Shown here: positions 1 through 43,701 of the stretch, in pieces | Numbering within the stretch: position 1 is the stretch's first letter | Layout of the letters: each line of letters opens with the position of its first letter | Translations under genes and position numbers: made by a program | From: Herbiconiux sp. | GTDB taxonomy: Bacteria; Actinomycetota; Actinomycetes; Actinomycetales; Microbacteriaceae | Reading direction: 5' to 3' | DNA length: 43,701 bases | Assembly (NCBI RefSeq): GCF_023264895.1 | Contig: NZ_JAHFUY010000032.1 | Location: 1 to 43,701 of the forward strand | Notes under the pieces: model-generated | What the model was told of the DNA's origin: nothing | Seen by the model: only the letters and a program-made list of their open reading frames with translations | Databases searched by the model: none

Positions 1-2
1 TG

Positions 3-1679
3 GGAGCCGTGGCGGCGCTCGTGGCCGGCTGCTCGGCCGGCGCACGGGGTGGCGGCGCGGGCGACGACACGGCTGCCACCTCGGGGCCCGGCGGCGCCAA
101 TCGCAGCGCAGACGAGCTCTCCGAGGCCTTCCTCGCCGAGTGGGTCGACGACGACGGCCGCGTGGTGCGCCGCGACCAGGGCGACGACACCGTCAGCGAA
201 GGCCAGGCCTACGGCCTGCTGCTGGCCGCAGCCGTAGGCGACGAAGAGCGCTTCGACGCCATCTGGCAGTGGACCCAGGATGAGCTCGTGCGCCCCGACG
301 GCCTCCTCGCCTGGCAGTGGGCCGACGGCGCGATCGTCGACGACGAGCCCGCCTCCGACGCCGATCTCGACGCCGCCCGTGCGCTCGTGGTGGCGGGCGA
401 GCGCTTCGACCGCCCGGAGCTCACCGAGCAGGGCGACGAGCTCGGCGCCGTGATCCTCGACGAGCTCACCGTCGAGACGGCCCTCGGCCGGCTCCTCCTC
501 CCCGGTCTCTGGGCCGCCGAGACGGAGCCGTACGCCTACAACTCCTCCTACGCCTCGCCGGTCGCCTTCGACATCCTCGGCCGGAGCTCGGGCGACCCCC
601 GCTGGGCGGAGCTCGCCGAGGGCTCGCGTGCCGCCACCACTGCGGTGCTCGCGAAGAGCGAGCTCCCCTCCAACTGGAGCCAGGTGCACGCCGACGGCAC
701 GGTCGATGCCCTGGCCGGCCCGAGCGCCGCCGCCACCGTGGATGCCGCATCGACCACCGGCGGGGTGGAGTACGGCTACGACGCGGCCCGCCTCCCCATC
801 CGCTATGCGGAGTCGTGTGATCCCGACGACACGGCGCTCGCCGCTCAGCTGCTGCCGGCCCTCGATCGCGAGCCCCGGGTGGCCGCCCAGCTCGATCTCG
901 GCGGCACCGCGGTGACCCGCGACGAGCATCCGCTCGGCTACGCGGCTCGTGCGGCGTCGTACGCCGCGAGCGGCGAGGTGGGCAGGGCCTACGGGGACCT
1001 CGAGACGGCCGACCGCCTCGACCTCGAGACCGGCACCTACTACGGAGCCGCGTGGTCGGCGCTCACCGCGCAGCTGCTCACGAGCGACAGCCTCGGCGGC
1101 TGCGCGCCTCTCGGTGGTGAGGACGCCAGAGCGGGCTCTGCAGCAGGCGACGCGAGCACCGCTCCGGATGCCTCAGCGGCCGCGGCGGGGCGCATGCAGG
1201 ATCCTGATCTCAGCTCGTCCTCCGCAGCCGTCTCCGACGCGCTGCCCGTGCGGGTGCGCGTCCCCTCGATCGGGGTCGAGTCCGGCCTCGAGTCGCTCTC
1301 CCGCGACAGCACCGGCTGGATCCAGCCGCCCGTCGACTTCGCGAGCGCAGGCTGGTATCGCGACGGCGTCGTGCCCGGCCAGACGGGCCCGGCGGTCATC
1401 GCGGGCCATGTCGACTCCGCCGTGGGACCCGCCGTGTTCTACGACCTCGCCGGACTGCCCGAGGGTGCGGAGGTGATCGTCGACCTCTCCGACGGCTCGA
1501 GCGTGACCTTCGCGGTCGACGGGCGGCTGCAGGTCCCCAAGAACGACTTCCCTACGGAGCAGGTCTACGGCCCCACTCCCGATTCGCAGTTGCGACTCGT
1601 GACGTGCGGTGGCGCGTTCGACGACTCCACCGGCCACTACACCGACAACGTGGTGCTCTTCGCCACCAAGATCGGCTGA
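3..1679 (+). CDS. secreted lipoprotein: GH8 glycosidase domain fused to class F-like sortase domain (5' partial)
   Basis: The reading frame is open to the left edge, so the N-terminus is missing; what remains begins inside a lipoprotein signal peptide (LVAGC, lipid-acceptor Cys 8 counted from the GTG at 9). Residues ~35-360 look like glycoside hydrolase family 8 (endoglucanase/chitosanase type): SEGQAYG (Glu64, the family's general acid) and SDADLDAAR (Asp117/Asp119) fit its catalytic sites. A low-complexity Ala/Ser linker (~370-405) leads to a sortase fold at ~410-556 with AGHVD (His467) and LVTCGG (Cys533), the class E/F His/Cys pair. No Arg follows Cys533, whereas most sortases have a catalytic Arg downstream; Arg529 lies just before it. 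The fusion suggests an exported, membrane-anchored protein acting on wall or extracellular glycan. The substrate, and whether the sortase half is active, are unknown. The glycosyltransferase gene follows after 67 bp. Confidence 0.75.
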   Translation, partial: GAVAALVAGCSAGARGGGAGDDTAATSGPGGANRSADELSEAFLAEWVDDDGRVVRRDQGDDTVSEGQAYGLLLAAAVGDEERFDAIWQWTQDELVRPDGLLAWQWADGAIVDDEPASDADLDAARALVVAGERFDRPELTEQGDELGAVILDELTVETALGRLLLPGLWAAETEPYAYNSSYASPVAFDILGRSSGDPRWAELAEGSRAATTAVLAKSELPSNWSQVHADGTVDALAGPSAAATVDAASTTGGVEYGYDAARLPIRYAESCDPDDTALAAQLLPALDREPRVAAQLDLGGTAVTRDEHPLGYAARAASYAASGEVGRAYGDLETADRLDLETGTYYGAAWSALTAQLLTSDSLGGCAPLGGEDARAGSAAGDASTAPDASAAAAGRMQDPDLSSSSAAVSDALPVRVRVPSIGVESGLESLSRDSTGWIQPPVDFASAGWYRDGVVPGQTGPAVIAGHVDSAVGPAVFYDLAGLPEGAEVIVDLSDGSSVTFAVDGRLQVPKNDFPTEQVYGPTPDSQLRLVTCGGAFDDSTGHYTDNVVLFATKIG

Positions 1680-1746
1680 TTCGCTCCAGCCATCCGCTCC
1701 AGCCATCCGTTCCATCCCTCCGATCACCTCGACGAAAGGTGCCGCC

Positions 1747-2532
1747 ATGGTCTCAACGCTGGTCGTCATGCCGACCTACAACGAGAAGGACAACCTCGAA
1801 CCCATCGCCCGCCGTGTGCTCGCCACGGGAGTCGCCGACCTCCTCGTGGTCGACGACTCCTCGCCCGACGGCACCGGCGACATCGCCGACCGTCTGGCCG
1901 GCGAGCACCCGGAGGTGCACGTGATGCATCGAGCGGGCAAGGAAGGGCTCGGGGTGGCCTATCTCGCGGGCTTCGCCTGGGCGCGCGAGCACGGGTACGA
2001 CGTCATCGTCGAGATGGACGCCGACGGGTCGCACCAGCCCGAGGCTCTTCCGGGCATGCTCGGTGTGCTGGACGGCAGTGACGTCGTTCTCGGCTCCCGC
2101 TGGGTGCCGGGCGGCGAGGTGCGCAACTGGCCGAAGCGGCGTGAGCTGCTGAGTCGCGGCGGCAACCTCTATGCGCGGCTCGCCCTGGGCATCGCGGTGA
2201 AGGATGCCACGGGCGGCTACCGCGCCTACCGCACCACCGCGCTCGACCGCATCGGCCTGACGGGCGTGCAGTCGCAGGGCTACTGCTTCCAGCTCGACCT
2301 CGTCTGGCGGGCGCTGCAGGCCGAGCTGCGGGTCACGGAGGTGCCGATCACCTTCGTGGAGCGCACGGCGGGCGTCTCCAAGATGAGCGGACCGATCGTG
2401 CGGGAGTCGCTCGTGCGGGTGAGTCTGTGGGGGCTGAAGCGCCGCGCCATGGCGGTGGCCGAGCTCCTCCTGCACGGTCGCCGACTGCCGTCGGTGCGTG
2501 CGCGGTCGAGAGTCGTGCACCTGCCCGCCTGA
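1747..2532 (+). CDS. polyprenol-phosphate mannose synthase-like glycosyltransferase (GT2)
   Basis: A 261-residue GT-A fold enzyme of the dolichyl/polyprenol monophosphomannose synthase type. It would transfer mannose (or a related hexose) from GDP-sugar to polyprenyl phosphate on the cytosolic membrane face, for lipoglycan or protein mannosylation. Signature blocks are MPTYNE (8-13), VVDDSSPDGT (~34-43), EMDADGSHQP (DxD-type metal site), LGSRWVPGG, DATGGYRAYR and the late ERxxGxSKM motif. No C-terminal membrane anchor is seen, as in the catalytic domain of actinobacterial Ppm1. The start ATG has a GAAAGG ribosome site at 1734-1739; the longer in-frame extension is a shadow of the upstream gene. 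It follows the hydrolase-sortase gene on the same strand, so co-transcription is possible. The donor and acceptor cannot be read from sequence. Confidence 0.86.
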   Translation: MVSTLVVMPTYNEKDNLEPIARRVLATGVADLLVVDDSSPDGTGDIADRLAGEHPEVHVMHRAGKEGLGVAYLAGFAWAREHGYDVIVEMDADGSHQPEALPGMLGVLDGSDVVLGSRWVPGGEVRNWPKRRELLSRGGNLYARLALGIAVKDATGGYRAYRTTALDRIGLTGVQSQGYCFQLDLVWRALQAELRVTEVPITFVERTAGVSKMSGPIVRESLVRVSLWGLKRRAMAVAELLLHGRRLPSVRARSRVVHLPA

Positions 2533-2539
2533 ATCCCTC

Positions 2540-2575
2540 TCGACCGGTGTCGGGGGTCATGTGTACGCTGTTCAC
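2540..2575 (+). promoter_or_regulatory. leaderless promoter of the MFS gene
   Basis: TCGACC (2540-2545), an 18-nt spacer and TACGCT (2564-2569) lie so that transcription would begin at or beside the ATG at 2576. No Shine-Dalgarno is present, which supports this start over the longer frame. Confidence 0.55.
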
Positions 2576-2578
2576 ATG
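2558..2578. promoter_or_regulatory. palindromic operator candidate over the -10 box and start codon
   Basis: CATGTG (2558-2563) and CACATG (2573-2578) are perfect inverted arms, with inner AC/GT also symmetric. The -10 box and the ATG lie inside the palindrome, so a dimeric repressor (TetR- or MarR-like, inference) bound here would block the exporter gene. Confidence 0.5.
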
Positions 2579-3889
2579 ACCGCAGACCAGACCGTCCAGG
2601 AGCACTGGAAGCGCAACGTGGCGCTGTTCCTCAGTGGGCAGACCATCTCGCTGTTCGGCTCCATGATCGTGCAGTACGCGGTCATGTGGTACGTCACCTT
2701 CGAGACCAGATCGGGCCTCGCCATCGCGCTCTACGCCCTCGCGGCGTTCCTGCCGCAGGGGGTCGTGTCGATCTTCGGCGGCGTGCTCGCCGACCGCATG
2801 AACCGGCGGGTGCTCGTCATGCTGGCCGACGGCACCATCGCCGCCGTCACGCTCGTGCTCGCCCTCCTCATGCTCAACGGAGTGACCGATCTGTGGATCA
2901 TCCTGCTCGCCGTCGCGGCCCGCTCCATCGGGGCAGGGGTGCAGACGCCGGCGGTGCAGGCGATGATCCCGCAGATCGTGCCCGAGGAGCAGCTCATGCG
3001 GGTCAACGGGCTGTTCCAGACCATCCAGTCCGCCATGGCGCTGCTCGCGCCCGCGGCCGCCGGCGCCGTGTTCGGGCTCTTCGGCATCGTGCCCGTGTTC
3101 TTCATCGACGTCGTCACGGCGGTCATCGGCATCGTCTTCCTCGCCTTCGTGGCGGTGCCCACCCTCGCCACGATCGCCGAGAAGACCTCGAGCTACCGCG
3201 AAGACCTCGTGGAGGGCATGCGCTACATCTGGACGCACCGGATCGTGCGCTGGCTGCTCGTCGTCTTCGCCATCATCTTCCTGCTCACCGTGGCTCCCTC
3301 GTTCATCACCCCACTCATGGTGGCGCGGACGTTCGGCAGCGAGGTCTGGATGGTCACGGTCCTCGAGGTCGCCTTCAGCGTCGGCATGCTGCTCGGCGGC
3401 GTGCTCGTGTCGACCGTGCTGGCCAAGCGCAGCCGGATCGGCCTCATCATCGGCTCCACCTTCGGCTTCGCGGTGGCGAACGTGGGGCTCGGCCTCAGCC
3501 CGAACCTGTGGGTGTTCTACGCCTTCATGTTCGTGTTCGGCCTCGGCGTGCCGCTGTTCTCGGCGCCGTTCATGACCCTGGTGCAGGAGACCGTCGATCC
3601 GGACAAGCACGGTCGTGTCTTCAGCTACGTCGGCATCGTGATGGCGCTCGCGACCCCCATCGGCATGACGGTGTTCGGGCCCCTGGCCGACGTCATCAGC
3701 GTGCAGCTGCTGCTCATCATCGGCGGGGTCGCGACGGTGCTCGTGATGGTGGTGGCCATCCTGCTGCCGTCGGGCCGCGCCGCCATCCGCGCCGCGAACG
3801 CCACGCAGCACACGGAGGAGGGCGAGGAAGACGGCAAGGGGGTGCCGGACGACGTCGATCAGGAGCAGGCTCGATCGTATGACCGATGA
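2576..3889 (+). CDS. MFS transporter, DHA3 (macrolide-efflux-like) type
   Basis: A 437-residue polytopic protein with about twelve hydrophobic segments, fitting drug:H+ antiporter family 3 (MefA-like) efflux proteins. The N-terminus carries NVALFLSGQTISLFGSMIVQ and the loop between helices 2 and 3 has GGVLADRMNRR, the MFS motif A variant (G-x-x-x-D-R-x-x-R-R). Its role would be proton-coupled export of a drug-like compound from the cytosol; the substrate is not predictable. The ATG is chosen because a promoter -10 ends six bases before it and the conserved helix 1 follows closely; a GTG five codons upstream is possible. The last 11 bp overlap the next gene, implying translational coupling. 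Regulation by the palindrome spanning its start is likely. Confidence 0.85.
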   Translation: MTADQTVQEHWKRNVALFLSGQTISLFGSMIVQYAVMWYVTFETRSGLAIALYALAAFLPQGVVSIFGGVLADRMNRRVLVMLADGTIAAVTLVLALLMLNGVTDLWIILLAVAARSIGAGVQTPAVQAMIPQIVPEEQLMRVNGLFQTIQSAMALLAPAAAGAVFGLFGIVPVFFIDVVTAVIGIVFLAFVAVPTLATIAEKTSSYREDLVEGMRYIWTHRIVRWLLVVFAIIFLLTVAPSFITPLMVARTFGSEVWMVTVLEVAFSVGMLLGGVLVSTVLAKRSRIGLIIGSTFGFAVANVGLGLSPNLWVFYAFMFVFGLGVPLFSAPFMTLVQETVDPDKHGRVFSYVGIVMALATPIGMTVFGPLADVISVQLLLIIGGVATVLVMVVAILLPSGRAAIRAANATQHTEEGEEDGKGVPDDVDQEQARSYDR

Positions 3890-4367
3890 ACCGATCGACG
3901 ACCGAGACAGCCCTGCATCCGCGTCCCCCATCGCATCCGGATCGCCCGTGGTCGAGCCCCGCGGGCGTCGCCCACCGGGGGTGAGCGACGAGACCGTCGC
4001 CGCCCTCGGCAAGCTCTCCGAGGCGCTCGAGGTGGTGGAGCAGGCCCGCGGGATGCTCTACGGCTTCCACCGGCTCACCGGCACGGCCGACCTCGCGCTC
4101 GGCGAGGCGGTCGAGGGGCTCCGCGCTGCCGGCCACGGTGCGCTCGCCGACCAGATCGACCGCACGCTCGTGGGCCGCAACGTGCTCGAGGGGCGCTGGA
4201 CCTTCCAGATCGTGGAGGAGTACGACGCGGGCTACTACGCCGCCTTCCGCGCCGCCGACGAGTCGGCCCGCGAGGCACTCGCCGACGGTCGCCGGCACAT
4301 CTTCGAGGCGGAGATGAAGGAGGAGCGCCGCACCCAGGGCGACCCGGGGCACGAAGCCCGGCCGTAG
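3879..4367 (+). CDS. conserved hypothetical protein coupled to MFS exporter
   Basis: I do not recognise this 162-residue protein. The first ~45 residues are polar and Pro/Ser/Asp-rich, probably disordered; residues ~47-150 are predicted mostly alpha-helical, with a long amphipathic stretch (KLSEALEVVEQARGML, then VEGLRAAGHGALADQIDRTL) and a Tyr-rich segment EEYDAGYYAAFRAADES. There is no signal peptide and no membrane segment. The ATG overlaps the exporter stop by 11 bp, so it is almost certainly translated from the same message. It ends convergently with the GH15 gene. A role tied to the transporter is only guilt by association. Confidence 0.7.
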   Translation: MTDEPIDDRDSPASASPIASGSPVVEPRGRRPPGVSDETVAALGKLSEALEVVEQARGMLYGFHRLTGTADLALGEAVEGLRAAGHGALADQIDRTLVGRNVLEGRWTFQIVEEYDAGYYAAFRAADESAREALADGRRHIFEAEMKEERRTQGDPGHEARP

Positions 4368-4386
4368 CGGCTGTTGCCGACGGGCG

Positions 4387-4401
4387 AGGAGCCCGGACGT
4401 G
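4387..4401. terminator. short GC hairpin between convergent genes
   Basis: CGGGC-gagga-GCCCG lies in the 46-bp gap between the hypothetical gene and the GH15 gene. It has no T-tract; it is a possible weak bidirectional terminator. Confidence 0.3.
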
Positions 4402-4413
4402 GACCGCCGGGGG

Positions 4414-6279
4414 CTACCGCTCCTCGGGCTCCTTCCCGTCGAGCACGTCGCGGAGCGCCACCGCGGCGTCGATGAGCGCCAGGTGGCTGAGCCCCTGCGG
4501 TAGGTTCCCGAGGAACGAGTGGTCCTCGGCCGAGATCATCTCGGCATAGAGGCCCACGTCGTTCGCCAGCCCGACGAGCTCGTCCATCCGCCTCCGTGCC
4601 TCGTCGACGCGGCCGTGCCGGGCGAAGGCCTCGACCAGCCAGAAGGCGCAGGCCACGAACGTGCCCTCCTCCGCCGACACCCCGGAGTAGCGGTAGAGCA
4701 GGGGGCCCGCCGAGAGCTCCTCGTCGATCCGCGCGACGGTCTGCTCGAGCCGGTCCCGGGGCCCGAAGTCGCGCGCCGCGTGCAGCAGGATCGACGCGTC
4801 GAGGGCATCGGTCTCCGGATGCATCGTGTACGCGCCGCGTTCGGGTGACCAGGCCTCCTCGGCCAGCCACTCCTCGATCAGGGCGCGGTTGCGGCGCCAG
4901 TGCTCGAGGTCGTCGTCGGTGGGCTTGATCTCGCCAATCGAGGCGAGGTGCAGGGCGTCGGTGATGGCCTGCCAGCAGCCGATCTTGCTCGAGGTGTAGT
5001 GGTGCTCCTCGGGCAGCTCCCACATGCCGGAGTCCTTCTTCTGCCAGTTGCGGCAGGCGGCGTCGGTGAAGGCCACGAGCAGCTCGCTCGTGCGCTCGTC
5101 GAGGATGTTGCCGGCCTCGACGTAGCGCCGCATGATGCCCACCACGTCGGCGAACACCCCGAGCTGCAGCTGGCCCGAGGCGTCGTTGCCCTCGACCACC
5201 GGGCCGATGCCCATCCAGCCCTCGGCCGGCACCTCGTGCACCTCGCCCTTCCGCGGGCCTGTGGGCACCGTGCCGTCGAGCTCGAAGAAGATGTGCAGGT
5301 CGCCGTCGAAGTCCTTGAGCGTCTTCAGCACCCACGACACCGCCGCGTGGGTCTCCTCGCGCAGTCCGAACCGGATGAGGGAGCCCACCGTGTAGGCGAG
5401 GTCGCGCACCCAGGCGAAGCGGTAGTCGTAGTTCTTGCCGCCCCGCAGGTTTTCCGGCAGGCCCGTCGTGGCGGCAGCGGCGATGGCGCCCGTGGGGCTG
5501 AAGATGAGGAGCTTGAGGGCGAGCGCGCTCCGCACCACGGCGTCGGACCACGGGCCCTCGTAGCCGAACTCCTCGAACCAGCTCTCCCAGCTCGCGACCG
5601 TGCGGTCGATGCCCCGGTCCACGTTGTACGGATCCGGCACGTGGATGGGCTCGTCGTCGGTGCCGCAGAGCGCGAAGAGGTGGCGCGATCCGGGCGCGGT
5701 CGTGAAGGCCCCGAAGAACGACAGCGGGCCGTCCGGGAACCCGTCGGAGGGCTCGTGCGGATCGAGCCTGCCGTGCTCGAAGCCCACGAGCACGAGGTCG
5801 ATGTGGCCGGCGCGGAGGATCGGGCCGTGCACGGTGTCGACGCGGGACACGGGCTCGGTTCCGTCACCGAAGATGCTCCCGGGCACGACGGCCCAGCGCA
5901 TCGGCACCTCGCCCTCGACCCCGTCGATGCGGCGGGCGAGCTCGAGCCAGGGCAGTCGTCCGGCGACCCCCGTCACGAGGGCGTCGGTCACGGTCACCGT
6001 GCCGGTCGAGGTGCGGAAGGTCGTGCGGAGCACGTTGCTCGACGCCACGTACTCGCGCGAGGTCTCGAAGCCGTCCTCCTGCGGGCGCAGCTCGATCCGG
6101 CCGCCCCCCTCCGCGTCGACCAGGCCGGCGAACACCGGAGGGGTGTGCAGTGCCGGCACGGGCATCCAGTCGACCTGGCCGTCGGAGGCGATCAGGGCGA
6201 CGGTGCGCCCGTCGCCGATCGCGGCGTAGTCGCGCAGGGGAATATACGCGCGCGACGGCGCGATGTCGGGTCGGGTCAC
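4414..6279 (-). CDS. glycoside hydrolase family 15 protein (glucoamylase/trehalase-like)
   Basis: A 621-residue cytosolic enzyme of the bacterial GH15 family (glucan 1,4-alpha-glucosidase or GH15-type trehalase). An N-terminal beta-sandwich opens with IPLRDYAAIGDGRTVALIASDGQVDW, then comes an (alpha/alpha)6 barrel with YRFAWVRD (~287-293), SGMWELPEEHH (general acid Glu ~421) and SAEEGTFVACAFWLVEAF (second acid ~537-538). Length fits the bacterial family. It would invert anomeric configuration while releasing glucose from alpha-glucosides or trehalose; the exact sugar is uncertain. The GTG start is preferred because TAGTCA at 6287-6292 sits 7 nt before it; an ATG at 6315 would add 12 residues. 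It is divergent from the SDR gene, with overlapping promoters. Confidence 0.88.
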   Translation of the reverse strand: MTRPDIAPSRAYIPLRDYAAIGDGRTVALIASDGQVDWMPVPALHTPPVFAGLVDAEGGGRIELRPQEDGFETSREYVASSNVLRTTFRTSTGTVTVTDALVTGVAGRLPWLELARRIDGVEGEVPMRWAVVPGSIFGDGTEPVSRVDTVHGPILRAGHIDLVLVGFEHGRLDPHEPSDGFPDGPLSFFGAFTTAPGSRHLFALCGTDDEPIHVPDPYNVDRGIDRTVASWESWFEEFGYEGPWSDAVVRSALALKLLIFSPTGAIAAAATTGLPENLRGGKNYDYRFAWVRDLAYTVGSLIRFGLREETHAAVSWVLKTLKDFDGDLHIFFELDGTVPTGPRKGEVHEVPAEGWMGIGPVVEGNDASGQLQLGVFADVVGIMRRYVEAGNILDERTSELLVAFTDAACRNWQKKDSGMWELPEEHHYTSSKIGCWQAITDALHLASIGEIKPTDDDLEHWRRNRALIEEWLAEEAWSPERGAYTMHPETDALDASILLHAARDFGPRDRLEQTVARIDEELSAGPLLYRYSGVSAEEGTFVACAFWLVEAFARHGRVDEARRRMDELVGLANDVGLYAEMISAEDHSFLGNLPQGLSHLALIDAAVALRDVLDGKEPEER

Positions 6280-6286
6280 TCTCTCC

Positions 6287-6292
6287 TGACTA
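6287..6292 (-). promoter_or_regulatory. -10 box of GH15 gene
   Basis: TAGTCA on the minus strand ends 7 nt before the GTG at 6279. This decides that start over the upstream ATG. Confidence 0.45.
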
Positions 6293-6343
6293 CGCCCCCT
6301 GAGCATCCCCGGCAAGCCCCGCGCGGGCGGGCGGGCGCCGTCG

Positions 6344-6349
6344 TACGGT
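6344..6349 (+). promoter_or_regulatory. -10 box of SDR gene
   Basis: TACGGT ends 7 nt before the ATG at 6357. No ribosome-binding site is seen, so the mRNA is probably leaderless. Confidence 0.45.
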
Positions 6350-6356
6350 CGAGCGC

Positions 6357-7250
6357 ATGGCTACGAACATGTACACCCCGCAGGATCCGACCACGCAGTA
6401 CCCCCGCCCCCCGTTCCCTCCCCAGCAGCAGGAGGCGCCCGGTGATGTGCGCACGATGGAGCCCGCCCCCGACCACGGCGAGACGAGCTACGTCGGCAGC
6501 GGCCGCCTGGCCGGCCGCAAGGCCCTCGTCACCGGAGCCGACTCCGGCATCGGCCGCGCCGTCGCCATCGCCTACGCCCGCGAGGGCGCCGACGTCGCGC
6601 TCAGCTACCTCCCCGAGGAGCAGGCCCAGGCCGAGGAGGTGGCCGCACTCATCGACGCGGCCGGGCAGACCGCTCTGCTCCTCCCCGGCGACCTCCAGGA
6701 CGAGGCCCAGAACAAGCACGTGATCGCCGAGACCGTCTCGGTCTTCGGCGGCATCGACATCCTCGCCATCATCGCGGGCGTCATGCCGACGGTCGACAGC
6801 ATCGACGACTTCGAGACCGAGCAGCTCGACCGGGTGCTGAAGACCAACATCTACCCGCTGTTCTGGCTCACCAAGGCGGCCTCGCCGCACCTGAAGCCCG
6901 GCGCCTCGATCGTGACCTGCTCGAGCATCCAGGGCTACGTGCCCTCGCCGTCGCTCGCGGAGTACGCGGTCTCGAAGGCGGGCATCGCCAACTGGACCCG
7001 GGCGATGGCCCAGCAGCTCGCCGAGCGCGGCATCCGGGTCAACGGTGTGGCCCCCGGCCCGATCTGGACGCCGCTGCAGCCCTCGTCGGTGCCGAACGAG
7101 AAGATCGAGTCGTTCGGCGAGGACACGCCGCTCGGCCGCGCCGGGCAGCCGGTGGAGCTCGCGCCCCCGTTCGTGTTCCTCGCCTCGCAGGAGTCGAGCT
7201 ACGTCTCGGGCGAGACCGTGGCGGTCACGGGCGGATCGCCCACGCACTAG
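6357..7250 (+). CDS. SDR family NAD(P)-dependent oxidoreductase (YghA/YhdF-like)
   Basis: A 297-residue classical short-chain dehydrogenase of the extended-N-terminus YghA/general-stress type. After a polar tail with DPTTQYPRPPFPPQQQ (typical of this subfamily) comes the Rossmann motif TGADSGIG (59-66). The catalytic set is Ser190, Tyr203 and Lys207 (SLAEYAVSK), and the C-terminus closes with VSGETVAVTGG. The usual NNAG after strand 4 is replaced by IIAG (138-141), a mild departure. The physiological substrate is unknown; relatives are often stress- or redox-linked. It is divergent from the GH15 gene and convergent, 7 bp apart, with the MaoC-like gene at the end of the HMG-CoA operon. Confidence 0.88.
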   Translation: MATNMYTPQDPTTQYPRPPFPPQQQEAPGDVRTMEPAPDHGETSYVGSGRLAGRKALVTGADSGIGRAVAIAYAREGADVALSYLPEEQAQAEEVAALIDAAGQTALLLPGDLQDEAQNKHVIAETVSVFGGIDILAIIAGVMPTVDSIDDFETEQLDRVLKTNIYPLFWLTKAASPHLKPGASIVTCSSIQGYVPSPSLAEYAVSKAGIANWTRAMAQQLAERGIRVNGVAPGPIWTPLQPSSVPNEKIESFGEDTPLGRAGQPVELAPPFVFLASQESSYVSGETVAVTGGSPTH

Positions 7251-7257
7251 AGCGCGG

Positions 7258-8115
7258 CTACCAGCTCACGACGCCCCGGGCGGCCAGCGTGCCGTCCGGG
7301 GCGAGCGCGAGCACCTCCGTGCTGCCGTCGGGCAGATCGTGGCCCGTGATGGTGATCGGGCGGTCGACGAAGAGCGGCGCCTTGGAGCGGAAGCCGAACG
7401 CGGTCGCGCGGCGCTCCGGATGCGCGGCCGACGCCGCGTCGAGCAGCAGCATCCGGGTGAGCGGGCCGTGCACGAGCAGGTCGTCGAGCCCCTCCACCTC
7501 GCGGGCCCAGGCCCGGTCGTAGTGCACGCGGTGCGTGTTGAAGGTGAGCGCGGAGTACCGGAAGAGGTGGCGCGAGTCGAGCACGCGCTCGTGCCGCCAC
7601 CAGTCTGCGCCGACCTCGACGGGCGCCGGCTGCGCTGTCTCTGCTGCCGGCTGTGTCGCCTGGGCCTGCGCTGCCGGCGCTGCCGGTGCCGCCTCCAGGA
7701 ACACGTCGTGCCACACGCTCCGGATGCGCAGCTCGCCGCCCACCCGGTACTCCCGCACCGCGTCGGCGAACACCAGCCGGCCGCTCCGGCCGTTCTTCTC
7801 GGCCACCTCGCCGAGCACGGTGGTCTGCGTGACCTCCTCGCCGAAGCGCAGCGGCGCCACGAACTCGGTGTCCTCGCCCGCGAACATGCGCCGCGGCAGC
7901 CCGAAGTCGGGGATGACGTCGGCCGTGCCGTCGGGCGAGCCGTCGGCACGCAGCCGGTCGAACGGCTCCGCGAACGGGAAGTACACGCCCTCCCAGCCGG
8001 CGGGCAGCTCACTGCCCGGTCCGGGCGCTGCCGCTGCCGCTGCGAACGTGTCCCGGTACCCGGCCGCGGGCACGAGCCCCAGCACCTCGGTGCGCACCAC
8101 GGAGCTCGCGGCCAT
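7258..8115 (-). CDS. MaoC/FAS1-like two-domain acyl-CoA dehydratase/hydratase
   Basis: A 285-residue protein resembling FAS1-like dehydratase proteins (HTD2 and mesaconyl-/itaconyl-CoA hydratase relatives). An N-terminal hot-dog half (RRMFAGEDTEFVAPLRFGEEVTQTT) and a C-terminal MaoC half (LFRYSALTFNTHRVHYDRAW...LLVHGPLTRMLLLD) are joined by a long Ala/Gln/Pro linker (~145-165). It is expected to add water to, or remove it from, an enoyl/hydroxyacyl-CoA. In this operon the substrate could be 3-methylglutaconyl-CoA/HMG-CoA or itaconyl/mesaconyl-CoA (inference). The ATG overlaps the CoA-transferase stop (TGATG), so it is the last gene of a coupled four-gene operon. A GTG directly upstream is an alternative start. 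Confidence 0.82.
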   Translation of the reverse strand: MAASSVVRTEVLGLVPAAGYRDTFAAAAAAPGPGSELPAGWEGVYFPFAEPFDRLRADGSPDGTADVIPDFGLPRRMFAGEDTEFVAPLRFGEEVTQTTVLGEVAEKNGRSGRLVFADAVREYRVGGELRIRSVWHDVFLEAAPAAPAAQAQATQPAAETAQPAPVEVGADWWRHERVLDSRHLFRYSALTFNTHRVHYDRAWAREVEGLDDLLVHGPLTRMLLLDAASAAHPERRATAFGFRSKAPLFVDRPITITGHDLPDGSTEVLALAPDGTLAARGVVSW

Positions 8116-9368
8116 CACACCACCCCGCGCTCGCGGAGCCCCGCGATCTTCTCCGGCGAGTAGTCGGCGAGTCCCTCGAGCACGATGTCGGAGTGCTCGC
8201 CCATGCGGTTCGCCACCCGGGTGGGGTCGGCGGGCGTGGCGCTGAGCTTCACCGGCTGCCCGAACATGCGCAGCGTGCCGAAGTCGCCGTAGTCGGCCTC
8301 GACCACCATCTCGCGCTCGGCCGTCCCCGGATCCTCGACCACGTCGCCGATCGTCTTCACCGCCGTGAGCGGGATCAGGTCTCCCGCGAGCTCCTCGAGC
8401 TCGACGCGGGTGCGGGAGGCGAACCACGAGGTCACGAGCGGCTTGATGCGGCGCCCGTAGACCTCCTCGTCGAATCGCTTGCGCATGGTGTCGATCTCGG
8501 GGTCGGTCGCGGCCTCCGGCGTGCCGAACAGCTCGCACGACGCGCGCCACAGCTTGTCGGTGTAGCCGCCGAAGAAGACCTGGCCGTCGGCGCAGGGGAA
8601 CAGCTCGTAGGGCCGCACCCACGCGTGGGCGTTGCCCGAGGGCGAGGCCACCGTGCCGTCGACCGTGTAGTCGACGACGGCGGTCTCCGTCATGGCGATG
8701 ATGCTGTCGACCTGCGCCACGTCGACGAGCTGGCCCTCGCCGGTCTGCTCGGCGTGGCGGAGTGCGGCGAGCGTGCCGATCACGCCGAAGAGCGTGGCCG
8801 AGAGGTCGCCGATCGTCACGCCCACCCGCACCGGGGGCTGGTCGGCGTAGCCGTTCATCGACCAGAGGCCGCCCGCGGCCTGGGCGGTGTTGTCGAAGGC
8901 GGGTCGCCGGCTCCGCGAGCCGGTCTGGCCGTAGCCCGAGATGGCCGTGTAGACCAGCCGCGGGTTGATCGCGTGCAGCACCTCGTAGCCGAGCCCGAGC
9001 TTCTCCATCGTGCTGGGGCGGAAGTTCTCCACGAGCACGTCGGCCTTGGCCACGAGGTCGCGCAGCACCTGCTTGCCCTCGTCGCTCTTGAGGTCGAGGG
9101 CGAGGCCCAGCTTGCCGCGGTTGTACTGCGCGTAGTAGCCGCTGAACTCCTCGTCGCCCGAGGTGAGGTAGGGCGGGAAGCCGCGCGAGACATCCGGATC
9201 GGCCGGGTTCTCGATCTTCACCACGGTCGCGCCGAGGTCGGCGAGCATCGTGGCCGCGTAGGGGCCCGCGAGCACGCGCGAGAGGTCGAGCACGAGCACG
9301 CCGCTGAGGGCGCCCGGCGTGGGGGAGAGGGGGCCGGGGAGGAGCGTGAGGGGGCTGGGGGTTGTCAT
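8115..9368 (-). CDS. class III (CaiB/BaiF) acyl-CoA transferase
   Basis: A 417-residue family III CoA-transferase, which moves CoA between carboxylic acids through an aspartyl-CoA anhydride. Visible motifs are VLDLSRVLAGPYAATMLADLGA, VVKIENP, YYAQYNRGKLGLALDLK, LVENFRP and VGVTIGDLSATLFG with the probable nucleophile Asp188. Relatives include SUGCT, which activates glutarate and HMG from succinyl-CoA, and itaconate CoA-transferases. Lying between an HMG-CoA lyase and a MaoC-type hydratase, it plausibly primes a C5-C6 dicarboxylate (inference). The ATG overlaps the lyase stop by four bases (ATGA). A 33-codon upstream extension of the frame is rejected because it runs into the lyase gene. Confidence 0.88.
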   Translation of the reverse strand: MTTPSPLTLLPGPLSPTPGALSGVLVLDLSRVLAGPYAATMLADLGATVVKIENPADPDVSRGFPPYLTSGDEEFSGYYAQYNRGKLGLALDLKSDEGKQVLRDLVAKADVLVENFRPSTMEKLGLGYEVLHAINPRLVYTAISGYGQTGSRSRRPAFDNTAQAAGGLWSMNGYADQPPVRVGVTIGDLSATLFGVIGTLAALRHAEQTGEGQLVDVAQVDSIIAMTETAVVDYTVDGTVASPSGNAHAWVRPYELFPCADGQVFFGGYTDKLWRASCELFGTPEAATDPEIDTMRKRFDEEVYGRRIKPLVTSWFASRTRVELEELAGDLIPLTAVKTIGDVVEDPGTAEREMVVEADYGDFGTLRMFGQPVKLSATPADPTRVANRMGEHSDIVLEGLADYSPEKIAGLRERGVV

Positions 9369-10378
9369 GCGGCTGTTCCTTGCGACGGGTTGCGGGAGGT
9401 CTGCACGGCGGTCTGCGCCTTCACCACGCGGGAGGGCACGGGGCGGCCCAGCTGCGTCGCCATCCACTGCGAGGTGGCGACGAGGGCGTCGAGGTCGAGC
9501 CCCGTCTCGATGCCCATGCCGTGGAGCATCCAGACCAGATCCTCGGTAGCCAGGTTACCGGCGGCCCCCGGGGCGTAGGGGCAGCGGCCGAGGCCGCCCG
9601 TGCTCGCGTCGAACTCGGCGACGCCGAGCTCGAGCGCCGCGAGCACGTTGGCGAGCGAGAGGCCGTAGGTGTCGTGCAGGTGCAGCGCGATGGCGTCCAC
9701 GGGCACGCCCTCGGCCCTCGTGAGCCCGATCATCTGGCGCACGTGGTTCGGGGTGCCGGTGCCGATGGTGTCCGAGAGGGCCACGGTCTCGCAGCCGGCC
9801 GCGTGCAGCCTGCCCGCGAGCTCGGCCACGCGCTCGGGCGCGACGGGCCCCTCCCACGGGTCGCCGAAGCACATCGAGAGGTAGCCGCGCACGGGCACGC
9901 CCTCCTCCGCCGCGCGGGCGGCGACCTCGGCGGCGCGCTCGAGGGAGCCCTCGGCGGTGGTGTTGAGGTTGGCCGCGGCGAAGCTGTCGGTGGCGCTCAC
10001 GACCACCGAGACCGAGCGGATGCCCGCCGCGAGAGCGCGGTCGAGCCCCCGCACGTTGGGCACGAGGGCCACGGTGCGGGCTCGCCCGTCGAGCTCGCCC
10101 GAGGCGGCGAGGGAGGCCACGACCTCCTCGGCGTCGGCGAGCTGCGGGATCCAGGCGGGCGGCACGAAGCTCGTGACCTCGAGCTGCGATACCCCGGCGG
10201 CGAGGAGCCGGCGGCAGAACTCGACCTTGGTGGCGGCGGGGAGGATGTCGGGCTCGGCCTGCAGGCCGTCGCGGGGGCCGACCTCGAACACCCGAACGGC
10301 GGTGGGGAGCGCGCCGCTGAGCGTCGAGGGGGGCGTGGGCTGGGGCCGGGGGAGCCAGAGCGCCTGGTCGCGGGTCAT
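9365..10378 (-). CDS. mvaB: hydroxymethylglutaryl-CoA lyase
   Basis: A 337-residue DRE-TIM metallolyase. The first strand carries FEVGPRDGLQ (Arg36/Asp37, acid-base and metal), followed by KVEFCRRLLAAGVSQLEVTSFV, ALSDTIGTGTPNHV, the metal-binding HLHDTYG, and the loop GGLGRCPYAPGAAGN whose Cys is essential in characterised lyases (family GGLGGCPYA). It would split HMG-CoA into acetyl-CoA and acetoacetate. A Pro-rich N-terminal extension of ~25 residues precedes the barrel. Its ATG lies 4 nt after the HMG-CoA reductase stop and its stop overlaps the CoA-transferase start, so the genes are co-translated. Activity on a related 3-hydroxyacyl-CoA cannot be excluded. Confidence 0.9.
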   Translation of the reverse strand: MTRDQALWLPRPQPTPPSTLSGALPTAVRVFEVGPRDGLQAEPDILPAATKVEFCRRLLAAGVSQLEVTSFVPPAWIPQLADAEEVVASLAASGELDGRARTVALVPNVRGLDRALAAGIRSVSVVVSATDSFAAANLNTTAEGSLERAAEVAARAAEEGVPVRGYLSMCFGDPWEGPVAPERVAELAGRLHAAGCETVALSDTIGTGTPNHVRQMIGLTRAEGVPVDAIALHLHDTYGLSLANVLAALELGVAEFDASTGGLGRCPYAPGAAGNLATEDLVWMLHGMGIETGLDLDALVATSQWMATQLGRPVPSRVVKAQTAVQTSRNPSQGTAA

Positions 10379-10382
10379 CCGC

Positions 10383-11663
10383 TCAGCCCACCGGCGAGCC
10401 GGCGCGGAGCTCGGCCAGCACGGCCTGGGCGTGGTCGAGCCGGATGCGCTTCTCGCTCACGATGCGGGCGGCCACCGCCCCCACCTCGTCGGCCGTCGCC
10501 CCGGCCGAGGCCGCGATGGTGCGGGCGTGCAGGGTCATGTGGCCGCGCTGGATGCCTTCGGCGGCCAGCGCGCGGCACGCGGCGAGGTTCTGCGCGAGCC
10601 CCACGGCGGCGATCACGCCGGCGAGCTCGGCGGCCGTCTCCACGCCCAGCAGCGTCACCGCCGCCTGCGCCACGGGGTGCACGCGGGTGGCGCCGCCCAC
10701 GAGGCCCACCGCGAGCGGCACCTCGAGGGTGCCCACGAGGTTGCCGTCGGCGTCCTTCTCGAAGCGCGAGAGCGCGGTGTAGCCGCCGTCGCGGGCGGCG
10801 TGCGAGTGGCAGCCCGCCTCGACCGCACGCGTGTCGTTGCCGGTCGCGAGCACCACGGCGGTGATGCCGTTCATGATGCCCTTGTTGTGCGTGGCAGCGC
10901 GATACGGGTCGGCGGTGGCGAAGGCGCTCGCGCGCACGATGTCGTCCACAACGTCGGGCCCACCGAGCAGCTCGGCGTCGAACACGCCCCGCACCCGGGT
11001 GATGCGGCGGTCGGCCTTGTTGCTGAGGATGCGCAGGAGCGCCCGCCCGCCGCTGAGTTCGGCGAGACGAGGAGCGAGGGCCTCGGCCATCGTGTTGACG
11101 GCGTTGGCGCCCATGGCGTCGCGCACGTCGACGATGAGGTGGGCGATCACGTGCACCCCGGTCGAGGTGGGCACGAGCCGCACCTCGAGGTCGCGCGCGC
11201 CGCCGCCGAGGCTCACGAGCATCGGGTCCTGGGCGTCGGCCGTGGCGAGCAGCTCGTCCCGGGCCTCGAGCAGCCGGAGCCTGGCGCCGTCGGGGTCGAC
11301 GGTGTCGACGAGCTGGATCTGGGCGATCATCACGTCGCCCGTGGTCGAGGTGCGGAAACCGCCGTGCACGCGCGCCATGCGGGCCGCGTTCGAGGCCGCG
11401 GCCACGACGCTCGGCTCCTCGGTGGCCATCGGCACGAGGTAGTCGCGGTCGTTCACGCGCAGGTTGGTGGCGACCCCCACGGGGATGCCGATCACACCGA
11501 TGGCGTTCTCGATCATGTGGTCGGCCTTCTCCACGCCGAGCCCGTTCTCCGGGTCGAGCGCCTCGAGCACGGACTCGTCGATCCCGGCGTTCGAGGCCAC
11601 GACGGCCCGTCGTTCGCGGGGAGTCGAGTCACGCAGGCCAGGGATGCGGCTGTTGATCGCCAA
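10383..11663 (-). CDS. mvaA: hydroxymethylglutaryl-CoA reductase, class II (degradative type)
   Basis: A 426-residue cytosolic class II HMG-CoA reductase. Catalytic features match the Pseudomonas mevalonii enzyme: EEPSVVAAASNAARM (Glu ~82-83), THNKGIMNG (Lys), GNDTRA (Asp) and RGHMTLHARTIA with the late His. Class II enzymes mostly oxidise mevalonate to HMG-CoA with NAD+, feeding the adjacent lyase. No HMG-CoA synthase or mevalonate kinase is nearby, which favours catabolism over isoprenoid synthesis. The start is a TTG, supported by a strong GAGGAGG ribosome site at 11668-11674. First gene of the four-gene operon. A 146-bp gap with a 12-bp palindrome separates it from the PucR-type regulator upstream. 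Confidence 0.92.
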   Translation of the reverse strand: MAINSRIPGLRDSTPRERRAVVASNAGIDESVLEALDPENGLGVEKADHMIENAIGVIGIPVGVATNLRVNDRDYLVPMATEEPSVVAAASNAARMARVHGGFRTSTTGDVMIAQIQLVDTVDPDGARLRLLEARDELLATADAQDPMLVSLGGGARDLEVRLVPTSTGVHVIAHLIVDVRDAMGANAVNTMAEALAPRLAELSGGRALLRILSNKADRRITRVRGVFDAELLGGPDVVDDIVRASAFATADPYRAATHNKGIMNGITAVVLATGNDTRAVEAGCHSHAARDGGYTALSRFEKDADGNLVGTLEVPLAVGLVGGATRVHPVAQAAVTLLGVETAAELAGVIAAVGLAQNLAACRALAAEGIQRGHMTLHARTIAASAGATADEVGAVAARIVSEKRIRLDHAQAVLAELRAGSPVG

Positions 11664-11667
11664 TGAT

Positions 11668-11674
11668 CCTCCTC
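11668..11674 (-). promoter_or_regulatory. strong ribosome-binding site for TTG start of mvaA
   Basis: GAGGAGG on the minus strand, 4 nt before the TTG. No ATG or GTG in frame is placed as well. Confidence 0.7.
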
Positions 11675-11757
11675 AGCGGATGCGGGCCGGCCTCTGCGCC
11701 GGCGCCACACGCATCGCGCTCCTACGACGGTATCGACAGGGATCACGGCGCCCTATG

Positions 11758-11769
11758 GAGCGATCGCTC
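11758..11769. promoter_or_regulatory. 12-bp perfect palindrome upstream of HMG-CoA operon
   Basis: GAGCGATCGCTC is self-complementary and lies ~95 bp before the mvaA start, in the gap behind the PucR gene. Its GCGATCG core recurs in the palindrome at 13815-13829. Candidate binding site for the cluster regulator. Confidence 0.4.
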
Positions 11770-11809
11770 ACGCATCCGGGGAGATCATGGAGGAATCACC
11801 CATGCGCCG

Positions 11810-13783
11810 TCAGCGTGGCGGTGCCGCGCCGACGAGCTGATCACGGAGCTCGTCGAGGCGCACGGCGATGCCGAGTCGGAAGAGCCGCTCGTCACCCCGC
11901 CAGTCGTCGCCGAGCACGCGGTCGAGCCGGTCGAGGCGCTGCAGGATCGTGTTGGTGTGGAAGGTGAGGTGCCGGGCCGTGCGGGTGGGGCTCGCGTTGC
12001 AGCGCACGAAGGCGCGGAGGGTGCGGAGGAGCTCGGTGCCCCGGTCGTCGTCGTAGCGCCGCACAGCGCCGATGGTGCCGTCGATGAAGGAGCGGAGCGC
12101 CCGCTCGTCGGTGTCGAGGACGGCCGAGTAGGGCAGGTAGTCGTCGGTGTCGGCGAGGAGGTCGTCGACCCCGAGCGCGGCGAGCAGGCGCGCGGTGCGG
12201 CGTGCGGCCTCGAACGCTGAGACGAGGTCGGCAGAGCGCGGGGCCCGCACGGCGAGAACCGGAGCGCTGACGGCCGCGGCGGCGCGCATCCGGAGCTCGT
12301 CGGCGCCTGGGGCTGCCGGCTGGGGGTCGGGGCCCCCGGCGGCGTCGCGAGGCCCGCCGTCAGGAACCGATCCGGAACCCGGGGCGAGCACCACCACGAG
12401 CCCGTTGTACTCGCCCACGAGGCCGCGCGGCCCCACGAGCCCGGCGAGGGCGCGCGAGGCGGCGGCCCGGTGCTCCCCGGGCACCGAGAAGGCGGTGAGC
12501 GAGTCGAGCTCGTCGACCACCACGCCGAGCCTCCTGGCACGGCGCTCCACGTCGCCCCGCCGCTGCGGGTCGGCCGCCAGCAGCTCGGCCACGAGCTCGC
12601 TCTGCACCCGGTGCTCGGCCTCGGCGACGGCCTGCTGCTGCAGGGCGAGGAGTGCACCCACCTGGGCGGCGCGCTCGATGGTGCGGCGGTCGACGGGGCC
12701 GAGCGCGAACTCGCCGTCGCCGAGCAGCACGGCGCCGAAGCGCTGGGTGCCGGCCACGAGCGCCGACACCGCGCGCACCGCGCCCTGCTCGCCGAGCAGC
12801 ACGCAGTGCCCCGAGTGCCGGCTCTCCTCCACCGCCGCCCTGGTCTCCGCGTCGAGCTCGAGCGCGCCCCGGTCGAGGAAGCCGCCCGCGGCCGCGATCA
12901 CGACGCCGTGCTCGTCGATCACCGCGACGGCCCGGCGGAGGGCCGACGAGAGGGTGCCGGCGAGCGGGGCGAAGCCGCCGCCCGCGAGCACCGCGTGCAC
13001 GAGCTCCTGGTGCACGGTGTTCGAGCGGTCGCGCTCGGCGAGGTGCTCGGTGAGCCGGTCGAGGGCGCGCCTCGCCTCGTCCTCCGAGCGCTGCAGGCTC
13101 CGCAGGGTGCGGGCGGTCTGCAGCACGATCGAGGCGTGGTCGGCGAGGGCCGAGAGCAGCGCGATCTGCTCGGGCGCGAAGCTGTACTCGGCGCGGGTGG
13201 CCACGAACAGCACGCCGAGCACGTCGTCGCCCGAGAGCATCGGCACGCCGAGCATCGAGACGATCCCCTCGGCGTTGACCGCGGCGTCGATCGAGGGGTC
13301 GTGCCGCTCCTCGCGGTACTCGTCGTAGCGCAGCACGGTGAGCGGTGCCCGCGTCTCGACCACGACGCTCGCGAGTCCCCGCCCGGGCGGCACCCGCAGC
13401 GTGCGGAAGGCGGGGCTCACCGATCCGGTCGTGGTGCGCACGTTGAGCTCCCGGGTCACCGGGTCGAACTCGGAGAGGTAGGTGAGGTCGCTGCCCATCA
13501 TGTCGTGGGCGCGCTCCACGAGCCGGTCGAGCAGCGCGGCGCTCTCGCGCACCTCCGCGAGCTCGCGCGCACTCGAGAAGAGCGCCGTGAGCTCCTGCTC
13601 GCGCCGCCGCAGCCGCACGTGCTCGCGCTGGGCGCGGCCCACGGCGTCGGCGAGCCGGCGTCCGTCGTCGCCCACGATGCCCACGGCCGCGAGGGCGTCG
13701 TAGAGCTCCGCCGTGCTGCGGCCGGAGTCGCCCTGGGCGGCCTCCAGCAGTGTGGTCACGGCGGTCGTGGCGTCGATGCTCAT
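11810..13783 (-). CDS. PucR family transcriptional regulator with GAF domain
   Basis: A 657-residue cytosolic regulator. Residues ~45-220 hold a GAF-type sensor domain (LLDRLVERAHDMMGSDLTYLSEFDP...EGIVSMLGVPMLSGDDVLGVLFVA). A central region with GGDEF-like character typical of CdaR/PucR proteins follows, and the C-terminal ~65 residues are the PucR helix-turn-helix (FVRCNASPTRTARHLTFHTNTILQRLDRLDRVLG). Such proteins usually activate nearby catabolic genes in response to a substrate or CoA ester. It lies between the HMG-CoA operon (same strand, downstream) and the divergent MHS transporter, so control of both is likely. The start is the ATG before SIDATTAV, where an AATGAT box ends 6 nt upstream; the longer frame would add 15 residues. 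Confidence 0.85.
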   Translation of the reverse strand: MSIDATTAVTTLLEAAQGDSGRSTAELYDALAAVGIVGDDGRRLADAVGRAQREHVRLRRREQELTALFSSARELAEVRESAALLDRLVERAHDMMGSDLTYLSEFDPVTRELNVRTTTGSVSPAFRTLRVPPGRGLASVVVETRAPLTVLRYDEYREERHDPSIDAAVNAEGIVSMLGVPMLSGDDVLGVLFVATRAEYSFAPEQIALLSALADHASIVLQTARTLRSLQRSEDEARRALDRLTEHLAERDRSNTVHQELVHAVLAGGGFAPLAGTLSSALRRAVAVIDEHGVVIAAAGGFLDRGALELDAETRAAVEESRHSGHCVLLGEQGAVRAVSALVAGTQRFGAVLLGDGEFALGPVDRRTIERAAQVGALLALQQQAVAEAEHRVQSELVAELLAADPQRRGDVERRARRLGVVVDELDSLTAFSVPGEHRAAASRALAGLVGPRGLVGEYNGLVVVLAPGSGSVPDGGPRDAAGGPDPQPAAPGADELRMRAAAAVSAPVLAVRAPRSADLVSAFEAARRTARLLAALGVDDLLADTDDYLPYSAVLDTDERALRSFIDGTIGAVRRYDDDRGTELLRTLRAFVRCNASPTRTARHLTFHTNTILQRLDRLDRVLGDDWRGDERLFRLGIAVRLDELRDQLVGAAPPR

Positions 13784-13814
13784 GGGTACATCATTCACCG
13801 GAACGAACGAATGG

Positions 13815-13829
13815 TGTGCGATCGGCACA
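13815..13829. promoter_or_regulatory. palindrome in the pucR/MHS transporter divergent promoter region
   Basis: TGTGC-gatcg-GCACA: perfect 5-bp arms. It sits near the -35 zone of the leaderless pucR promoter and ~45 bp upstream of a TAGTCT box (13854-13859) facing the transporter gene. Candidate operator for autoregulation and transporter control. Confidence 0.45.
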
Positions 13830-13925
13830 TGGGAGGCCGACGGGCGTCGTGGTTAGTCTGGGGCCGCGCCACCGCGCATCCGCTTCCCGCACCACGGCTC
13901 GCCCCCGCACCAAGGCCCTACGCAC

Positions 13926-13932
13926 GAAGGAG
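13926..13932 (+). promoter_or_regulatory. ribosome-binding site of MHS transporter
   Basis: GAAGGAG lies 4 nt before the ATG at 13937 and fixes that start within a much longer open frame. Confidence 0.6.
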
Positions 13933-13936
13933 TGTC

Positions 13937-15340
13937 ATGGCAGTTCACAACGACATCGACGCGGCAGGACTCGACTCCCGCCAGCAGCGTCGTCACGCCA
14001 TCATCGGAAGCTCGGTCGGCACCGTCATCGAGTGGTACGACTTCATGCTCTACGGCCTCGCATCGGCGCTCGTGTTCGCGCCCCTCTTCTTCGGCGACGG
14101 CGGTGTGGCCGGCACGCTCGGTGCGTTCGCGACCTTCGCCGTGGGCTTCGGCGCCCGCCCGATCGGCGGCCTGATCTTCGCCCACTTCGGCGACAAGGTG
14201 GGGCGGAAGGCGACCCTCCTCGTGACGCTGCTCACCATGGGCATCGCGACGACGCTGATCGGCCTGCTGCCGACCACGGAGTCCATCGGCATCTGGGCTC
14301 CGATCGCCCTCATCGTGCTGCGCATCTTCCAGGGCGCGGGCGCCGGCGCCGAGTTCGCCGGGGCGATGACCATGGCGAGCGAGTCGGCCGGCACCAAGAA
14401 CCGCGCCTTCACGGCGGGCTTCCCGGGCGGCGCCGTCTACGTGGGCATGGCGCTCGCCACGGCCACCTTCGCCATCCTCACCGCCGTCATGCCGCCCGAG
14501 GTGTTCCTCGCCTGGGGCTGGCGGCTGCCCTTCATCGCGAGCATCGTGATCGTGGCCTTCGCGCTCTACTTCCGCCTGCGGGTGAAGGAGACGGCCGCGT
14601 TCGAGCACGCCGAGCAGGAGGGCGTCGTGAAGAGCGCCCCGCTCGTCGAGGCCGTGCGCAGCCACTGGCGGGTGCTGCTGCCCGGCATGGCGCTGTTCGT
14701 CTTCGCGCTGCCGTGGGTCTACGTGGTGCAGACGTTCTCGATCTCGTACATGACCGGCACGCTCACCGTGGAGCCCACCTCGGCACTCATCGGCCTGATC
14801 GTGGCCGAGCTCCTCACCATCCCCGCCGCCCTGCTGTTCGGCAGGCTCGCCGACCGGATCGGCCGGAAGCCCGTGCTCATCGGGGCCGCGATCTTCGCGA
14901 TCGTCTTCGCCTACCCGATGTTCATGCTCTATCTCACCGAGTCGACCATCCTCATCGGGATCGGCCTCGTGCTCGGCCTCGCGATCATCCAGGGCGCCAC
15001 CATCGGCGTCTCGGCGGCACTCCTGGCCGAGGTGTTCCCCACGAACATGCGCTGGTCGGGCATCGCCATCTCCCGCGAGATCCCCGCCGCGCTCGTGGGC
15101 GGCACCGCCCCGCTCGTGGCCACCTGGCTCGTCTCGATCTCCGGCGGCACGCCGTGGCTCGTGGCCGGCTACCTCGTGGTGCTCAGCGTGATCGGGCTGA
15201 TCGGCATCATGTTCCTGCCCGAGACCCTGCAGAAGGCGGGCCAGGCGCGCACCGGCTCGTTCGCCGAGTCGGATGCGAAGGCGGAGGCGGCCGAAGAGGC
15301 CCGCGCCTCGCAGCGGGCACGGGCCTCCTCGCGGGGGTAG
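13937..15340 (+). CDS. MFS transporter, metabolite:H+ symporter (MHS) type
   Basis: A 467-residue twelve-helix carrier of the MHS branch (shikimate/alpha-ketoglutarate/proline-betaine permease relatives). Diagnostic are IGSSVGTVIEWYDFMLYG in helix 1, GFGARPIGGLIFAHFGDKVGRKATLL (motif A with GDKVGRK) and RIFQGAGAGAEFAGAMTMASE. It would import an organic acid with a proton. Divergent from the PucR regulator and flanking the HMG-CoA operon, it is a good candidate for uptake of the substrate degraded there, perhaps mevalonate or HMG (inference). The last ~30 residues are a charged cytosolic tail rich in Ala/Glu/Arg. Confidence 0.88.
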   Translation: MAVHNDIDAAGLDSRQQRRHAIIGSSVGTVIEWYDFMLYGLASALVFAPLFFGDGGVAGTLGAFATFAVGFGARPIGGLIFAHFGDKVGRKATLLVTLLTMGIATTLIGLLPTTESIGIWAPIALIVLRIFQGAGAGAEFAGAMTMASESAGTKNRAFTAGFPGGAVYVGMALATATFAILTAVMPPEVFLAWGWRLPFIASIVIVAFALYFRLRVKETAAFEHAEQEGVVKSAPLVEAVRSHWRVLLPGMALFVFALPWVYVVQTFSISYMTGTLTVEPTSALIGLIVAELLTIPAALLFGRLADRIGRKPVLIGAAIFAIVFAYPMFMLYLTESTILIGIGLVLGLAIIQGATIGVSAALLAEVFPTNMRWSGIAISREIPAALVGGTAPLVATWLVSISGGTPWLVAGYLVVLSVIGLIGIMFLPETLQKAGQARTGSFAESDAKAEAAEEARASQRARASSRG

Positions 15341-15371
15341 AGCGGGTTTCTGCCGCCTACTCCACGGCCGC

Positions 15372-15563
15372 CTACTCCTCGTAGCCGAGGTTGTCGTTGA
15401 GGACCTCGACGTCGTCGTCGAAGACGGGGTCGACGTCCTCTTCGTCGGTCACCGTGGCGTCGTCGTCGATGTCCTCGGCCTCGCCGGGGTCGACCGACTC
15501 GGGGTCTTCGGGGATGGGGGTGTCGAGGATGTCCTCGTCGGCGCGGTCGATGGGGTCGGACAT
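15372..15563 (-). CDS. very acidic 63-residue conserved hypothetical protein
   Basis: A mini-protein with 18 Asp and 10 Glu, one Arg and no Lys. It starts MSDPIDRADED, has no hydrophobic segment and ends LNDNLGYEE. It is probably intrinsically disordered and soluble. A GAGGAGA ribosome site at 15568-15574 and the regular acidic codon pattern make it credible. The function is unknown; metal buffering or binding to a basic partner can only be guessed. It is convergent with the MHS transporter (31 bp) and divergent from the DAO-Rieske gene. Confidence 0.65.
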   Translation of the reverse strand: MSDPIDRADEDILDTPIPEDPESVDPGEAEDIDDDATVTDEEDVDPVFDDDVEVLNDNLGYEE

Positions 15564-15678
15564 GGTGTCTCCTCAGGTGTCGTGGCGTGCGGTTCCACCG
15601 TAGACACGATCGCCGGGCCGTGGCGAGCCGTGCCGATCGGCCGTGCCGCTCAGGGCGTCGCGGGAGTTCACTGGGGAG

Positions 15679-17292
15679 ATGACCACCGACTCCGACGACC
15701 GCACCGGCACCGCCCTCTTCCGGGCCCGATCGCTGTGGCGGAGCGGGCGGGAGCCGATCCCGACCCAGCCGTTCGTGGCGGGGATCGTCTACGACGACGT
15801 CGTGGTCGGCGCCGGCATCACGGGCCTCAGCACCGCGCTCATGCTCGCCGAGGCCGGGCGCTCGGTCGTCGTGCTCGAGGCGGAGGACGTGGGGGCGCTC
15901 GCCACGGGCAACACGACCGGCAAGATCTCGCTGCTGCAGGGCAGCCGGCTCTCCACCATCCGCCGGCACCACTCCAAGCGGGTGCTCGAGGCCTACGTCG
16001 ACAGCAACCGCGACGGCCAGGAGTGGCTGCTGGAGTTCTGTGAGCGCGCGGGCGTGCAGGTCGAGCGCCGCACGGCCTACAGCTACGCGCAGCAGGCCGG
16101 GGGCGACTCCGCCTCCGCCGTGGAGGCCGAGCACCGCGCCGCCCGGGAGGCGGGCCTTCCGGCCACCATCGTCGAGGGCGGCCAGGAGGTCGACGTCCCG
16201 TTCCCCTTCGCCTACGGCGTCGCTCTGCCGGGGCAGGCCCAGTTCGACGCCATGGAGGCGCTCGGAGCCCTCGCGGCGGCGTTCGTCGCGGCCGGCGGCC
16301 GCATCCACGACGGCACGCGCGTGGTGGGGGTCACCGCCTCCGAGCCGTGCCGGGTGCGCACGACGCGCGGCGAGGTGCAGGGCCGCACGGTCGTGCTCGC
16401 CACGGCCACGCCCATCCTCGATCGCGGTCTCTACTTCTCCAAGACGCACGGCCTCCGCTCGTACGGCGCCTCCTTCGAGGTCCCGGATGCGGGCACCGAG
16501 GGTCTCTCCGAGGGCATGTTCCTCTCGATCGGCGACGACGACCCGGATCGTTCCCGGTCGATCCGCACCGCGCCGGCCCGCCTGATCGGGCGCGACTCCG
16601 GCGACCTCCTCGTGCTCGGCGGCAACGGGCATCCGGTGGGCCGCCCCGGCGACTTCAGCGAGCAGCAGCGCCTCGACGACCTCGCGGAGTTCGCCCGCTC
16701 GATCCACCCGGATGCCCGGCTCACCCACAGCTGGTCTGCGCAGGACTACGAGTCGCACAACCTCATCCCGTTCGTCGGTCTCCTGCCACGCGGACGCGGG
16801 CGGGTCTACCTCGCCACGGGCTACGCCAAGTGGGGCCTCACCAACGGCGTCGCGGCGGCGCTGCGGCTCCGCGACGAGATCCTGGGCGTGCCGCGGGTCG
16901 AACGGCGGCACTGGCACCGGGTGCTCGGCACGCGCATCACGAAGCCGGCCGACCTCGGCCGCGGGGCGAAGGACGGCGCGATCGTCGGCGTCTCGATGAC
17001 CCGCGGATGGCTGGGCGCCTCGACGCGGCCGGTCCCGGTTCCCCGGCCGGCCGAGGGGGAGGGCGTCGTGGCGGCCTCCCGCGGAGTGCCCGTGGGGATC
17101 TCGACGGTCGACGGCGTGACCTGCGCCGTGCGGGCCGTGTGCCCGCATCTCGGCGGTGTGCTCGAGTGGAACGACGCCGAGCGCAGCTGGGACTGCCCGC
17201 TGCACGCCTCCCGGTTCGCGGCCGACGGGGCGCGGATCGAGGGCCCGGCGGTGAAGGACCTGCCTGTGCTGCCGCGGACGCGGACGCGCTGA
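15679..17292 (+). CDS. FAD-dependent oxidoreductase with C-terminal Rieske domain
   Basis: A 537-residue two-domain protein. Residues ~35-400 are a DAO-type (D-amino-acid oxidase/glycine oxidase-like) flavoprotein, with the FAD-binding VVVGAGITGLSTALMLAEAG, the acidic strand VVVLEAED, GNTTGKISLLQG and the late YLATGYAKWGLTNG. The last ~90 residues are a Rieske [2Fe-2S] domain with CPHLGG and CPLHASRF (two Cys, two His). This layout is known in putative amine/amino-acid oxidases of Actinobacteria and Bacillus. The substrate is unknown, and the cluster may pass electrons from the flavin to a quinone or cytochrome. The ATG follows TTCACT by six bases; a GTG 12 codons upstream is an alternative. 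Confidence 0.85.
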   Translation: MTTDSDDRTGTALFRARSLWRSGREPIPTQPFVAGIVYDDVVVGAGITGLSTALMLAEAGRSVVVLEAEDVGALATGNTTGKISLLQGSRLSTIRRHHSKRVLEAYVDSNRDGQEWLLEFCERAGVQVERRTAYSYAQQAGGDSASAVEAEHRAAREAGLPATIVEGGQEVDVPFPFAYGVALPGQAQFDAMEALGALAAAFVAAGGRIHDGTRVVGVTASEPCRVRTTRGEVQGRTVVLATATPILDRGLYFSKTHGLRSYGASFEVPDAGTEGLSEGMFLSIGDDDPDRSRSIRTAPARLIGRDSGDLLVLGGNGHPVGRPGDFSEQQRLDDLAEFARSIHPDARLTHSWSAQDYESHNLIPFVGLLPRGRGRVYLATGYAKWGLTNGVAAALRLRDEILGVPRVERRHWHRVLGTRITKPADLGRGAKDGAIVGVSMTRGWLGASTRPVPVPRPAEGEGVVAASRGVPVGISTVDGVTCAVRAVCPHLGGVLEWNDAERSWDCPLHASRFAADGARIEGPAVKDLPVLPRTRTR

Positions 17293-17370
17293 CGGCGGGG
17301 CTGACGGCGGTGGCCGCTCCGTCAGGGGTGCTCCCCCCGGCACGCTGGCCGTCCGTCCAGACGCGCTCGA

Positions 17371-17376
17371 TAGCAT
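17371..17376 (+). promoter_or_regulatory. -10 box of carboxylesterase gene
   Basis: TAGCAT ends 6 nt before the ATG at 17383. No ribosome site is visible, so the mRNA is probably leaderless. Confidence 0.5.
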
Positions 17377-17382
17377 TCGGGC

Positions 17383-19002
17383 ATGACGCGAGCAGGCACC
17401 GAGTCCCTGATCCGGCAGACCACGGCGGGGGCCGTGCGCGGAATGCGCGAGCGCAAGCGCGATCCCCGCGACCGGGAGGCCACGGGTCACGACGATCCAG
17501 GCCGCACGGTGCTGAGCTGGAAGGGCATCCCCTTCGCGGCGGCCCCCGTGGGCCCCCTCCGTTTCCGGCGCCCGCAGCCCCCTGAGCCCTGGGAGGGCAC
17601 GCGCCCCGCCACCCGCTTCGGGCCGATGGCGCCCCAGCGCGTGCTCAAGTCGATGGAGGTCGTGCCGGGCGTCGGCGTCTCGGAGGACTGCCTCACCGTC
17701 AACGTCTGGGCACCCGCGGGAGCGGCGCCGGGGTCGAAGCCCGTGATGGTGTGGATCCACGGCGGCGGCTACTTCCAGGGCTCCACGGCCCAGCGCTTCT
17801 ACGACGGCCGCAACCTCGCCTCCGAGGGCGACGTCGTGGTGGTGAGCCTCAACTACCGGCTCGGTGTCATCGGGTTCGTCGACTTCACGACGGTCGCCGA
17901 GAGCGGCGAGACCACGTCTGCCTCAGCGGCCGGCGAGAGCGCTGCCTTCGACTCCAACCTCGGCCTCCGCGACCAGATCGCCGCCCTCGAGTGGGTGCGG
18001 GAGAACGTCGCGGCGTTCGGCGGCGACCCCGGCAACATCACGCTGTTCGGGGAGTCCGCCGGGGGTGCGTGCGTCATCGCGCTCATGGCGTCCCCGCTCG
18101 CCGACGGGCTCTTCCACCGCGCCATCGCGCAGAGCGCTCCCGTCACGAGCGTCTACGGCCGCGACCGGGCGGCCGCCGTCGCCCGGCGCTTCCTCGGCAT
18201 CGTCGGCATCGAGCCCGCCGACGCCCACCGGCTGGTGGAGCTCGATCCGTTCGCCCTCGTCGACGCCGGGGGCGAGCTCGTGCACGAGGTCTCCGGCGAG
18301 GTGCCGGGAACCCTCGCGCTCGCGCCGATGCACGGCGACGACGTGCTGCCGGAGTACCCGCTCACGGTGTTCCGCGAGGGCCGCGCCCCACGCATCCCGC
18401 TCATCATCGGCACCAACCGCGACGAGTCGTCGTTCTTCAAGCTCATGCGCTCGCCGCTCCTGCCGATCACCCCCGAGGCGGTGAAGCAGATGTTCCTCGA
18501 GATCGCGAGCGACCGGCCCGAGTTCGAAGACGCCGCCGAGCGCATCACGGCCGCCTACCCGGCCTACCCGCGGCGGTCGACTCCCGCCGAGGTCTCGCGT
18601 GACGCGGGGTTCCGGATGCCCTCGATCTGGCTCGCCGAGGCGCACAGCCGCCACGCGCCCACCTGGATGTACCGCTTCGACCACGCCACACCGCTCCTGC
18701 GCATCACGGGCATCGGAGCCACCCACGCGGCCGAGCTCGCCTACGTCTTCGGCTCGTTCGCGCCCTGGGGCAAGGATCTCGTGTTCCGTCTCGGCGGCCG
18801 GGCCGAAGCCCTGCGGGTGAGCGAGCGCATGCAGGCGCACTGGCTCGCGTTCGCGCGCACGGCTGCTCCGGAGCCGACCTGGCCGCCCTACGACGAGCAC
18901 GCCAGGAGCACGCTCATCATCGACAAGGACGACAGCGTGGAGCACGATCCCGACGGAGTCGTGCGCGAGGCCTGGGGGCCGGAGATCCTCGCGTTCCGCT
19001 GA
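17383..19002 (+). CDS. type B carboxylesterase/lipase family protein
   Basis: A 539-residue alpha/beta hydrolase of the carboxylesterase type B (para-nitrobenzyl esterase) family. Visible are SWKGIPFAAAPVGPLRFRRPQPPEPW, EDCLTVNVWAP, the oxyanion-hole HGGGYFQGS, the nucleophile elbow LFGESAGG, GTNRDESSFF (acid) and a His in GATHAAELAYVFG. It would hydrolyse carboxyl esters; no signal peptide is seen, so it is presumably cytosolic. Length is normal for the family. An unusual 40-residue N-terminal part carries two Arg/Lys-rich stretches. It stands alone between the DAO-Rieske gene and the TRIC gene, all on the same strand but each with its own gap. Confidence 0.9.
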   Translation: MTRAGTESLIRQTTAGAVRGMRERKRDPRDREATGHDDPGRTVLSWKGIPFAAAPVGPLRFRRPQPPEPWEGTRPATRFGPMAPQRVLKSMEVVPGVGVSEDCLTVNVWAPAGAAPGSKPVMVWIHGGGYFQGSTAQRFYDGRNLASEGDVVVVSLNYRLGVIGFVDFTTVAESGETTSASAAGESAAFDSNLGLRDQIAALEWVRENVAAFGGDPGNITLFGESAGGACVIALMASPLADGLFHRAIAQSAPVTSVYGRDRAAAVARRFLGIVGIEPADAHRLVELDPFALVDAGGELVHEVSGEVPGTLALAPMHGDDVLPEYPLTVFREGRAPRIPLIIGTNRDESSFFKLMRSPLLPITPEAVKQMFLEIASDRPEFEDAAERITAAYPAYPRRSTPAEVSRDAGFRMPSIWLAEAHSRHAPTWMYRFDHATPLLRITGIGATHAAELAYVFGSFAPWGKDLVFRLGGRAEALRVSERMQAHWLAFARTAAPEPTWPPYDEHARSTLIIDKDDSVEHDPDGVVREAWGPEILAFR

Positions 19003-19030
19003 TCCGGCGCGGCCGTGCTATTCATGGAGC

Positions 19031-19705
19031 ATGGTCGCCGAGCAGTTCATCACCCCGTTCTGGCTCGACCTCGCCGCCACGGGCCTCGGCAGCGTGCAGG
19101 GCGCCATGTTCGCGGCGCAGTTCAAAGACCGCCGCCTCGACCTGCTGGGGGTCGGCGTCATCGGCCTCGTGGCGGGAACCGGCGGCGGAATGCTCCGCGA
19201 CCTGCTGCTCAACCAGACCCCGGTGTCGCTGTCGAACAATTGGTTCATCCCCGTCGCCGTGCTCGCCGCGCTCGTGGGCATGCTGCTCGAGCGCCTGTTC
19301 TCGCGGCTGAACGTCTCCATCACCATCCTCGACGCCGTGAGTCTCGGCCTCTTCTGCGCCATCGGCACGAGCAAGGCCCTCGCCCTCGGGCTGCCCATGG
19401 TGCCCGCGATCTTCGTGGGCATGGTGGCCGCCGTGGGAGGAGGCATCCTGCGCGACATGCTGCTCGGGATGCCGATCGGCGTCATGCACGTCGGCTCGCT
19501 CTACGCCGTGGCGGCGGGCGCCGGGGCGGTGTTCCTCGCGGTGTCGACGGCGGCCGGGATGACGGTCGAGTTCGGCGGGGTCGGCTGCGTGATCGTGACC
19601 ACGGTCATCCGGCTGCTCGCGGTGCGCTTCGGCTGGAGTCTGCCCGAGCAGCGCGCCATCAGCACGCTGCGACGCCTGCGGCTGCGGCGACGGTCGGGCG
19701 ACTGA
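19031..19705 (+). CDS. trimeric intracellular cation (TRIC) channel family protein (UPF0126)
   Basis: A 224-residue integral membrane protein built of two homologous three-helix repeats plus a last helix. Each repeat has the family's glycine signature: AGTGGGMLRDLLL in the first and AAVGGGILRDMLLG in the second. Prokaryotic TRIC proteins form trimeric K+-permeable channels. The Arg-rich C-terminal tail (LRRLRLRRRSGD) should face the cytosol. The ATG at 19031 is chosen because the conserved first helix follows at once and a TATTCA box ends 6 nt upstream; an ATG 7 nt upstream is out of frame. Physiological role here is unknown. Confidence 0.88.
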   Translation: MVAEQFITPFWLDLAATGLGSVQGAMFAAQFKDRRLDLLGVGVIGLVAGTGGGMLRDLLLNQTPVSLSNNWFIPVAVLAALVGMLLERLFSRLNVSITILDAVSLGLFCAIGTSKALALGLPMVPAIFVGMVAAVGGGILRDMLLGMPIGVMHVGSLYAVAAGAGAVFLAVSTAAGMTVEFGGVGCVIVTTVIRLLAVRFGWSLPEQRAISTLRRLRLRRRSGD

Positions 19706-19897
19706 GCCCGCGCCGAACCCGCCCTGAGTCGGCACTGAACGTTTTCGCACCCCTCTCCGTTGACCCCGGATGAGGACGACGGCGGCTTCGAGGTGTCAAA
19801 GAGCACGCATAGACCCCTCAGAGCGGCCTGCCAGCCTCGATCAATACGTTCGAACCCGTCCGCACGACCGACCGACCGCAGCACGACAGGGAGCATC

Positions 19898-20395
19898 ATG
19901 AACACCCGCCACAAGAAGATCGCCCTCGCCTCGATGACCGGCCTGTCCATCGGCGTCGCCCTCGCCGGGTGCGCCACCGACACCACCGCCTCCACCGGTT
20001 CCGCGCCCACGAGTGCCGCCACGAGTGCGCCGAGCAGCTCGGCCGACTCCGGAACCCCCGCCCCCACCGGTGCTGCGGAGGCGCCCGCGGAGGGCTCCGG
20101 CACCTACACCGACGGCACCTACGAGGCCACCGGCAGCTACACCTCGCCCAACGGCCAGGAGGAGGTCGACGTCTCGATCACGCTCGAGAGCGACATCATC
20201 ACCGCCGTGACCGTGACCCCCGAGGCCACCAACCCCAACTCCGTCAACTACCAGAACCAGTTCGCCGACGGCATCGCGGCGGTCGTGGTGGGCCAGAGCA
20301 TCGACGAGATCGAGGTGTCGCGCGTCGCCGGATCGAGCCTCACCAGCGGCGGCTTCAACGAGGCCGTCGAGACCATCAAGAGCGAAGCGTCCTAG
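19898..20395 (+). CDS. FMN-binding domain lipoprotein
   Basis: A 165-residue exported lipoprotein. Residues 1-25 are a signal peptide ending in the lipobox LAGC (Cys25). A Ser/Thr/Pro/Ala linker runs to ~65, then an FMN-binding (NqrC/RnfG-like) domain starts at DGTYEATGSYTSPNG. The late segment AGSSLTSGGFNEAVETIK matches the covalent-FMN attachment region, with Thr149 the likely acceptor, although the canonical SGAT form is not exact. Start chosen by the AGGGAG site at 19888-19893. It would carry covalently attached FMN outside the membrane as an electron shuttle. It lies 2 bp before an ApbE flavinyltransferase gene and in one operon with an NqrB/RnfD-FNR protein. Confidence 0.85.
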   Translation: MNTRHKKIALASMTGLSIGVALAGCATDTTASTGSAPTSAATSAPSSSADSGTPAPTGAAEAPAEGSGTYTDGTYEATGSYTSPNGQEEVDVSITLESDIITAVTVTPEATNPNSVNYQNQFADGIAAVVVGQSIDEIEVSRVAGSSLTSGGFNEAVETIKSEAS

Positions 20396-20397
20396 CG

Positions 20398-21318
20398 GTG
20401 GCCGCTCCGGTGGCGTCCGTCTTCGCGTTCGAGGCGATCGGCACCTCGTGGCAGATCGAGACCCCCGCGCCGCTGCGTTCCTCTGAGAAGGCCGCTGTAC
20501 TCTCGCGCATCGAGGAGTTCGACCGGGTGTACTCGCGCTTCCGCGACGACTCGCTCGTCACGGCGATCGCCTCGGCCGAGACCGCGGGCAGCTACGAGTT
20601 CCCGGCCGACTCCGCCGTGCTGTTCGAGCTCTACGACCGGCTCGCAGCGGCCACGGCCGGTGCCGTCGACCCGCTCGTGGGGCGCGACCTCGAGCTGCTC
20701 GGCTACGACCGCGACTACTCGCTGCGGCCTGCGTCGGATGCTGGGCCGATCCCGGCTCAGGGTTCGGGTTCGTTCGCGCGCTCCGCCTGGGCCACCGATG
20801 TCACCCGGCACGGCCGCACCATCACCACGGCTCCGGCGGTCATCGACGTGGGCGCCGCCGGCAAGGGCTACCTCGTCGACCTCGTGGCGGGCGTGCTGCG
20901 CGGGCACGGTCACGCCGAGTTCGTGGTGGATGCCAGTGGCGACCTGGTGCACGCGGGCCCGGCGTCCGTGCGGATCGGCCTGGAGCATCCGCTCGACCCT
21001 TCGAAGGCCATCGGGGTCGCGACCCTCGAGAACGCGTCGCTTTGCGCCTCCGCGAGCAACCGCCGTGCCTGGGGCGACGGGCTCCACCACATCGTCGACG
21101 GCCGCACAGGCAGCCCGGCGCGCGAGGTCATCGCGACCTGGGTCGTCACGAACGGCACCGGATCCGCACCCACCGCCCTGGCCGACGGACTCGCCACCGC
21201 CCTCTTCTTCACCGGCGCGCACCGCCTCGCCGAGACATTCCACTTCAGCTATGTACGCATGTACGCCGACGGCCGCGCGGAGATCTCGCGCGACTTCCCA
21301 GGGGAGCTCTTCACATGA
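20398..21318 (+). CDS. apbE: FAD:protein FMN transferase (ApbE family)
   Basis: A 306-residue flavinyltransferase that takes FMN from FAD and links it to a Thr/Ser of target proteins. Family blocks are seen: EAIGTSWQIE near the start, IEEFDRVYSRFRDDSLV, DVGAAGKGYLVDLV, FVVDASGDLVHAG and TALADGLATALFFTG (metal-binding Asp region). The first codon is taken as the GTG 2 bp after the FMN-lipoprotein stop; the longer open frame to the left is a shadow. No signal peptide is evident, so the mature location is uncertain; many ApbE proteins are exported. The stop overlaps the next start by ATGA, so the three redox genes form one operon. The likely substrate is the lipoprotein encoded just upstream. 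Confidence 0.88.
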   Translation: MAAPVASVFAFEAIGTSWQIETPAPLRSSEKAAVLSRIEEFDRVYSRFRDDSLVTAIASAETAGSYEFPADSAVLFELYDRLAAATAGAVDPLVGRDLELLGYDRDYSLRPASDAGPIPAQGSGSFARSAWATDVTRHGRTITTAPAVIDVGAAGKGYLVDLVAGVLRGHGHAEFVVDASGDLVHAGPASVRIGLEHPLDPSKAIGVATLENASLCASASNRRAWGDGLHHIVDGRTGSPAREVIATWVVTNGTGSAPTALADGLATALFFTGAHRLAETFHFSYVRMYADGRAEISRDFPGELFT

Positions 21319-22826
21319 AAGCACGACTCGACACGCTGATCGGCCGCATCACGATGTACAACCTCATCGTGGTGGCGCTCGTCGCCATCGCGGTGGTCGC
21401 GCTCATCGGCAGTCTCGTGGGCCAGATCTTCTACAGCCCGCTCGCGCTCCTGGCGAGCATCGCGGTGGCCGTCGTCGCGACGGTGATCTCGAGCTGGCTC
21501 TTCGCCCGGCTCTTCCGTACCGTGCCGCACCTGCCGTCGGCCGTCATCACCGGGCTGCTGATCTTCTTCGTCTTCATCCCCACCGCCGATCCGGGCGGCC
21601 TCGCGCTGCTCGCGCTCACGGCGGTCGTGGCATCGGCGTCGAAGTTCCTCATCGCCATCCGGGGCCGGCACCTGCTGAACCCGGTGGCGGCCGCCGCCGT
21701 CGTCATGTCGGTCACCACGCTGAACCCTTCGGGCTGGTGGGTGGCGACCCCGCTGCTGCTGCCGTTCGTGGCGATCGGCGCGTTCCTCGTGCTCTACCGC
21801 ACGCGCAAGCTCACGCTCGGCGTCGGGTTCATCGTGGTGGCCACCCTGCTCATCACGGGGCGCATGATGCTGCTCGGAACCGCCGCTCCGGATGCGCTCT
21901 GGCTCGCGCTGGGGTCGTTCCCGGTGGTGTTCCTCGCCGGCTTCATGCTGAGCGAGCCGCTCACACTGCCGCCGCGCCGGTGGCAGCAGTTCGCGGTGGC
22001 GGGGGTGGTGGCCGTGCTGCTGTCGTTCCCGTTCCAGATCGGGCCCGTCTACTCCTCGCCCGAGATCGCTCTCGTGGTGGGCAACATCGTGGCGTTCACC
22101 TTCGGGCAGCGGCGGGGTGTGCGGATGCGCTACCTCGGCTCGCGCGCGCTCACCCCCACGAGCGCGGCGTTCGACTTCGAGCCTTCGGCACCGGTGCGGT
22201 TCGTGCCGGGGCAGTACCTCGAGCTGGCGCTGCCGCACCGGAAGGTCGACTCGCGGGGCACGCGACGGATGTTCAGCATCGCGTCGGGTGCGTCGGCGTC
22301 GGCCGCCCCTCTCAGTGTGGGGGTGAAGCTCTCGGATCCGTCGAGCTCGTTCAAGACGGCGCTCGTGGGGCTCGAGCGGGGTGCGTCGGTGCGGGCAACG
22401 TGGGTCGGAGGCGACTTCCTGCTGCCGGCCGACACCTCGGTTCCGCTGCTGCTGGCGGCGGGCGGCATCGGTGTGACCCCGTTCGTGTCGCAGCTCCTGG
22501 GCCGTGATGGCGGGTCGGAGCCCTCCGACGTGGTGCTGGTGTACTCGGTGTCGGGGCCCGACGAGCTCGCGTTCCTGCCGGAGCTCGCGGCCACGGGCAT
22601 CCGGGTGCTCGTGTTGGCGCCCATGCGGCCGGAGGGGCTGCCCGAGCATTGGGAGTACCTCGGCTCGGGCCGGGTGACCGCCGAGCTGCTCCGCACGGCG
22701 GTGGGCGACGTGGAGTCGCGTCGCGCCTACGTCTCGGGCCCTCCCGGCTACGTCGACCACGTGTCGACGGAGCTCCGCAAGGCGGGCGCCCGCCGCATCC
22801 GCACGGACCAGTTCGCCGGGTACTGA
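21315..22826 (+). CDS. NqrB/RnfD-like membrane protein fused to FAD/NAD ferredoxin-reductase domain
   Basis: A 503-residue fusion. Residues ~14-265 contain about nine hydrophobic helices related to NqrB/RnfD, including AIRGRHLLNPVAAAAVVMS (family HLFNPSA-like region). Residues ~270-503 form an FNR-type reductase: FVPGQYLEL, RRMFSIAS (FAD, 317-324), LLLAAGGIGVTPF (NAD(P)H, 378-390) and the C-terminal YVSGPPGYV (472-480). No Cys-rich Fe-S motif is seen. It should accept electrons from NAD(P)H in the cytosol and move them across the membrane, probably to the FMN-lipoprotein encoded two genes upstream (inference). Four-base overlap with apbE. A C-rich/G-rich hairpin follows the stop. Confidence 0.87.
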   Translation: MKARLDTLIGRITMYNLIVVALVAIAVVALIGSLVGQIFYSPLALLASIAVAVVATVISSWLFARLFRTVPHLPSAVITGLLIFFVFIPTADPGGLALLALTAVVASASKFLIAIRGRHLLNPVAAAAVVMSVTTLNPSGWWVATPLLLPFVAIGAFLVLYRTRKLTLGVGFIVVATLLITGRMMLLGTAAPDALWLALGSFPVVFLAGFMLSEPLTLPPRRWQQFAVAGVVAVLLSFPFQIGPVYSSPEIALVVGNIVAFTFGQRRGVRMRYLGSRALTPTSAAFDFEPSAPVRFVPGQYLELALPHRKVDSRGTRRMFSIASGASASAAPLSVGVKLSDPSSSFKTALVGLERGASVRATWVGGDFLLPADTSVPLLLAAGGIGVTPFVSQLLGRDGGSEPSDVVLVYSVSGPDELAFLPELAATGIRVLVLAPMRPEGLPEHWEYLGSGRVTAELLRTAVGDVESRRAYVSGPPGYVDHVSTELRKAGARRIRTDQFAGY

Positions 22827-22839
22827 GCGGGTGGGGCGG

Positions 22840-22866
22840 CCCCGCGCGGGTCCGTCTTGCGCGGGG
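22840..22866 (+). terminator. GC-rich hairpin after the flavin operon
   Basis: CCCCGCGC and GCGCGGGG form perfect 8-bp arms around an 11-nt loop, 13 bp past the stop. It lacks a T-tract, as often in high-GC actinobacteria. Confidence 0.45.
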
Positions 22867-23015
22867 TCGTCATCCTGCGCGTCGGGACGCCTGCGACGCA
22901 GCCCCCGCGCGGTCGACCTGCGCGGCGGCGGCTGACCACCGAGCGGCGGGCCACCGCGGACGTGCCTGCCGTGCGGTCATGCCCGCCATCCCACCCGCAC
23001 GCCTCCACCCATCGC

Positions 23016-23270
23016 CCCCCACTTGACAGTAGATGCGCTCAAAACGCTTGACTTGGCACATCTTGTGTCAAGTGGGGGAGGGGCCGTGCCGCCCGCCGCC
23101 CACGCGGCTCACCGACTTGACAGTAGATGCGCTCAAATCGGTCGACTTGGCACATCTTGTGTCAAGTGGAGGAGCGGCCGTACCGCTCGACACCCACCCG
23201 GCTCGCCGACTTGACAGAAGGTGCGCCCAAAGAGCTCGACTTGGCACATCTTGTGTCAAGTGGGCGAAGC
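23016..23270. repeat. three 94-bp tandem palindromic repeats between convergent genes
   Basis: Units begin at 23021, 23115 and 23209 (exact 94-bp period); the third ends shortly after its core. Each has a 53-bp core opening ACTTGACAG and closing with ACTTGGCACA-tct-TGTGTCAAGT, a hairpin with one mismatch (G-T in DNA, G-U in RNA). The opening ACTTGACA also pairs with the closing TGTCAAGT, so two mutually exclusive folds exist; in copy 1 this pairing extends to 13 bp (23016-23028 with 23066-23078). The 41-bp linkers are diverged copies of each other. The ~500-bp gap 22827-23332 otherwise shows only GC-rich sequence with no convincing gene. Confidence 0.8.
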
Positions 23271-23332
23271 GGGGCGGGGGCGGGGAGCGAGGCGCGGGGA
23301 GCTCGCCGCGGGGTCGAGGCGCCCGCGGCCCC

Positions 23333-24715
23333 CTACCGGATCGTCGCGTACGCGGCGAGCGCCGCCGCCCGCGAGGACTTCAGGTCGACCATCGGCGCCG
23401 GATACGCCTCCGTTCCGACCTCGGGCACGTAGCGCGCCACGTACTGCCCGGCCGCATCGAACTTCGACGCCTGCAGCTCGGGGTTGAACACCCGGAAGTA
23501 CGGCGCCGCATCCGGCCCCGACCCCGCCACCCACTGCCAGTTCAGCGCGTTCGACGCCGGATCGGCATCGACAAGCGTGTCCCAGAACCACGCCTCACCG
23601 ACCCGCCAGTCGACCCGCAGGTTCTTCACCAGGAACGACGCCGTCACCATCCGCACCCGGTTGTGCATCACCCCCGTCTGCCACAGCTCCCGCATGCCGG
23701 CGTCGACGAGCGGGATGCCGGTGCGCCCCTTCTTCCAGCGCTCGAGCTCATCGTCGGGCAGCGACTGCCACGGGAACCGGTCGAACTCCGGCCGCATGTT
23801 CTCGGTCGTGATGGAGGGCAGGTGGAACAGCAGGTGGTAGGCGAACTCCCGCCAGACGAGCTGCCGCAGGAACGCCGACGACCCGGCCGCCGCCCCCGAC
23901 CCAGTCCCGCGCCTGGCCCGGTGCCGGTCGACCGCCTGCCACAGCTCGAACGGACTGATCTCGCAGAACCGCAGGTGCGGCGAGAGCCCGGAGGTGCCGT
24001 CCTCGGCCGGGAGGTCCTGCTCGTCGGGGTAGTCGTCGATCCCCGAGCGGAGGAACGCACTCAACCGCTCGTGCGCCCCCACCGACCCCGGACGCCACCG
24101 CTCGCGGAGCCCCCCGGCCCAGTCGGGCGCCGTCGGCAGCAGCCCCCACGAGCCGAGCTCGTCCGAGTCGACCCGCGGGCTCTGCAGTCCGTCCTCCGCC
24201 GTCGGGGCGGGAAGCGGTGCGCGCGGCGCCGGCTTCGCGAGCACCGCGCGGTAGAACGGCGTGAACACCTTGTACCACCCGCCCTGCCCCGTCATCACGG
24301 TCCACGGCTCCGCCAGCAGCGACCCCTGGAAGCTCTCGACCTCGAGTCCCGCCTCCCGCAGCGAGCTCTTCAGCGCGGTGTCCACGGTGCGCTCGGCCTC
24401 GCCGTAGCGCCGGTTCCAGAGCACGGCGGTCGCGCCCGCGTCCGTCACGAGACCGTGCACGACGGCTTCGGCCGGCCCGCGCCGCAGGGTGAGAGCAAGG
24501 CCCACCTCGTCGAGCTCGGCGGCGAGCGCCTCGAGGCTGTGGTGCAGCCACCACCGCGAGGCAGCCCCGAGGGGCCGGATGCCGGGGCTCTCGTCGTCGA
24601 GCACGTACAGCACCACGATCGGGTCGCCCCGCCGCACGGCCTCGTGCAGCGCGGGGTTGTCGCGCACCCGCAGGTCATCGCGCAGCCAGACGATCGTGGT
24701 GGGGGAGGAGCTCAT
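23333..24715 (-). CDS. phr: deoxyribodipyrimidine photolyase (class I)
   Basis: A 460-residue FAD-containing DNA repair enzyme that uses blue light to split cyclobutane pyrimidine dimers. It has an N-terminal Rossmann-like antenna domain (TTIVWLRDDLRVRDNPALHEAV) and a helical FAD domain with LSPHLRFCEISP, FLRQLVWREFAYHLLFH, WKKGRTGIPLVDAGMRELWQTGVMHNRVRM, FLVKNLRVDWRVGEAWFWDTLVDADPASNALNWQWVAGSG and NPELQASKFD, all standard for class I photolyases and related cryptochromes. The ATG start follows a G-rich stretch; the frame's 40-codon extension lacks conserved residues. It is the last of three same-strand genes after the MarR gene (123-bp gap) and convergent with the flavin operon, with the tandem repeats between. 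Confidence 0.93.
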   Translation of the reverse strand: MSSSPTTIVWLRDDLRVRDNPALHEAVRRGDPIVVLYVLDDESPGIRPLGAASRWWLHHSLEALAAELDEVGLALTLRRGPAEAVVHGLVTDAGATAVLWNRRYGEAERTVDTALKSSLREAGLEVESFQGSLLAEPWTVMTGQGGWYKVFTPFYRAVLAKPAPRAPLPAPTAEDGLQSPRVDSDELGSWGLLPTAPDWAGGLRERWRPGSVGAHERLSAFLRSGIDDYPDEQDLPAEDGTSGLSPHLRFCEISPFELWQAVDRHRARRGTGSGAAAGSSAFLRQLVWREFAYHLLFHLPSITTENMRPEFDRFPWQSLPDDELERWKKGRTGIPLVDAGMRELWQTGVMHNRVRMVTASFLVKNLRVDWRVGEAWFWDTLVDADPASNALNWQWVAGSGPDAAPYFRVFNPELQASKFDAAGQYVARYVPEVGTEAYPAPMVDLKSSRAAALAAYATIR

Positions 24716-24838
24716 GCCCCCAGTCAACCCGCCCGCCGCCGATCCCGCCCGATCACGACCCGGCGACCCGGCCCGGCGCATCCGCTCGCTCACCTGGGGC
24801 CGGACACACGCGTGCCCCAAGTCGCGGCCGCCCACCCC

Positions 24839-25282
24839 TTACTGTCCCGCGACCCCCGTGCGCAGCTTGTCGCAGAGCAGCGCGAGCTGCTCGAGCTCGT
24901 CGGGCGTGAGGTGCCCCGACATGTGCGCCGTGATCGACTCGGCATGCAGCACCGCCGCCTTCCGATACACGCTCACCCCGTGCTCGGTGAGGGCCACGAG
25001 CGTGCCGCGCCCGTCCGACGGGTCGCCGCACTTCTCCAGGATGCCGCGGGCCGCCAGCCGGTCGACCAGTCGGCTGATCGAGGGCTGCGTGAGCAGCACC
25101 TTCTCGCCGAGGTCCCGGATGCGCAGCACCTTGTCCGGCTGGATGAACAGGTTGAACATCACGTCGTACTCGTTGAGCGACACGATGTCGGTGGGGAACT
25201 CGGCGGCCAGCTGCCGCATGACGGTGACCTGGGCGCGGAACAGCGACTCCCAGGCGGCCACGGGCGAGATCTCCGGCGACAT
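24839..25282 (-). CDS. MarR family transcriptional regulator
   Basis: A 147-residue winged-helix repressor/activator. Helical N-terminus, then LNEYDVMFNLFIQPDKVLRIRDLGEKVLLTQPSISRLVDRLAARGILEKC (helix-turn-helix with recognition helix QPSISRLVDRL), and the wing GDPSDGRGTLVALTEHG with the family's D-x-R-G motif. It would bind DNA as a dimer and sense a small molecule. Start chosen by an AGGAG site 5 nt upstream, which excludes eight extra residues. It lies 88 bp downstream of the amidohydrolase gene on the same strand and upstream of the photolyase; the target is unknown. Confidence 0.88.
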   Translation of the reverse strand: MSPEISPVAAWESLFRAQVTVMRQLAAEFPTDIVSLNEYDVMFNLFIQPDKVLRIRDLGEKVLLTQPSISRLVDRLAARGILEKCGDPSDGRGTLVALTEHGVSVYRKAAVLHAESITAHMSGHLTPDELEQLALLCDKLRTGVAGQ

Positions 25283-25370
25283 CGCAGCTCCTGACACTCG
25301 GTGCAAAGGGGTGGCCTACATTCTGGCACGGCCCAGCGGATGCGCCGGCGCAGCGAGTGCACGCGGGCAG

Positions 25371-26981
25371 CTAGTGCACCCGCACGCCCCCGAGCCAGGT
25401 CTGCTCGACCGTGAGCTGCGGCAGCTCCTCGACGCTCACGGCGGAGGGGTCGGCCGAGAGCACCACGAGGTCGGCGAGCTTGCCCACCTCGAGGCTGCCC
25501 ACCTCGTGCTCGCTGAACAGCTGCCAGGCGGCTCCGAGCGTCTGCGCCCGCAGCGCCTCGTCGAAGCTCACGCCGTCGGCTCCGGGCAGGCGCCGGCCGC
25601 CGCGCGTGGTGCGGGTCATCGCCACCGCCATGTTGCGGAGCGGCTCGGCGGGGGTCACGGTGCCGTCGTTGTGCAGCGAGATCTCGAGCCCCGAGTCCAG
25701 CGCGGCCCGCGCGTTCGCCCAGGGCCCGCCGTGCTCGGCGCCGAACAGCTCGTCGACGAGCACGTCGCCCCAGTAGTACACGTGGTCGATGAGCAGGCTG
25801 ACGGTGGCCCCGAGCTCGGCCGCGCGCGCGAACTGGGTGGGCGTCATGGCGCCCACGTGCTCCATCCGCAGCCGGTGGTCGCTCCGCGGATGCCGCTCGA
25901 GCATCGCCTCCCATGTGTCGAGCACGCGGTCGATGGCGAGGTCGCCGTGCACGTGGCAGGCGAGCTGCCAGCCCTCGGGGAAGTACTGCTCGACCACCTC
26001 GTCGAGCTGCGCCCGGGTGTAGTTGGCCGAGCCGTGCGATCCGGGCTCGACCCCGATCGAGCGGGTCCCTTCGGTGTCGAGGTAGGGGAACGAGATGAGG
26101 ATGTTGCCGACCCACGGCGATCCGTCGGCCCACGTCTTCACCCCGGTCTGCCGCACGAGGGCGTCGCCGTTGGCCACGGGCACGGAGGCGTGGGCTCCTG
26201 GCGCCGACATCTCGTAGAGGCGCAGTCGCGCCGTGAGTCCGGCGGCGGCGCGGGTCGCGTCGAGAGCGGGCTGCTTGGCGTGGTCCCAGCTCATGTCGCT
26301 CACCGTCGTGATGCCCACGGCGTTCAGCGAGCCGAGGTACTGCGCGAGGAGTGCCGGCAGCTCGTGGGCCGCCTCGCCGAGCACCGGGCTGAGCAGCGCG
26401 AATACGGTGCCCACCTCGAAGCCCTTGCCCGTGAGCTCGCCCGCTGCATCCTTGTCCCAGTGCGATCCCACGGGGTCGGGGGAGTCGCGCGTGACGCCGG
26501 AGCGCGCCGCGGCCGCGGAGTTGAAGTAGACGACGTGGCCCGAGTTGTGCAGGATGACGAGCGGTGCGCCTCGCCCCCAGTCGTCGAGCTCGGCGAGGGT
26601 GGGATCGGTGAGGCCCGTCTGCAGGAGGCCGTCCCAGCCGTTGAACACGACGCCCTCCGGATGCGCGGTGACGCCGTCGCGGATCGCCGCGCGCACCCCG
26701 TCGGCCGTCGGCAGCGTCACGGGGCGGATGTCGATCATGAAGTGGCTGAGCACCACGGCGGTGTCGCTCGGGTGCCCGTGCGCCTCGACGAAGCCGGGCA
26801 GGAGGGCGCGCTCGCCGAGGAGGACGGTCTCGAGCTGGTCGCCTGCGGTGACGGCGGCGCGCACCTCGGCCTCGGATCCCACGGCGGCGATCGTGCCGTC
26901 GCGCACGAGGAGGGCCTTGGCGCGGGGGCGGGCGTCGTCGACGGTGAGGACGGTTCCCAGGAAGAGGGTCTCGGAGGTCAT
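25371..26981 (-). CDS. amidohydrolase family protein (YtcJ-like, amidohydrolase_3)
   Basis: A 536-residue metal-dependent hydrolase. N-terminal beta-sandwich (LFLGTVLTVDDARPRAKALLVRDGTIAAVG), then a TIM barrel with the metal-binding LPGFVEAHGHPSD, the lysine-site analogue region around TGVKTWADGS, CHVHGDLAIDRVLDTW, HRLRMEHVGAM and the C-terminal ISLHNDGTVTPAEPLRNMAVAMTR (metal Asp). The family includes N-substituted formamide deformylases and many enzymes of unknown substrate. There is no signal peptide. A TACAGT box ends 6 nt before the ATG, pointing to a leaderless mRNA. The MarR gene follows on the same strand and may respond to its substrate (inference). Confidence 0.88.
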   Translation of the reverse strand: MTSETLFLGTVLTVDDARPRAKALLVRDGTIAAVGSEAEVRAAVTAGDQLETVLLGERALLPGFVEAHGHPSDTAVVLSHFMIDIRPVTLPTADGVRAAIRDGVTAHPEGVVFNGWDGLLQTGLTDPTLAELDDWGRGAPLVILHNSGHVVYFNSAAAARSGVTRDSPDPVGSHWDKDAAGELTGKGFEVGTVFALLSPVLGEAAHELPALLAQYLGSLNAVGITTVSDMSWDHAKQPALDATRAAAGLTARLRLYEMSAPGAHASVPVANGDALVRQTGVKTWADGSPWVGNILISFPYLDTEGTRSIGVEPGSHGSANYTRAQLDEVVEQYFPEGWQLACHVHGDLAIDRVLDTWEAMLERHPRSDHRLRMEHVGAMTPTQFARAAELGATVSLLIDHVYYWGDVLVDELFGAEHGGPWANARAALDSGLEISLHNDGTVTPAEPLRNMAVAMTRTTRGGRRLPGADGVSFDEALRAQTLGAAWQLFSEHEVGSLEVGKLADLVVLSADPSAVSVEELPQLTVEQTWLGGVRVH

Positions 26982-26987
26982 GCGGCG

Positions 26988-26993
26988 ACTGTA
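26988..26993 (-). promoter_or_regulatory. -10 box of amidohydrolase gene
   Basis: TACAGT on the minus strand ends 6 nt before the ATG at 26981. It lies downstream of the terminator-like hairpin at 27039-27072, so the gene has its own promoter. Confidence 0.5.
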
Positions 26994-27029
26994 TCGGCCG
27001 GGCGGGGGCGGTGTCTCCGGGACGTCCGT

Positions 27030-27137
27030 TAAATGATTGAGGGCCCGTCGTAGAGGCTAACGACGGGCCCTCTCCCTTGCACCAAGAGTGTCCTGCAATC
27101 ACATTCCGCGGGAGCTGCCACAGCAAACAACTTCCGC
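27030..27137 (-). ncRNA. candidate small RNA
   Basis: A minus-strand TATATT box (27144-27149) would start a transcript near 27137. It runs ~65 nt without an open frame and ends in a perfect 13-bp hairpin. No protein gene begins before the terminator. It resembles no small RNA family I recognise. It could instead be part of the 3' UTR of the winged-helix gene. Confidence 0.45.
27039..27072 (-). terminator. perfect 13-bp hairpin terminator
   Basis: GAGGGCCCGTCGT and ACGACGGGCCCTC pair around an 8-nt loop. On the minus strand it is followed by an A/T-rich stretch (AATCATTTAA). It ends the candidate small RNA and/or the winged-helix transcript. Confidence 0.7.
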
Positions 27138-27143
27138 TCTTCG

Positions 27144-27149
27144 AATATA
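27144..27149 (-). promoter_or_regulatory. -10 box of candidate small RNA
   Basis: TATATT in an A/T-rich island that stands out in this GC-rich region. No good -35 is seen; the near-palindrome occupies that place, which would suit an activator-dependent promoter. Confidence 0.45.
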
Positions 27150-27188
27150 TAACGGTCTGGTAACGGAGCGCTAGTTACCAAAACGTTA
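27150..27188. promoter_or_regulatory. 39-bp near-perfect palindromic operator with 11-bp-spaced half sites
   Basis: TAACGGTCTGGTAAC (27150-27164) and GTTACCAAAACGTTA (27174-27188) are inverted with 13 of 15 matches around a 9-nt spacer. Within each arm TAAC recurs with an 11-bp period, the spacing used by OmpR/PhoB-type dimers. The gene of an OmpR-type winged-helix protein ends 61 bp away. Confidence 0.6.
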
Positions 27189-27248
27189 TTTTCCTGGGAA
27201 TCGGCTGTGCGCCCCGTTCGGGGGGTGCCCAGGGGCCCAGAACGCCGC

Positions 27249-27977
27249 TCAGAAGAGGTCGGGGGAGGGGGTCGACGTGTGCCGCACCGAGACGTCGGCG
27301 TGGCGGTCGAAGCGGTAGCCGACGCCGCGCACGGTGCGCACGATGTCCTCGTAGTCGCCGAGCTTCGAGCGCAGGCGCCGCACGTGCACGTCGATGGTGC
27401 GCTCGTTGGGCACCTCGTCGTCACCCGCGCTCCAGAGCGAGGTGATGAGCTCGGCGCGCTCGATGGTGCGGCCCTCGCGGAGCACGAGGTACTGCAGCAG
27501 CTCGAACTCCTTGTAGGTGAGGTTCGCGGGGTTGTTGTCGAGCAGAACGCGCTTCCGCGAGAGGTCGACGACGACGCCGTCGCGGGCGCGGTCCTGCTCG
27601 TCCGGCGCCTGCCGCTGCTTGGCGAGAGCGGCCGGATCCTGCAACGCGAGGCGCACCACGTCGACGTCGCGGCCACCGGCACCGCGCGGGGCGAGCGCCA
27701 CGGCGGCGTAGGTCTCCGAGGAGGGGGCGATCTCGGCGGCGAGTGCCTTCAGCGCCTCGACGATGCGGCCGAGGTCGGTGCCGTCGGCGGCGGCCTTGTC
27801 TTCGTCGATGCCGACGTAGAGCACGAAGCCGCGGGCTTCGGTTCCTTCGGGCACGGCGCGGATGCGAGCGGGTGCGGACGGGGCGCCGGACGCGACAGCG
27901 GCGACAGAGGCGGAGGAGGCGGCGGCGTCCGCGGTGGAGAGAGCGGTGGGGCGGGGAGCGAGGTGGGCGATCGACAT
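27249..27977 (-). CDS. OmpR/PhoB-type winged-helix protein without recognisable receiver domain
   Basis: A 242-residue DNA-binding protein. Residues ~135-225 are a clear OmpR/PhoB winged helix (LTYKEFELLQYLVLREGRTIERAELI, recognition helix NERTIDVHVRRLRSKLG, wing VRGVGYRF). The N-terminus begins with ~45 Ala/Ser-rich residues. Residues ~50-112 may fold as alpha/beta (GFVLYVGIDED, YAAVALAP), but I see none of the usual receiver Asp and Lys signatures, so it is an orphan or degenerate response regulator. GAAGGA lies 8 nt before the ATG. The 264-nt leader from the upstream uORF start carries five hairpins. The 39-bp palindrome beyond the stop has OmpR-type spacing, making it a candidate target. 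Confidence 0.83.
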   Translation of the reverse strand: MSIAHLAPRPTALSTADAAASSASVAAVASGAPSAPARIRAVPEGTEARGFVLYVGIDEDKAAADGTDLGRIVEALKALAAEIAPSSETYAAVALAPRGAGGRDVDVVRLALQDPAALAKQRQAPDEQDRARDGVVVDLSRKRVLLDNNPANLTYKEFELLQYLVLREGRTIERAELITSLWSAGDDEVPNERTIDVHVRRLRSKLGDYEDIVRTVRGVGYRFDRHADVSVRHTSTPSPDLF

Positions 27978-27997
27978 GGGAGTTGTCCTTCAGGCAG

Positions 27998-28112
27998 CGG
28001 CCCGGAGATGCGGGCCGGAAGATGTGTCAGTACTCGTGATCCGGATGCGGATCGGAAGCGGCCCCGAGAACAGGGGCCGAGAGCGCGACTCTCGCTGAGC
28101 CCGGTCAGGGCT
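27998..28112 (-). promoter_or_regulatory. five consecutive hairpins in the winged-helix gene leader
   Basis: Perfect inverted repeats follow one another: CGGCCCG/CGGGCCG (27998-28017), GATCCG/CGGATC (28038-28053), GGCCCC/GGGGCC (28060-28078), CGAGAG/CTCTCG (28078-28094) and AGCCC/GGGCT (28098-28112). Lying between a uORF stop and the gene's ribosome site, they could form an attenuator or a translation-controlled leader. Confidence 0.5.
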
Positions 28113-28139
28113 GAGGGGTCGGCGCGGGCGAGATTCTCG

Positions 28140-28241
28140 TCAGCGACACATTCGACAACACATGACGACGCTGCCGGCCATCATCATGCCGGCATCCCCG
28201 AGGGCCTCAAAGGAGGTCAGGGCGTGCACGTTGTCAGTCAT
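28140..28241 (-). CDS. leaderless 33-residue uORF with Cys-rich end
   Basis: An open frame of 33 codons beginning MTDNVHALTSFEALGD, with a Met-rich middle (GMMMAGS), ending MCCRMCR before TGA. It has no ribosome site, but TTGACA (28273-28278) and TTAGCT (28249-28254) at an 18-nt spacing place the transcription start at its ATG. Five hairpins and then the winged-helix gene follow on the same strand. Three Cys and two Arg in the last seven codons suggest a leader peptide sensing cysteine or translation speed (inference). I do not recognise the peptide, and translation is unproven. Confidence 0.5.
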   Translation of the reverse strand: MTDNVHALTSFEALGDAGMMMAGSVVMCCRMCR

Positions 28242-28248
28242 GCCTAGA

Positions 28249-28278
28249 AGCTAACCCGAACAGAGCGCGCAATGTCAA
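28249..28278 (-). promoter_or_regulatory. strong promoter of uORF/winged-helix transcript
   Basis: TTGACA (28273-28278), 18-nt spacer, TTAGCT (28249-28254). The best -35/-10 pair in the window. Confidence 0.6.
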
Positions 28279-28304
28279 CCCTTCCGGCGCATCCGGGATA
28301 GTTA

Positions 28305-28323
28305 GCACAGGTATAGGTTGTGC
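28305..28323. promoter_or_regulatory. inverted repeat over the -10 of the DHA2 transporter gene
   Basis: GCACA and TGTGC flank a 9-nt core containing TATAGG; the alternative -10 TAGGTT (28314-28319) ends 7 nt before the ATG. Candidate repressor site for a leaderless transporter message. Confidence 0.45.
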
Positions 28324-28326
28324 CGT

Positions 28327-29781
28327 ATGAGCACTCCCGCGGTTCCGTCGATCTCGTCCCGTGCACGCTGGCAGGCCTTCGGGGTGTGCGTGGCCGTGGC
28401 CGCTCTCACGATCCTCGATCTGTCGAAGGTCAACGTGGGACTGCCCTCGATCGAGAAGTCGCTCGGTGCCGACTCCACCGCCCTGCAGGTGATCGTCGCC
28501 GGCTACGCGCTCGCCTTCGGTCTCGCGCTCGTGCCGGCCGGGCGGCTCGGTGACCTCTACTCCCGCAAGGTCATGTTCATCATCGGGTTGAGCGGGTTCA
28601 CCCTCGCGAGCGCCTTCTGCGCCATCGCCCCCGACATCGAGACCCTGCTCATCGCGCGCATCCTGCAGGGTGTCGCCGCCGGCGTGCAGATGCCGCAGGT
28701 GCTGGGGCTCGTGCAGCAGCTGTTCCAGGGTGAGGAAAGAGGCCGCGCGTTCGGGCTCTTCGGCGCCGTGATCGGCATCTCGACCGCGTTCGGGCCCACC
28801 CTCGGCGGCCTCCTGATCGCGGTCGGTGGGCCCACCGACGGCTGGCGGCTGCTGTTCTGGATGAACGTGCCCCTCGGCGTGATCGCCCTCGCCCTGGCCG
28901 CCTGGCTCCTGCCGAAAGCGCAGCCGCACCAGCCGGGCGCGCGCAACCTCGACCTCATCGGCATCGTGCTGCTCGGCATCGCGGTGTTCGCGTTCATGCT
29001 CCCGTTCGTGCTCACCACGGGCGGGCCGGACGACAGTCCGTGGCGGTGGCTGTCGCTTCTCGGATGCGCGGTCGCGGTCGTGCTCTTCATCACCTGGGAG
29101 CGGCGCTACGAGGCCGCGGGCAAGTCGCCCGCCATCCACTTCGCGCTGTTCTCGCTCGGCTCGTACCGCAACGGGCTGCTGCTGGCCACGGCCTACTTCG
29201 CCGCGATCCCGGCGGTCTTCCTGCTCACGACGCTGTTCCTGCAGGAGGGCCTCGGCTACGCGCCGGTGTTCGCGGGCATGGTGAGCATCCCGTTCGCCCT
29301 CACCTCGGCCGTCACGGCGCTGATCGGCGGGCGGCTGGTCTCGAAGTACGGGCGCTCGCTCGTGGTGGTGGGCCTCGTGGTGGCGTTCGTCGGGTTCGTG
29401 CTCGTGCTGCTCGGGGCCGTGCTGCCGCCCGCCGAGTACTCGATCTGGTTCATGGCGGCGGCGATGGCGGTGGCCGGGGCGGGAGGCGGATTCGTCATCT
29501 CACCCAACCAGACCCTCACGCTCGCCGAGATCCCGGTGACCGAGGGCGGTGTGGCGGGCTCGATGGCGCAGGTGGGGCAGCGCGTCGGCACGGCGGTGGG
29601 AGTGGCGGCGGCCTCGTCGATCTTCTTCGCCACCCTCTACAGCGAGGGCCCCGGCAACCCCGACAACGTCGAGGTCTACCACGACGGCTTCCGCAACGCC
29701 TTCTTCGTGACCCTCGGCCTCATCCTCGTGGCGCTCGCGATCGGTCTCGTCGACCTGCTGCGCCGGAAGCGGGCTGAGTAG
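28327..29781 (+). CDS. MFS transporter, DHA2 (EmrB/QacA) type
   Basis: A 484-residue drug:H+ antiporter of family 2, with about fourteen hydrophobic helices. Helix 1 has TILDLSKVNVGLPSIEKSLG (motif D1-like, with Ser-Lys where Thr/Ile-Val is commoner), then ALQVIVAGYALAFGLALVPAGRLGDLYSRKVMF (motif A, GRLGDLYSRK) and GFGLF-like motif C at LFGAVIGISTAFGPTLGGLL. It probably exports toxic compounds using the proton gradient; the substrate is unknown. The charged residue Lys in helix 1 is uncommon. It is divergent from the uORF/winged-helix transcript and convergent with upp. Confidence 0.88.
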   Translation: MSTPAVPSISSRARWQAFGVCVAVAALTILDLSKVNVGLPSIEKSLGADSTALQVIVAGYALAFGLALVPAGRLGDLYSRKVMFIIGLSGFTLASAFCAIAPDIETLLIARILQGVAAGVQMPQVLGLVQQLFQGEERGRAFGLFGAVIGISTAFGPTLGGLLIAVGGPTDGWRLLFWMNVPLGVIALALAAWLLPKAQPHQPGARNLDLIGIVLLGIAVFAFMLPFVLTTGGPDDSPWRWLSLLGCAVAVVLFITWERRYEAAGKSPAIHFALFSLGSYRNGLLLATAYFAAIPAVFLLTTLFLQEGLGYAPVFAGMVSIPFALTSAVTALIGGRLVSKYGRSLVVVGLVVAFVGFVLVLLGAVLPPAEYSIWFMAAAMAVAGAGGGFVISPNQTLTLAEIPVTEGGVAGSMAQVGQRVGTAVGVAAASSIFFATLYSEGPGNPDNVEVYHDGFRNAFFVTLGLILVALAIGLVDLLRRKRAE

Positions 29782-29788
29782 GTTTGAA

Positions 29789-29813
29789 CCGCGCCGCCGC
29801 CTCTGCGGCGCGG
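29789..29813 (+). terminator. 9-bp GC hairpin after the DHA2 gene
   Basis: CCGCGCCGC and GCGGCGCGG with a 7-nt loop, 7 bp past the stop. Exactly the same arms occur at 33981-34005. Confidence 0.6.
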
Positions 29814-29884
29814 GCTACATGTTCGGGTGCGGTCGCTTCGCGGCCGCGCCCTCACCTTGGGTCGTCGGGTACGGCCCGCGGCTT

Positions 29885-29927
29885 GGTGGGATGTTCGGGA
29901 GTCGCGACAGGGTGGGATGTTCGGGAG
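29885..29927. repeat. 17-bp direct repeat downstream of upp
   Basis: GGTGGGATGTTCGGGAG occurs at 29885-29901 and 29911-29927 (26-bp period). A partial copy ATGTTCGGG is at 29819-29827. It abuts the upp stop codon. Function unknown. Confidence 0.7.
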
Positions 29928-29930
29928 GCG

Positions 29931-30563
29931 CTAGACCGTGCCGTAGAGCCTGTCTCCGGCGTCGCCCAGGCCTGGGACTATGTAGCCCTTTTCGTTGAGC
30001 TTCTCGTCGAGGGCGCCCAGGACGAGGGTGACGTCCCGGCCCTCGGTGGCCTTCTCGAGGGCGGCGACGCCTTCGGGGGCTCCGAGCAGGCAGATGGCGG
30101 TGACATCCTGGGCGCCGCGCTTGAAGAGGAACTCGATCGCCGCGGAGAGCGAGCCGCCGGTGGCGAGCATGGGGTCGAGCACGAAGCACTGGCGGTCGGA
30201 GAGGTCGTCGGGAAGGCGCTCGGCGTAGGTGGTGGGCTCGAGGGTCTCCTCGTTGCGTACCATGCCGAGGAAGCCGACCTCGGCGCTCGGCACGAGCTTC
30301 ACCATGCCCTCGAGCATGCCGAGCCCCGCGCGGAGGATCGGCACCACGAGCGGCCGCGGCTCGGCGATCGCGACGCCCTGCGCCTCCGACACGGGGGTGT
30401 TGACCGTGACGGGCACGACGGTCACGTTGCGCGTGGCCTCGTAGGCCAGGAGGGTCACGAGCTCTTCGGCCAGAGCGCGGAAGGTGGGCGACGGGGTCGT
30501 CTTGTCGCGCAGCACGGTGAGCTTGTGCGTGATGAGCGGGTGATCGGCAACGTGTACTCGCAT
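29931..30563 (-). CDS. upp: uracil phosphoribosyltransferase
   Basis: A 210-residue salvage enzyme making UMP from uracil and PRPP. Family features: [18 protein letters not shown] at the start, the dimer/flap region [18 protein letters not shown], the PRPP-binding loop [12 protein letters not shown] and the uracil-binding C-terminus [17 protein letters not shown]. Length is standard. TAGATT at 30570-30575 ends 6 nt before its ATG, so it is probably leaderless. It is divergent from tadA across a 34-bp gap that must hold both promoters, a pairing common in actinobacteria. Confidence 0.96.
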
Positions 30564-30569
30564 AGGCTC

Positions 30570-30575
30570 AATCTA
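30570..30575 (-). promoter_or_regulatory. -10 box of upp
   Basis: TAGATT on the minus strand ends 6 nt before the ATG at 30563. Confidence 0.5.
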
Positions 30576-30597
30576 CTGGACGGCGGAGGGAGGCCTT

Positions 30598-31125
30598 GTG
30601 GCAGAGGTTCCGGCCCCCGCAGCAGTGCCGCCGCTCCCCTCGGATGCCGTGCTCGGCGAATGGATGGCTCTCGCGCTGGCGGAGGCCCGTTCTGCGCTCC
30701 AGACCGGCGACGTGCCCGTCGGCGCGGTCGTGCTCGATCGTGACGGGAACGTCATCGGCCGCGGACGCAACGAGCGCGAGCTGCACCGCGACCCGACCGC
30801 GCACGCCGAGGTCGTCGCCCTGCGCGAGGCCGCTGCCGCGATGGGCGACTGGCAGCTGCCGGGCGCGACCCTCGTGGTGACCCTGGAGCCCTGCGTCATG
30901 TGCGCCGGTGCGATCCTCGCCGCCCGCATCCCGCGCGTGGTCTTCGGCGCCTGGGACGAGAAGGCGGGGGCCGCGGGCTCCGTGCACGACCTCCTGCGCG
31001 ACCGCCGCCTGCAGCACCGTGTGGAGGTGGTGGCGGGCCTCGACGCCGACGAGTGCGGTGAGCTCCTGACTCGCTTCTTCCGCGAGCCCGGAAGAGCCCC
31101 GAAGCCAGCCCTCGGGGGCCGGTAA
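30598..31125 (+). CDS. tadA: tRNA-specific adenosine deaminase
   Basis: A 175-residue zinc deaminase that converts A34 to inosine in tRNA-Arg. Zinc and catalytic sites are in TAHAEVVAL (His, Glu) and LEPCVMCAGAI (two Cys). The TadA-type segment RIPRVVFGAWDEKAGAAGS and the C-terminal helix ELLTRFFRE favour TadA over cytosine deaminase, though the two are close. GTG start with a GGAGGGAGG ribosome site at 30585-30593. A ~20-residue extra N-terminus is Ala/Pro-rich. Convergent with the amidotransferase gene, with a palindromic element between. Confidence 0.92.
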   Translation: MAEVPAPAAVPPLPSDAVLGEWMALALAEARSALQTGDVPVGAVVLDRDGNVIGRGRNERELHRDPTAHAEVVALREAAAAMGDWQLPGATLVVTLEPCVMCAGAILAARIPRVVFGAWDEKAGAAGSVHDLLRDRRLQHRVEVVAGLDADECGELLTRFFREPGRAPKPALGGR

Positions 31126-31189
31126 GTACGCGAATTCGCGAGACCGACGCCGTATACGCGGTCGGTCTCACGCAGATGCGTCGAAACTC
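31121..31189. repeat. conserved-loop hairpin element, copy A
   Basis: Three adjacent palindromes: CGCGAATTCGCG (31129-31140), GAGACCGAC/GTCGGTCTC (31141-31169 region) and ACGCAGATGCGT (31170-31181). The boxes GTAA, GACC, ACGCC, TATACG, GGTC and CGAAACTC have the same spacing as in the element at 38211-38284. It lies between convergent tadA and the amidotransferase gene. Confidence 0.7.
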
Positions 31190-31233
31190 ATCAGCCAGCC
31201 CGCGGATGCCGACCCGTCCGCCGCGATCGAGCC

Positions 31234-32034
31234 CTACGGGCGAGCGACGCCGCCGAATCCGTCGAGTCCGTCGAGTCCCTCGAGCCCGTCGCCCCGCTCG
31301 AGTCCGTCGAGGTACTCGCCGAGCAGGCGCGCCGACGCAACCTGCTGCGCGGCCCCGTGCCGAGCACGTTCCGCCCGCAGGAGGTCGGCGTCGATCCCGT
31401 GCCGCCGGAGGTAGGCGGCGTCGGAGACCAGCCACTCCTCGTGCATCGCATCCGTGAGCTCGGGATGGAACTGCACCGCCAGCAGCCACTCGCCGATCCC
31501 GAAGGCCTGGTTCTCGTACGCTTCGGACGACGCGAGCAGGGTGGTCGCAGCCGGAAGGTCGAAGGTGTCGCCGTGCCACTGGGCCATCGGGGTGCCGGTC
31601 ACGTGCCGCACGGGCGACGACCGCCCGGCCACGGTGGGCTCGACGGCGCGGTAGCCGACCTCAGGTAAGGGCCCCCGCCGCACCTCCTCACCGAGCGCCG
31701 CAGCGATCACCTGCGCACCGAAGCACACCCCGAGGATCGGCCGTCGGGCCTCGAGCCGCGAGCGCACGAACGCGATCTCGGGCGCGATGAACGGGTGCCG
31801 ATCCGCCTCGTACACGCCCGCCGTCGACCCGAGCACGAGGAGCACGTCGGCATCGGCGACGCGCTCGAGCGCCGCACCGACCTCGGCGGCCGAGTGGCCC
31901 ACGAGCACGTCGACGACCTCGATCTCGTGGCCGCGGGCCTCGAGCACGGGGCCGAAGTTGCCGAGCCCGACCACCTCGGCGTGCCGGACGACCGCGGCGC
32001 GGCGGGGCGGCGGCGCGCTCGCCTCGACGCTCAA
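31234..32034 (-). CDS. type 1 glutamine amidotransferase (GMP-synthase-like)
   Basis: A 266-residue class I GATase domain protein. Visible are LVLGSTAGVYEADRHPFI, the nucleophile elbow LGVCFGAQVIAAALG (Cys) and the His-Glu pair in LLAVQFHPELTD. Such stand-alone proteins hydrolyse glutamine or related gamma-glutamyl compounds; the partner and substrate are unknown. The start is taken as the TTG whose bases overlap the upstream CDF stop (TTGA), implying translational coupling; no better ATG/GTG precedes the conserved core. The C-terminus has a Gly/Leu/Asp-rich tail (DGLERGDGLEGLDGLDG) encoded by an imperfect 9-bp tandem repeat, probably disordered and variable between strains. Confidence 0.8.
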   Translation of the reverse strand: MSVEASAPPPRRAAVVRHAEVVGLGNFGPVLEARGHEIEVVDVLVGHSAAEVGAALERVADADVLLVLGSTAGVYEADRHPFIAPEIAFVRSRLEARRPILGVCFGAQVIAAALGEEVRRGPLPEVGYRAVEPTVAGRSSPVRHVTGTPMAQWHGDTFDLPAATTLLASSEAYENQAFGIGEWLLAVQFHPELTDAMHEEWLVSDAAYLRRHGIDADLLRAERARHGAAQQVASARLLGEYLDGLERGDGLEGLDGLDGFGGVARP

Positions 32035-32993
32035 TCCGCGCTCTTGATGATGATCGCGGAGGTGTTGGCCTCGACCTCGAGCGGCTCCACGAACACGTCG
32101 GGCTCGAGGTAGATCACCCGCGCCACCGGCACAGCAGACCGGATGCGACGCTCGACCTCGTTGATCGTCTCCGCCACGTCGCGCAGCTCCGACTCGGGCG
32201 CGAGTGCGATCTTCGCTCCGACCATCAGCTCGTCGGGCCCCAGGTAGAGGGTCTTCATGTGGATGACGCGATCGACCTTCGGTGTGCCGGCGATGGCCGC
32301 TTCGATCGCCGCCGCATCCGCATCGCTCGCGCCCTCGCCCACGAGCAGGCTCTTGGTCTCGATGCCGAGGATGATCGCGACCGCCACGAGCAGCGCCCCG
32401 ATGAAGAGCGTGCCGATGCCGTCCCACAGCCCGTCGCCCGTGAGCACCGAGAGGCTCACACCCACGAGGGCGAACGCGAGGCCGCACAGCGCCGCCGTGT
32501 CCTCCAGCAGCACCACGGGCAGCTCTGGGGCCTTGGCCCGGCGCACGAACTGCACCCAGGTCTGCTTGCCGCGGTGGTGGTTCGACTCCTTCACACCTGT
32601 GCGCAGCGACAGCCCCTCGAGCACCATCGCGACCAGGAGCACGCCGATCGGGATCCACGGCGCCTCGATGGGGTGCGGATTCTCGATCTTCTCGATGCCC
32701 TCGTAGATGGAGAACACGCCACCGACCGAGAACAGGATGATCGACACCACGAAGGCGTAGACGTAGCGCTCCCGGCCGTAGCCGAACGGGTGCTCCTTGT
32801 CGGCCTTCTTCTTCGCCTTGCGACCGCCCAGGAGGAGCAGCAGCTGGTTGCCGGAGTCGGCCAGCGAGTGCACGCTCTCGGCGAGTATCGACGACGAGCC
32901 CGAGATGAGGAACGCGACGAACTTGGCGAGGGCGATGCCGATGTTGGCCAGCAGTGCCGCGATGATCGCCCTGGTGCCACCTGATGCGCTCAC
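32031..32993 (-). CDS. cation diffusion facilitator family transporter
   Basis: A 320-residue zinc/iron-type efflux protein. The N-terminal helices carry FLISGSSSILAESVHSLADSGNQLLLLLG, with the CDF HxxxD metal site (His, Asp), and LLEDTAALCGLAFALVGV with the second Asp. A His-rich loop (KESNHHRGKQTW) and a C-terminal cytosolic ferredoxin-like domain (~225-315) follow. It should export divalent metal in exchange for protons. The GTG start has GAGGA 4 nt upstream and lies 50 bp from the divergent proC start. The last four bases overlap the amidotransferase start, so the two form an operon. Confidence 0.9.
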   Translation of the reverse strand: MSASGGTRAIIAALLANIGIALAKFVAFLISGSSSILAESVHSLADSGNQLLLLLGGRKAKKKADKEHPFGYGRERYVYAFVVSIILFSVGGVFSIYEGIEKIENPHPIEAPWIPIGVLLVAMVLEGLSLRTGVKESNHHRGKQTWVQFVRRAKAPELPVVLLEDTAALCGLAFALVGVSLSVLTGDGLWDGIGTLFIGALLVAVAIILGIETKSLLVGEGASDADAAAIEAAIAGTPKVDRVIHMKTLYLGPDELMVGAKIALAPESELRDVAETINEVERRIRSAVPVARVIYLEPDVFVEPLEVEANTSAIIIKSAD

Positions 32994-33031
32994 GAAATCC
33001 TCTTCCTCGTCGCCGGATGATCGGCCAATTC

Positions 33032-33037
33032 TAGGAT
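33032..33037 (+). promoter_or_regulatory. -10 box of proC
   Basis: TAGGAT ends 6 nt before the ATG at 33044, which favours the longest start and so the repeat-encoded N-terminal extension. Confidence 0.5.
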
Positions 33038-33043
33038 GGGGGC

Positions 33044-33949
33044 ATGAGCCCCGCCGCATCAACCGACGAGTCCGACCACGTGCCCTCGACAGTGCTGCCC
33101 TCGACAGCGCTGCCCTCGACAGCGCTCCCCTCGATTGCGCTCCTCGGTGCCGGGTCGATGGGCCGCGCCATCCTGAGCGGTCTGCTCGCTCCGGGCGTGG
33201 AGGTGCAGGGCGGCCTCCGCGTGACCAACCGCTCGGCCGCCAAGGCCGCCGACTTCGACGGCACGGCCGGGGTGACCGCCTTCGCGACCGACGACGATCC
33301 CGAGGCCAACCGCAAGGCCGTCTCGGGTGCGGCGATCGTGCTCGTGGCGGTCAAGCCCGCCATGGTGCCCGACCTCCTCGACGAGATCGCCGATGCCCTC
33401 GACGACGGCGCGATCGTGGTGAGCGTGGCGGCCGGGGTGACGGTGAGCACGTTCGAGAAGCACCTGCCCGCCTCGGTCTCCGTCATCCGCTCGATGCCGA
33501 ACACGCCGGCCGTCGTGGGCAAGGCCGTGACCGGGCTCTCGGCGGGGACGCGCTCGAGCGCGGAGGAACTCGCCCTGGTGCGCTCGCTCTTCGAGACGGT
33601 GGGGACTGTGGTGGAGGTGCCGGAATCACAGCTCGATGCTCTCAGCACCATCTCCGGTTCGGGCCCCGCCTACGTGTATCTGTTGATAGAGGTTCTGACG
33701 GAGGCGGCTGTGCAGAAGGGGTTCACGCCCGAGCAGGCCGCCGAGCTCGTCAACGGCACCTTCGCGGGGGCCGCCGAGCTCCTCGTGCAGAGCGGCGAGA
33801 CGCCCACCGACCTCCGCATCCAGGTCACGAGCCCCAAGGGCACCACCGAGCGCGCTCTGGCGGTGCTCCAGGAGGCGGACCTCTCGCGCCTCTTCGCCCG
33901 CGCCACCGACGCCGCCCTCGCCCGGGCCCGCGAGCTCGCCGCCGGCTGA
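33044..33949 (+). CDS. proC: pyrroline-5-carboxylate reductase
   Basis: A 301-residue cytosolic enzyme for the last step of proline synthesis, reducing 1-pyrroline-5-carboxylate with NAD(P)H. The Rossmann motif IALLGAGSMGRAIL (starting ~31) and the family signature SGSGPAYVYLLIEVLTEAAVQKGFTPEQAAELVNGTF are intact, with the late SPKGTTERAL. About 30 extra N-terminal residues carry (STALP)3, encoded by three 15-bp tandem units at 33086-33130; this part is probably disordered. In Mycobacterium tuberculosis proC is Rv0500, next to the excisionase-type HTH and bS22 genes; here potassium transport and ArsR genes are inserted between them (established synteny plus inference). Confidence 0.95.
   Translation: MSPAASTDESDHVPSTVLPSTALPSTALPSIALLGAGSMGRAILSGLLAPGVEVQGGLRVTNRSAAKAADFDGTAGVTAFATDDDPEANRKAVSGAAIVLVAVKPAMVPDLLDEIADALDDGAIVVSVAAGVTVSTFEKHLPASVSVIRSMPNTPAVVGKAVTGLSAGTRSSAEELALVRSLFETVGTVVEVPESQLDALSTISGSGPAYVYLLIEVLTEAAVQKGFTPEQAAELVNGTFAGAAELLVQSGETPTDLRIQVTSPKGTTERALAVLQEADLSRLFARATDAALARARELAAG
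33086..33130 (+). repeat. 15-bp tandem repeat inside proC
   Basis: Three near-identical units (TCGACAGCGCTGCCC type) in frame encode Ser-Thr-Val/Ala-Leu-Pro. Copy number can change without frameshift. Confidence 0.8.
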
Positions 33950-33980
33950 CACACTCCCGCCGACCGGCACCGCATGCCGC

Positions 33981-34005
33981 CCGCGCCGCAGCAGCGGCGG
34001 CGCGG
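33981..34005. terminator. 9-bp GC hairpin between proC and the Trk/Ktr operon
   Basis: CCGCGCCGC/GCGGCGCGG with a 7-nt loop, between convergent genes. The arms are identical to those of the element at 29789-29813. Confidence 0.55.
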
Positions 34006-34012
34006 CACCAAC

Positions 34013-34684
34013 TCAGTTCCCGAGCGCCGCGAACACCTCGATGTCCGAGCTCTTGCCCGAGACGATGATGAGGTCGTGGTTCGACACGACGGTCGACTCC
34101 GTGGCGTACGTGAATGGCTTGCCCGGGCTCTTCACGCCCACCACGGTCACGTGGTACTTCGACCGCACCCCCGACTCGGTGAGGTTGAGCCCGCGGATGG
34201 GCTTCGGCGGGTACATCTTCACGAGCGCGAAGTCGTCGTCGAACTCGATGAAGTCGAGCATGCGGCCCGAGACGAGGTGCGCCACGCGCTCGCCGGCCTC
34301 GGCCTCGGGGTAGATGACGTGGTTCGCGCCGATGCGCTCGAGGATCTTGCCGTGCGAGCGCGAGATCGCCTTCGCCCAGATCTGCGGGATGCGGAGGTCG
34401 ACGAGGTTGGCGGTGATGAGCACCGAGGCCTCGATCGAGGAGCCGACGGCCACGACCGCCACCTGGAAGTCGGCGGCGCCGATCTGGCGCAGGGCCTCGA
34501 CGTTCTTCGCATCCGCCTGCACCGTGTGCGTCACGCGCTCGGACCACTTCTGCACGAGCCGCTCGTCTTCGTCGATGGCGAGCACCTCGCGACCCAGGCG
34601 GTCGAGCTCGCCCGCCGTCGCGGCCCCGAACCGGCCGAGGCCGATGACGAGCACGGGGGCGTCGTGCTTGATGCGGTCAACCAA
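34013..34684 (-). CDS. TrkA/KtrA-type potassium uptake regulatory subunit
   Basis: A 223-residue peripheral membrane protein that gates a potassium channel by binding nucleotide. N-terminal RCK/KTN Rossmann domain: PVLVIGLGRFGAATAGELDRLGREVLAIDEDERLV (GxGxxG and the acidic strand end), then VAVGSSIEASVLITANLVDL. The C-terminal TrkA-C domain spans ~140-220. TTG is chosen as start because GAGAGG lies 7 nt upstream and the frame beyond it overlaps the conserved end of the channel gene. The start overlaps the TrkH/KtrB stop by 8 bp, so the two subunits are translationally coupled. Confidence 0.88.
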   Translation of the reverse strand: MVDRIKHDAPVLVIGLGRFGAATAGELDRLGREVLAIDEDERLVQKWSERVTHTVQADAKNVEALRQIGAADFQVAVVAVGSSIEASVLITANLVDLRIPQIWAKAISRSHGKILERIGANHVIYPEAEAGERVAHLVSGRMLDFIEFDDDFALVKMYPPKPIRGLNLTESGVRSKYHVTVVGVKSPGKPFTYATESTVVSNHDLIIVSGKSSDIEVFAALGN

Positions 34685-36161
34685 CGATGGGCCTCTCTTC
34701 CGGGCGTTTGTAGAGCTGCTGTCGCTGGCTGGCGGCCAGGGCTGCGGCAAGTGTCACAGTACCAACGCGGCCCATGAACATGGTGGCCGCCATGATGTAG
34801 ACCCCGGCGTCGGGGAGCGAGGCGGTGAGACCCGTCGTGAGTCCCGAGGTCGCGAAGGCCGAGATGACGTCGAAGAGCACGAAGTCGAGGGGCGCCTTCG
34901 AGATCTGCAGGATGAGGATGGAGGACACAGCCACGGTCGTCGCCCCCCACAGCACGACCGAGACACCGAGGCGCAGGACGTCGCCGGGGATCCGGCGGCC
35001 GAACGACTCCATGTCCTGCACACCGCGCGCCTCGGCGAACGCGGCAAGGAAGAGCACGGCCAGGGTCGTGACCTTGATGCCGCCTGCCGTCGAGGCGGAG
35101 CCGCCGCCGATGAACATGAGCATGTCGGTCACGAGCAGGCTCGAGCCGTTGAGGTCGGGGATGTTGATGGTCGAGAAGCCGCCCGATCGCGTCATCACCG
35201 ACAGGAAGAAGCTCTGGAACACGGTGTCGCCCGCGTTGAGGGTGCCGAAGGTCTTGGGGTTGTCGAACTCGAGCACGATGTAGAGCACGGCACCCGCCAC
35301 GATCAGGAGCGCGCTCGTGACGAGCGTGAGCTTGACGTGCACCGACCAGCGCACGCGCAGATCCGGACCGTGCCCCTTCTTGCGCTTCCGCCAGGCGCCG
35401 AGGGTGCGGGCGAGCGCGTAGATGACGGGGAAGCCGATGGCGCCGAGGAAGACGCCCACCATGAGGATGGTGAGGAAGAAGTAGTCGTTGGCGAACGGCG
35501 TGAGCCCCTCGGCGTTGGGCGCGAACCCGGTGTTCGTGAACGCCATCGCCGAGTAGTAGAGGCTGTGCCAGATGGCCTCGCCCACCGGGATGCCGTCGAT
35601 GAGCATGCGGGGGAGCAGGAGCGCCGCGATCACGAGCTCGATCACGAGGGCGCTGATGGCCACCGTGGCGAGCAGGGAGCCGATCTCGCCGAGGCGAACG
35701 GCCTGTCCCTCGGCGACCGGGCCATGATGCATCCGGAGCGGGTTCGTGTCGCTCGCCGCGATGAGCCGTGCGCGGAGGCCGAGCCGGCGCGAGATGACGA
35801 GCCCCAGGATGCTCGCGAGCGTGAGCACGCCGAGCGCCCCGATCTGCACGCCGATGTAGATGACCACGTGCCCGAACACCGACCAGTGAGTGGCCATGTC
35901 GACCGTGGCGAGCCCCGTGACGCAGATGACCGAGACCGCGGTGAAGAGGGCGTCGGCGAGGCCCGTGACCTTGCCCGAGGCGGCCGAGATGGGCAGCGAG
36001 AACAGCACCGTGAAGATGAGGATGAGGCTCGCGAAGATGAGGATCGCGAACCGCGACGGCGACTTCTCCGAGAACTCGCGCATGCCCTGGCGCACACGGC
36101 CGGCCCAGGTGCGGCTGCGATTGAACGGGTTGCGGCTCGCCACGCTGCTGCGGATGCTCAT
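34677..36161 (-). CDS. TrkH/KtrB-type potassium transporter membrane subunit
   Basis: A 494-residue K+ translocation subunit with four membrane-pore-membrane repeats. The four pore loops are seen in order: VTGLATVD, FTNTGFAPNAEG, RSGGFSTINI and SGLTTGLTAS, each with the filter glycine. A long basic cytosolic loop (WRKRKKGHG) lies between repeats. With the RCK subunit next door it should form a Ktr-type Na+/H+-stimulated K+ uptake system in the plasma membrane. ATG with GAGGAA 5 nt upstream; the longer frame is non-conserved. It is divergent from the ArsR gene across 114 bp. Confidence 0.92.
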   Translation of the reverse strand: MSIRSSVASRNPFNRSRTWAGRVRQGMREFSEKSPSRFAILIFASLILIFTVLFSLPISAASGKVTGLADALFTAVSVICVTGLATVDMATHWSVFGHVVIYIGVQIGALGVLTLASILGLVISRRLGLRARLIAASDTNPLRMHHGPVAEGQAVRLGEIGSLLATVAISALVIELVIAALLLPRMLIDGIPVGEAIWHSLYYSAMAFTNTGFAPNAEGLTPFANDYFFLTILMVGVFLGAIGFPVIYALARTLGAWRKRKKGHGPDLRVRWSVHVKLTLVTSALLIVAGAVLYIVLEFDNPKTFGTLNAGDTVFQSFFLSVMTRSGGFSTINIPDLNGSSLLVTDMLMFIGGGSASTAGGIKVTTLAVLFLAAFAEARGVQDMESFGRRIPGDVLRLGVSVVLWGATTVAVSSILILQISKAPLDFVLFDVISAFATSGLTTGLTASLPDAGVYIMAATMFMGRVGTVTLAAALAASQRQQLYKRPEERPIVG

Positions 36162-36263
36162 CCCAGTTCCTCGCTTCGGCCGGGCATCGGCGCCGGATGT
36201 CGGCCGCCCCTCGGTGAACGGTGCAATGCTACTCGCGGTGGCGCGGATCGGGAGCCACCCCAC

Positions 36264-36269
36264 TAGCCT
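36264..36269 (+). promoter_or_regulatory. -10 box of ArsR-type gene
   Basis: TAGCCT ends 6 nt before the ATG at 36276. Confidence 0.5.
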
Positions 36270-36275
36270 TGGGGA

Positions 36276-36737
36276 ATGGCCGACATCTTCTCCGTGATCG
36301 CCGACCCCACGCGGCGCCAGCTCCTGTCGCTGCTGCTCGAACGCTACGTCGCCACCGACCAGGTGAGCGCCTCCGGAGCGGGAGACGGCGAGTACAGCGT
36401 CTCCGAGCTCGTGGCCCAGCTCGAGCTGAGCCAGCCGACCGTCTCGAAGCACCTCAAGGTGCTGCGCGACACCGGACTCGTCGCCGTGCGCGAAGAGGGC
36501 CAGCACCGCTTCTACAAGATCGACGTCTCACCGCTGGAGGACGTGGAGGACTGGCTGATCCCCTTCCTCTCCGCCGACTTCGACACAGCGGAGGAGGACG
36601 AGCTGTGGGAGAACGCCTCGGATGCGGTCAAGTCGGCCGCGGCGTCGTTCGGCCAGAACGTCGGCCGTCGGGCGGCCGCCACCTCGCACGCCGTGAAGAG
36701 CGTCGCCGACGATCTGGTGTCGAAGCTCCGCCGCTGA
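36276..36737 (+). CDS. ArsR family winged-helix regulator
   Basis: A 153-residue regulator. MADIFSVIADPTRRQLLSLLLER is the typical ArsR opening; the helix-turn-helix is YSVSELVAQLELSQPTVSKHLKVLRDTGLV, with the wing VREEGQHRFYKID. No Cys cluster is present, so classical thiolate metal sensing is unlikely. A Ser/Gly-rich insertion (~28-38) splits the first helices. The C-terminal ~55 residues (DSVKSAAASFGQNVGRRAA-like) are amphipathic and unusual, perhaps for dimerisation or protein contact. It is divergent from the potassium uptake operon, which it may control (inference). Confidence 0.87.
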   Translation: MADIFSVIADPTRRQLLSLLLERYVATDQVSASGAGDGEYSVSELVAQLELSQPTVSKHLKVLRDTGLVAVREEGQHRFYKIDVSPLEDVEDWLIPFLSADFDTAEEDELWENASDAVKSAAASFGQNVGRRAAATSHAVKSVADDLVSKLRR

Positions 36738-36775
36738 TTCGCCGCCCACCCGCCGTCGTGCGTGTGCGATTCATT

Positions 36776-36792
36776 TGTGTGACCTGTGTGAC
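36776..36792. promoter_or_regulatory. 8-bp direct repeat upstream of the excisionase-type HTH gene
   Basis: TGTGTGAC occurs twice, separated by one C (9-bp period), 5 bp before the -35. MerR/BldC-like proteins are known to bind direct repeats, so autoregulation is possible. Confidence 0.45.
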
Positions 36793-36797
36793 TCCTG

Positions 36798-36827
36798 TTG
36801 CCCGTGAGGGTGCCGGGGCTCTATAGT
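36798..36827 (+). promoter_or_regulatory. promoter of excisionase-type HTH gene
   Basis: TTGCCC (36798-36803), 18-nt spacer, TATAGT (36822-36827), then 6 nt to the ATG: a well-formed leaderless promoter. Confidence 0.6.
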
Positions 36828-36833
36828 TTCGCC

Positions 36834-37028
36834 ATGGCAGAAGACCTGGACGACGTGCGCTTCCTGACCGTCGCCGAGGTCGCCGACATGATGCGCGTCT
36901 CGAAGATGACGGTCTACCGTCTCGTGCACGCCGGCGAGCTTCCCGCCATCCGCTTCGGCCGCTCCTTCCGCGTGCCCGAATCGGCCGTGGCGTCGGCGGT
37001 CAAGAACCACATCGCCGATTCGGCGTAG
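36834..37028 (+). CDS. excisionase-type helix-turn-helix protein (Rv0500A/BldC-like)
   Basis: A 64-residue single-domain DNA-binding protein: DVRFLTVAEVADMMRVSKMTVYRLVHAGELPAIRFGRSFRVPESAV. This is the MerR-like winged helix of the excisionase/BldC group. The closest match I know is the mycobacterial protein encoded directly before the 33-residue ribosomal protein gene, the same order as here. It is likely a global or ribosome-linked regulator that multimerises on direct repeats (known for BldC). The start is set by the promoter and by conservation; 12 further upstream codons in frame lack support. Confidence 0.9.
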   Translation: MAEDLDDVRFLTVAEVADMMRVSKMTVYRLVHAGELPAIRFGRSFRVPESAVASAVKNHIADSA

Positions 37029-37038
37029 CGCTTCCTGC

Positions 37039-37065
37039 TACACTTCTCCGAGGCTCTTCAGCCTC
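37039..37065 (+). promoter_or_regulatory. promoter and leader hairpin of bS22 gene
   Basis: TACACT (37039-37044) is a good -10. GAGGCT-cttc-AGCCTC (37050-37065) would lie at the very 5' end of the transcript and may stabilise it or regulate translation. Confidence 0.45.
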
Positions 37066-37111
37066 TGACCGCCGGTTCTGCGCGGTCTTCCCTGATACGT
37101 GTGAGGTTTGT

Positions 37112-37210
37112 GTGGGTTCTGTAATCAAGAAGCGTCGCAAGCGCATGGCGAAGAAGAAGCACCGCAAGCTGCTTCGCAAGACTCGCCACCAGCGTCGCAA
37201 CAAGAAGTAG
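37112..37210 (+). CDS. bS22-type small ribosomal protein (AURKAIP1/COX24 domain)
   Basis: A 32-residue, very basic protein: GSVIKKRRKRMAKKKHRK then repeated Arg/Lys to RRNKK, with no acidic residue. It matches the actinobacterial bS22 protein found in mycobacterial 30S subunits near the decoding region, and the AURKAIP1/COX24 family of mitochondrial ribosomes. The GTG start has GAGG 5 nt upstream. It follows the excisionase-type HTH gene, as in mycobacteria. A stem-loop with a T-tract closes the unit. Too short for most gene finders. Confidence 0.92.
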   Translation: MGSVIKKRRKRMAKKKHRKLLRKTRHQRRNKK

Positions 37211-37224
37211 CGCCAGACTCACGT

Positions 37225-37241
37225 CTCGCGCGCTACGCGAG
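37225..37241 (+). terminator. first hairpin after bS22 gene
   Basis: CTCGCG-cgcta-CGCGAG, perfect 6-bp arms, directly before the main terminator. Confidence 0.4.
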
Positions 37242-37244
37242 CAG

Positions 37245-37272
37245 AGCGTCAGGTTTCGGCCTGGCGCTTTTT
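37245..37272 (+). terminator. rho-independent terminator of bS22 transcript
   Basis: AGCGTCAGG and CCTGGCGCT pair (one T-G) around a 6-nt loop, followed by TTTTT and GCTTT. The only canonical U-tract terminator in the window, fitting a strongly expressed ribosomal gene. Confidence 0.85.
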
Positions 37273-37296
37273 GCTTTCCCGGCGCACGATCCTTCT

Positions 37297-37605
37297 ATGG
37301 CTGACCCCGAGTTCTGCGCCACCCTGGTCGTCCGCGATGCGGTGACGAAGCTCGACGCGCTCGCGATCGTGGCGCTCGCCGTCGACCGGCCGGTGTCGGG
37401 AGCCGGCACCGTGCATCCGTTCATCGAGCTCGAGAGCGGCGCCCGGGTCGAGATCGAGATCCCGAAGTTCGGTGAGCCGCCGCCGCTCGCGCTCGACGTC
37501 TACTCGAGGCTCGGCTTCGAGCACGCCGCCATGAGCGCGCTCGCCCTGCTCGCGCGGCTCGAGGAGGCCACGGCGTGGACGGTGAAGCCCGACTTCACCC
37601 TCTGA
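37297..37605 (+). CDS. conserved hypothetical protein
   Basis: A 102-residue soluble protein that I cannot name. It opens MADPEFCATLVVRDAVTKLDALAIVALAVDRPV and has an alternating strand segment (ARVEIEIPKFGEPPPLALDVYS) and a last helix FEHAAMSALALLARLEEATAW; an alpha/beta fold is likely. It has one Cys and no signal peptide. The ATG is the first credible start after the bS22 terminator, 25 bp away, without an obvious ribosome site. The glutaredoxin-like gene follows after 36 bp with its own -10 box. Confidence 0.68.
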   Translation: MADPEFCATLVVRDAVTKLDALAIVALAVDRPVSGAGTVHPFIELESGARVEIEIPKFGEPPPLALDVYSRLGFEHAAMSALALLARLEEATAWTVKPDFTL

Positions 37606-37629
37606 GGCCGAACGCTCGTCGGCGCTCGG

Positions 37630-37635
37630 TAGGCT
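37630..37635 (+). promoter_or_regulatory. -10 box of glutaredoxin-like gene
   Basis: TAGGCT ends 6 nt before the GTG at 37642. Confidence 0.5.
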
Positions 37636-37641
37636 GAAACC

Positions 37642-37905
37642 GTGCCCGCCGTCGACCTCGCCCTCATCGGCAAGCCCGGCTGCCACCTCTGCGACGACGC
37701 CCGCGAGGTCGTGCGCTCGGTGATCGCGTCGCTCGACGGGGAGGTCGACGTCTCGATGACCGAGCTGTCGATCCTCGACGATCCGGCGCTCCTCCATGAG
37801 TTCGCCGAGGAGATCCCGGTCGTGACGATCGGCGGCCGTGTGCACACCATCTGGCGGGTCGAGCCGGCCCGTCTCCGAACCGCCCTGCTGGAGGCCGCCC
37901 CATGA
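37642..37905 (+). CDS. glutaredoxin-like (DUF836-type) thiol protein
   Basis: An 87-residue thioredoxin-fold protein with the redox motif CHLC after LALIGKPG, then DDAREVVRSVIASLDGEVDVSMTELSI, the cis-Pro region EEIPVVTIGGRVH and a final helix. It resembles the small glutaredoxin-like protein encoded near the cytochrome c maturation genes of mycobacteria (Rv0508 neighbourhood). It probably reduces or shuttles disulfides in the cytosol. The start is a GTG in a leaderless context. The stop overlaps the next ATG by four bases. Confidence 0.87.
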   Translation: MPAVDLALIGKPGCHLCDDAREVVRSVIASLDGEVDVSMTELSILDDPALLHEFAEEIPVVTIGGRVHTIWRVEPARLRTALLEAAP

Positions 37906-38201
37906 TCCGCCACGTCGTCGCCTGGAAGCTCCGCGCCACCGATCCCGCCCAGAAGGAGGCCGATGCCGCCGAGATCGTGCGGGTGCTGTCGGCGCTCCGC
38001 GAGACCGTGCCGTCGGTGAAGGAACTCAACGTCGGCGCGAACATGGCGTACTTCGAGAAGAACTGGGACGTCGTGCTCGTGGCCGACTACGAGACGCTCG
38101 CCGATCTCGATGCGTACCAGGCGCATCCGACGCACGTGGCCGCCGCGCCCGTCGTGGCCGCGCTCGTGGCGGATCGGGCCTCCGTCGACATCGAGATCTG
38201 A
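37902..38201 (+). CDS. Dabb (stress-responsive A/B barrel) domain protein
   Basis: A 99-residue dimeric alpha+beta barrel protein: MIRHVVAWKLR (the typical IRHVVLFKLK-like opening), a helix AAEIVRVLSALRETVPSVKELNVGANM, then WDVVLVADYETLADLDAYQAHPTHVAAAPVVAALVADRASVDIE. Family members range from stress proteins to small-molecule cyclases, so function here is open. ATGA overlap with the glutaredoxin-like gene indicates co-translation. The long hairpin element at 38211 begins 9 bp past its stop. Confidence 0.9.
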   Translation: MIRHVVAWKLRATDPAQKEADAAEIVRVLSALRETVPSVKELNVGANMAYFEKNWDVVLVADYETLADLDAYQAHPTHVAAAPVVAALVADRASVDIEI

Positions 38202-38210
38202 GGCCGATGA

Positions 38211-38284
38211 CCGAGTAACAGTAGAAATGACGAGGACCAACGCCCTATACGGCATCGGTCCTCGTCATTTCTACCGAAACTCGG
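38211..38284. repeat. conserved-loop hairpin element, copy B
   Basis: GTAGAAATGACGAGGACC (38221-38238) pairs perfectly with 38257-38274 (18 bp), and CCGAGT (38211-38216) pairs with ACTCGG (38279-38284) across a 4x4 internal loop. The boxes GTAA, GACC, ACGCC, TATACG, GGTC and CGAAACTC match copy A at 31121-31189 base for base in spacing, while the stem sequence differs. It fills the gap between convergent Dabb and aspS genes and ends at the aspS stop codon. Confidence 0.85.
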
Positions 38285-39601
38285 CTAGGGCGTCAGGCGC
38301 GTCGGCCCGCGGAACAGGTAGACGACCTCGCGCAGGTTCGTCTGGTGCAGCATGAGCATCAGCACGCGCGAGAGCCCCATGCCGAACCCGCCGTGCGGCG
38401 GCACGCCGTAGCGGAAGAAGTCGAGGTAGAACTCGAGCTCCTCGGGGTCGAGCCCCTTCTCCTTCGCCTGCTCCACGAGAACCTCCACGCGGTGCTCGCG
38501 CTGGGCTCCCGTCGAGATCTCGACGCCGTTGTAGATGAGGTCGTAGCTGTTGGTGAGCGACCCGTCGCCCTCGTGGCGCATGTGGTAGAACGGCCGGATG
38601 CTCGAGTCGTAGTCGGTGAGGAACACGAAGTCGTGCCCGTAGGTCTCCTTGACGTAGGCCGCGATGCGGCGCTCGCCCTCCGGGTCCATGTCGGCGTCCT
38701 CGCGCGGCACGACGTAGCCGTTCTCAGCCACGATCCGCTTCGCCTCGGCGAGCGGGATGCGCGGGAACGGCTGGGAGGGCACCTCGATGTCGACGTCGAA
38801 GAGCGCCTTGATCTCGTCGCCGTGCTTCTCCTTGACGGCGCGGAGCCCCGCGACCATGAGCTCCTCGTGCAGCTGCATGACGTCTTCGTGCGAGTCGATC
38901 CAGGAGATCTCGGCGTCGACGCTCGTGAACTCGGTCGCGTGCCGCGAGGTGAAGGAGGGGTCGGCGCGGAACGCGGGCCCGACCTCGAAGACCTTGCCGA
39001 AGCCGGCCGGCTGCGCCATCTGCTTGAAGAACTGCGGGCTCTGGGCGAGGTAGGCCTTGCCCTCGAAGTAGTCGACCTCGAACAGTTCGGCGCGCGACTC
39101 GCTCGCCGACGCCATGAGCTTGGGGGTGTGGATCTCGATGAAGTCGTGCTCGACCCAGTAGGTGCGCCAGGCGTGCTCGAGGGTGGTCTGCACCCGGAAG
39201 ACGAGGTTCTGCTCGGGGCGGCGGAGGTCGAGGAAGCGCCAGTCCATGCGCTTGTCGACGCCCGAGTCGGGTGCGATGGGTGTCTCGGGGATGGCGGCGG
39301 CCACGACCTCGAGCGAGGTGAGCTTGACCTCGATGCCGCCGAGCTTCACGCGCTCGTCGTGCTTGAGCTCACCGGTCACGGTGATGAAGGAGCCCTGGGC
39401 GAGGCCGGAGATGGTCTCGGAGATCGCCTCGGTCTCGTCGGTGCGCGGGTTCACGAGCTGCACGGCCCCCGACTCGTCGCGCAGCACGACGAACTGCACC
39501 TTCTTCTGGTCGCGAACGGTGTCCACCCAGCCCGAGACGACCACGGGGCCGGCTTCGAGGGCGGAGAGGTTCTTGACGAGGGTGCGAGTCGGTTCGGTCA
39601 C
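38285..39601 (-). CDS. aspS: aspartate--tRNA(Asp/Asn) ligase, archaeal-type
   Basis: A 438-residue class IIb synthetase. N-terminal OB-fold (VSGWVDTVRDQKKVQFVVLRDESGAVQLV), then motif 2 (FEVGPAFRADPSFTSRHATEFTSVDAEISW) and motif 3 (GGFGMGLSRVLMLML). The short length and the absence of the large bacterial insertion domain mark the archaeal-type AspRS. In actinobacteria this form may be non-discriminating and make Asp-tRNA(Asn) for GatCAB (inference; cannot be decided here). The GTG start has TAGACT 8 nt upstream, inside a perfect CGGTAGA palindrome, so it is probably leaderless. Confidence 0.93.
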   Translation of the reverse strand: MTEPTRTLVKNLSALEAGPVVVSGWVDTVRDQKKVQFVVLRDESGAVQLVNPRTDETEAISETISGLAQGSFITVTGELKHDERVKLGGIEVKLTSLEVVAAAIPETPIAPDSGVDKRMDWRFLDLRRPEQNLVFRVQTTLEHAWRTYWVEHDFIEIHTPKLMASASESRAELFEVDYFEGKAYLAQSPQFFKQMAQPAGFGKVFEVGPAFRADPSFTSRHATEFTSVDAEISWIDSHEDVMQLHEELMVAGLRAVKEKHGDEIKALFDVDIEVPSQPFPRIPLAEAKRIVAENGYVVPREDADMDPEGERRIAAYVKETYGHDFVFLTDYDSSIRPFYHMRHEGDGSLTNSYDLIYNGVEISTGAQREHRVEVLVEQAKEKGLDPEELEFYLDFFRYGVPPHGGFGMGLSRVLMLMLHQTNLREVVYLFRGPTRLTP

Positions 39602-39618
39602 GGTAGAGGAGTCTACCG
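39601..39618. promoter_or_regulatory. palindrome at the aspS promoter and start
   Basis: CGGTAGA-ggag-TCTACCG, perfect 7-bp arms, contains the minus-strand TAGACT -10 (39610-39615) and touches the GTG start codon. It may be an operator or, if transcribed, a 5' hairpin. Confidence 0.45.
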
Positions 39619-39684
39619 GGCGGGCCAGGTGCGCACCGGGCCCGCGCACCAGGCCGGGCCGGGGGACGCCTCGCGAGGGGGGGC

Positions 39685-39798
39685 TCAGGCGCGACGCGTG
39701 GGGATGCGGCGGTAGCCGTCGATCCCGATGGCGCGGACGGTCGCGGCGATGCCGGCGACGGAGACGAGAGCGAAAGCGGAGAGGGTGATGATGGTCAT
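39685..39798 (-). CDS. 37-residue single-pass membrane mini-protein
   Basis: Too short for usual gene calling. One hydrophobic segment (TIITLSAFALVSVAGIAATV) is followed by a basic tail (RAIGIDGYRRIPTRRA), so it should insert with the tail in the cytosol. GAAAGG lies 7 nt before the ATG. Similar short proteins ending DGYRR-P-R are, to my recollection, common in Microbacteriaceae annotation. Function unknown. It is divergent from the histidine phosphatase gene and has a palindromic site upstream. Confidence 0.7.
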   Translation of the reverse strand: MTIITLSAFALVSVAGIAATVRAIGIDGYRRIPTRRA

Positions 39799-39871
39799 GG
39801 TCGGTGCCTTTCTTCCTCTCTATTCCAGTCGCTACAACTGTTCAGCACAATCTCATAGTTCTACAGCTCTG

Positions 39872-39888
39872 GTGTAGCTGAGCTACAC
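39872..39888. promoter_or_regulatory. 17-bp palindrome GTGTAGCT-g-AGCTACAC
   Basis: Perfect 8-bp arms with a 1-nt centre, in the 140-bp gap between the divergent mini-protein and histidine phosphatase genes. A related CTACAGCT lies at 39861-39868, suggesting a multi-site operator. Confidence 0.55.
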
Positions 39889-39925
39889 GATCCGGTTCTC
39901 GGCGGATACACGGCGACCGCGATCG

Positions 39926-39931
39926 TAGACT
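39926..39931 (+). promoter_or_regulatory. -10 box of the cytochrome c maturation operon
   Basis: TAGACT ends 7 nt before the GTG at 39939, the first gene of the operon. Confidence 0.5.
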
Positions 39932-39938
39932 GGATGCC

Positions 39939-40592
39939 GTGCCCGCCGCCCAACTCCATCTCGTCCGTCACGGTGAAGTCTTCAACCCCGACGAAGTGCT
40001 CTACGGGCGACTGCCGAACTTCGGGCTCTCCGACCTCGGCAAGCGGATGGCGGCGGCCGCCGCGAACGACCTGTCCCTGCGCGCTCGCCCGGTGAGCGCG
40101 ATCTACACCTCTCCTCTGCAGCGCGCCCGCGAATCGGGCGAGCCCATCGTGGCCGCCTTCGGGTTGCCGCCGCGCATCGAGGAGCGCATCATCGAGCCCA
40201 CGAACGCGTTCGAGGGCCGGCGCATGAAGGGCAAGGGCGGAGCGCTCAGGGACCCGCGGATGTGGCGACACCTCTACAACCCGTGGCGGCCGGCCTGGGG
40301 CGAGGCCTTCCGCAGCATCTCCGGTCGCATGCTCGCGGCCATGGACGACGCGTTCGACACCGCCGAGAAGGCGGGCGACGGAGACGTCGTCATGGTCAGC
40401 CACCAGCTCCCGATCTGGATGGCGCACCGCGCGATCGTGGGCGAGCGACTGCCGCACGATCCGCGGAAGCGCCGCTGCGCACTCTCCAGCATCACGACGT
40501 TCGAGCGCCGCGACGGCCGCTTCGTGGAGGTGGGGTACTCCGATCCGGGCGCCCCCCTCGCCGCTGCCGCCGTCGACGTGGGAGCCGTATGA
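39939..40592 (+). CDS. histidine phosphatase family protein
   Basis: A 217-residue phosphoglycerate-mutase-fold phosphatase with the catalytic LHLVRHGEVFNP near the start (phospho-His), a second Arg in YTSPLQRARESGEPI and the late VSHQLPIW (His). It is the equivalent of the phosphatase that heads the cytochrome c maturation operon in mycobacteria (Rv0525 type). The substrate is unknown, and a link to cytochrome assembly is only contextual. The GTG start is leaderless. Its stop overlaps the TlpA start (ATGA). Confidence 0.9.
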   Translation: MPAAQLHLVRHGEVFNPDEVLYGRLPNFGLSDLGKRMAAAAANDLSLRARPVSAIYTSPLQRARESGEPIVAAFGLPPRIEERIIEPTNAFEGRRMKGKGGALRDPRMWRHLYNPWRPAWGEAFRSISGRMLAAMDDAFDTAEKAGDGDVVMVSHQLPIWMAHRAIVGERLPHDPRKRRCALSSITTFERRDGRFVEVGYSDPGAPLAAAAVDVGAV

Positions 40593-41221
40593 GACTGCGA
40601 TTCGCTGCTGTGGCCGCGCTCGCCGCCGCGGCCCTCGTGCTGACCGGCTGCTCGAATGACCCGCTCGCCGAGCAGTACCGCGAGGGCACCAACAAGGGCT
40701 ACATCGCGGGTGACGGCGCCGTGACCGAGATCGCCGAGGCCGACCGCGGCGAGCCGATCGAGTTCGAGGGCGTCGACGAGAACGGCGAGACGATCTCCTC
40801 CGCCGACTACGCGGGCGAGGTGCTCGTGGTCAACTTCTGGTACGCCGGCTGCGCCCCCTGCCGCGCCGAGGCGCCCCTGCTCGAAGAGCTCAACACCGAG
40901 TACACCGGCCAGGGAGCCTCCTTCCTCGGCGTGAACGTGCGCGACCAGGCGTCGACCGCCCAGTCGTTCGCGAAGACCTTCGGTGTGACCTACCCCTCCG
41001 TCGTCGACACCGACGGAGCGCTGCAGCTCGCGTTCTCCGGCAGGATCGCGGCCAACGCCGTGCCCACCACCCTCGTGGTCGACACCGAGGGGCGGGTCGC
41101 CGCACGCATCCTCGGGCGCGTCACGGAGGCGTCGATCCTCGAGACGCTCGTGAAGTCGAACCTGCCAGGCGCCTCCGGAGCCGGCGCGACCGCCGAGCCC
41201 GAGGCATCCGAGGCCGGCTGA
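40589..41221 (+). CDS. TlpA-family thiol:disulfide lipoprotein (ResA-like)
   Basis: A 210-residue exported thioredoxin-like protein. Signal peptide with lipobox LVLTGC (Cys ~21), a short linker, then the thioredoxin fold with VVNFWYAGCAPCRAEAPLLEEL (active-site CAPC), FLGVNVRDQASTAQSF and the cis-Pro loop AVPTTLVVDTEG. It reduces the haem-binding Cys pair of apocytochrome c outside the membrane, taking electrons from CcdA encoded next. The C-terminal tail is Ala/Gly/Glu-rich. Four-base overlap with the phosphatase gene; CcdA starts 1 nt after its stop. Confidence 0.92.
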   Translation: MRLRFAAVAALAAAALVLTGCSNDPLAEQYREGTNKGYIAGDGAVTEIAEADRGEPIEFEGVDENGETISSADYAGEVLVVNFWYAGCAPCRAEAPLLEELNTEYTGQGASFLGVNVRDQASTAQSFAKTFGVTYPSVVDTDGALQLAFSGRIAANAVPTTLVVDTEGRVAARILGRVTEASILETLVKSNLPGASGAGATAEPEASEAG

Positions 41222-41222
41222 C

Positions 41223-42008
41223 GTGGACAACCCCTTCGCCGAGATCGTGCTGAGCGGTCAGCTGCTGCTCGCCATCCCGGTCGCCCTCCTCGCAGGCCTC
41301 GTCTCGTTCGCCTCCCCGTGCGTGCTGCCGCTCGTGCCGGGCTACCTCGGCTACATCGGGGGCATCTCCGAGGCGGGGAGGGCCGCGGGCACCGCGTCCG
41401 GTGGCGACGAGAAGGCCGCACGCCGAGCCGGGCGCCGCCGCATGCTGCTCGGCATCGCCCTGTTCATCCTCGGCTTCTCGCTCATCTTCCTGGCCTACTC
41501 CGCCGTCTTCGGGGCCCTCGGCTTCTGGCTGATCCAGTGGCAGGACACCATCACGCGCATCATGGGCGCCGTGGTGATCGTGCTCGGCCTCGTGTTCATC
41601 GGGCAGTTCAGCTTCCTTCAGCGCACCTTCAAGCCGAATTGGCGACCGGCCACCGGGCTCATCGGCGCCCCGGTGCTCGGCATCGTCTTCGGTCTCGGCT
41701 GGACCCCGTGCATCGGCCCGACCCTCAGCGCCATCCAGGCGCTCAGCCTCACGAGCGGCTCCGCGTGGAGCGGCGTGCTGCTCGGCCTCTTCTACTGCAT
41801 CGGCCTCGGCGTGCCCTTCCTGCTCGTGGCCCTCGGGTTCGAGTGGGTGGCGGGTTCGGTCGCGTTCCTCAAGCGCCACATCCGCACCATCAACATCATC
41901 GGCGGCGCCCTGCTCGTGCTCATCGGCATCCTGATGGTCTCGGGCCTCTGGACGATCTGGGTCTACGAGCTGCAGGCGGTGATCACCGGCTATGTCACGC
42001 CCGTCTGA
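41223..42008 (+). CDS. ccdA: cytochrome c biogenesis protein CcdA
   Basis: A 261-residue, six-helix membrane protein carrying electrons from cytosolic thioredoxin to the outer-face TlpA. The two redox Cys are in the expected places: FASPCVLPLVPGYLGYIGG (helix 1) and GLGWTPCIGPTLSAIQ (helix 4). A charged loop (~56-75) follows helix 1. The GTG start lies 1 nt after the tlpA stop. The last 17 bp overlap resB. Confidence 0.94.
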   Translation: MDNPFAEIVLSGQLLLAIPVALLAGLVSFASPCVLPLVPGYLGYIGGISEAGRAAGTASGGDEKAARRAGRRRMLLGIALFILGFSLIFLAYSAVFGALGFWLIQWQDTITRIMGAVVIVLGLVFIGQFSFLQRTFKPNWRPATGLIGAPVLGIVFGLGWTPCIGPTLSAIQALSLTSGSAWSGVLLGLFYCIGLGVPFLLVALGFEWVAGSVAFLKRHIRTINIIGGALLVLIGILMVSGLWTIWVYELQAVITGYVTPV

Positions 42009-43656
42009 TCACTACGACTCCACCGAGATCACCCAGCCCCGGCTGGGCCCGGTCGGCTGGCTGCGCTGGTTCTGGCGGCAGCTCACGAGCATGCGCACCG
42101 CGCTGTTCCTCCTGCTGCTGCTCGCCCTCGCCGCCGTGCCCGGATCCCTCGTGCCGCAGCGTGCGGCCGACCCCAACGGCGTCACGCAGTACTTCGTCGA
42201 CAACCCCGACCTCGCGCCCGTGCTCGACTCGGTGCAGGCCTTCGACGTCTACACCTCGGTCTGGTTCTCGTCGATCTACCTGCTGCTGTTCGTCTCGCTC
42301 ATCGGCTGCGTCATCCCGCGCACGAAGCACCACTTCGAGGCCCTGCGCGCGAAGCCGCCGCGCACCCCGGCGCGGCTGTCGCGGCTCGCGGGCTTCACCA
42401 CGCGCGAGCTCGAGGGCGCTCCGGATCGCTCGGCCGCCTCGGTCATCGAGTCCGCGCGCGCCCTGCTCAAGCGGCAGCGCTACCGCACGGTCGTGTTCAC
42501 GAACGTCGACAAGCGCACCGGGCAGGAGGTCGTCTCGGTGTCGGCCGAGCGCGGCTACCTGCGTGAGACCGGCAACCTCGTCTTCCACTCGGCGCTCGTC
42601 GGGGTCCTGCTCGCGGTGGGCATCGGCGGAGGGTTCGGCTACACCGGCCAGCGCGTGGTGGTGGAGGGCCAGACCTTCGTGAACACGCTGCTCGCCTACG
42701 ACTCGTTCAACCCGGGCCGGTTCTTCAACGACAGCCAGCTCGCGCCCTACTCCATCACCCTCGACGAGTTCGAGGCCACCTACGAGACCCAGCCGAACAA
42801 CGCCTTCGGCCAGCCGCTGGACTACACCGCCTCGGTCACGACGAGCGAGGGCGGCCAGGAGTCCGACGCGGCCATCAAGGTCAATGAGCCGCTCAAGATC
42901 GGCGGCACCGACGTGTTCCTCCTCGGCAACGGCTACGCGCCCACCATCACGGTGCGCGACACGGAGGGCGAGGTCGTCTTCACCGACTCGGTGCCGTTCC
43001 TGCCGCAGGACTCGAACCTCACCTCACTCGGTGTCGTGAAGATCCCGGATGGCCTCGCCGAGCAGGTGGGCCTCATCGGCTTCTTCTACCCCACGCAGGC
43101 GGAGTCAGCCACGGGCGCCTACTTCTCTTCGTTCCCGTCGCTGGAGTACCCGGTGCTCACCCTCAACGTCTACGACGGCGACCTCGGTCTCGACGGCGGC
43201 GTGCCGGCATCCGTCTACTCGCTCGACACCGACAGCATGAACCAGCTCACGGGCGGATCGACCGGTGTCGACTCGATCGAGCTCGTGCCCGGTCAGGAGG
43301 CCGAGCTGCCGAACGGTCTCGGCACCGTGAGCCTCGACGATGTGAAGCGCTTCGCGTCGTTCGACGTCAACCATGACGCGACCCAAGGCTGGGTGCTGCT
43401 GTTCGCCATCCTGGTCACGGCCGGGCTGCTGACGTCGCTGTTCATCCCGCGGCGACGGGTGTGGGTGAAGGCGGCCGAACGGGCCGACGGCACCCTGCAC
43501 GTCGAGTACGCGGGGCTCGCCCGCGGCGACGACCCCCGCCTCGACGAGGCCGTCGACGCCCTCGCCACCCGGCACGCCGCCGGGTTCCCCGCGGCGGCGC
43601 CCGCAGATGCTGCGGGTTCCGGCGAACCCTCGTCTCTTCCCGAATCCAAGGCTTAG
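41992..43656 (+). CDS. resB: cytochrome c biogenesis protein ResB
   Basis: A 554-residue system II haem-handling protein. Three N-terminal helices (first at ~34-52, SMRTALFLLLLLALAAVPGSLVPQR, the family hallmark; then WFSSIYLLLFVSLIGCVIPR and the one at HSALVGVLLAVGIGG) precede a large extracytoplasmic domain, and a last helix (GWVLLFAILVTAGLLTSLF) precedes a cytosolic tail. With CcsB it moves haem across the membrane and attaches it to apocytochrome c. The ATG inside ccdA (17-bp overlap) is the only start giving a complete first helix. Confidence 0.93.
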   Translation: MSRPSDHYDSTEITQPRLGPVGWLRWFWRQLTSMRTALFLLLLLALAAVPGSLVPQRAADPNGVTQYFVDNPDLAPVLDSVQAFDVYTSVWFSSIYLLLFVSLIGCVIPRTKHHFEALRAKPPRTPARLSRLAGFTTRELEGAPDRSAASVIESARALLKRQRYRTVVFTNVDKRTGQEVVSVSAERGYLRETGNLVFHSALVGVLLAVGIGGGFGYTGQRVVVEGQTFVNTLLAYDSFNPGRFFNDSQLAPYSITLDEFEATYETQPNNAFGQPLDYTASVTTSEGGQESDAAIKVNEPLKIGGTDVFLLGNGYAPTITVRDTEGEVVFTDSVPFLPQDSNLTSLGVVKIPDGLAEQVGLIGFFYPTQAESATGAYFSSFPSLEYPVLTLNVYDGDLGLDGGVPASVYSLDTDSMNQLTGGSTGVDSIELVPGQEAELPNGLGTVSLDDVKRFASFDVNHDATQGWVLLFAILVTAGLLTSLFIPRRRVWVKAAERADGTLHVEYAGLARGDDPRLDEAVDALATRHAAGFPAAAPADAAGSGEPSSLPESKA

Positions 43657-43659
43657 GCT
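43654..43659 (+). promoter_or_regulatory. -10-like box before ccsB
   Basis: TAGGCT ends 6 nt before the GTG at 43666 and uses the resB stop codon as its first half. An internal leaderless promoter is possible. Confidence 0.4.
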
Positions 43660-43665
43660 CTCTCT

Positions 43666-43701
43666 GTGACGCAAACGCTCGACGATCTCTCCCTCATCCT
43701 G
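43666..43701 (+). CDS. ccsB: cytochrome c biogenesis protein CcsB/CcsA (3' partial)
   Basis: Only the first 12 codons are in the window (GTG start, then TQTLDDLSLIL). The identification rests on position directly after resB, in the gene order conserved across actinobacteria, and on the typical short lead-in to the first membrane helix of CcsB. CcsB holds the WWD haem-binding motif, which would lie outside the window. Confidence 0.7.
   Translation, partial: MTQTLDDLSLIL

Follow-up and report, generated by a model that had tools for sequence, protein, structure and literature searches.

In Pseudomonas mevalonii, mvaA-mvaB is reportedly a mevalonate-degradation operon. In the carnitine-crotonobetaine system CaiB/CaiD, a class III CoA-transferase and a hydratase achieve, at the CoA level, the net hydration of an unsaturated acid, with CoA recycled from product to substrate, and Ict-Ich-Ccl of P. 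aeruginosa is an itaconate-degradation system. Fungal fusarinines and coprogens carry N5-anhydromevalonyl-N5-hydroxyornithine, the anhydromevalonyl group being cis in the fusarinine pathway and trans in coprogens. Here we analyzed a 43,701-nt stretch of Herbiconiux sp. DNA (the window) in which a class II HMG-CoA reductase (HMGR) and an HMG-CoA lyase (HMGL) are encoded together with a CoA-transferase, a hydratase, a regulator and a transporter. An open-reading-frame check of the window found all six genes where an initial annotation had placed them, with families assigned by profile search:

7258..8115, minus strand, FAS1-DH/MaoC-like hydratase, 1-nt overlap with the CoA-transferase gene (TGATG)
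8115..9368, minus strand, class III (CaiB/BaiF/FRC-type) CoA-transferase, 4-nt overlap with HMGL
9365..10378, minus strand, HMGL (HMGL-like TIM barrel), 4-nt gap after HMGR
10383..11663, minus strand, class II HMGR, TTG start preceded by GAGGAG
11810..13783, minus strand, GAF-PucR regulator, 146 nt upstream of HMGR
13937..15340, plus strand, MHS-type metabolite:H+ symporter, divergent from PucR with 153 nt between them

The tight packing described in the initial annotation was borne out by these distances across the four enzyme genes, and the genome search for the neighborhood that it had called for recovered the same arrangement in G058 and G143 (loci L098 and L103), with proteins 53-81% identical; recurrence in these two genomes argues that the arrangement is not due to chance. 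Genes in relatives were called with our own codon-usage caller rather than taken from curated annotation. For the window HMGR this caller picked an internal GTG at 11600 instead of the TTG; with the TTG start, the alignment with P. mevalonii HMGR begins at residue 1 in both proteins. Other genes of the window were considered as parts of the module and rejected: the Rieske-FAD protein, carboxylesterase, glycine transporter, ApbE, the protein at 21315-22826, photolyase and GH15 were unmatched in other loci at E <= 1e-15, and an SDR gene was left out, having one 54% match (L171) and otherwise weaker ones.

The gene set probably breaks down mevalonate through the HMGR-HMGL core, as judged from sequence. 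HMGR scored 438 bits against TIGR00532 (cut-off 260), could be aligned end to end with the P. mevalonii enzyme (1qax), and conserves in that alignment the motifs EEPS, THNKGIMNGI, ATGND and QRGHMxLHAR as well as an Asp at position 146, residues that we take to have catalytic and NAD roles. HMGL exceeded the cut-off of the HMG-CoA lyase subfamily NF004283 (339 bits, cut-off 246), matched human HMG-CoA lyase 2cw6 at 256 bits, and conserves HDTYG and CPYAxGAxGN, presumably the functional motifs of this lyase. These results uphold the earlier view of reductase and lyase as a mevalonate-degrading pair, which would have been contradicted by a biosynthetic reductase with other mevalonate genes elsewhere. 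The window genome (92% complete) gave no match to HMG-CoA synthase (PF08540) and none above the cut-off for mevalonate kinase TIGR00549 (best 48.9 of 163 bits), and it carries the MEP gene DXR; a biosynthetic role for its HMGR was ruled out on these grounds. HMGRs of approximately 50% identity occur in 6 of 249 family genomes and 2 of 396 phylum genomes, adjoin a mevalonate kinase gene scoring over the cut-off in all eight cases, and, for the five that were placed in the HMGR tree (FastTree), form a separate group.

The CoA-transferase belongs to PF02515 (401 bits) and falls under the cut-off of every NCBIfam model that it matched, including those for glutarate (SUGCT; equivalog NF052585, 282 bits, cut-off 750) and carnitine (NF002914, 143 bits, cut-off 413) CoA-transferases; its best model is succinyl-CoA:mesaconate CoA-transferase (equivalog, 318 bits, cut-off 700). 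Its FD..QA motif, the Asp of which we assume to be catalytic, aligns to the YD..Q motif of solved relatives. The hydratase matches PF13452 at 25 bits (cut-off 22), and its Thr, Asn, His, His-Tyr-Asp-Arg and His-Gly-Pro-Leu positions are invariant across 13 aligned relatives. Its sole PDB relatives at E <= 0.001 are the itaconyl-CoA hydratase 8khg and a MaoC_dehydrat_N domain protein, 8huc (113-114 bits). That the closest named solved relative acts on itaconyl-CoA counts against the anhydromevalonate substrate that we propose below. This relative, at 114 bits, and the mesaconate model of the transferase instead favor itaconate-type degradation, in which the transferase would make itaconyl-CoA, the hydratase would convert it to citramalyl-CoA and the HMGL-like protein would be a citramalyl-CoA lyase. 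We nevertheless consider this very improbable, as it leaves HMGR without a role, the transferase scores far under the equivalog cut-offs, the lyase exceeds the cut-off for the HMG-CoA lyase subfamily, and a Pfam scan (E <= 0.001) of 27 window proteins found no CitE-type citramalyl-CoA lyase. Distant MaoC homologs (34-39%), which we can only guess to be of the itaconate type, occur in six family genomes, none of which has this HMGR type.

We next consider how these genes are inherited. Of 249 family genomes, seven, the window genome among them, have the catabolic-type HMGR, and exactly these seven also have CaiB and MaoC; outside the window genome, identities are 74-79% for HMGR, 80-85% for CaiB and 56-60% for MaoC. 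Counted by genus, the three co-occur in 4 of 85, and the Fisher test gave p = 5e-7. A class sample (394 genomes) added eight CaiB genomes, all with HMGR at 66-80%, so that HMGR is present in 15/15 CaiB genomes of the two samples (CaiB counted at E <= 1e-100), and CaiB without HMGR was found in neither. These samples are draws from larger groups, and the genomes compared are non-independent, with near-copies among the loci (the g50 species, L021/L172 and L167/L168). Four further members of the same genus are in the family sample, and the CaiB set is absent from all of them. Linkage is not always retained: in four genomes of genus g50, CaiB-MaoC lies either 1.8 Mb from HMGR (G120, G224) or on another contig (G050, G175), and in G120 and G050 a CaiB-crotonase pair lies 12 kb from HMGR. 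HMGL is present beside 14 of 20 HMGR-CaiB-hydratase loci and absent beside the other six.

CaiB is accompanied by a hydratase gene within 3.5 kb in 29/29 orthologs of at least 58% identity, counting MaoC or ECH homologs of at least 40%, with one 30% match set apart and the repeat loci L173-L175 dropped. The hydratase is of the MaoC type in 16 cases and of the unrelated crotonase type in 13. The latter form one side of a branch in the CaiB tree (from a fast IQ-TREE run), a clade in which crotonase replaces MaoC; both types occur in G050, G120, G772 and G978. Fungal SidH (7oeq, 125 bits) was rejected as proof of crotonase function, ranking only 33rd of 66 PDB matches. The CoA-transferase and hydratase are no mere passengers of the HMGR-HMGL core. 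Since CaiB tracks HMGR, HMGL is missing beside six of the 20 loci, and CaiB stays paired with a hydratase even where the hydratase type changes, the most likely role of the pair is to feed HMGR.

The dependence on HMGR could also reflect genomes specialized on HMG-CoA-related acids. Alternatively, the locus may serve plain mevalonate or mevalonolactone catabolism, with CaiB and the hydratase as accessories that, for example, recover 3-methylglutaconyl-CoA formed by HMG-CoA dehydration. The core genes suffice for mevalonate use, such a repair role would likewise depend on HMGR, and HMGR occurs with HMGL and a TctA transporter in the absence of CaiB in G298, two Nocardia and a Rhodococcus. We regard this as improbable given that the pair is present in 10 of 13 named genomes (L018-L028, L031, L032; L030, with a 62% HMGR, and L053 lay outside this search), that the pairing outlasts a change of hydratase type, and that in Agrococcus and B. 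aurantiacum, which have two HMGRs each, the pair adjoins the second HMGR and not the TctA-type one.

It is also conceivable, if rather unlikely, that the CoA-transferase activates 3-methylglutaconate (and HMG), the hydratase yields HMG-CoA for HMGL, and mevalonate enters in parallel through HMGR. All of this chemistry would meet at HMG-CoA, the 14 loci with an adjacent HMGL fit it, the transferase aligns with the SUGCT structures 9br6/9br7 at 196-197 bits, and the acid could come from fungal siderophores; in the excerpted text of PMC10500206, methylglutaconyl is one of the acyl groups represented among the ferrichrome-type siderophores of fungi that were tested. Yet such a pathway has no need of the HMGR found in every CaiB genome, HMGL is missing at the six loci mentioned, the g50 CaiB-MaoC pair lies away from HMGL, and three PDB sequences score better than SUGCT against the transferase. 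The initial annotation had tentatively linked the transferase and hydratase to itaconate or to HMG/3-methylglutaconate. Both readings predict dependence on the lyase rather than on HMGR, but the pair tracks HMGR, so a feed into mevalonate fits better; both are also weakened by the low scores against the mesaconate and glutarate equivalogs, though 3-methylglutaconate keeps the modest likelihood just given.

We therefore favor, as a tentative reading with chances close to even, an extended mevalonate-catabolic operon in which CaiB and the hydratase turn anhydromevalonate into mevalonate, the acid likely coming from fungal hydroxamate siderophores. The substrate would be a C6 acid with an alpha,beta double bond, for which anhydromevalonate (5-hydroxy-3-methylpent-2-enoate) is the most likely candidate. 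The CoA-transferase, proposed to be a mevalonyl-CoA:anhydromevalonate CoA-transferase, would pass CoA from mevalonyl-CoA (or, for priming, another donor) to this acid, and the MaoC/FAS1-DH-like protein, a proposed anhydromevalonyl-CoA hydratase, would add water to give mevalonyl-CoA, from which the transferase would release free mevalonate as it charges the next anhydromevalonate. HMGR would then convert (R)-mevalonate and CoA to (S)-HMG-CoA with NAD+, and HMGL, encoded locally or elsewhere in the genome, would split this into acetyl-CoA and acetoacetate. The PucR protein (GAF and HTH_30 domains), a homolog of which (at least 30%) is found in 18/20 HMGR-CaiB loci, would control the module. The MHS symporter (TIGR00883, 369 bits, below the cut-off of 443) likely imports the acid: among the loci fetched, its orthologs (69-77%) are restricted to CaiB-MaoC genomes, and in g50 the ortholog adjoins CaiB-MaoC rather than HMGR.

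The acyl group of fusarinines and coprogens may be the natural source. Ornithine cyclodeaminase (OCD; 530 bits, cut-off 350) is encoded in G772 in the row HMGL-CaiB-MaoC-FMN_bind-OCD-amidohydrolase, joined by 4-nt overlaps from HMGL through OCD. The same row occurs in G978, and G058 and G943 have an OCD gene at distances of 11 kb and 21 kb from HMGR, respectively (OCD loci L161, L163, L194 and L176). In 4/4 g50 genomes an importer with two FecCD proteins, an ATPase and a binding protein, with iron-box-like sites, is divergent from CaiB-MaoC (L155-L158). OCD, amidohydrolases and siderophore importer in these relatives suggest, on genomic context, fungal hydroxamate siderophores as the source. 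Only the position of OCD was used: it occurs in 35/249 family genomes, 5/7 CaiB genomes versus 30/242 others (p = 7e-4 by genome), and was rejected as a genome-wide correlate since four of the five are from one genus (p = 0.20 by genus). The importer was likewise rejected as stand-alone evidence, being not significant and also present in three HMGR loci without CaiB (L053, L106, L109); G962 is the only second CaiB lineage with FecCD nearby, 7-9 kb away. The window genome gave no OCD match, and the window has no FecCD or AMH3 ortholog and no iron box at <= 4 mismatches to one typed consensus, so that the siderophore link rests on relatives. The pair could instead hydrate another branched unsaturated acid, from terpenoids or some other natural product, to give mevalonate or another HMGR substrate; hydantoinase-type HyuA/HyuB and an SMP-30 lactonase-like gene in crotonase-type loci, which have no obvious place in siderophore breakdown, would fit this, but several MaoC-type loci contain OCD and amidohydrolases, which points to an acyl-ornithine, and we think it quite improbable.

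HMGR accepts one mevalonate enantiomer. We offer as possible, though doubtful, a fuller bacterial route for consuming the anhydromevalonyl half of siderophores, in which amidohydrolases would free the acid and N5-hydroxyornithine, ornithine would pass to proline via OCD, and the acid would pass through mevalonate to HMGR-HMGL. MaoC and crotonase hydratases would serve the cis and trans acyl forms, two enzymes being called for because both forms must yield the enantiomer that HMGR accepts. Fungal SidI/SidH convert mevalonate to anhydromevalonyl-CoA by steps reverse to those proposed here, according to excerpts of PMC3709128. The excerpted literature documents no free anhydromevalonate pool, and our search found nothing specific on bacterial anhydromevalonate or mevalonate catabolism, which is weak as proof of absence in print. 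If correct, the proposal would explain degradative HMG-CoA reductases in certain Actinobacteria and Proteobacteria and supply the genetic basis by which carbon from fungal siderophores is recycled. The consumption of siderophores can shift iron competition among fungi, bacteria and plants, and this trait would then be traceable in genomes, with HMGR-HMGL-TctA and HMGR-CaiB-hydratase as candidate markers for mevalonate and anhydromevalonate use, respectively.

Compared with described systems, the locus resembles mvaA-mvaB in that a class II HMGR adjoins HMGL, with a proposed flow from mevalonate through HMG-CoA to acetyl-CoA and acetoacetate, and differs in the added CoA-transferase, hydratase, GAF-PucR regulator and MHS symporter, an extension co-inherited with HMGR. 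It shares with Ict-Ich-Ccl a CoA-transferase, a MaoC/FAS1-like hydratase and a lyase, but has HMGR, an HMG-CoA lyase in place of a CitE-type lyase (none of which turned up in the window), and a hydratase of low similarity. Bacteria that use hydroxamate siderophores as a carbon source, namely ferrichrome A (Pseudomonas FC1) and desferrioxamine (Azospirillum, Mesorhizobium), would be similar in feeding on apo-siderophores; as far as the excerpts of PMC10866069 and PMC11800396 extend, they attack peptide or amide bonds and leave the hydroxamate intact, unlike the route proposed here, and no anhydromevalonyl route appears in them. The chain mevalonate, mevalonyl-CoA, anhydromevalonyl-CoA is that of fungal SidI/SidH, and SidH matches the crotonase variant, whereas the fungal pathway, in the excerpted parts of PMC3709128, is biosynthetic, runs in the opposite direction and uses the CoA ligase SidI rather than a CoA-transferase. 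In its pairing of a class III CoA-transferase with a hydratase the locus is like CaiB/CaiD, and crotonase-type loci share the CaiD fold; it is set apart by the substrates proposed, by the MaoC-type hydratase in the window and by the tie to HMGR.

The six-gene module proposed in the initial annotation was found in the window with all six genes as described, four of them in a head-to-tail row:

Start 13937, divergent: MHS symporter
13783-11810, minus strand: GAF-PucR regulator, 146 nt upstream of HMGR
11663-10383, minus strand: class II HMG-CoA reductase (HMGR), first of the row
10378-9365, minus strand: HMG-CoA lyase (HMGL), 4-nt gap after HMGR
9368-8115, minus strand: class III CoA-transferase (CaiB), 4-nt overlap with HMGL
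8115-7258, minus strand: FAS1-DH/MaoC-like hydratase (MaoC), 1-nt overlap with CaiB

Among solved structures, the window HMGR scores best with the degradative-type reductases 6dio (440 bits) and P. mevalonii 1qax (422 bits), HMGL with the human HMG-CoA lyase (256 bits), CaiB with a chain labelled formyl-CoA transferase (219 bits) and MaoC with itaconyl-CoA hydratase (114 bits). A single ORF of the window, at 9-1679, has both a sortase-domain match and a match to glycosyl hydrolase family 8.

The source genome (3.95 Mb, 92% complete) carries a single HMGR and the DXR of the MEP pathway. At this completeness it had no match to HMG-CoA synthase, and none above cut-off to mevalonate kinase (best 48.9 versus 163 bits). 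Judged by gene content, the HMGR-HMGL core of the window is catabolic, and it is of the already known P. mevalonii type. All eight HMGRs of about 50% identity in the family and phylum samples adjoin a mevalonate kinase above cut-off; in the HMGR tree, the five HMGRs of about 50% identity placed in it form a separate group with full support, and the HMGR of genome G298 groups with two Nocardia HMGRs. G298 belongs to the same class as the window's source genome, which makes an actinobacterial origin of the window likely. Six genomes (G064, G075, G138, G190, G335, G357) apparently make isoprenoids by the mevalonate route only: each has a class II HMGR adjoining mevalonate kinase, and a search for DXR at E <= 1e-3 found nothing. 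One genus of the family, g50 (G050, G120, G175, G224), has DXR alongside above-cut-off matches to HMG-CoA synthase and mevalonate kinase, and in addition a separate catabolic HMGR (for example G175:C6:358231-363599, C denoting the contig).

When thresholds of at least 74% for catabolic HMGR, E <= 1e-100 for CaiB and at least 56% for MaoC were applied to the family sample (n = 249 genomes), each gene was found in 7 genomes, and these were the identical 7, spanning 4 of 85 genera (Fisher p = 5e-7 by genus). All three genes were missing from the four other sampled members of the genus to which the window belongs. Throughout g50 (four genomes), CaiB-MaoC (loci L155-L158) is unlinked from HMGR-HMGL (L099-L102), lying 1.8 Mb away on one contig (G120 and G224) or on a separate contig (G050 and G175); G120 and G050 have an additional pair, 12 kb from HMGR, of CaiB with a crotonase, the alternative hydratase of some relatives. 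The class sample (n = 394) yielded 8 further genomes with CaiB, all with catabolic HMGR at 66-80%, the match being in pieces in G772 and G808. The HMGR genes at G808:C1:373100-374324 and G745:C1:4196703-4197971 are apparently broken or mis-sequenced, as judged from a match split into two parts and from one TGA in frame. A CaiB ortholog of at least 59% was present in 10 of 25 individually searched HMGR genomes, with the next best match at 42%; in two of these 10, Agrococcus and Brevibacterium aurantiacum, CaiB is distant from the first HMGR locus and adjoins a second HMGR (L171, L172). HMGR occurs without CaiB in G298, two Nocardia and Rhodococcus erythropolis, adjoining HMGL and a TctA-type transporter (TctA family assignment checked in L032 and L026), and CaiB was not found in the 11 searched genomes whose HMGR is at most 60% identical (G1003-G1013). 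Thus HMGR without the pair does occur, while no CaiB-hydratase pair without HMGR was found among the genomes sampled. This co-occurrence suggests that the CaiB-hydratase extension depends on HMGR.

A hydratase lies within 3.5 kb of CaiB in 29 of 29 orthologs of at least 58%, MaoC-type in 16 and crotonase in 13, a count that keeps one 30% match apart, drops repeat loci and includes some near-copies. Crotonase-paired CaiB proteins all fall to one side of a branch in the CaiB tree, and G050, G120, G772 and G978 all have one pair of each type. The partner of CaiB, as far as gene neighborhoods indicate, is a hydratase irrespective of fold. HMGL does not adjoin HMGR-CaiB-hydratase in 6 of 20 loci (L020, L025, L027, L166, L169, L171). 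HyuA/HyuB genes (caprolactamase-like, below cut-off) directly adjoin CaiB-crotonase in L019, L021, L022, L028 and L172, where they might serve to open the ring of a lactam, a lactone or a diketopiperazine.

Dependence on HMGR rather than HMGL would, we infer, be best explained only if the product of the pair passes through HMGR, whose substrate is free mevalonate. In the proposed mechanism, the CoA-transferase and hydratase would together add water to an unsaturated acid, and the CoA carried by the product would be reused to charge new substrate; the unsaturated acid would be anhydromevalonate, and its hydration product mevalonate, which would then enter HMGR. The facial selectivity of the MaoC-type fold is usually opposite to that of the crotonase fold, so the occurrence of both hydratase types could reflect substrates in cis and trans form. 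Both forms of the anhydromevalonyl group exist, according to PMC10500206 and PMC12278577.

Gene neighborhoods in relatives may link the module to siderophores. In G772 (L161) the row is HMGL-CaiB-MaoC-FMN_bind_2-ornithine cyclodeaminase-Amidohydro_3-Amidohydro_3, with 4-nt overlaps from HMGL through ornithine cyclodeaminase, and the order is identical in G978 (L163). The L161 cyclodeaminase scores 530 bits against an equivalog cut-off of 350 (1u7h, 382 bits); others lie 11 kb from HMGR in G058, adjoining an FMN_bind_2 gene, and 21 kb from HMGR in G943 (542 bits). All four g50 genomes have an importer (two FecCD, ATPase, Peripla_BP_2) divergent from CaiB-MaoC, recognized from Pfam domains in L155, L156 and, for some of its genes, L158, and by homology in all four loci, with DtxR-box-like sites (2 mismatches) upstream of the binding-protein gene. 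An Amidohydro_3 ortholog (at least 55%) occurs at 12 loci near HMGR or CaiB-MaoC, none of them TctA-type or crotonase-type, plus L175, which repeats L103. The window has an Amidohydro_3 protein at 25371-26981, some 10 kb away from the MHS symporter gene, with an identity of only about 27% to one module-linked Amidohydro_3. In L098, L100, L161 and L194, varying combinations of an Opp-type ABC transporter, a second Amidohydro_3, an M20 amidohydrolase and an FAD amine oxidase lie near the module. FMN_bind_2 (PaiB-like) recurs adjoining HMGL, MaoC, HMGR or ornithine cyclodeaminase, as in:

L161:3244-3882, FMN_bind_2 protein
L100:11400-12074, FMN_bind_2 protein
L169:6883-7521, FMN_bind_2 protein

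It is possibly an N-hydroxyornithine or hydroxamate reductase. Bacterial growth on ferrichrome A or desferrioxamine has been reported, with hydroxamate groups staying intact (PMC10866069, PMC11800396). Against a siderophore link, however, FecCD also lies near three HMGRs without CaiB, and the association of ornithine cyclodeaminase with CaiB was not upheld at genus level. Ornithine cyclodeaminase had no match in the window's source genome, and for the module the link is suggested by relatives only.

In the portions of the literature searched, neither the CaiB-hydratase extension nor the use of anhydromevalonate by bacteria was found described. In the CaiB/CaiD system, a CoA-transferase and a hydratase hydrate crotonobetaine, CoA being passed from product back to substrate, and the proposed module would resemble it in this CoA-recycling hydration of an unsaturated acid. 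In fungi, as described in PMC3709128 and PMC10500206, SidI and SidH make anhydromevalonyl-CoA from mevalonate, and the anhydromevalonyl group is then placed on N5-hydroxyornithine; the module would differ in direction, running this pathway in reverse.
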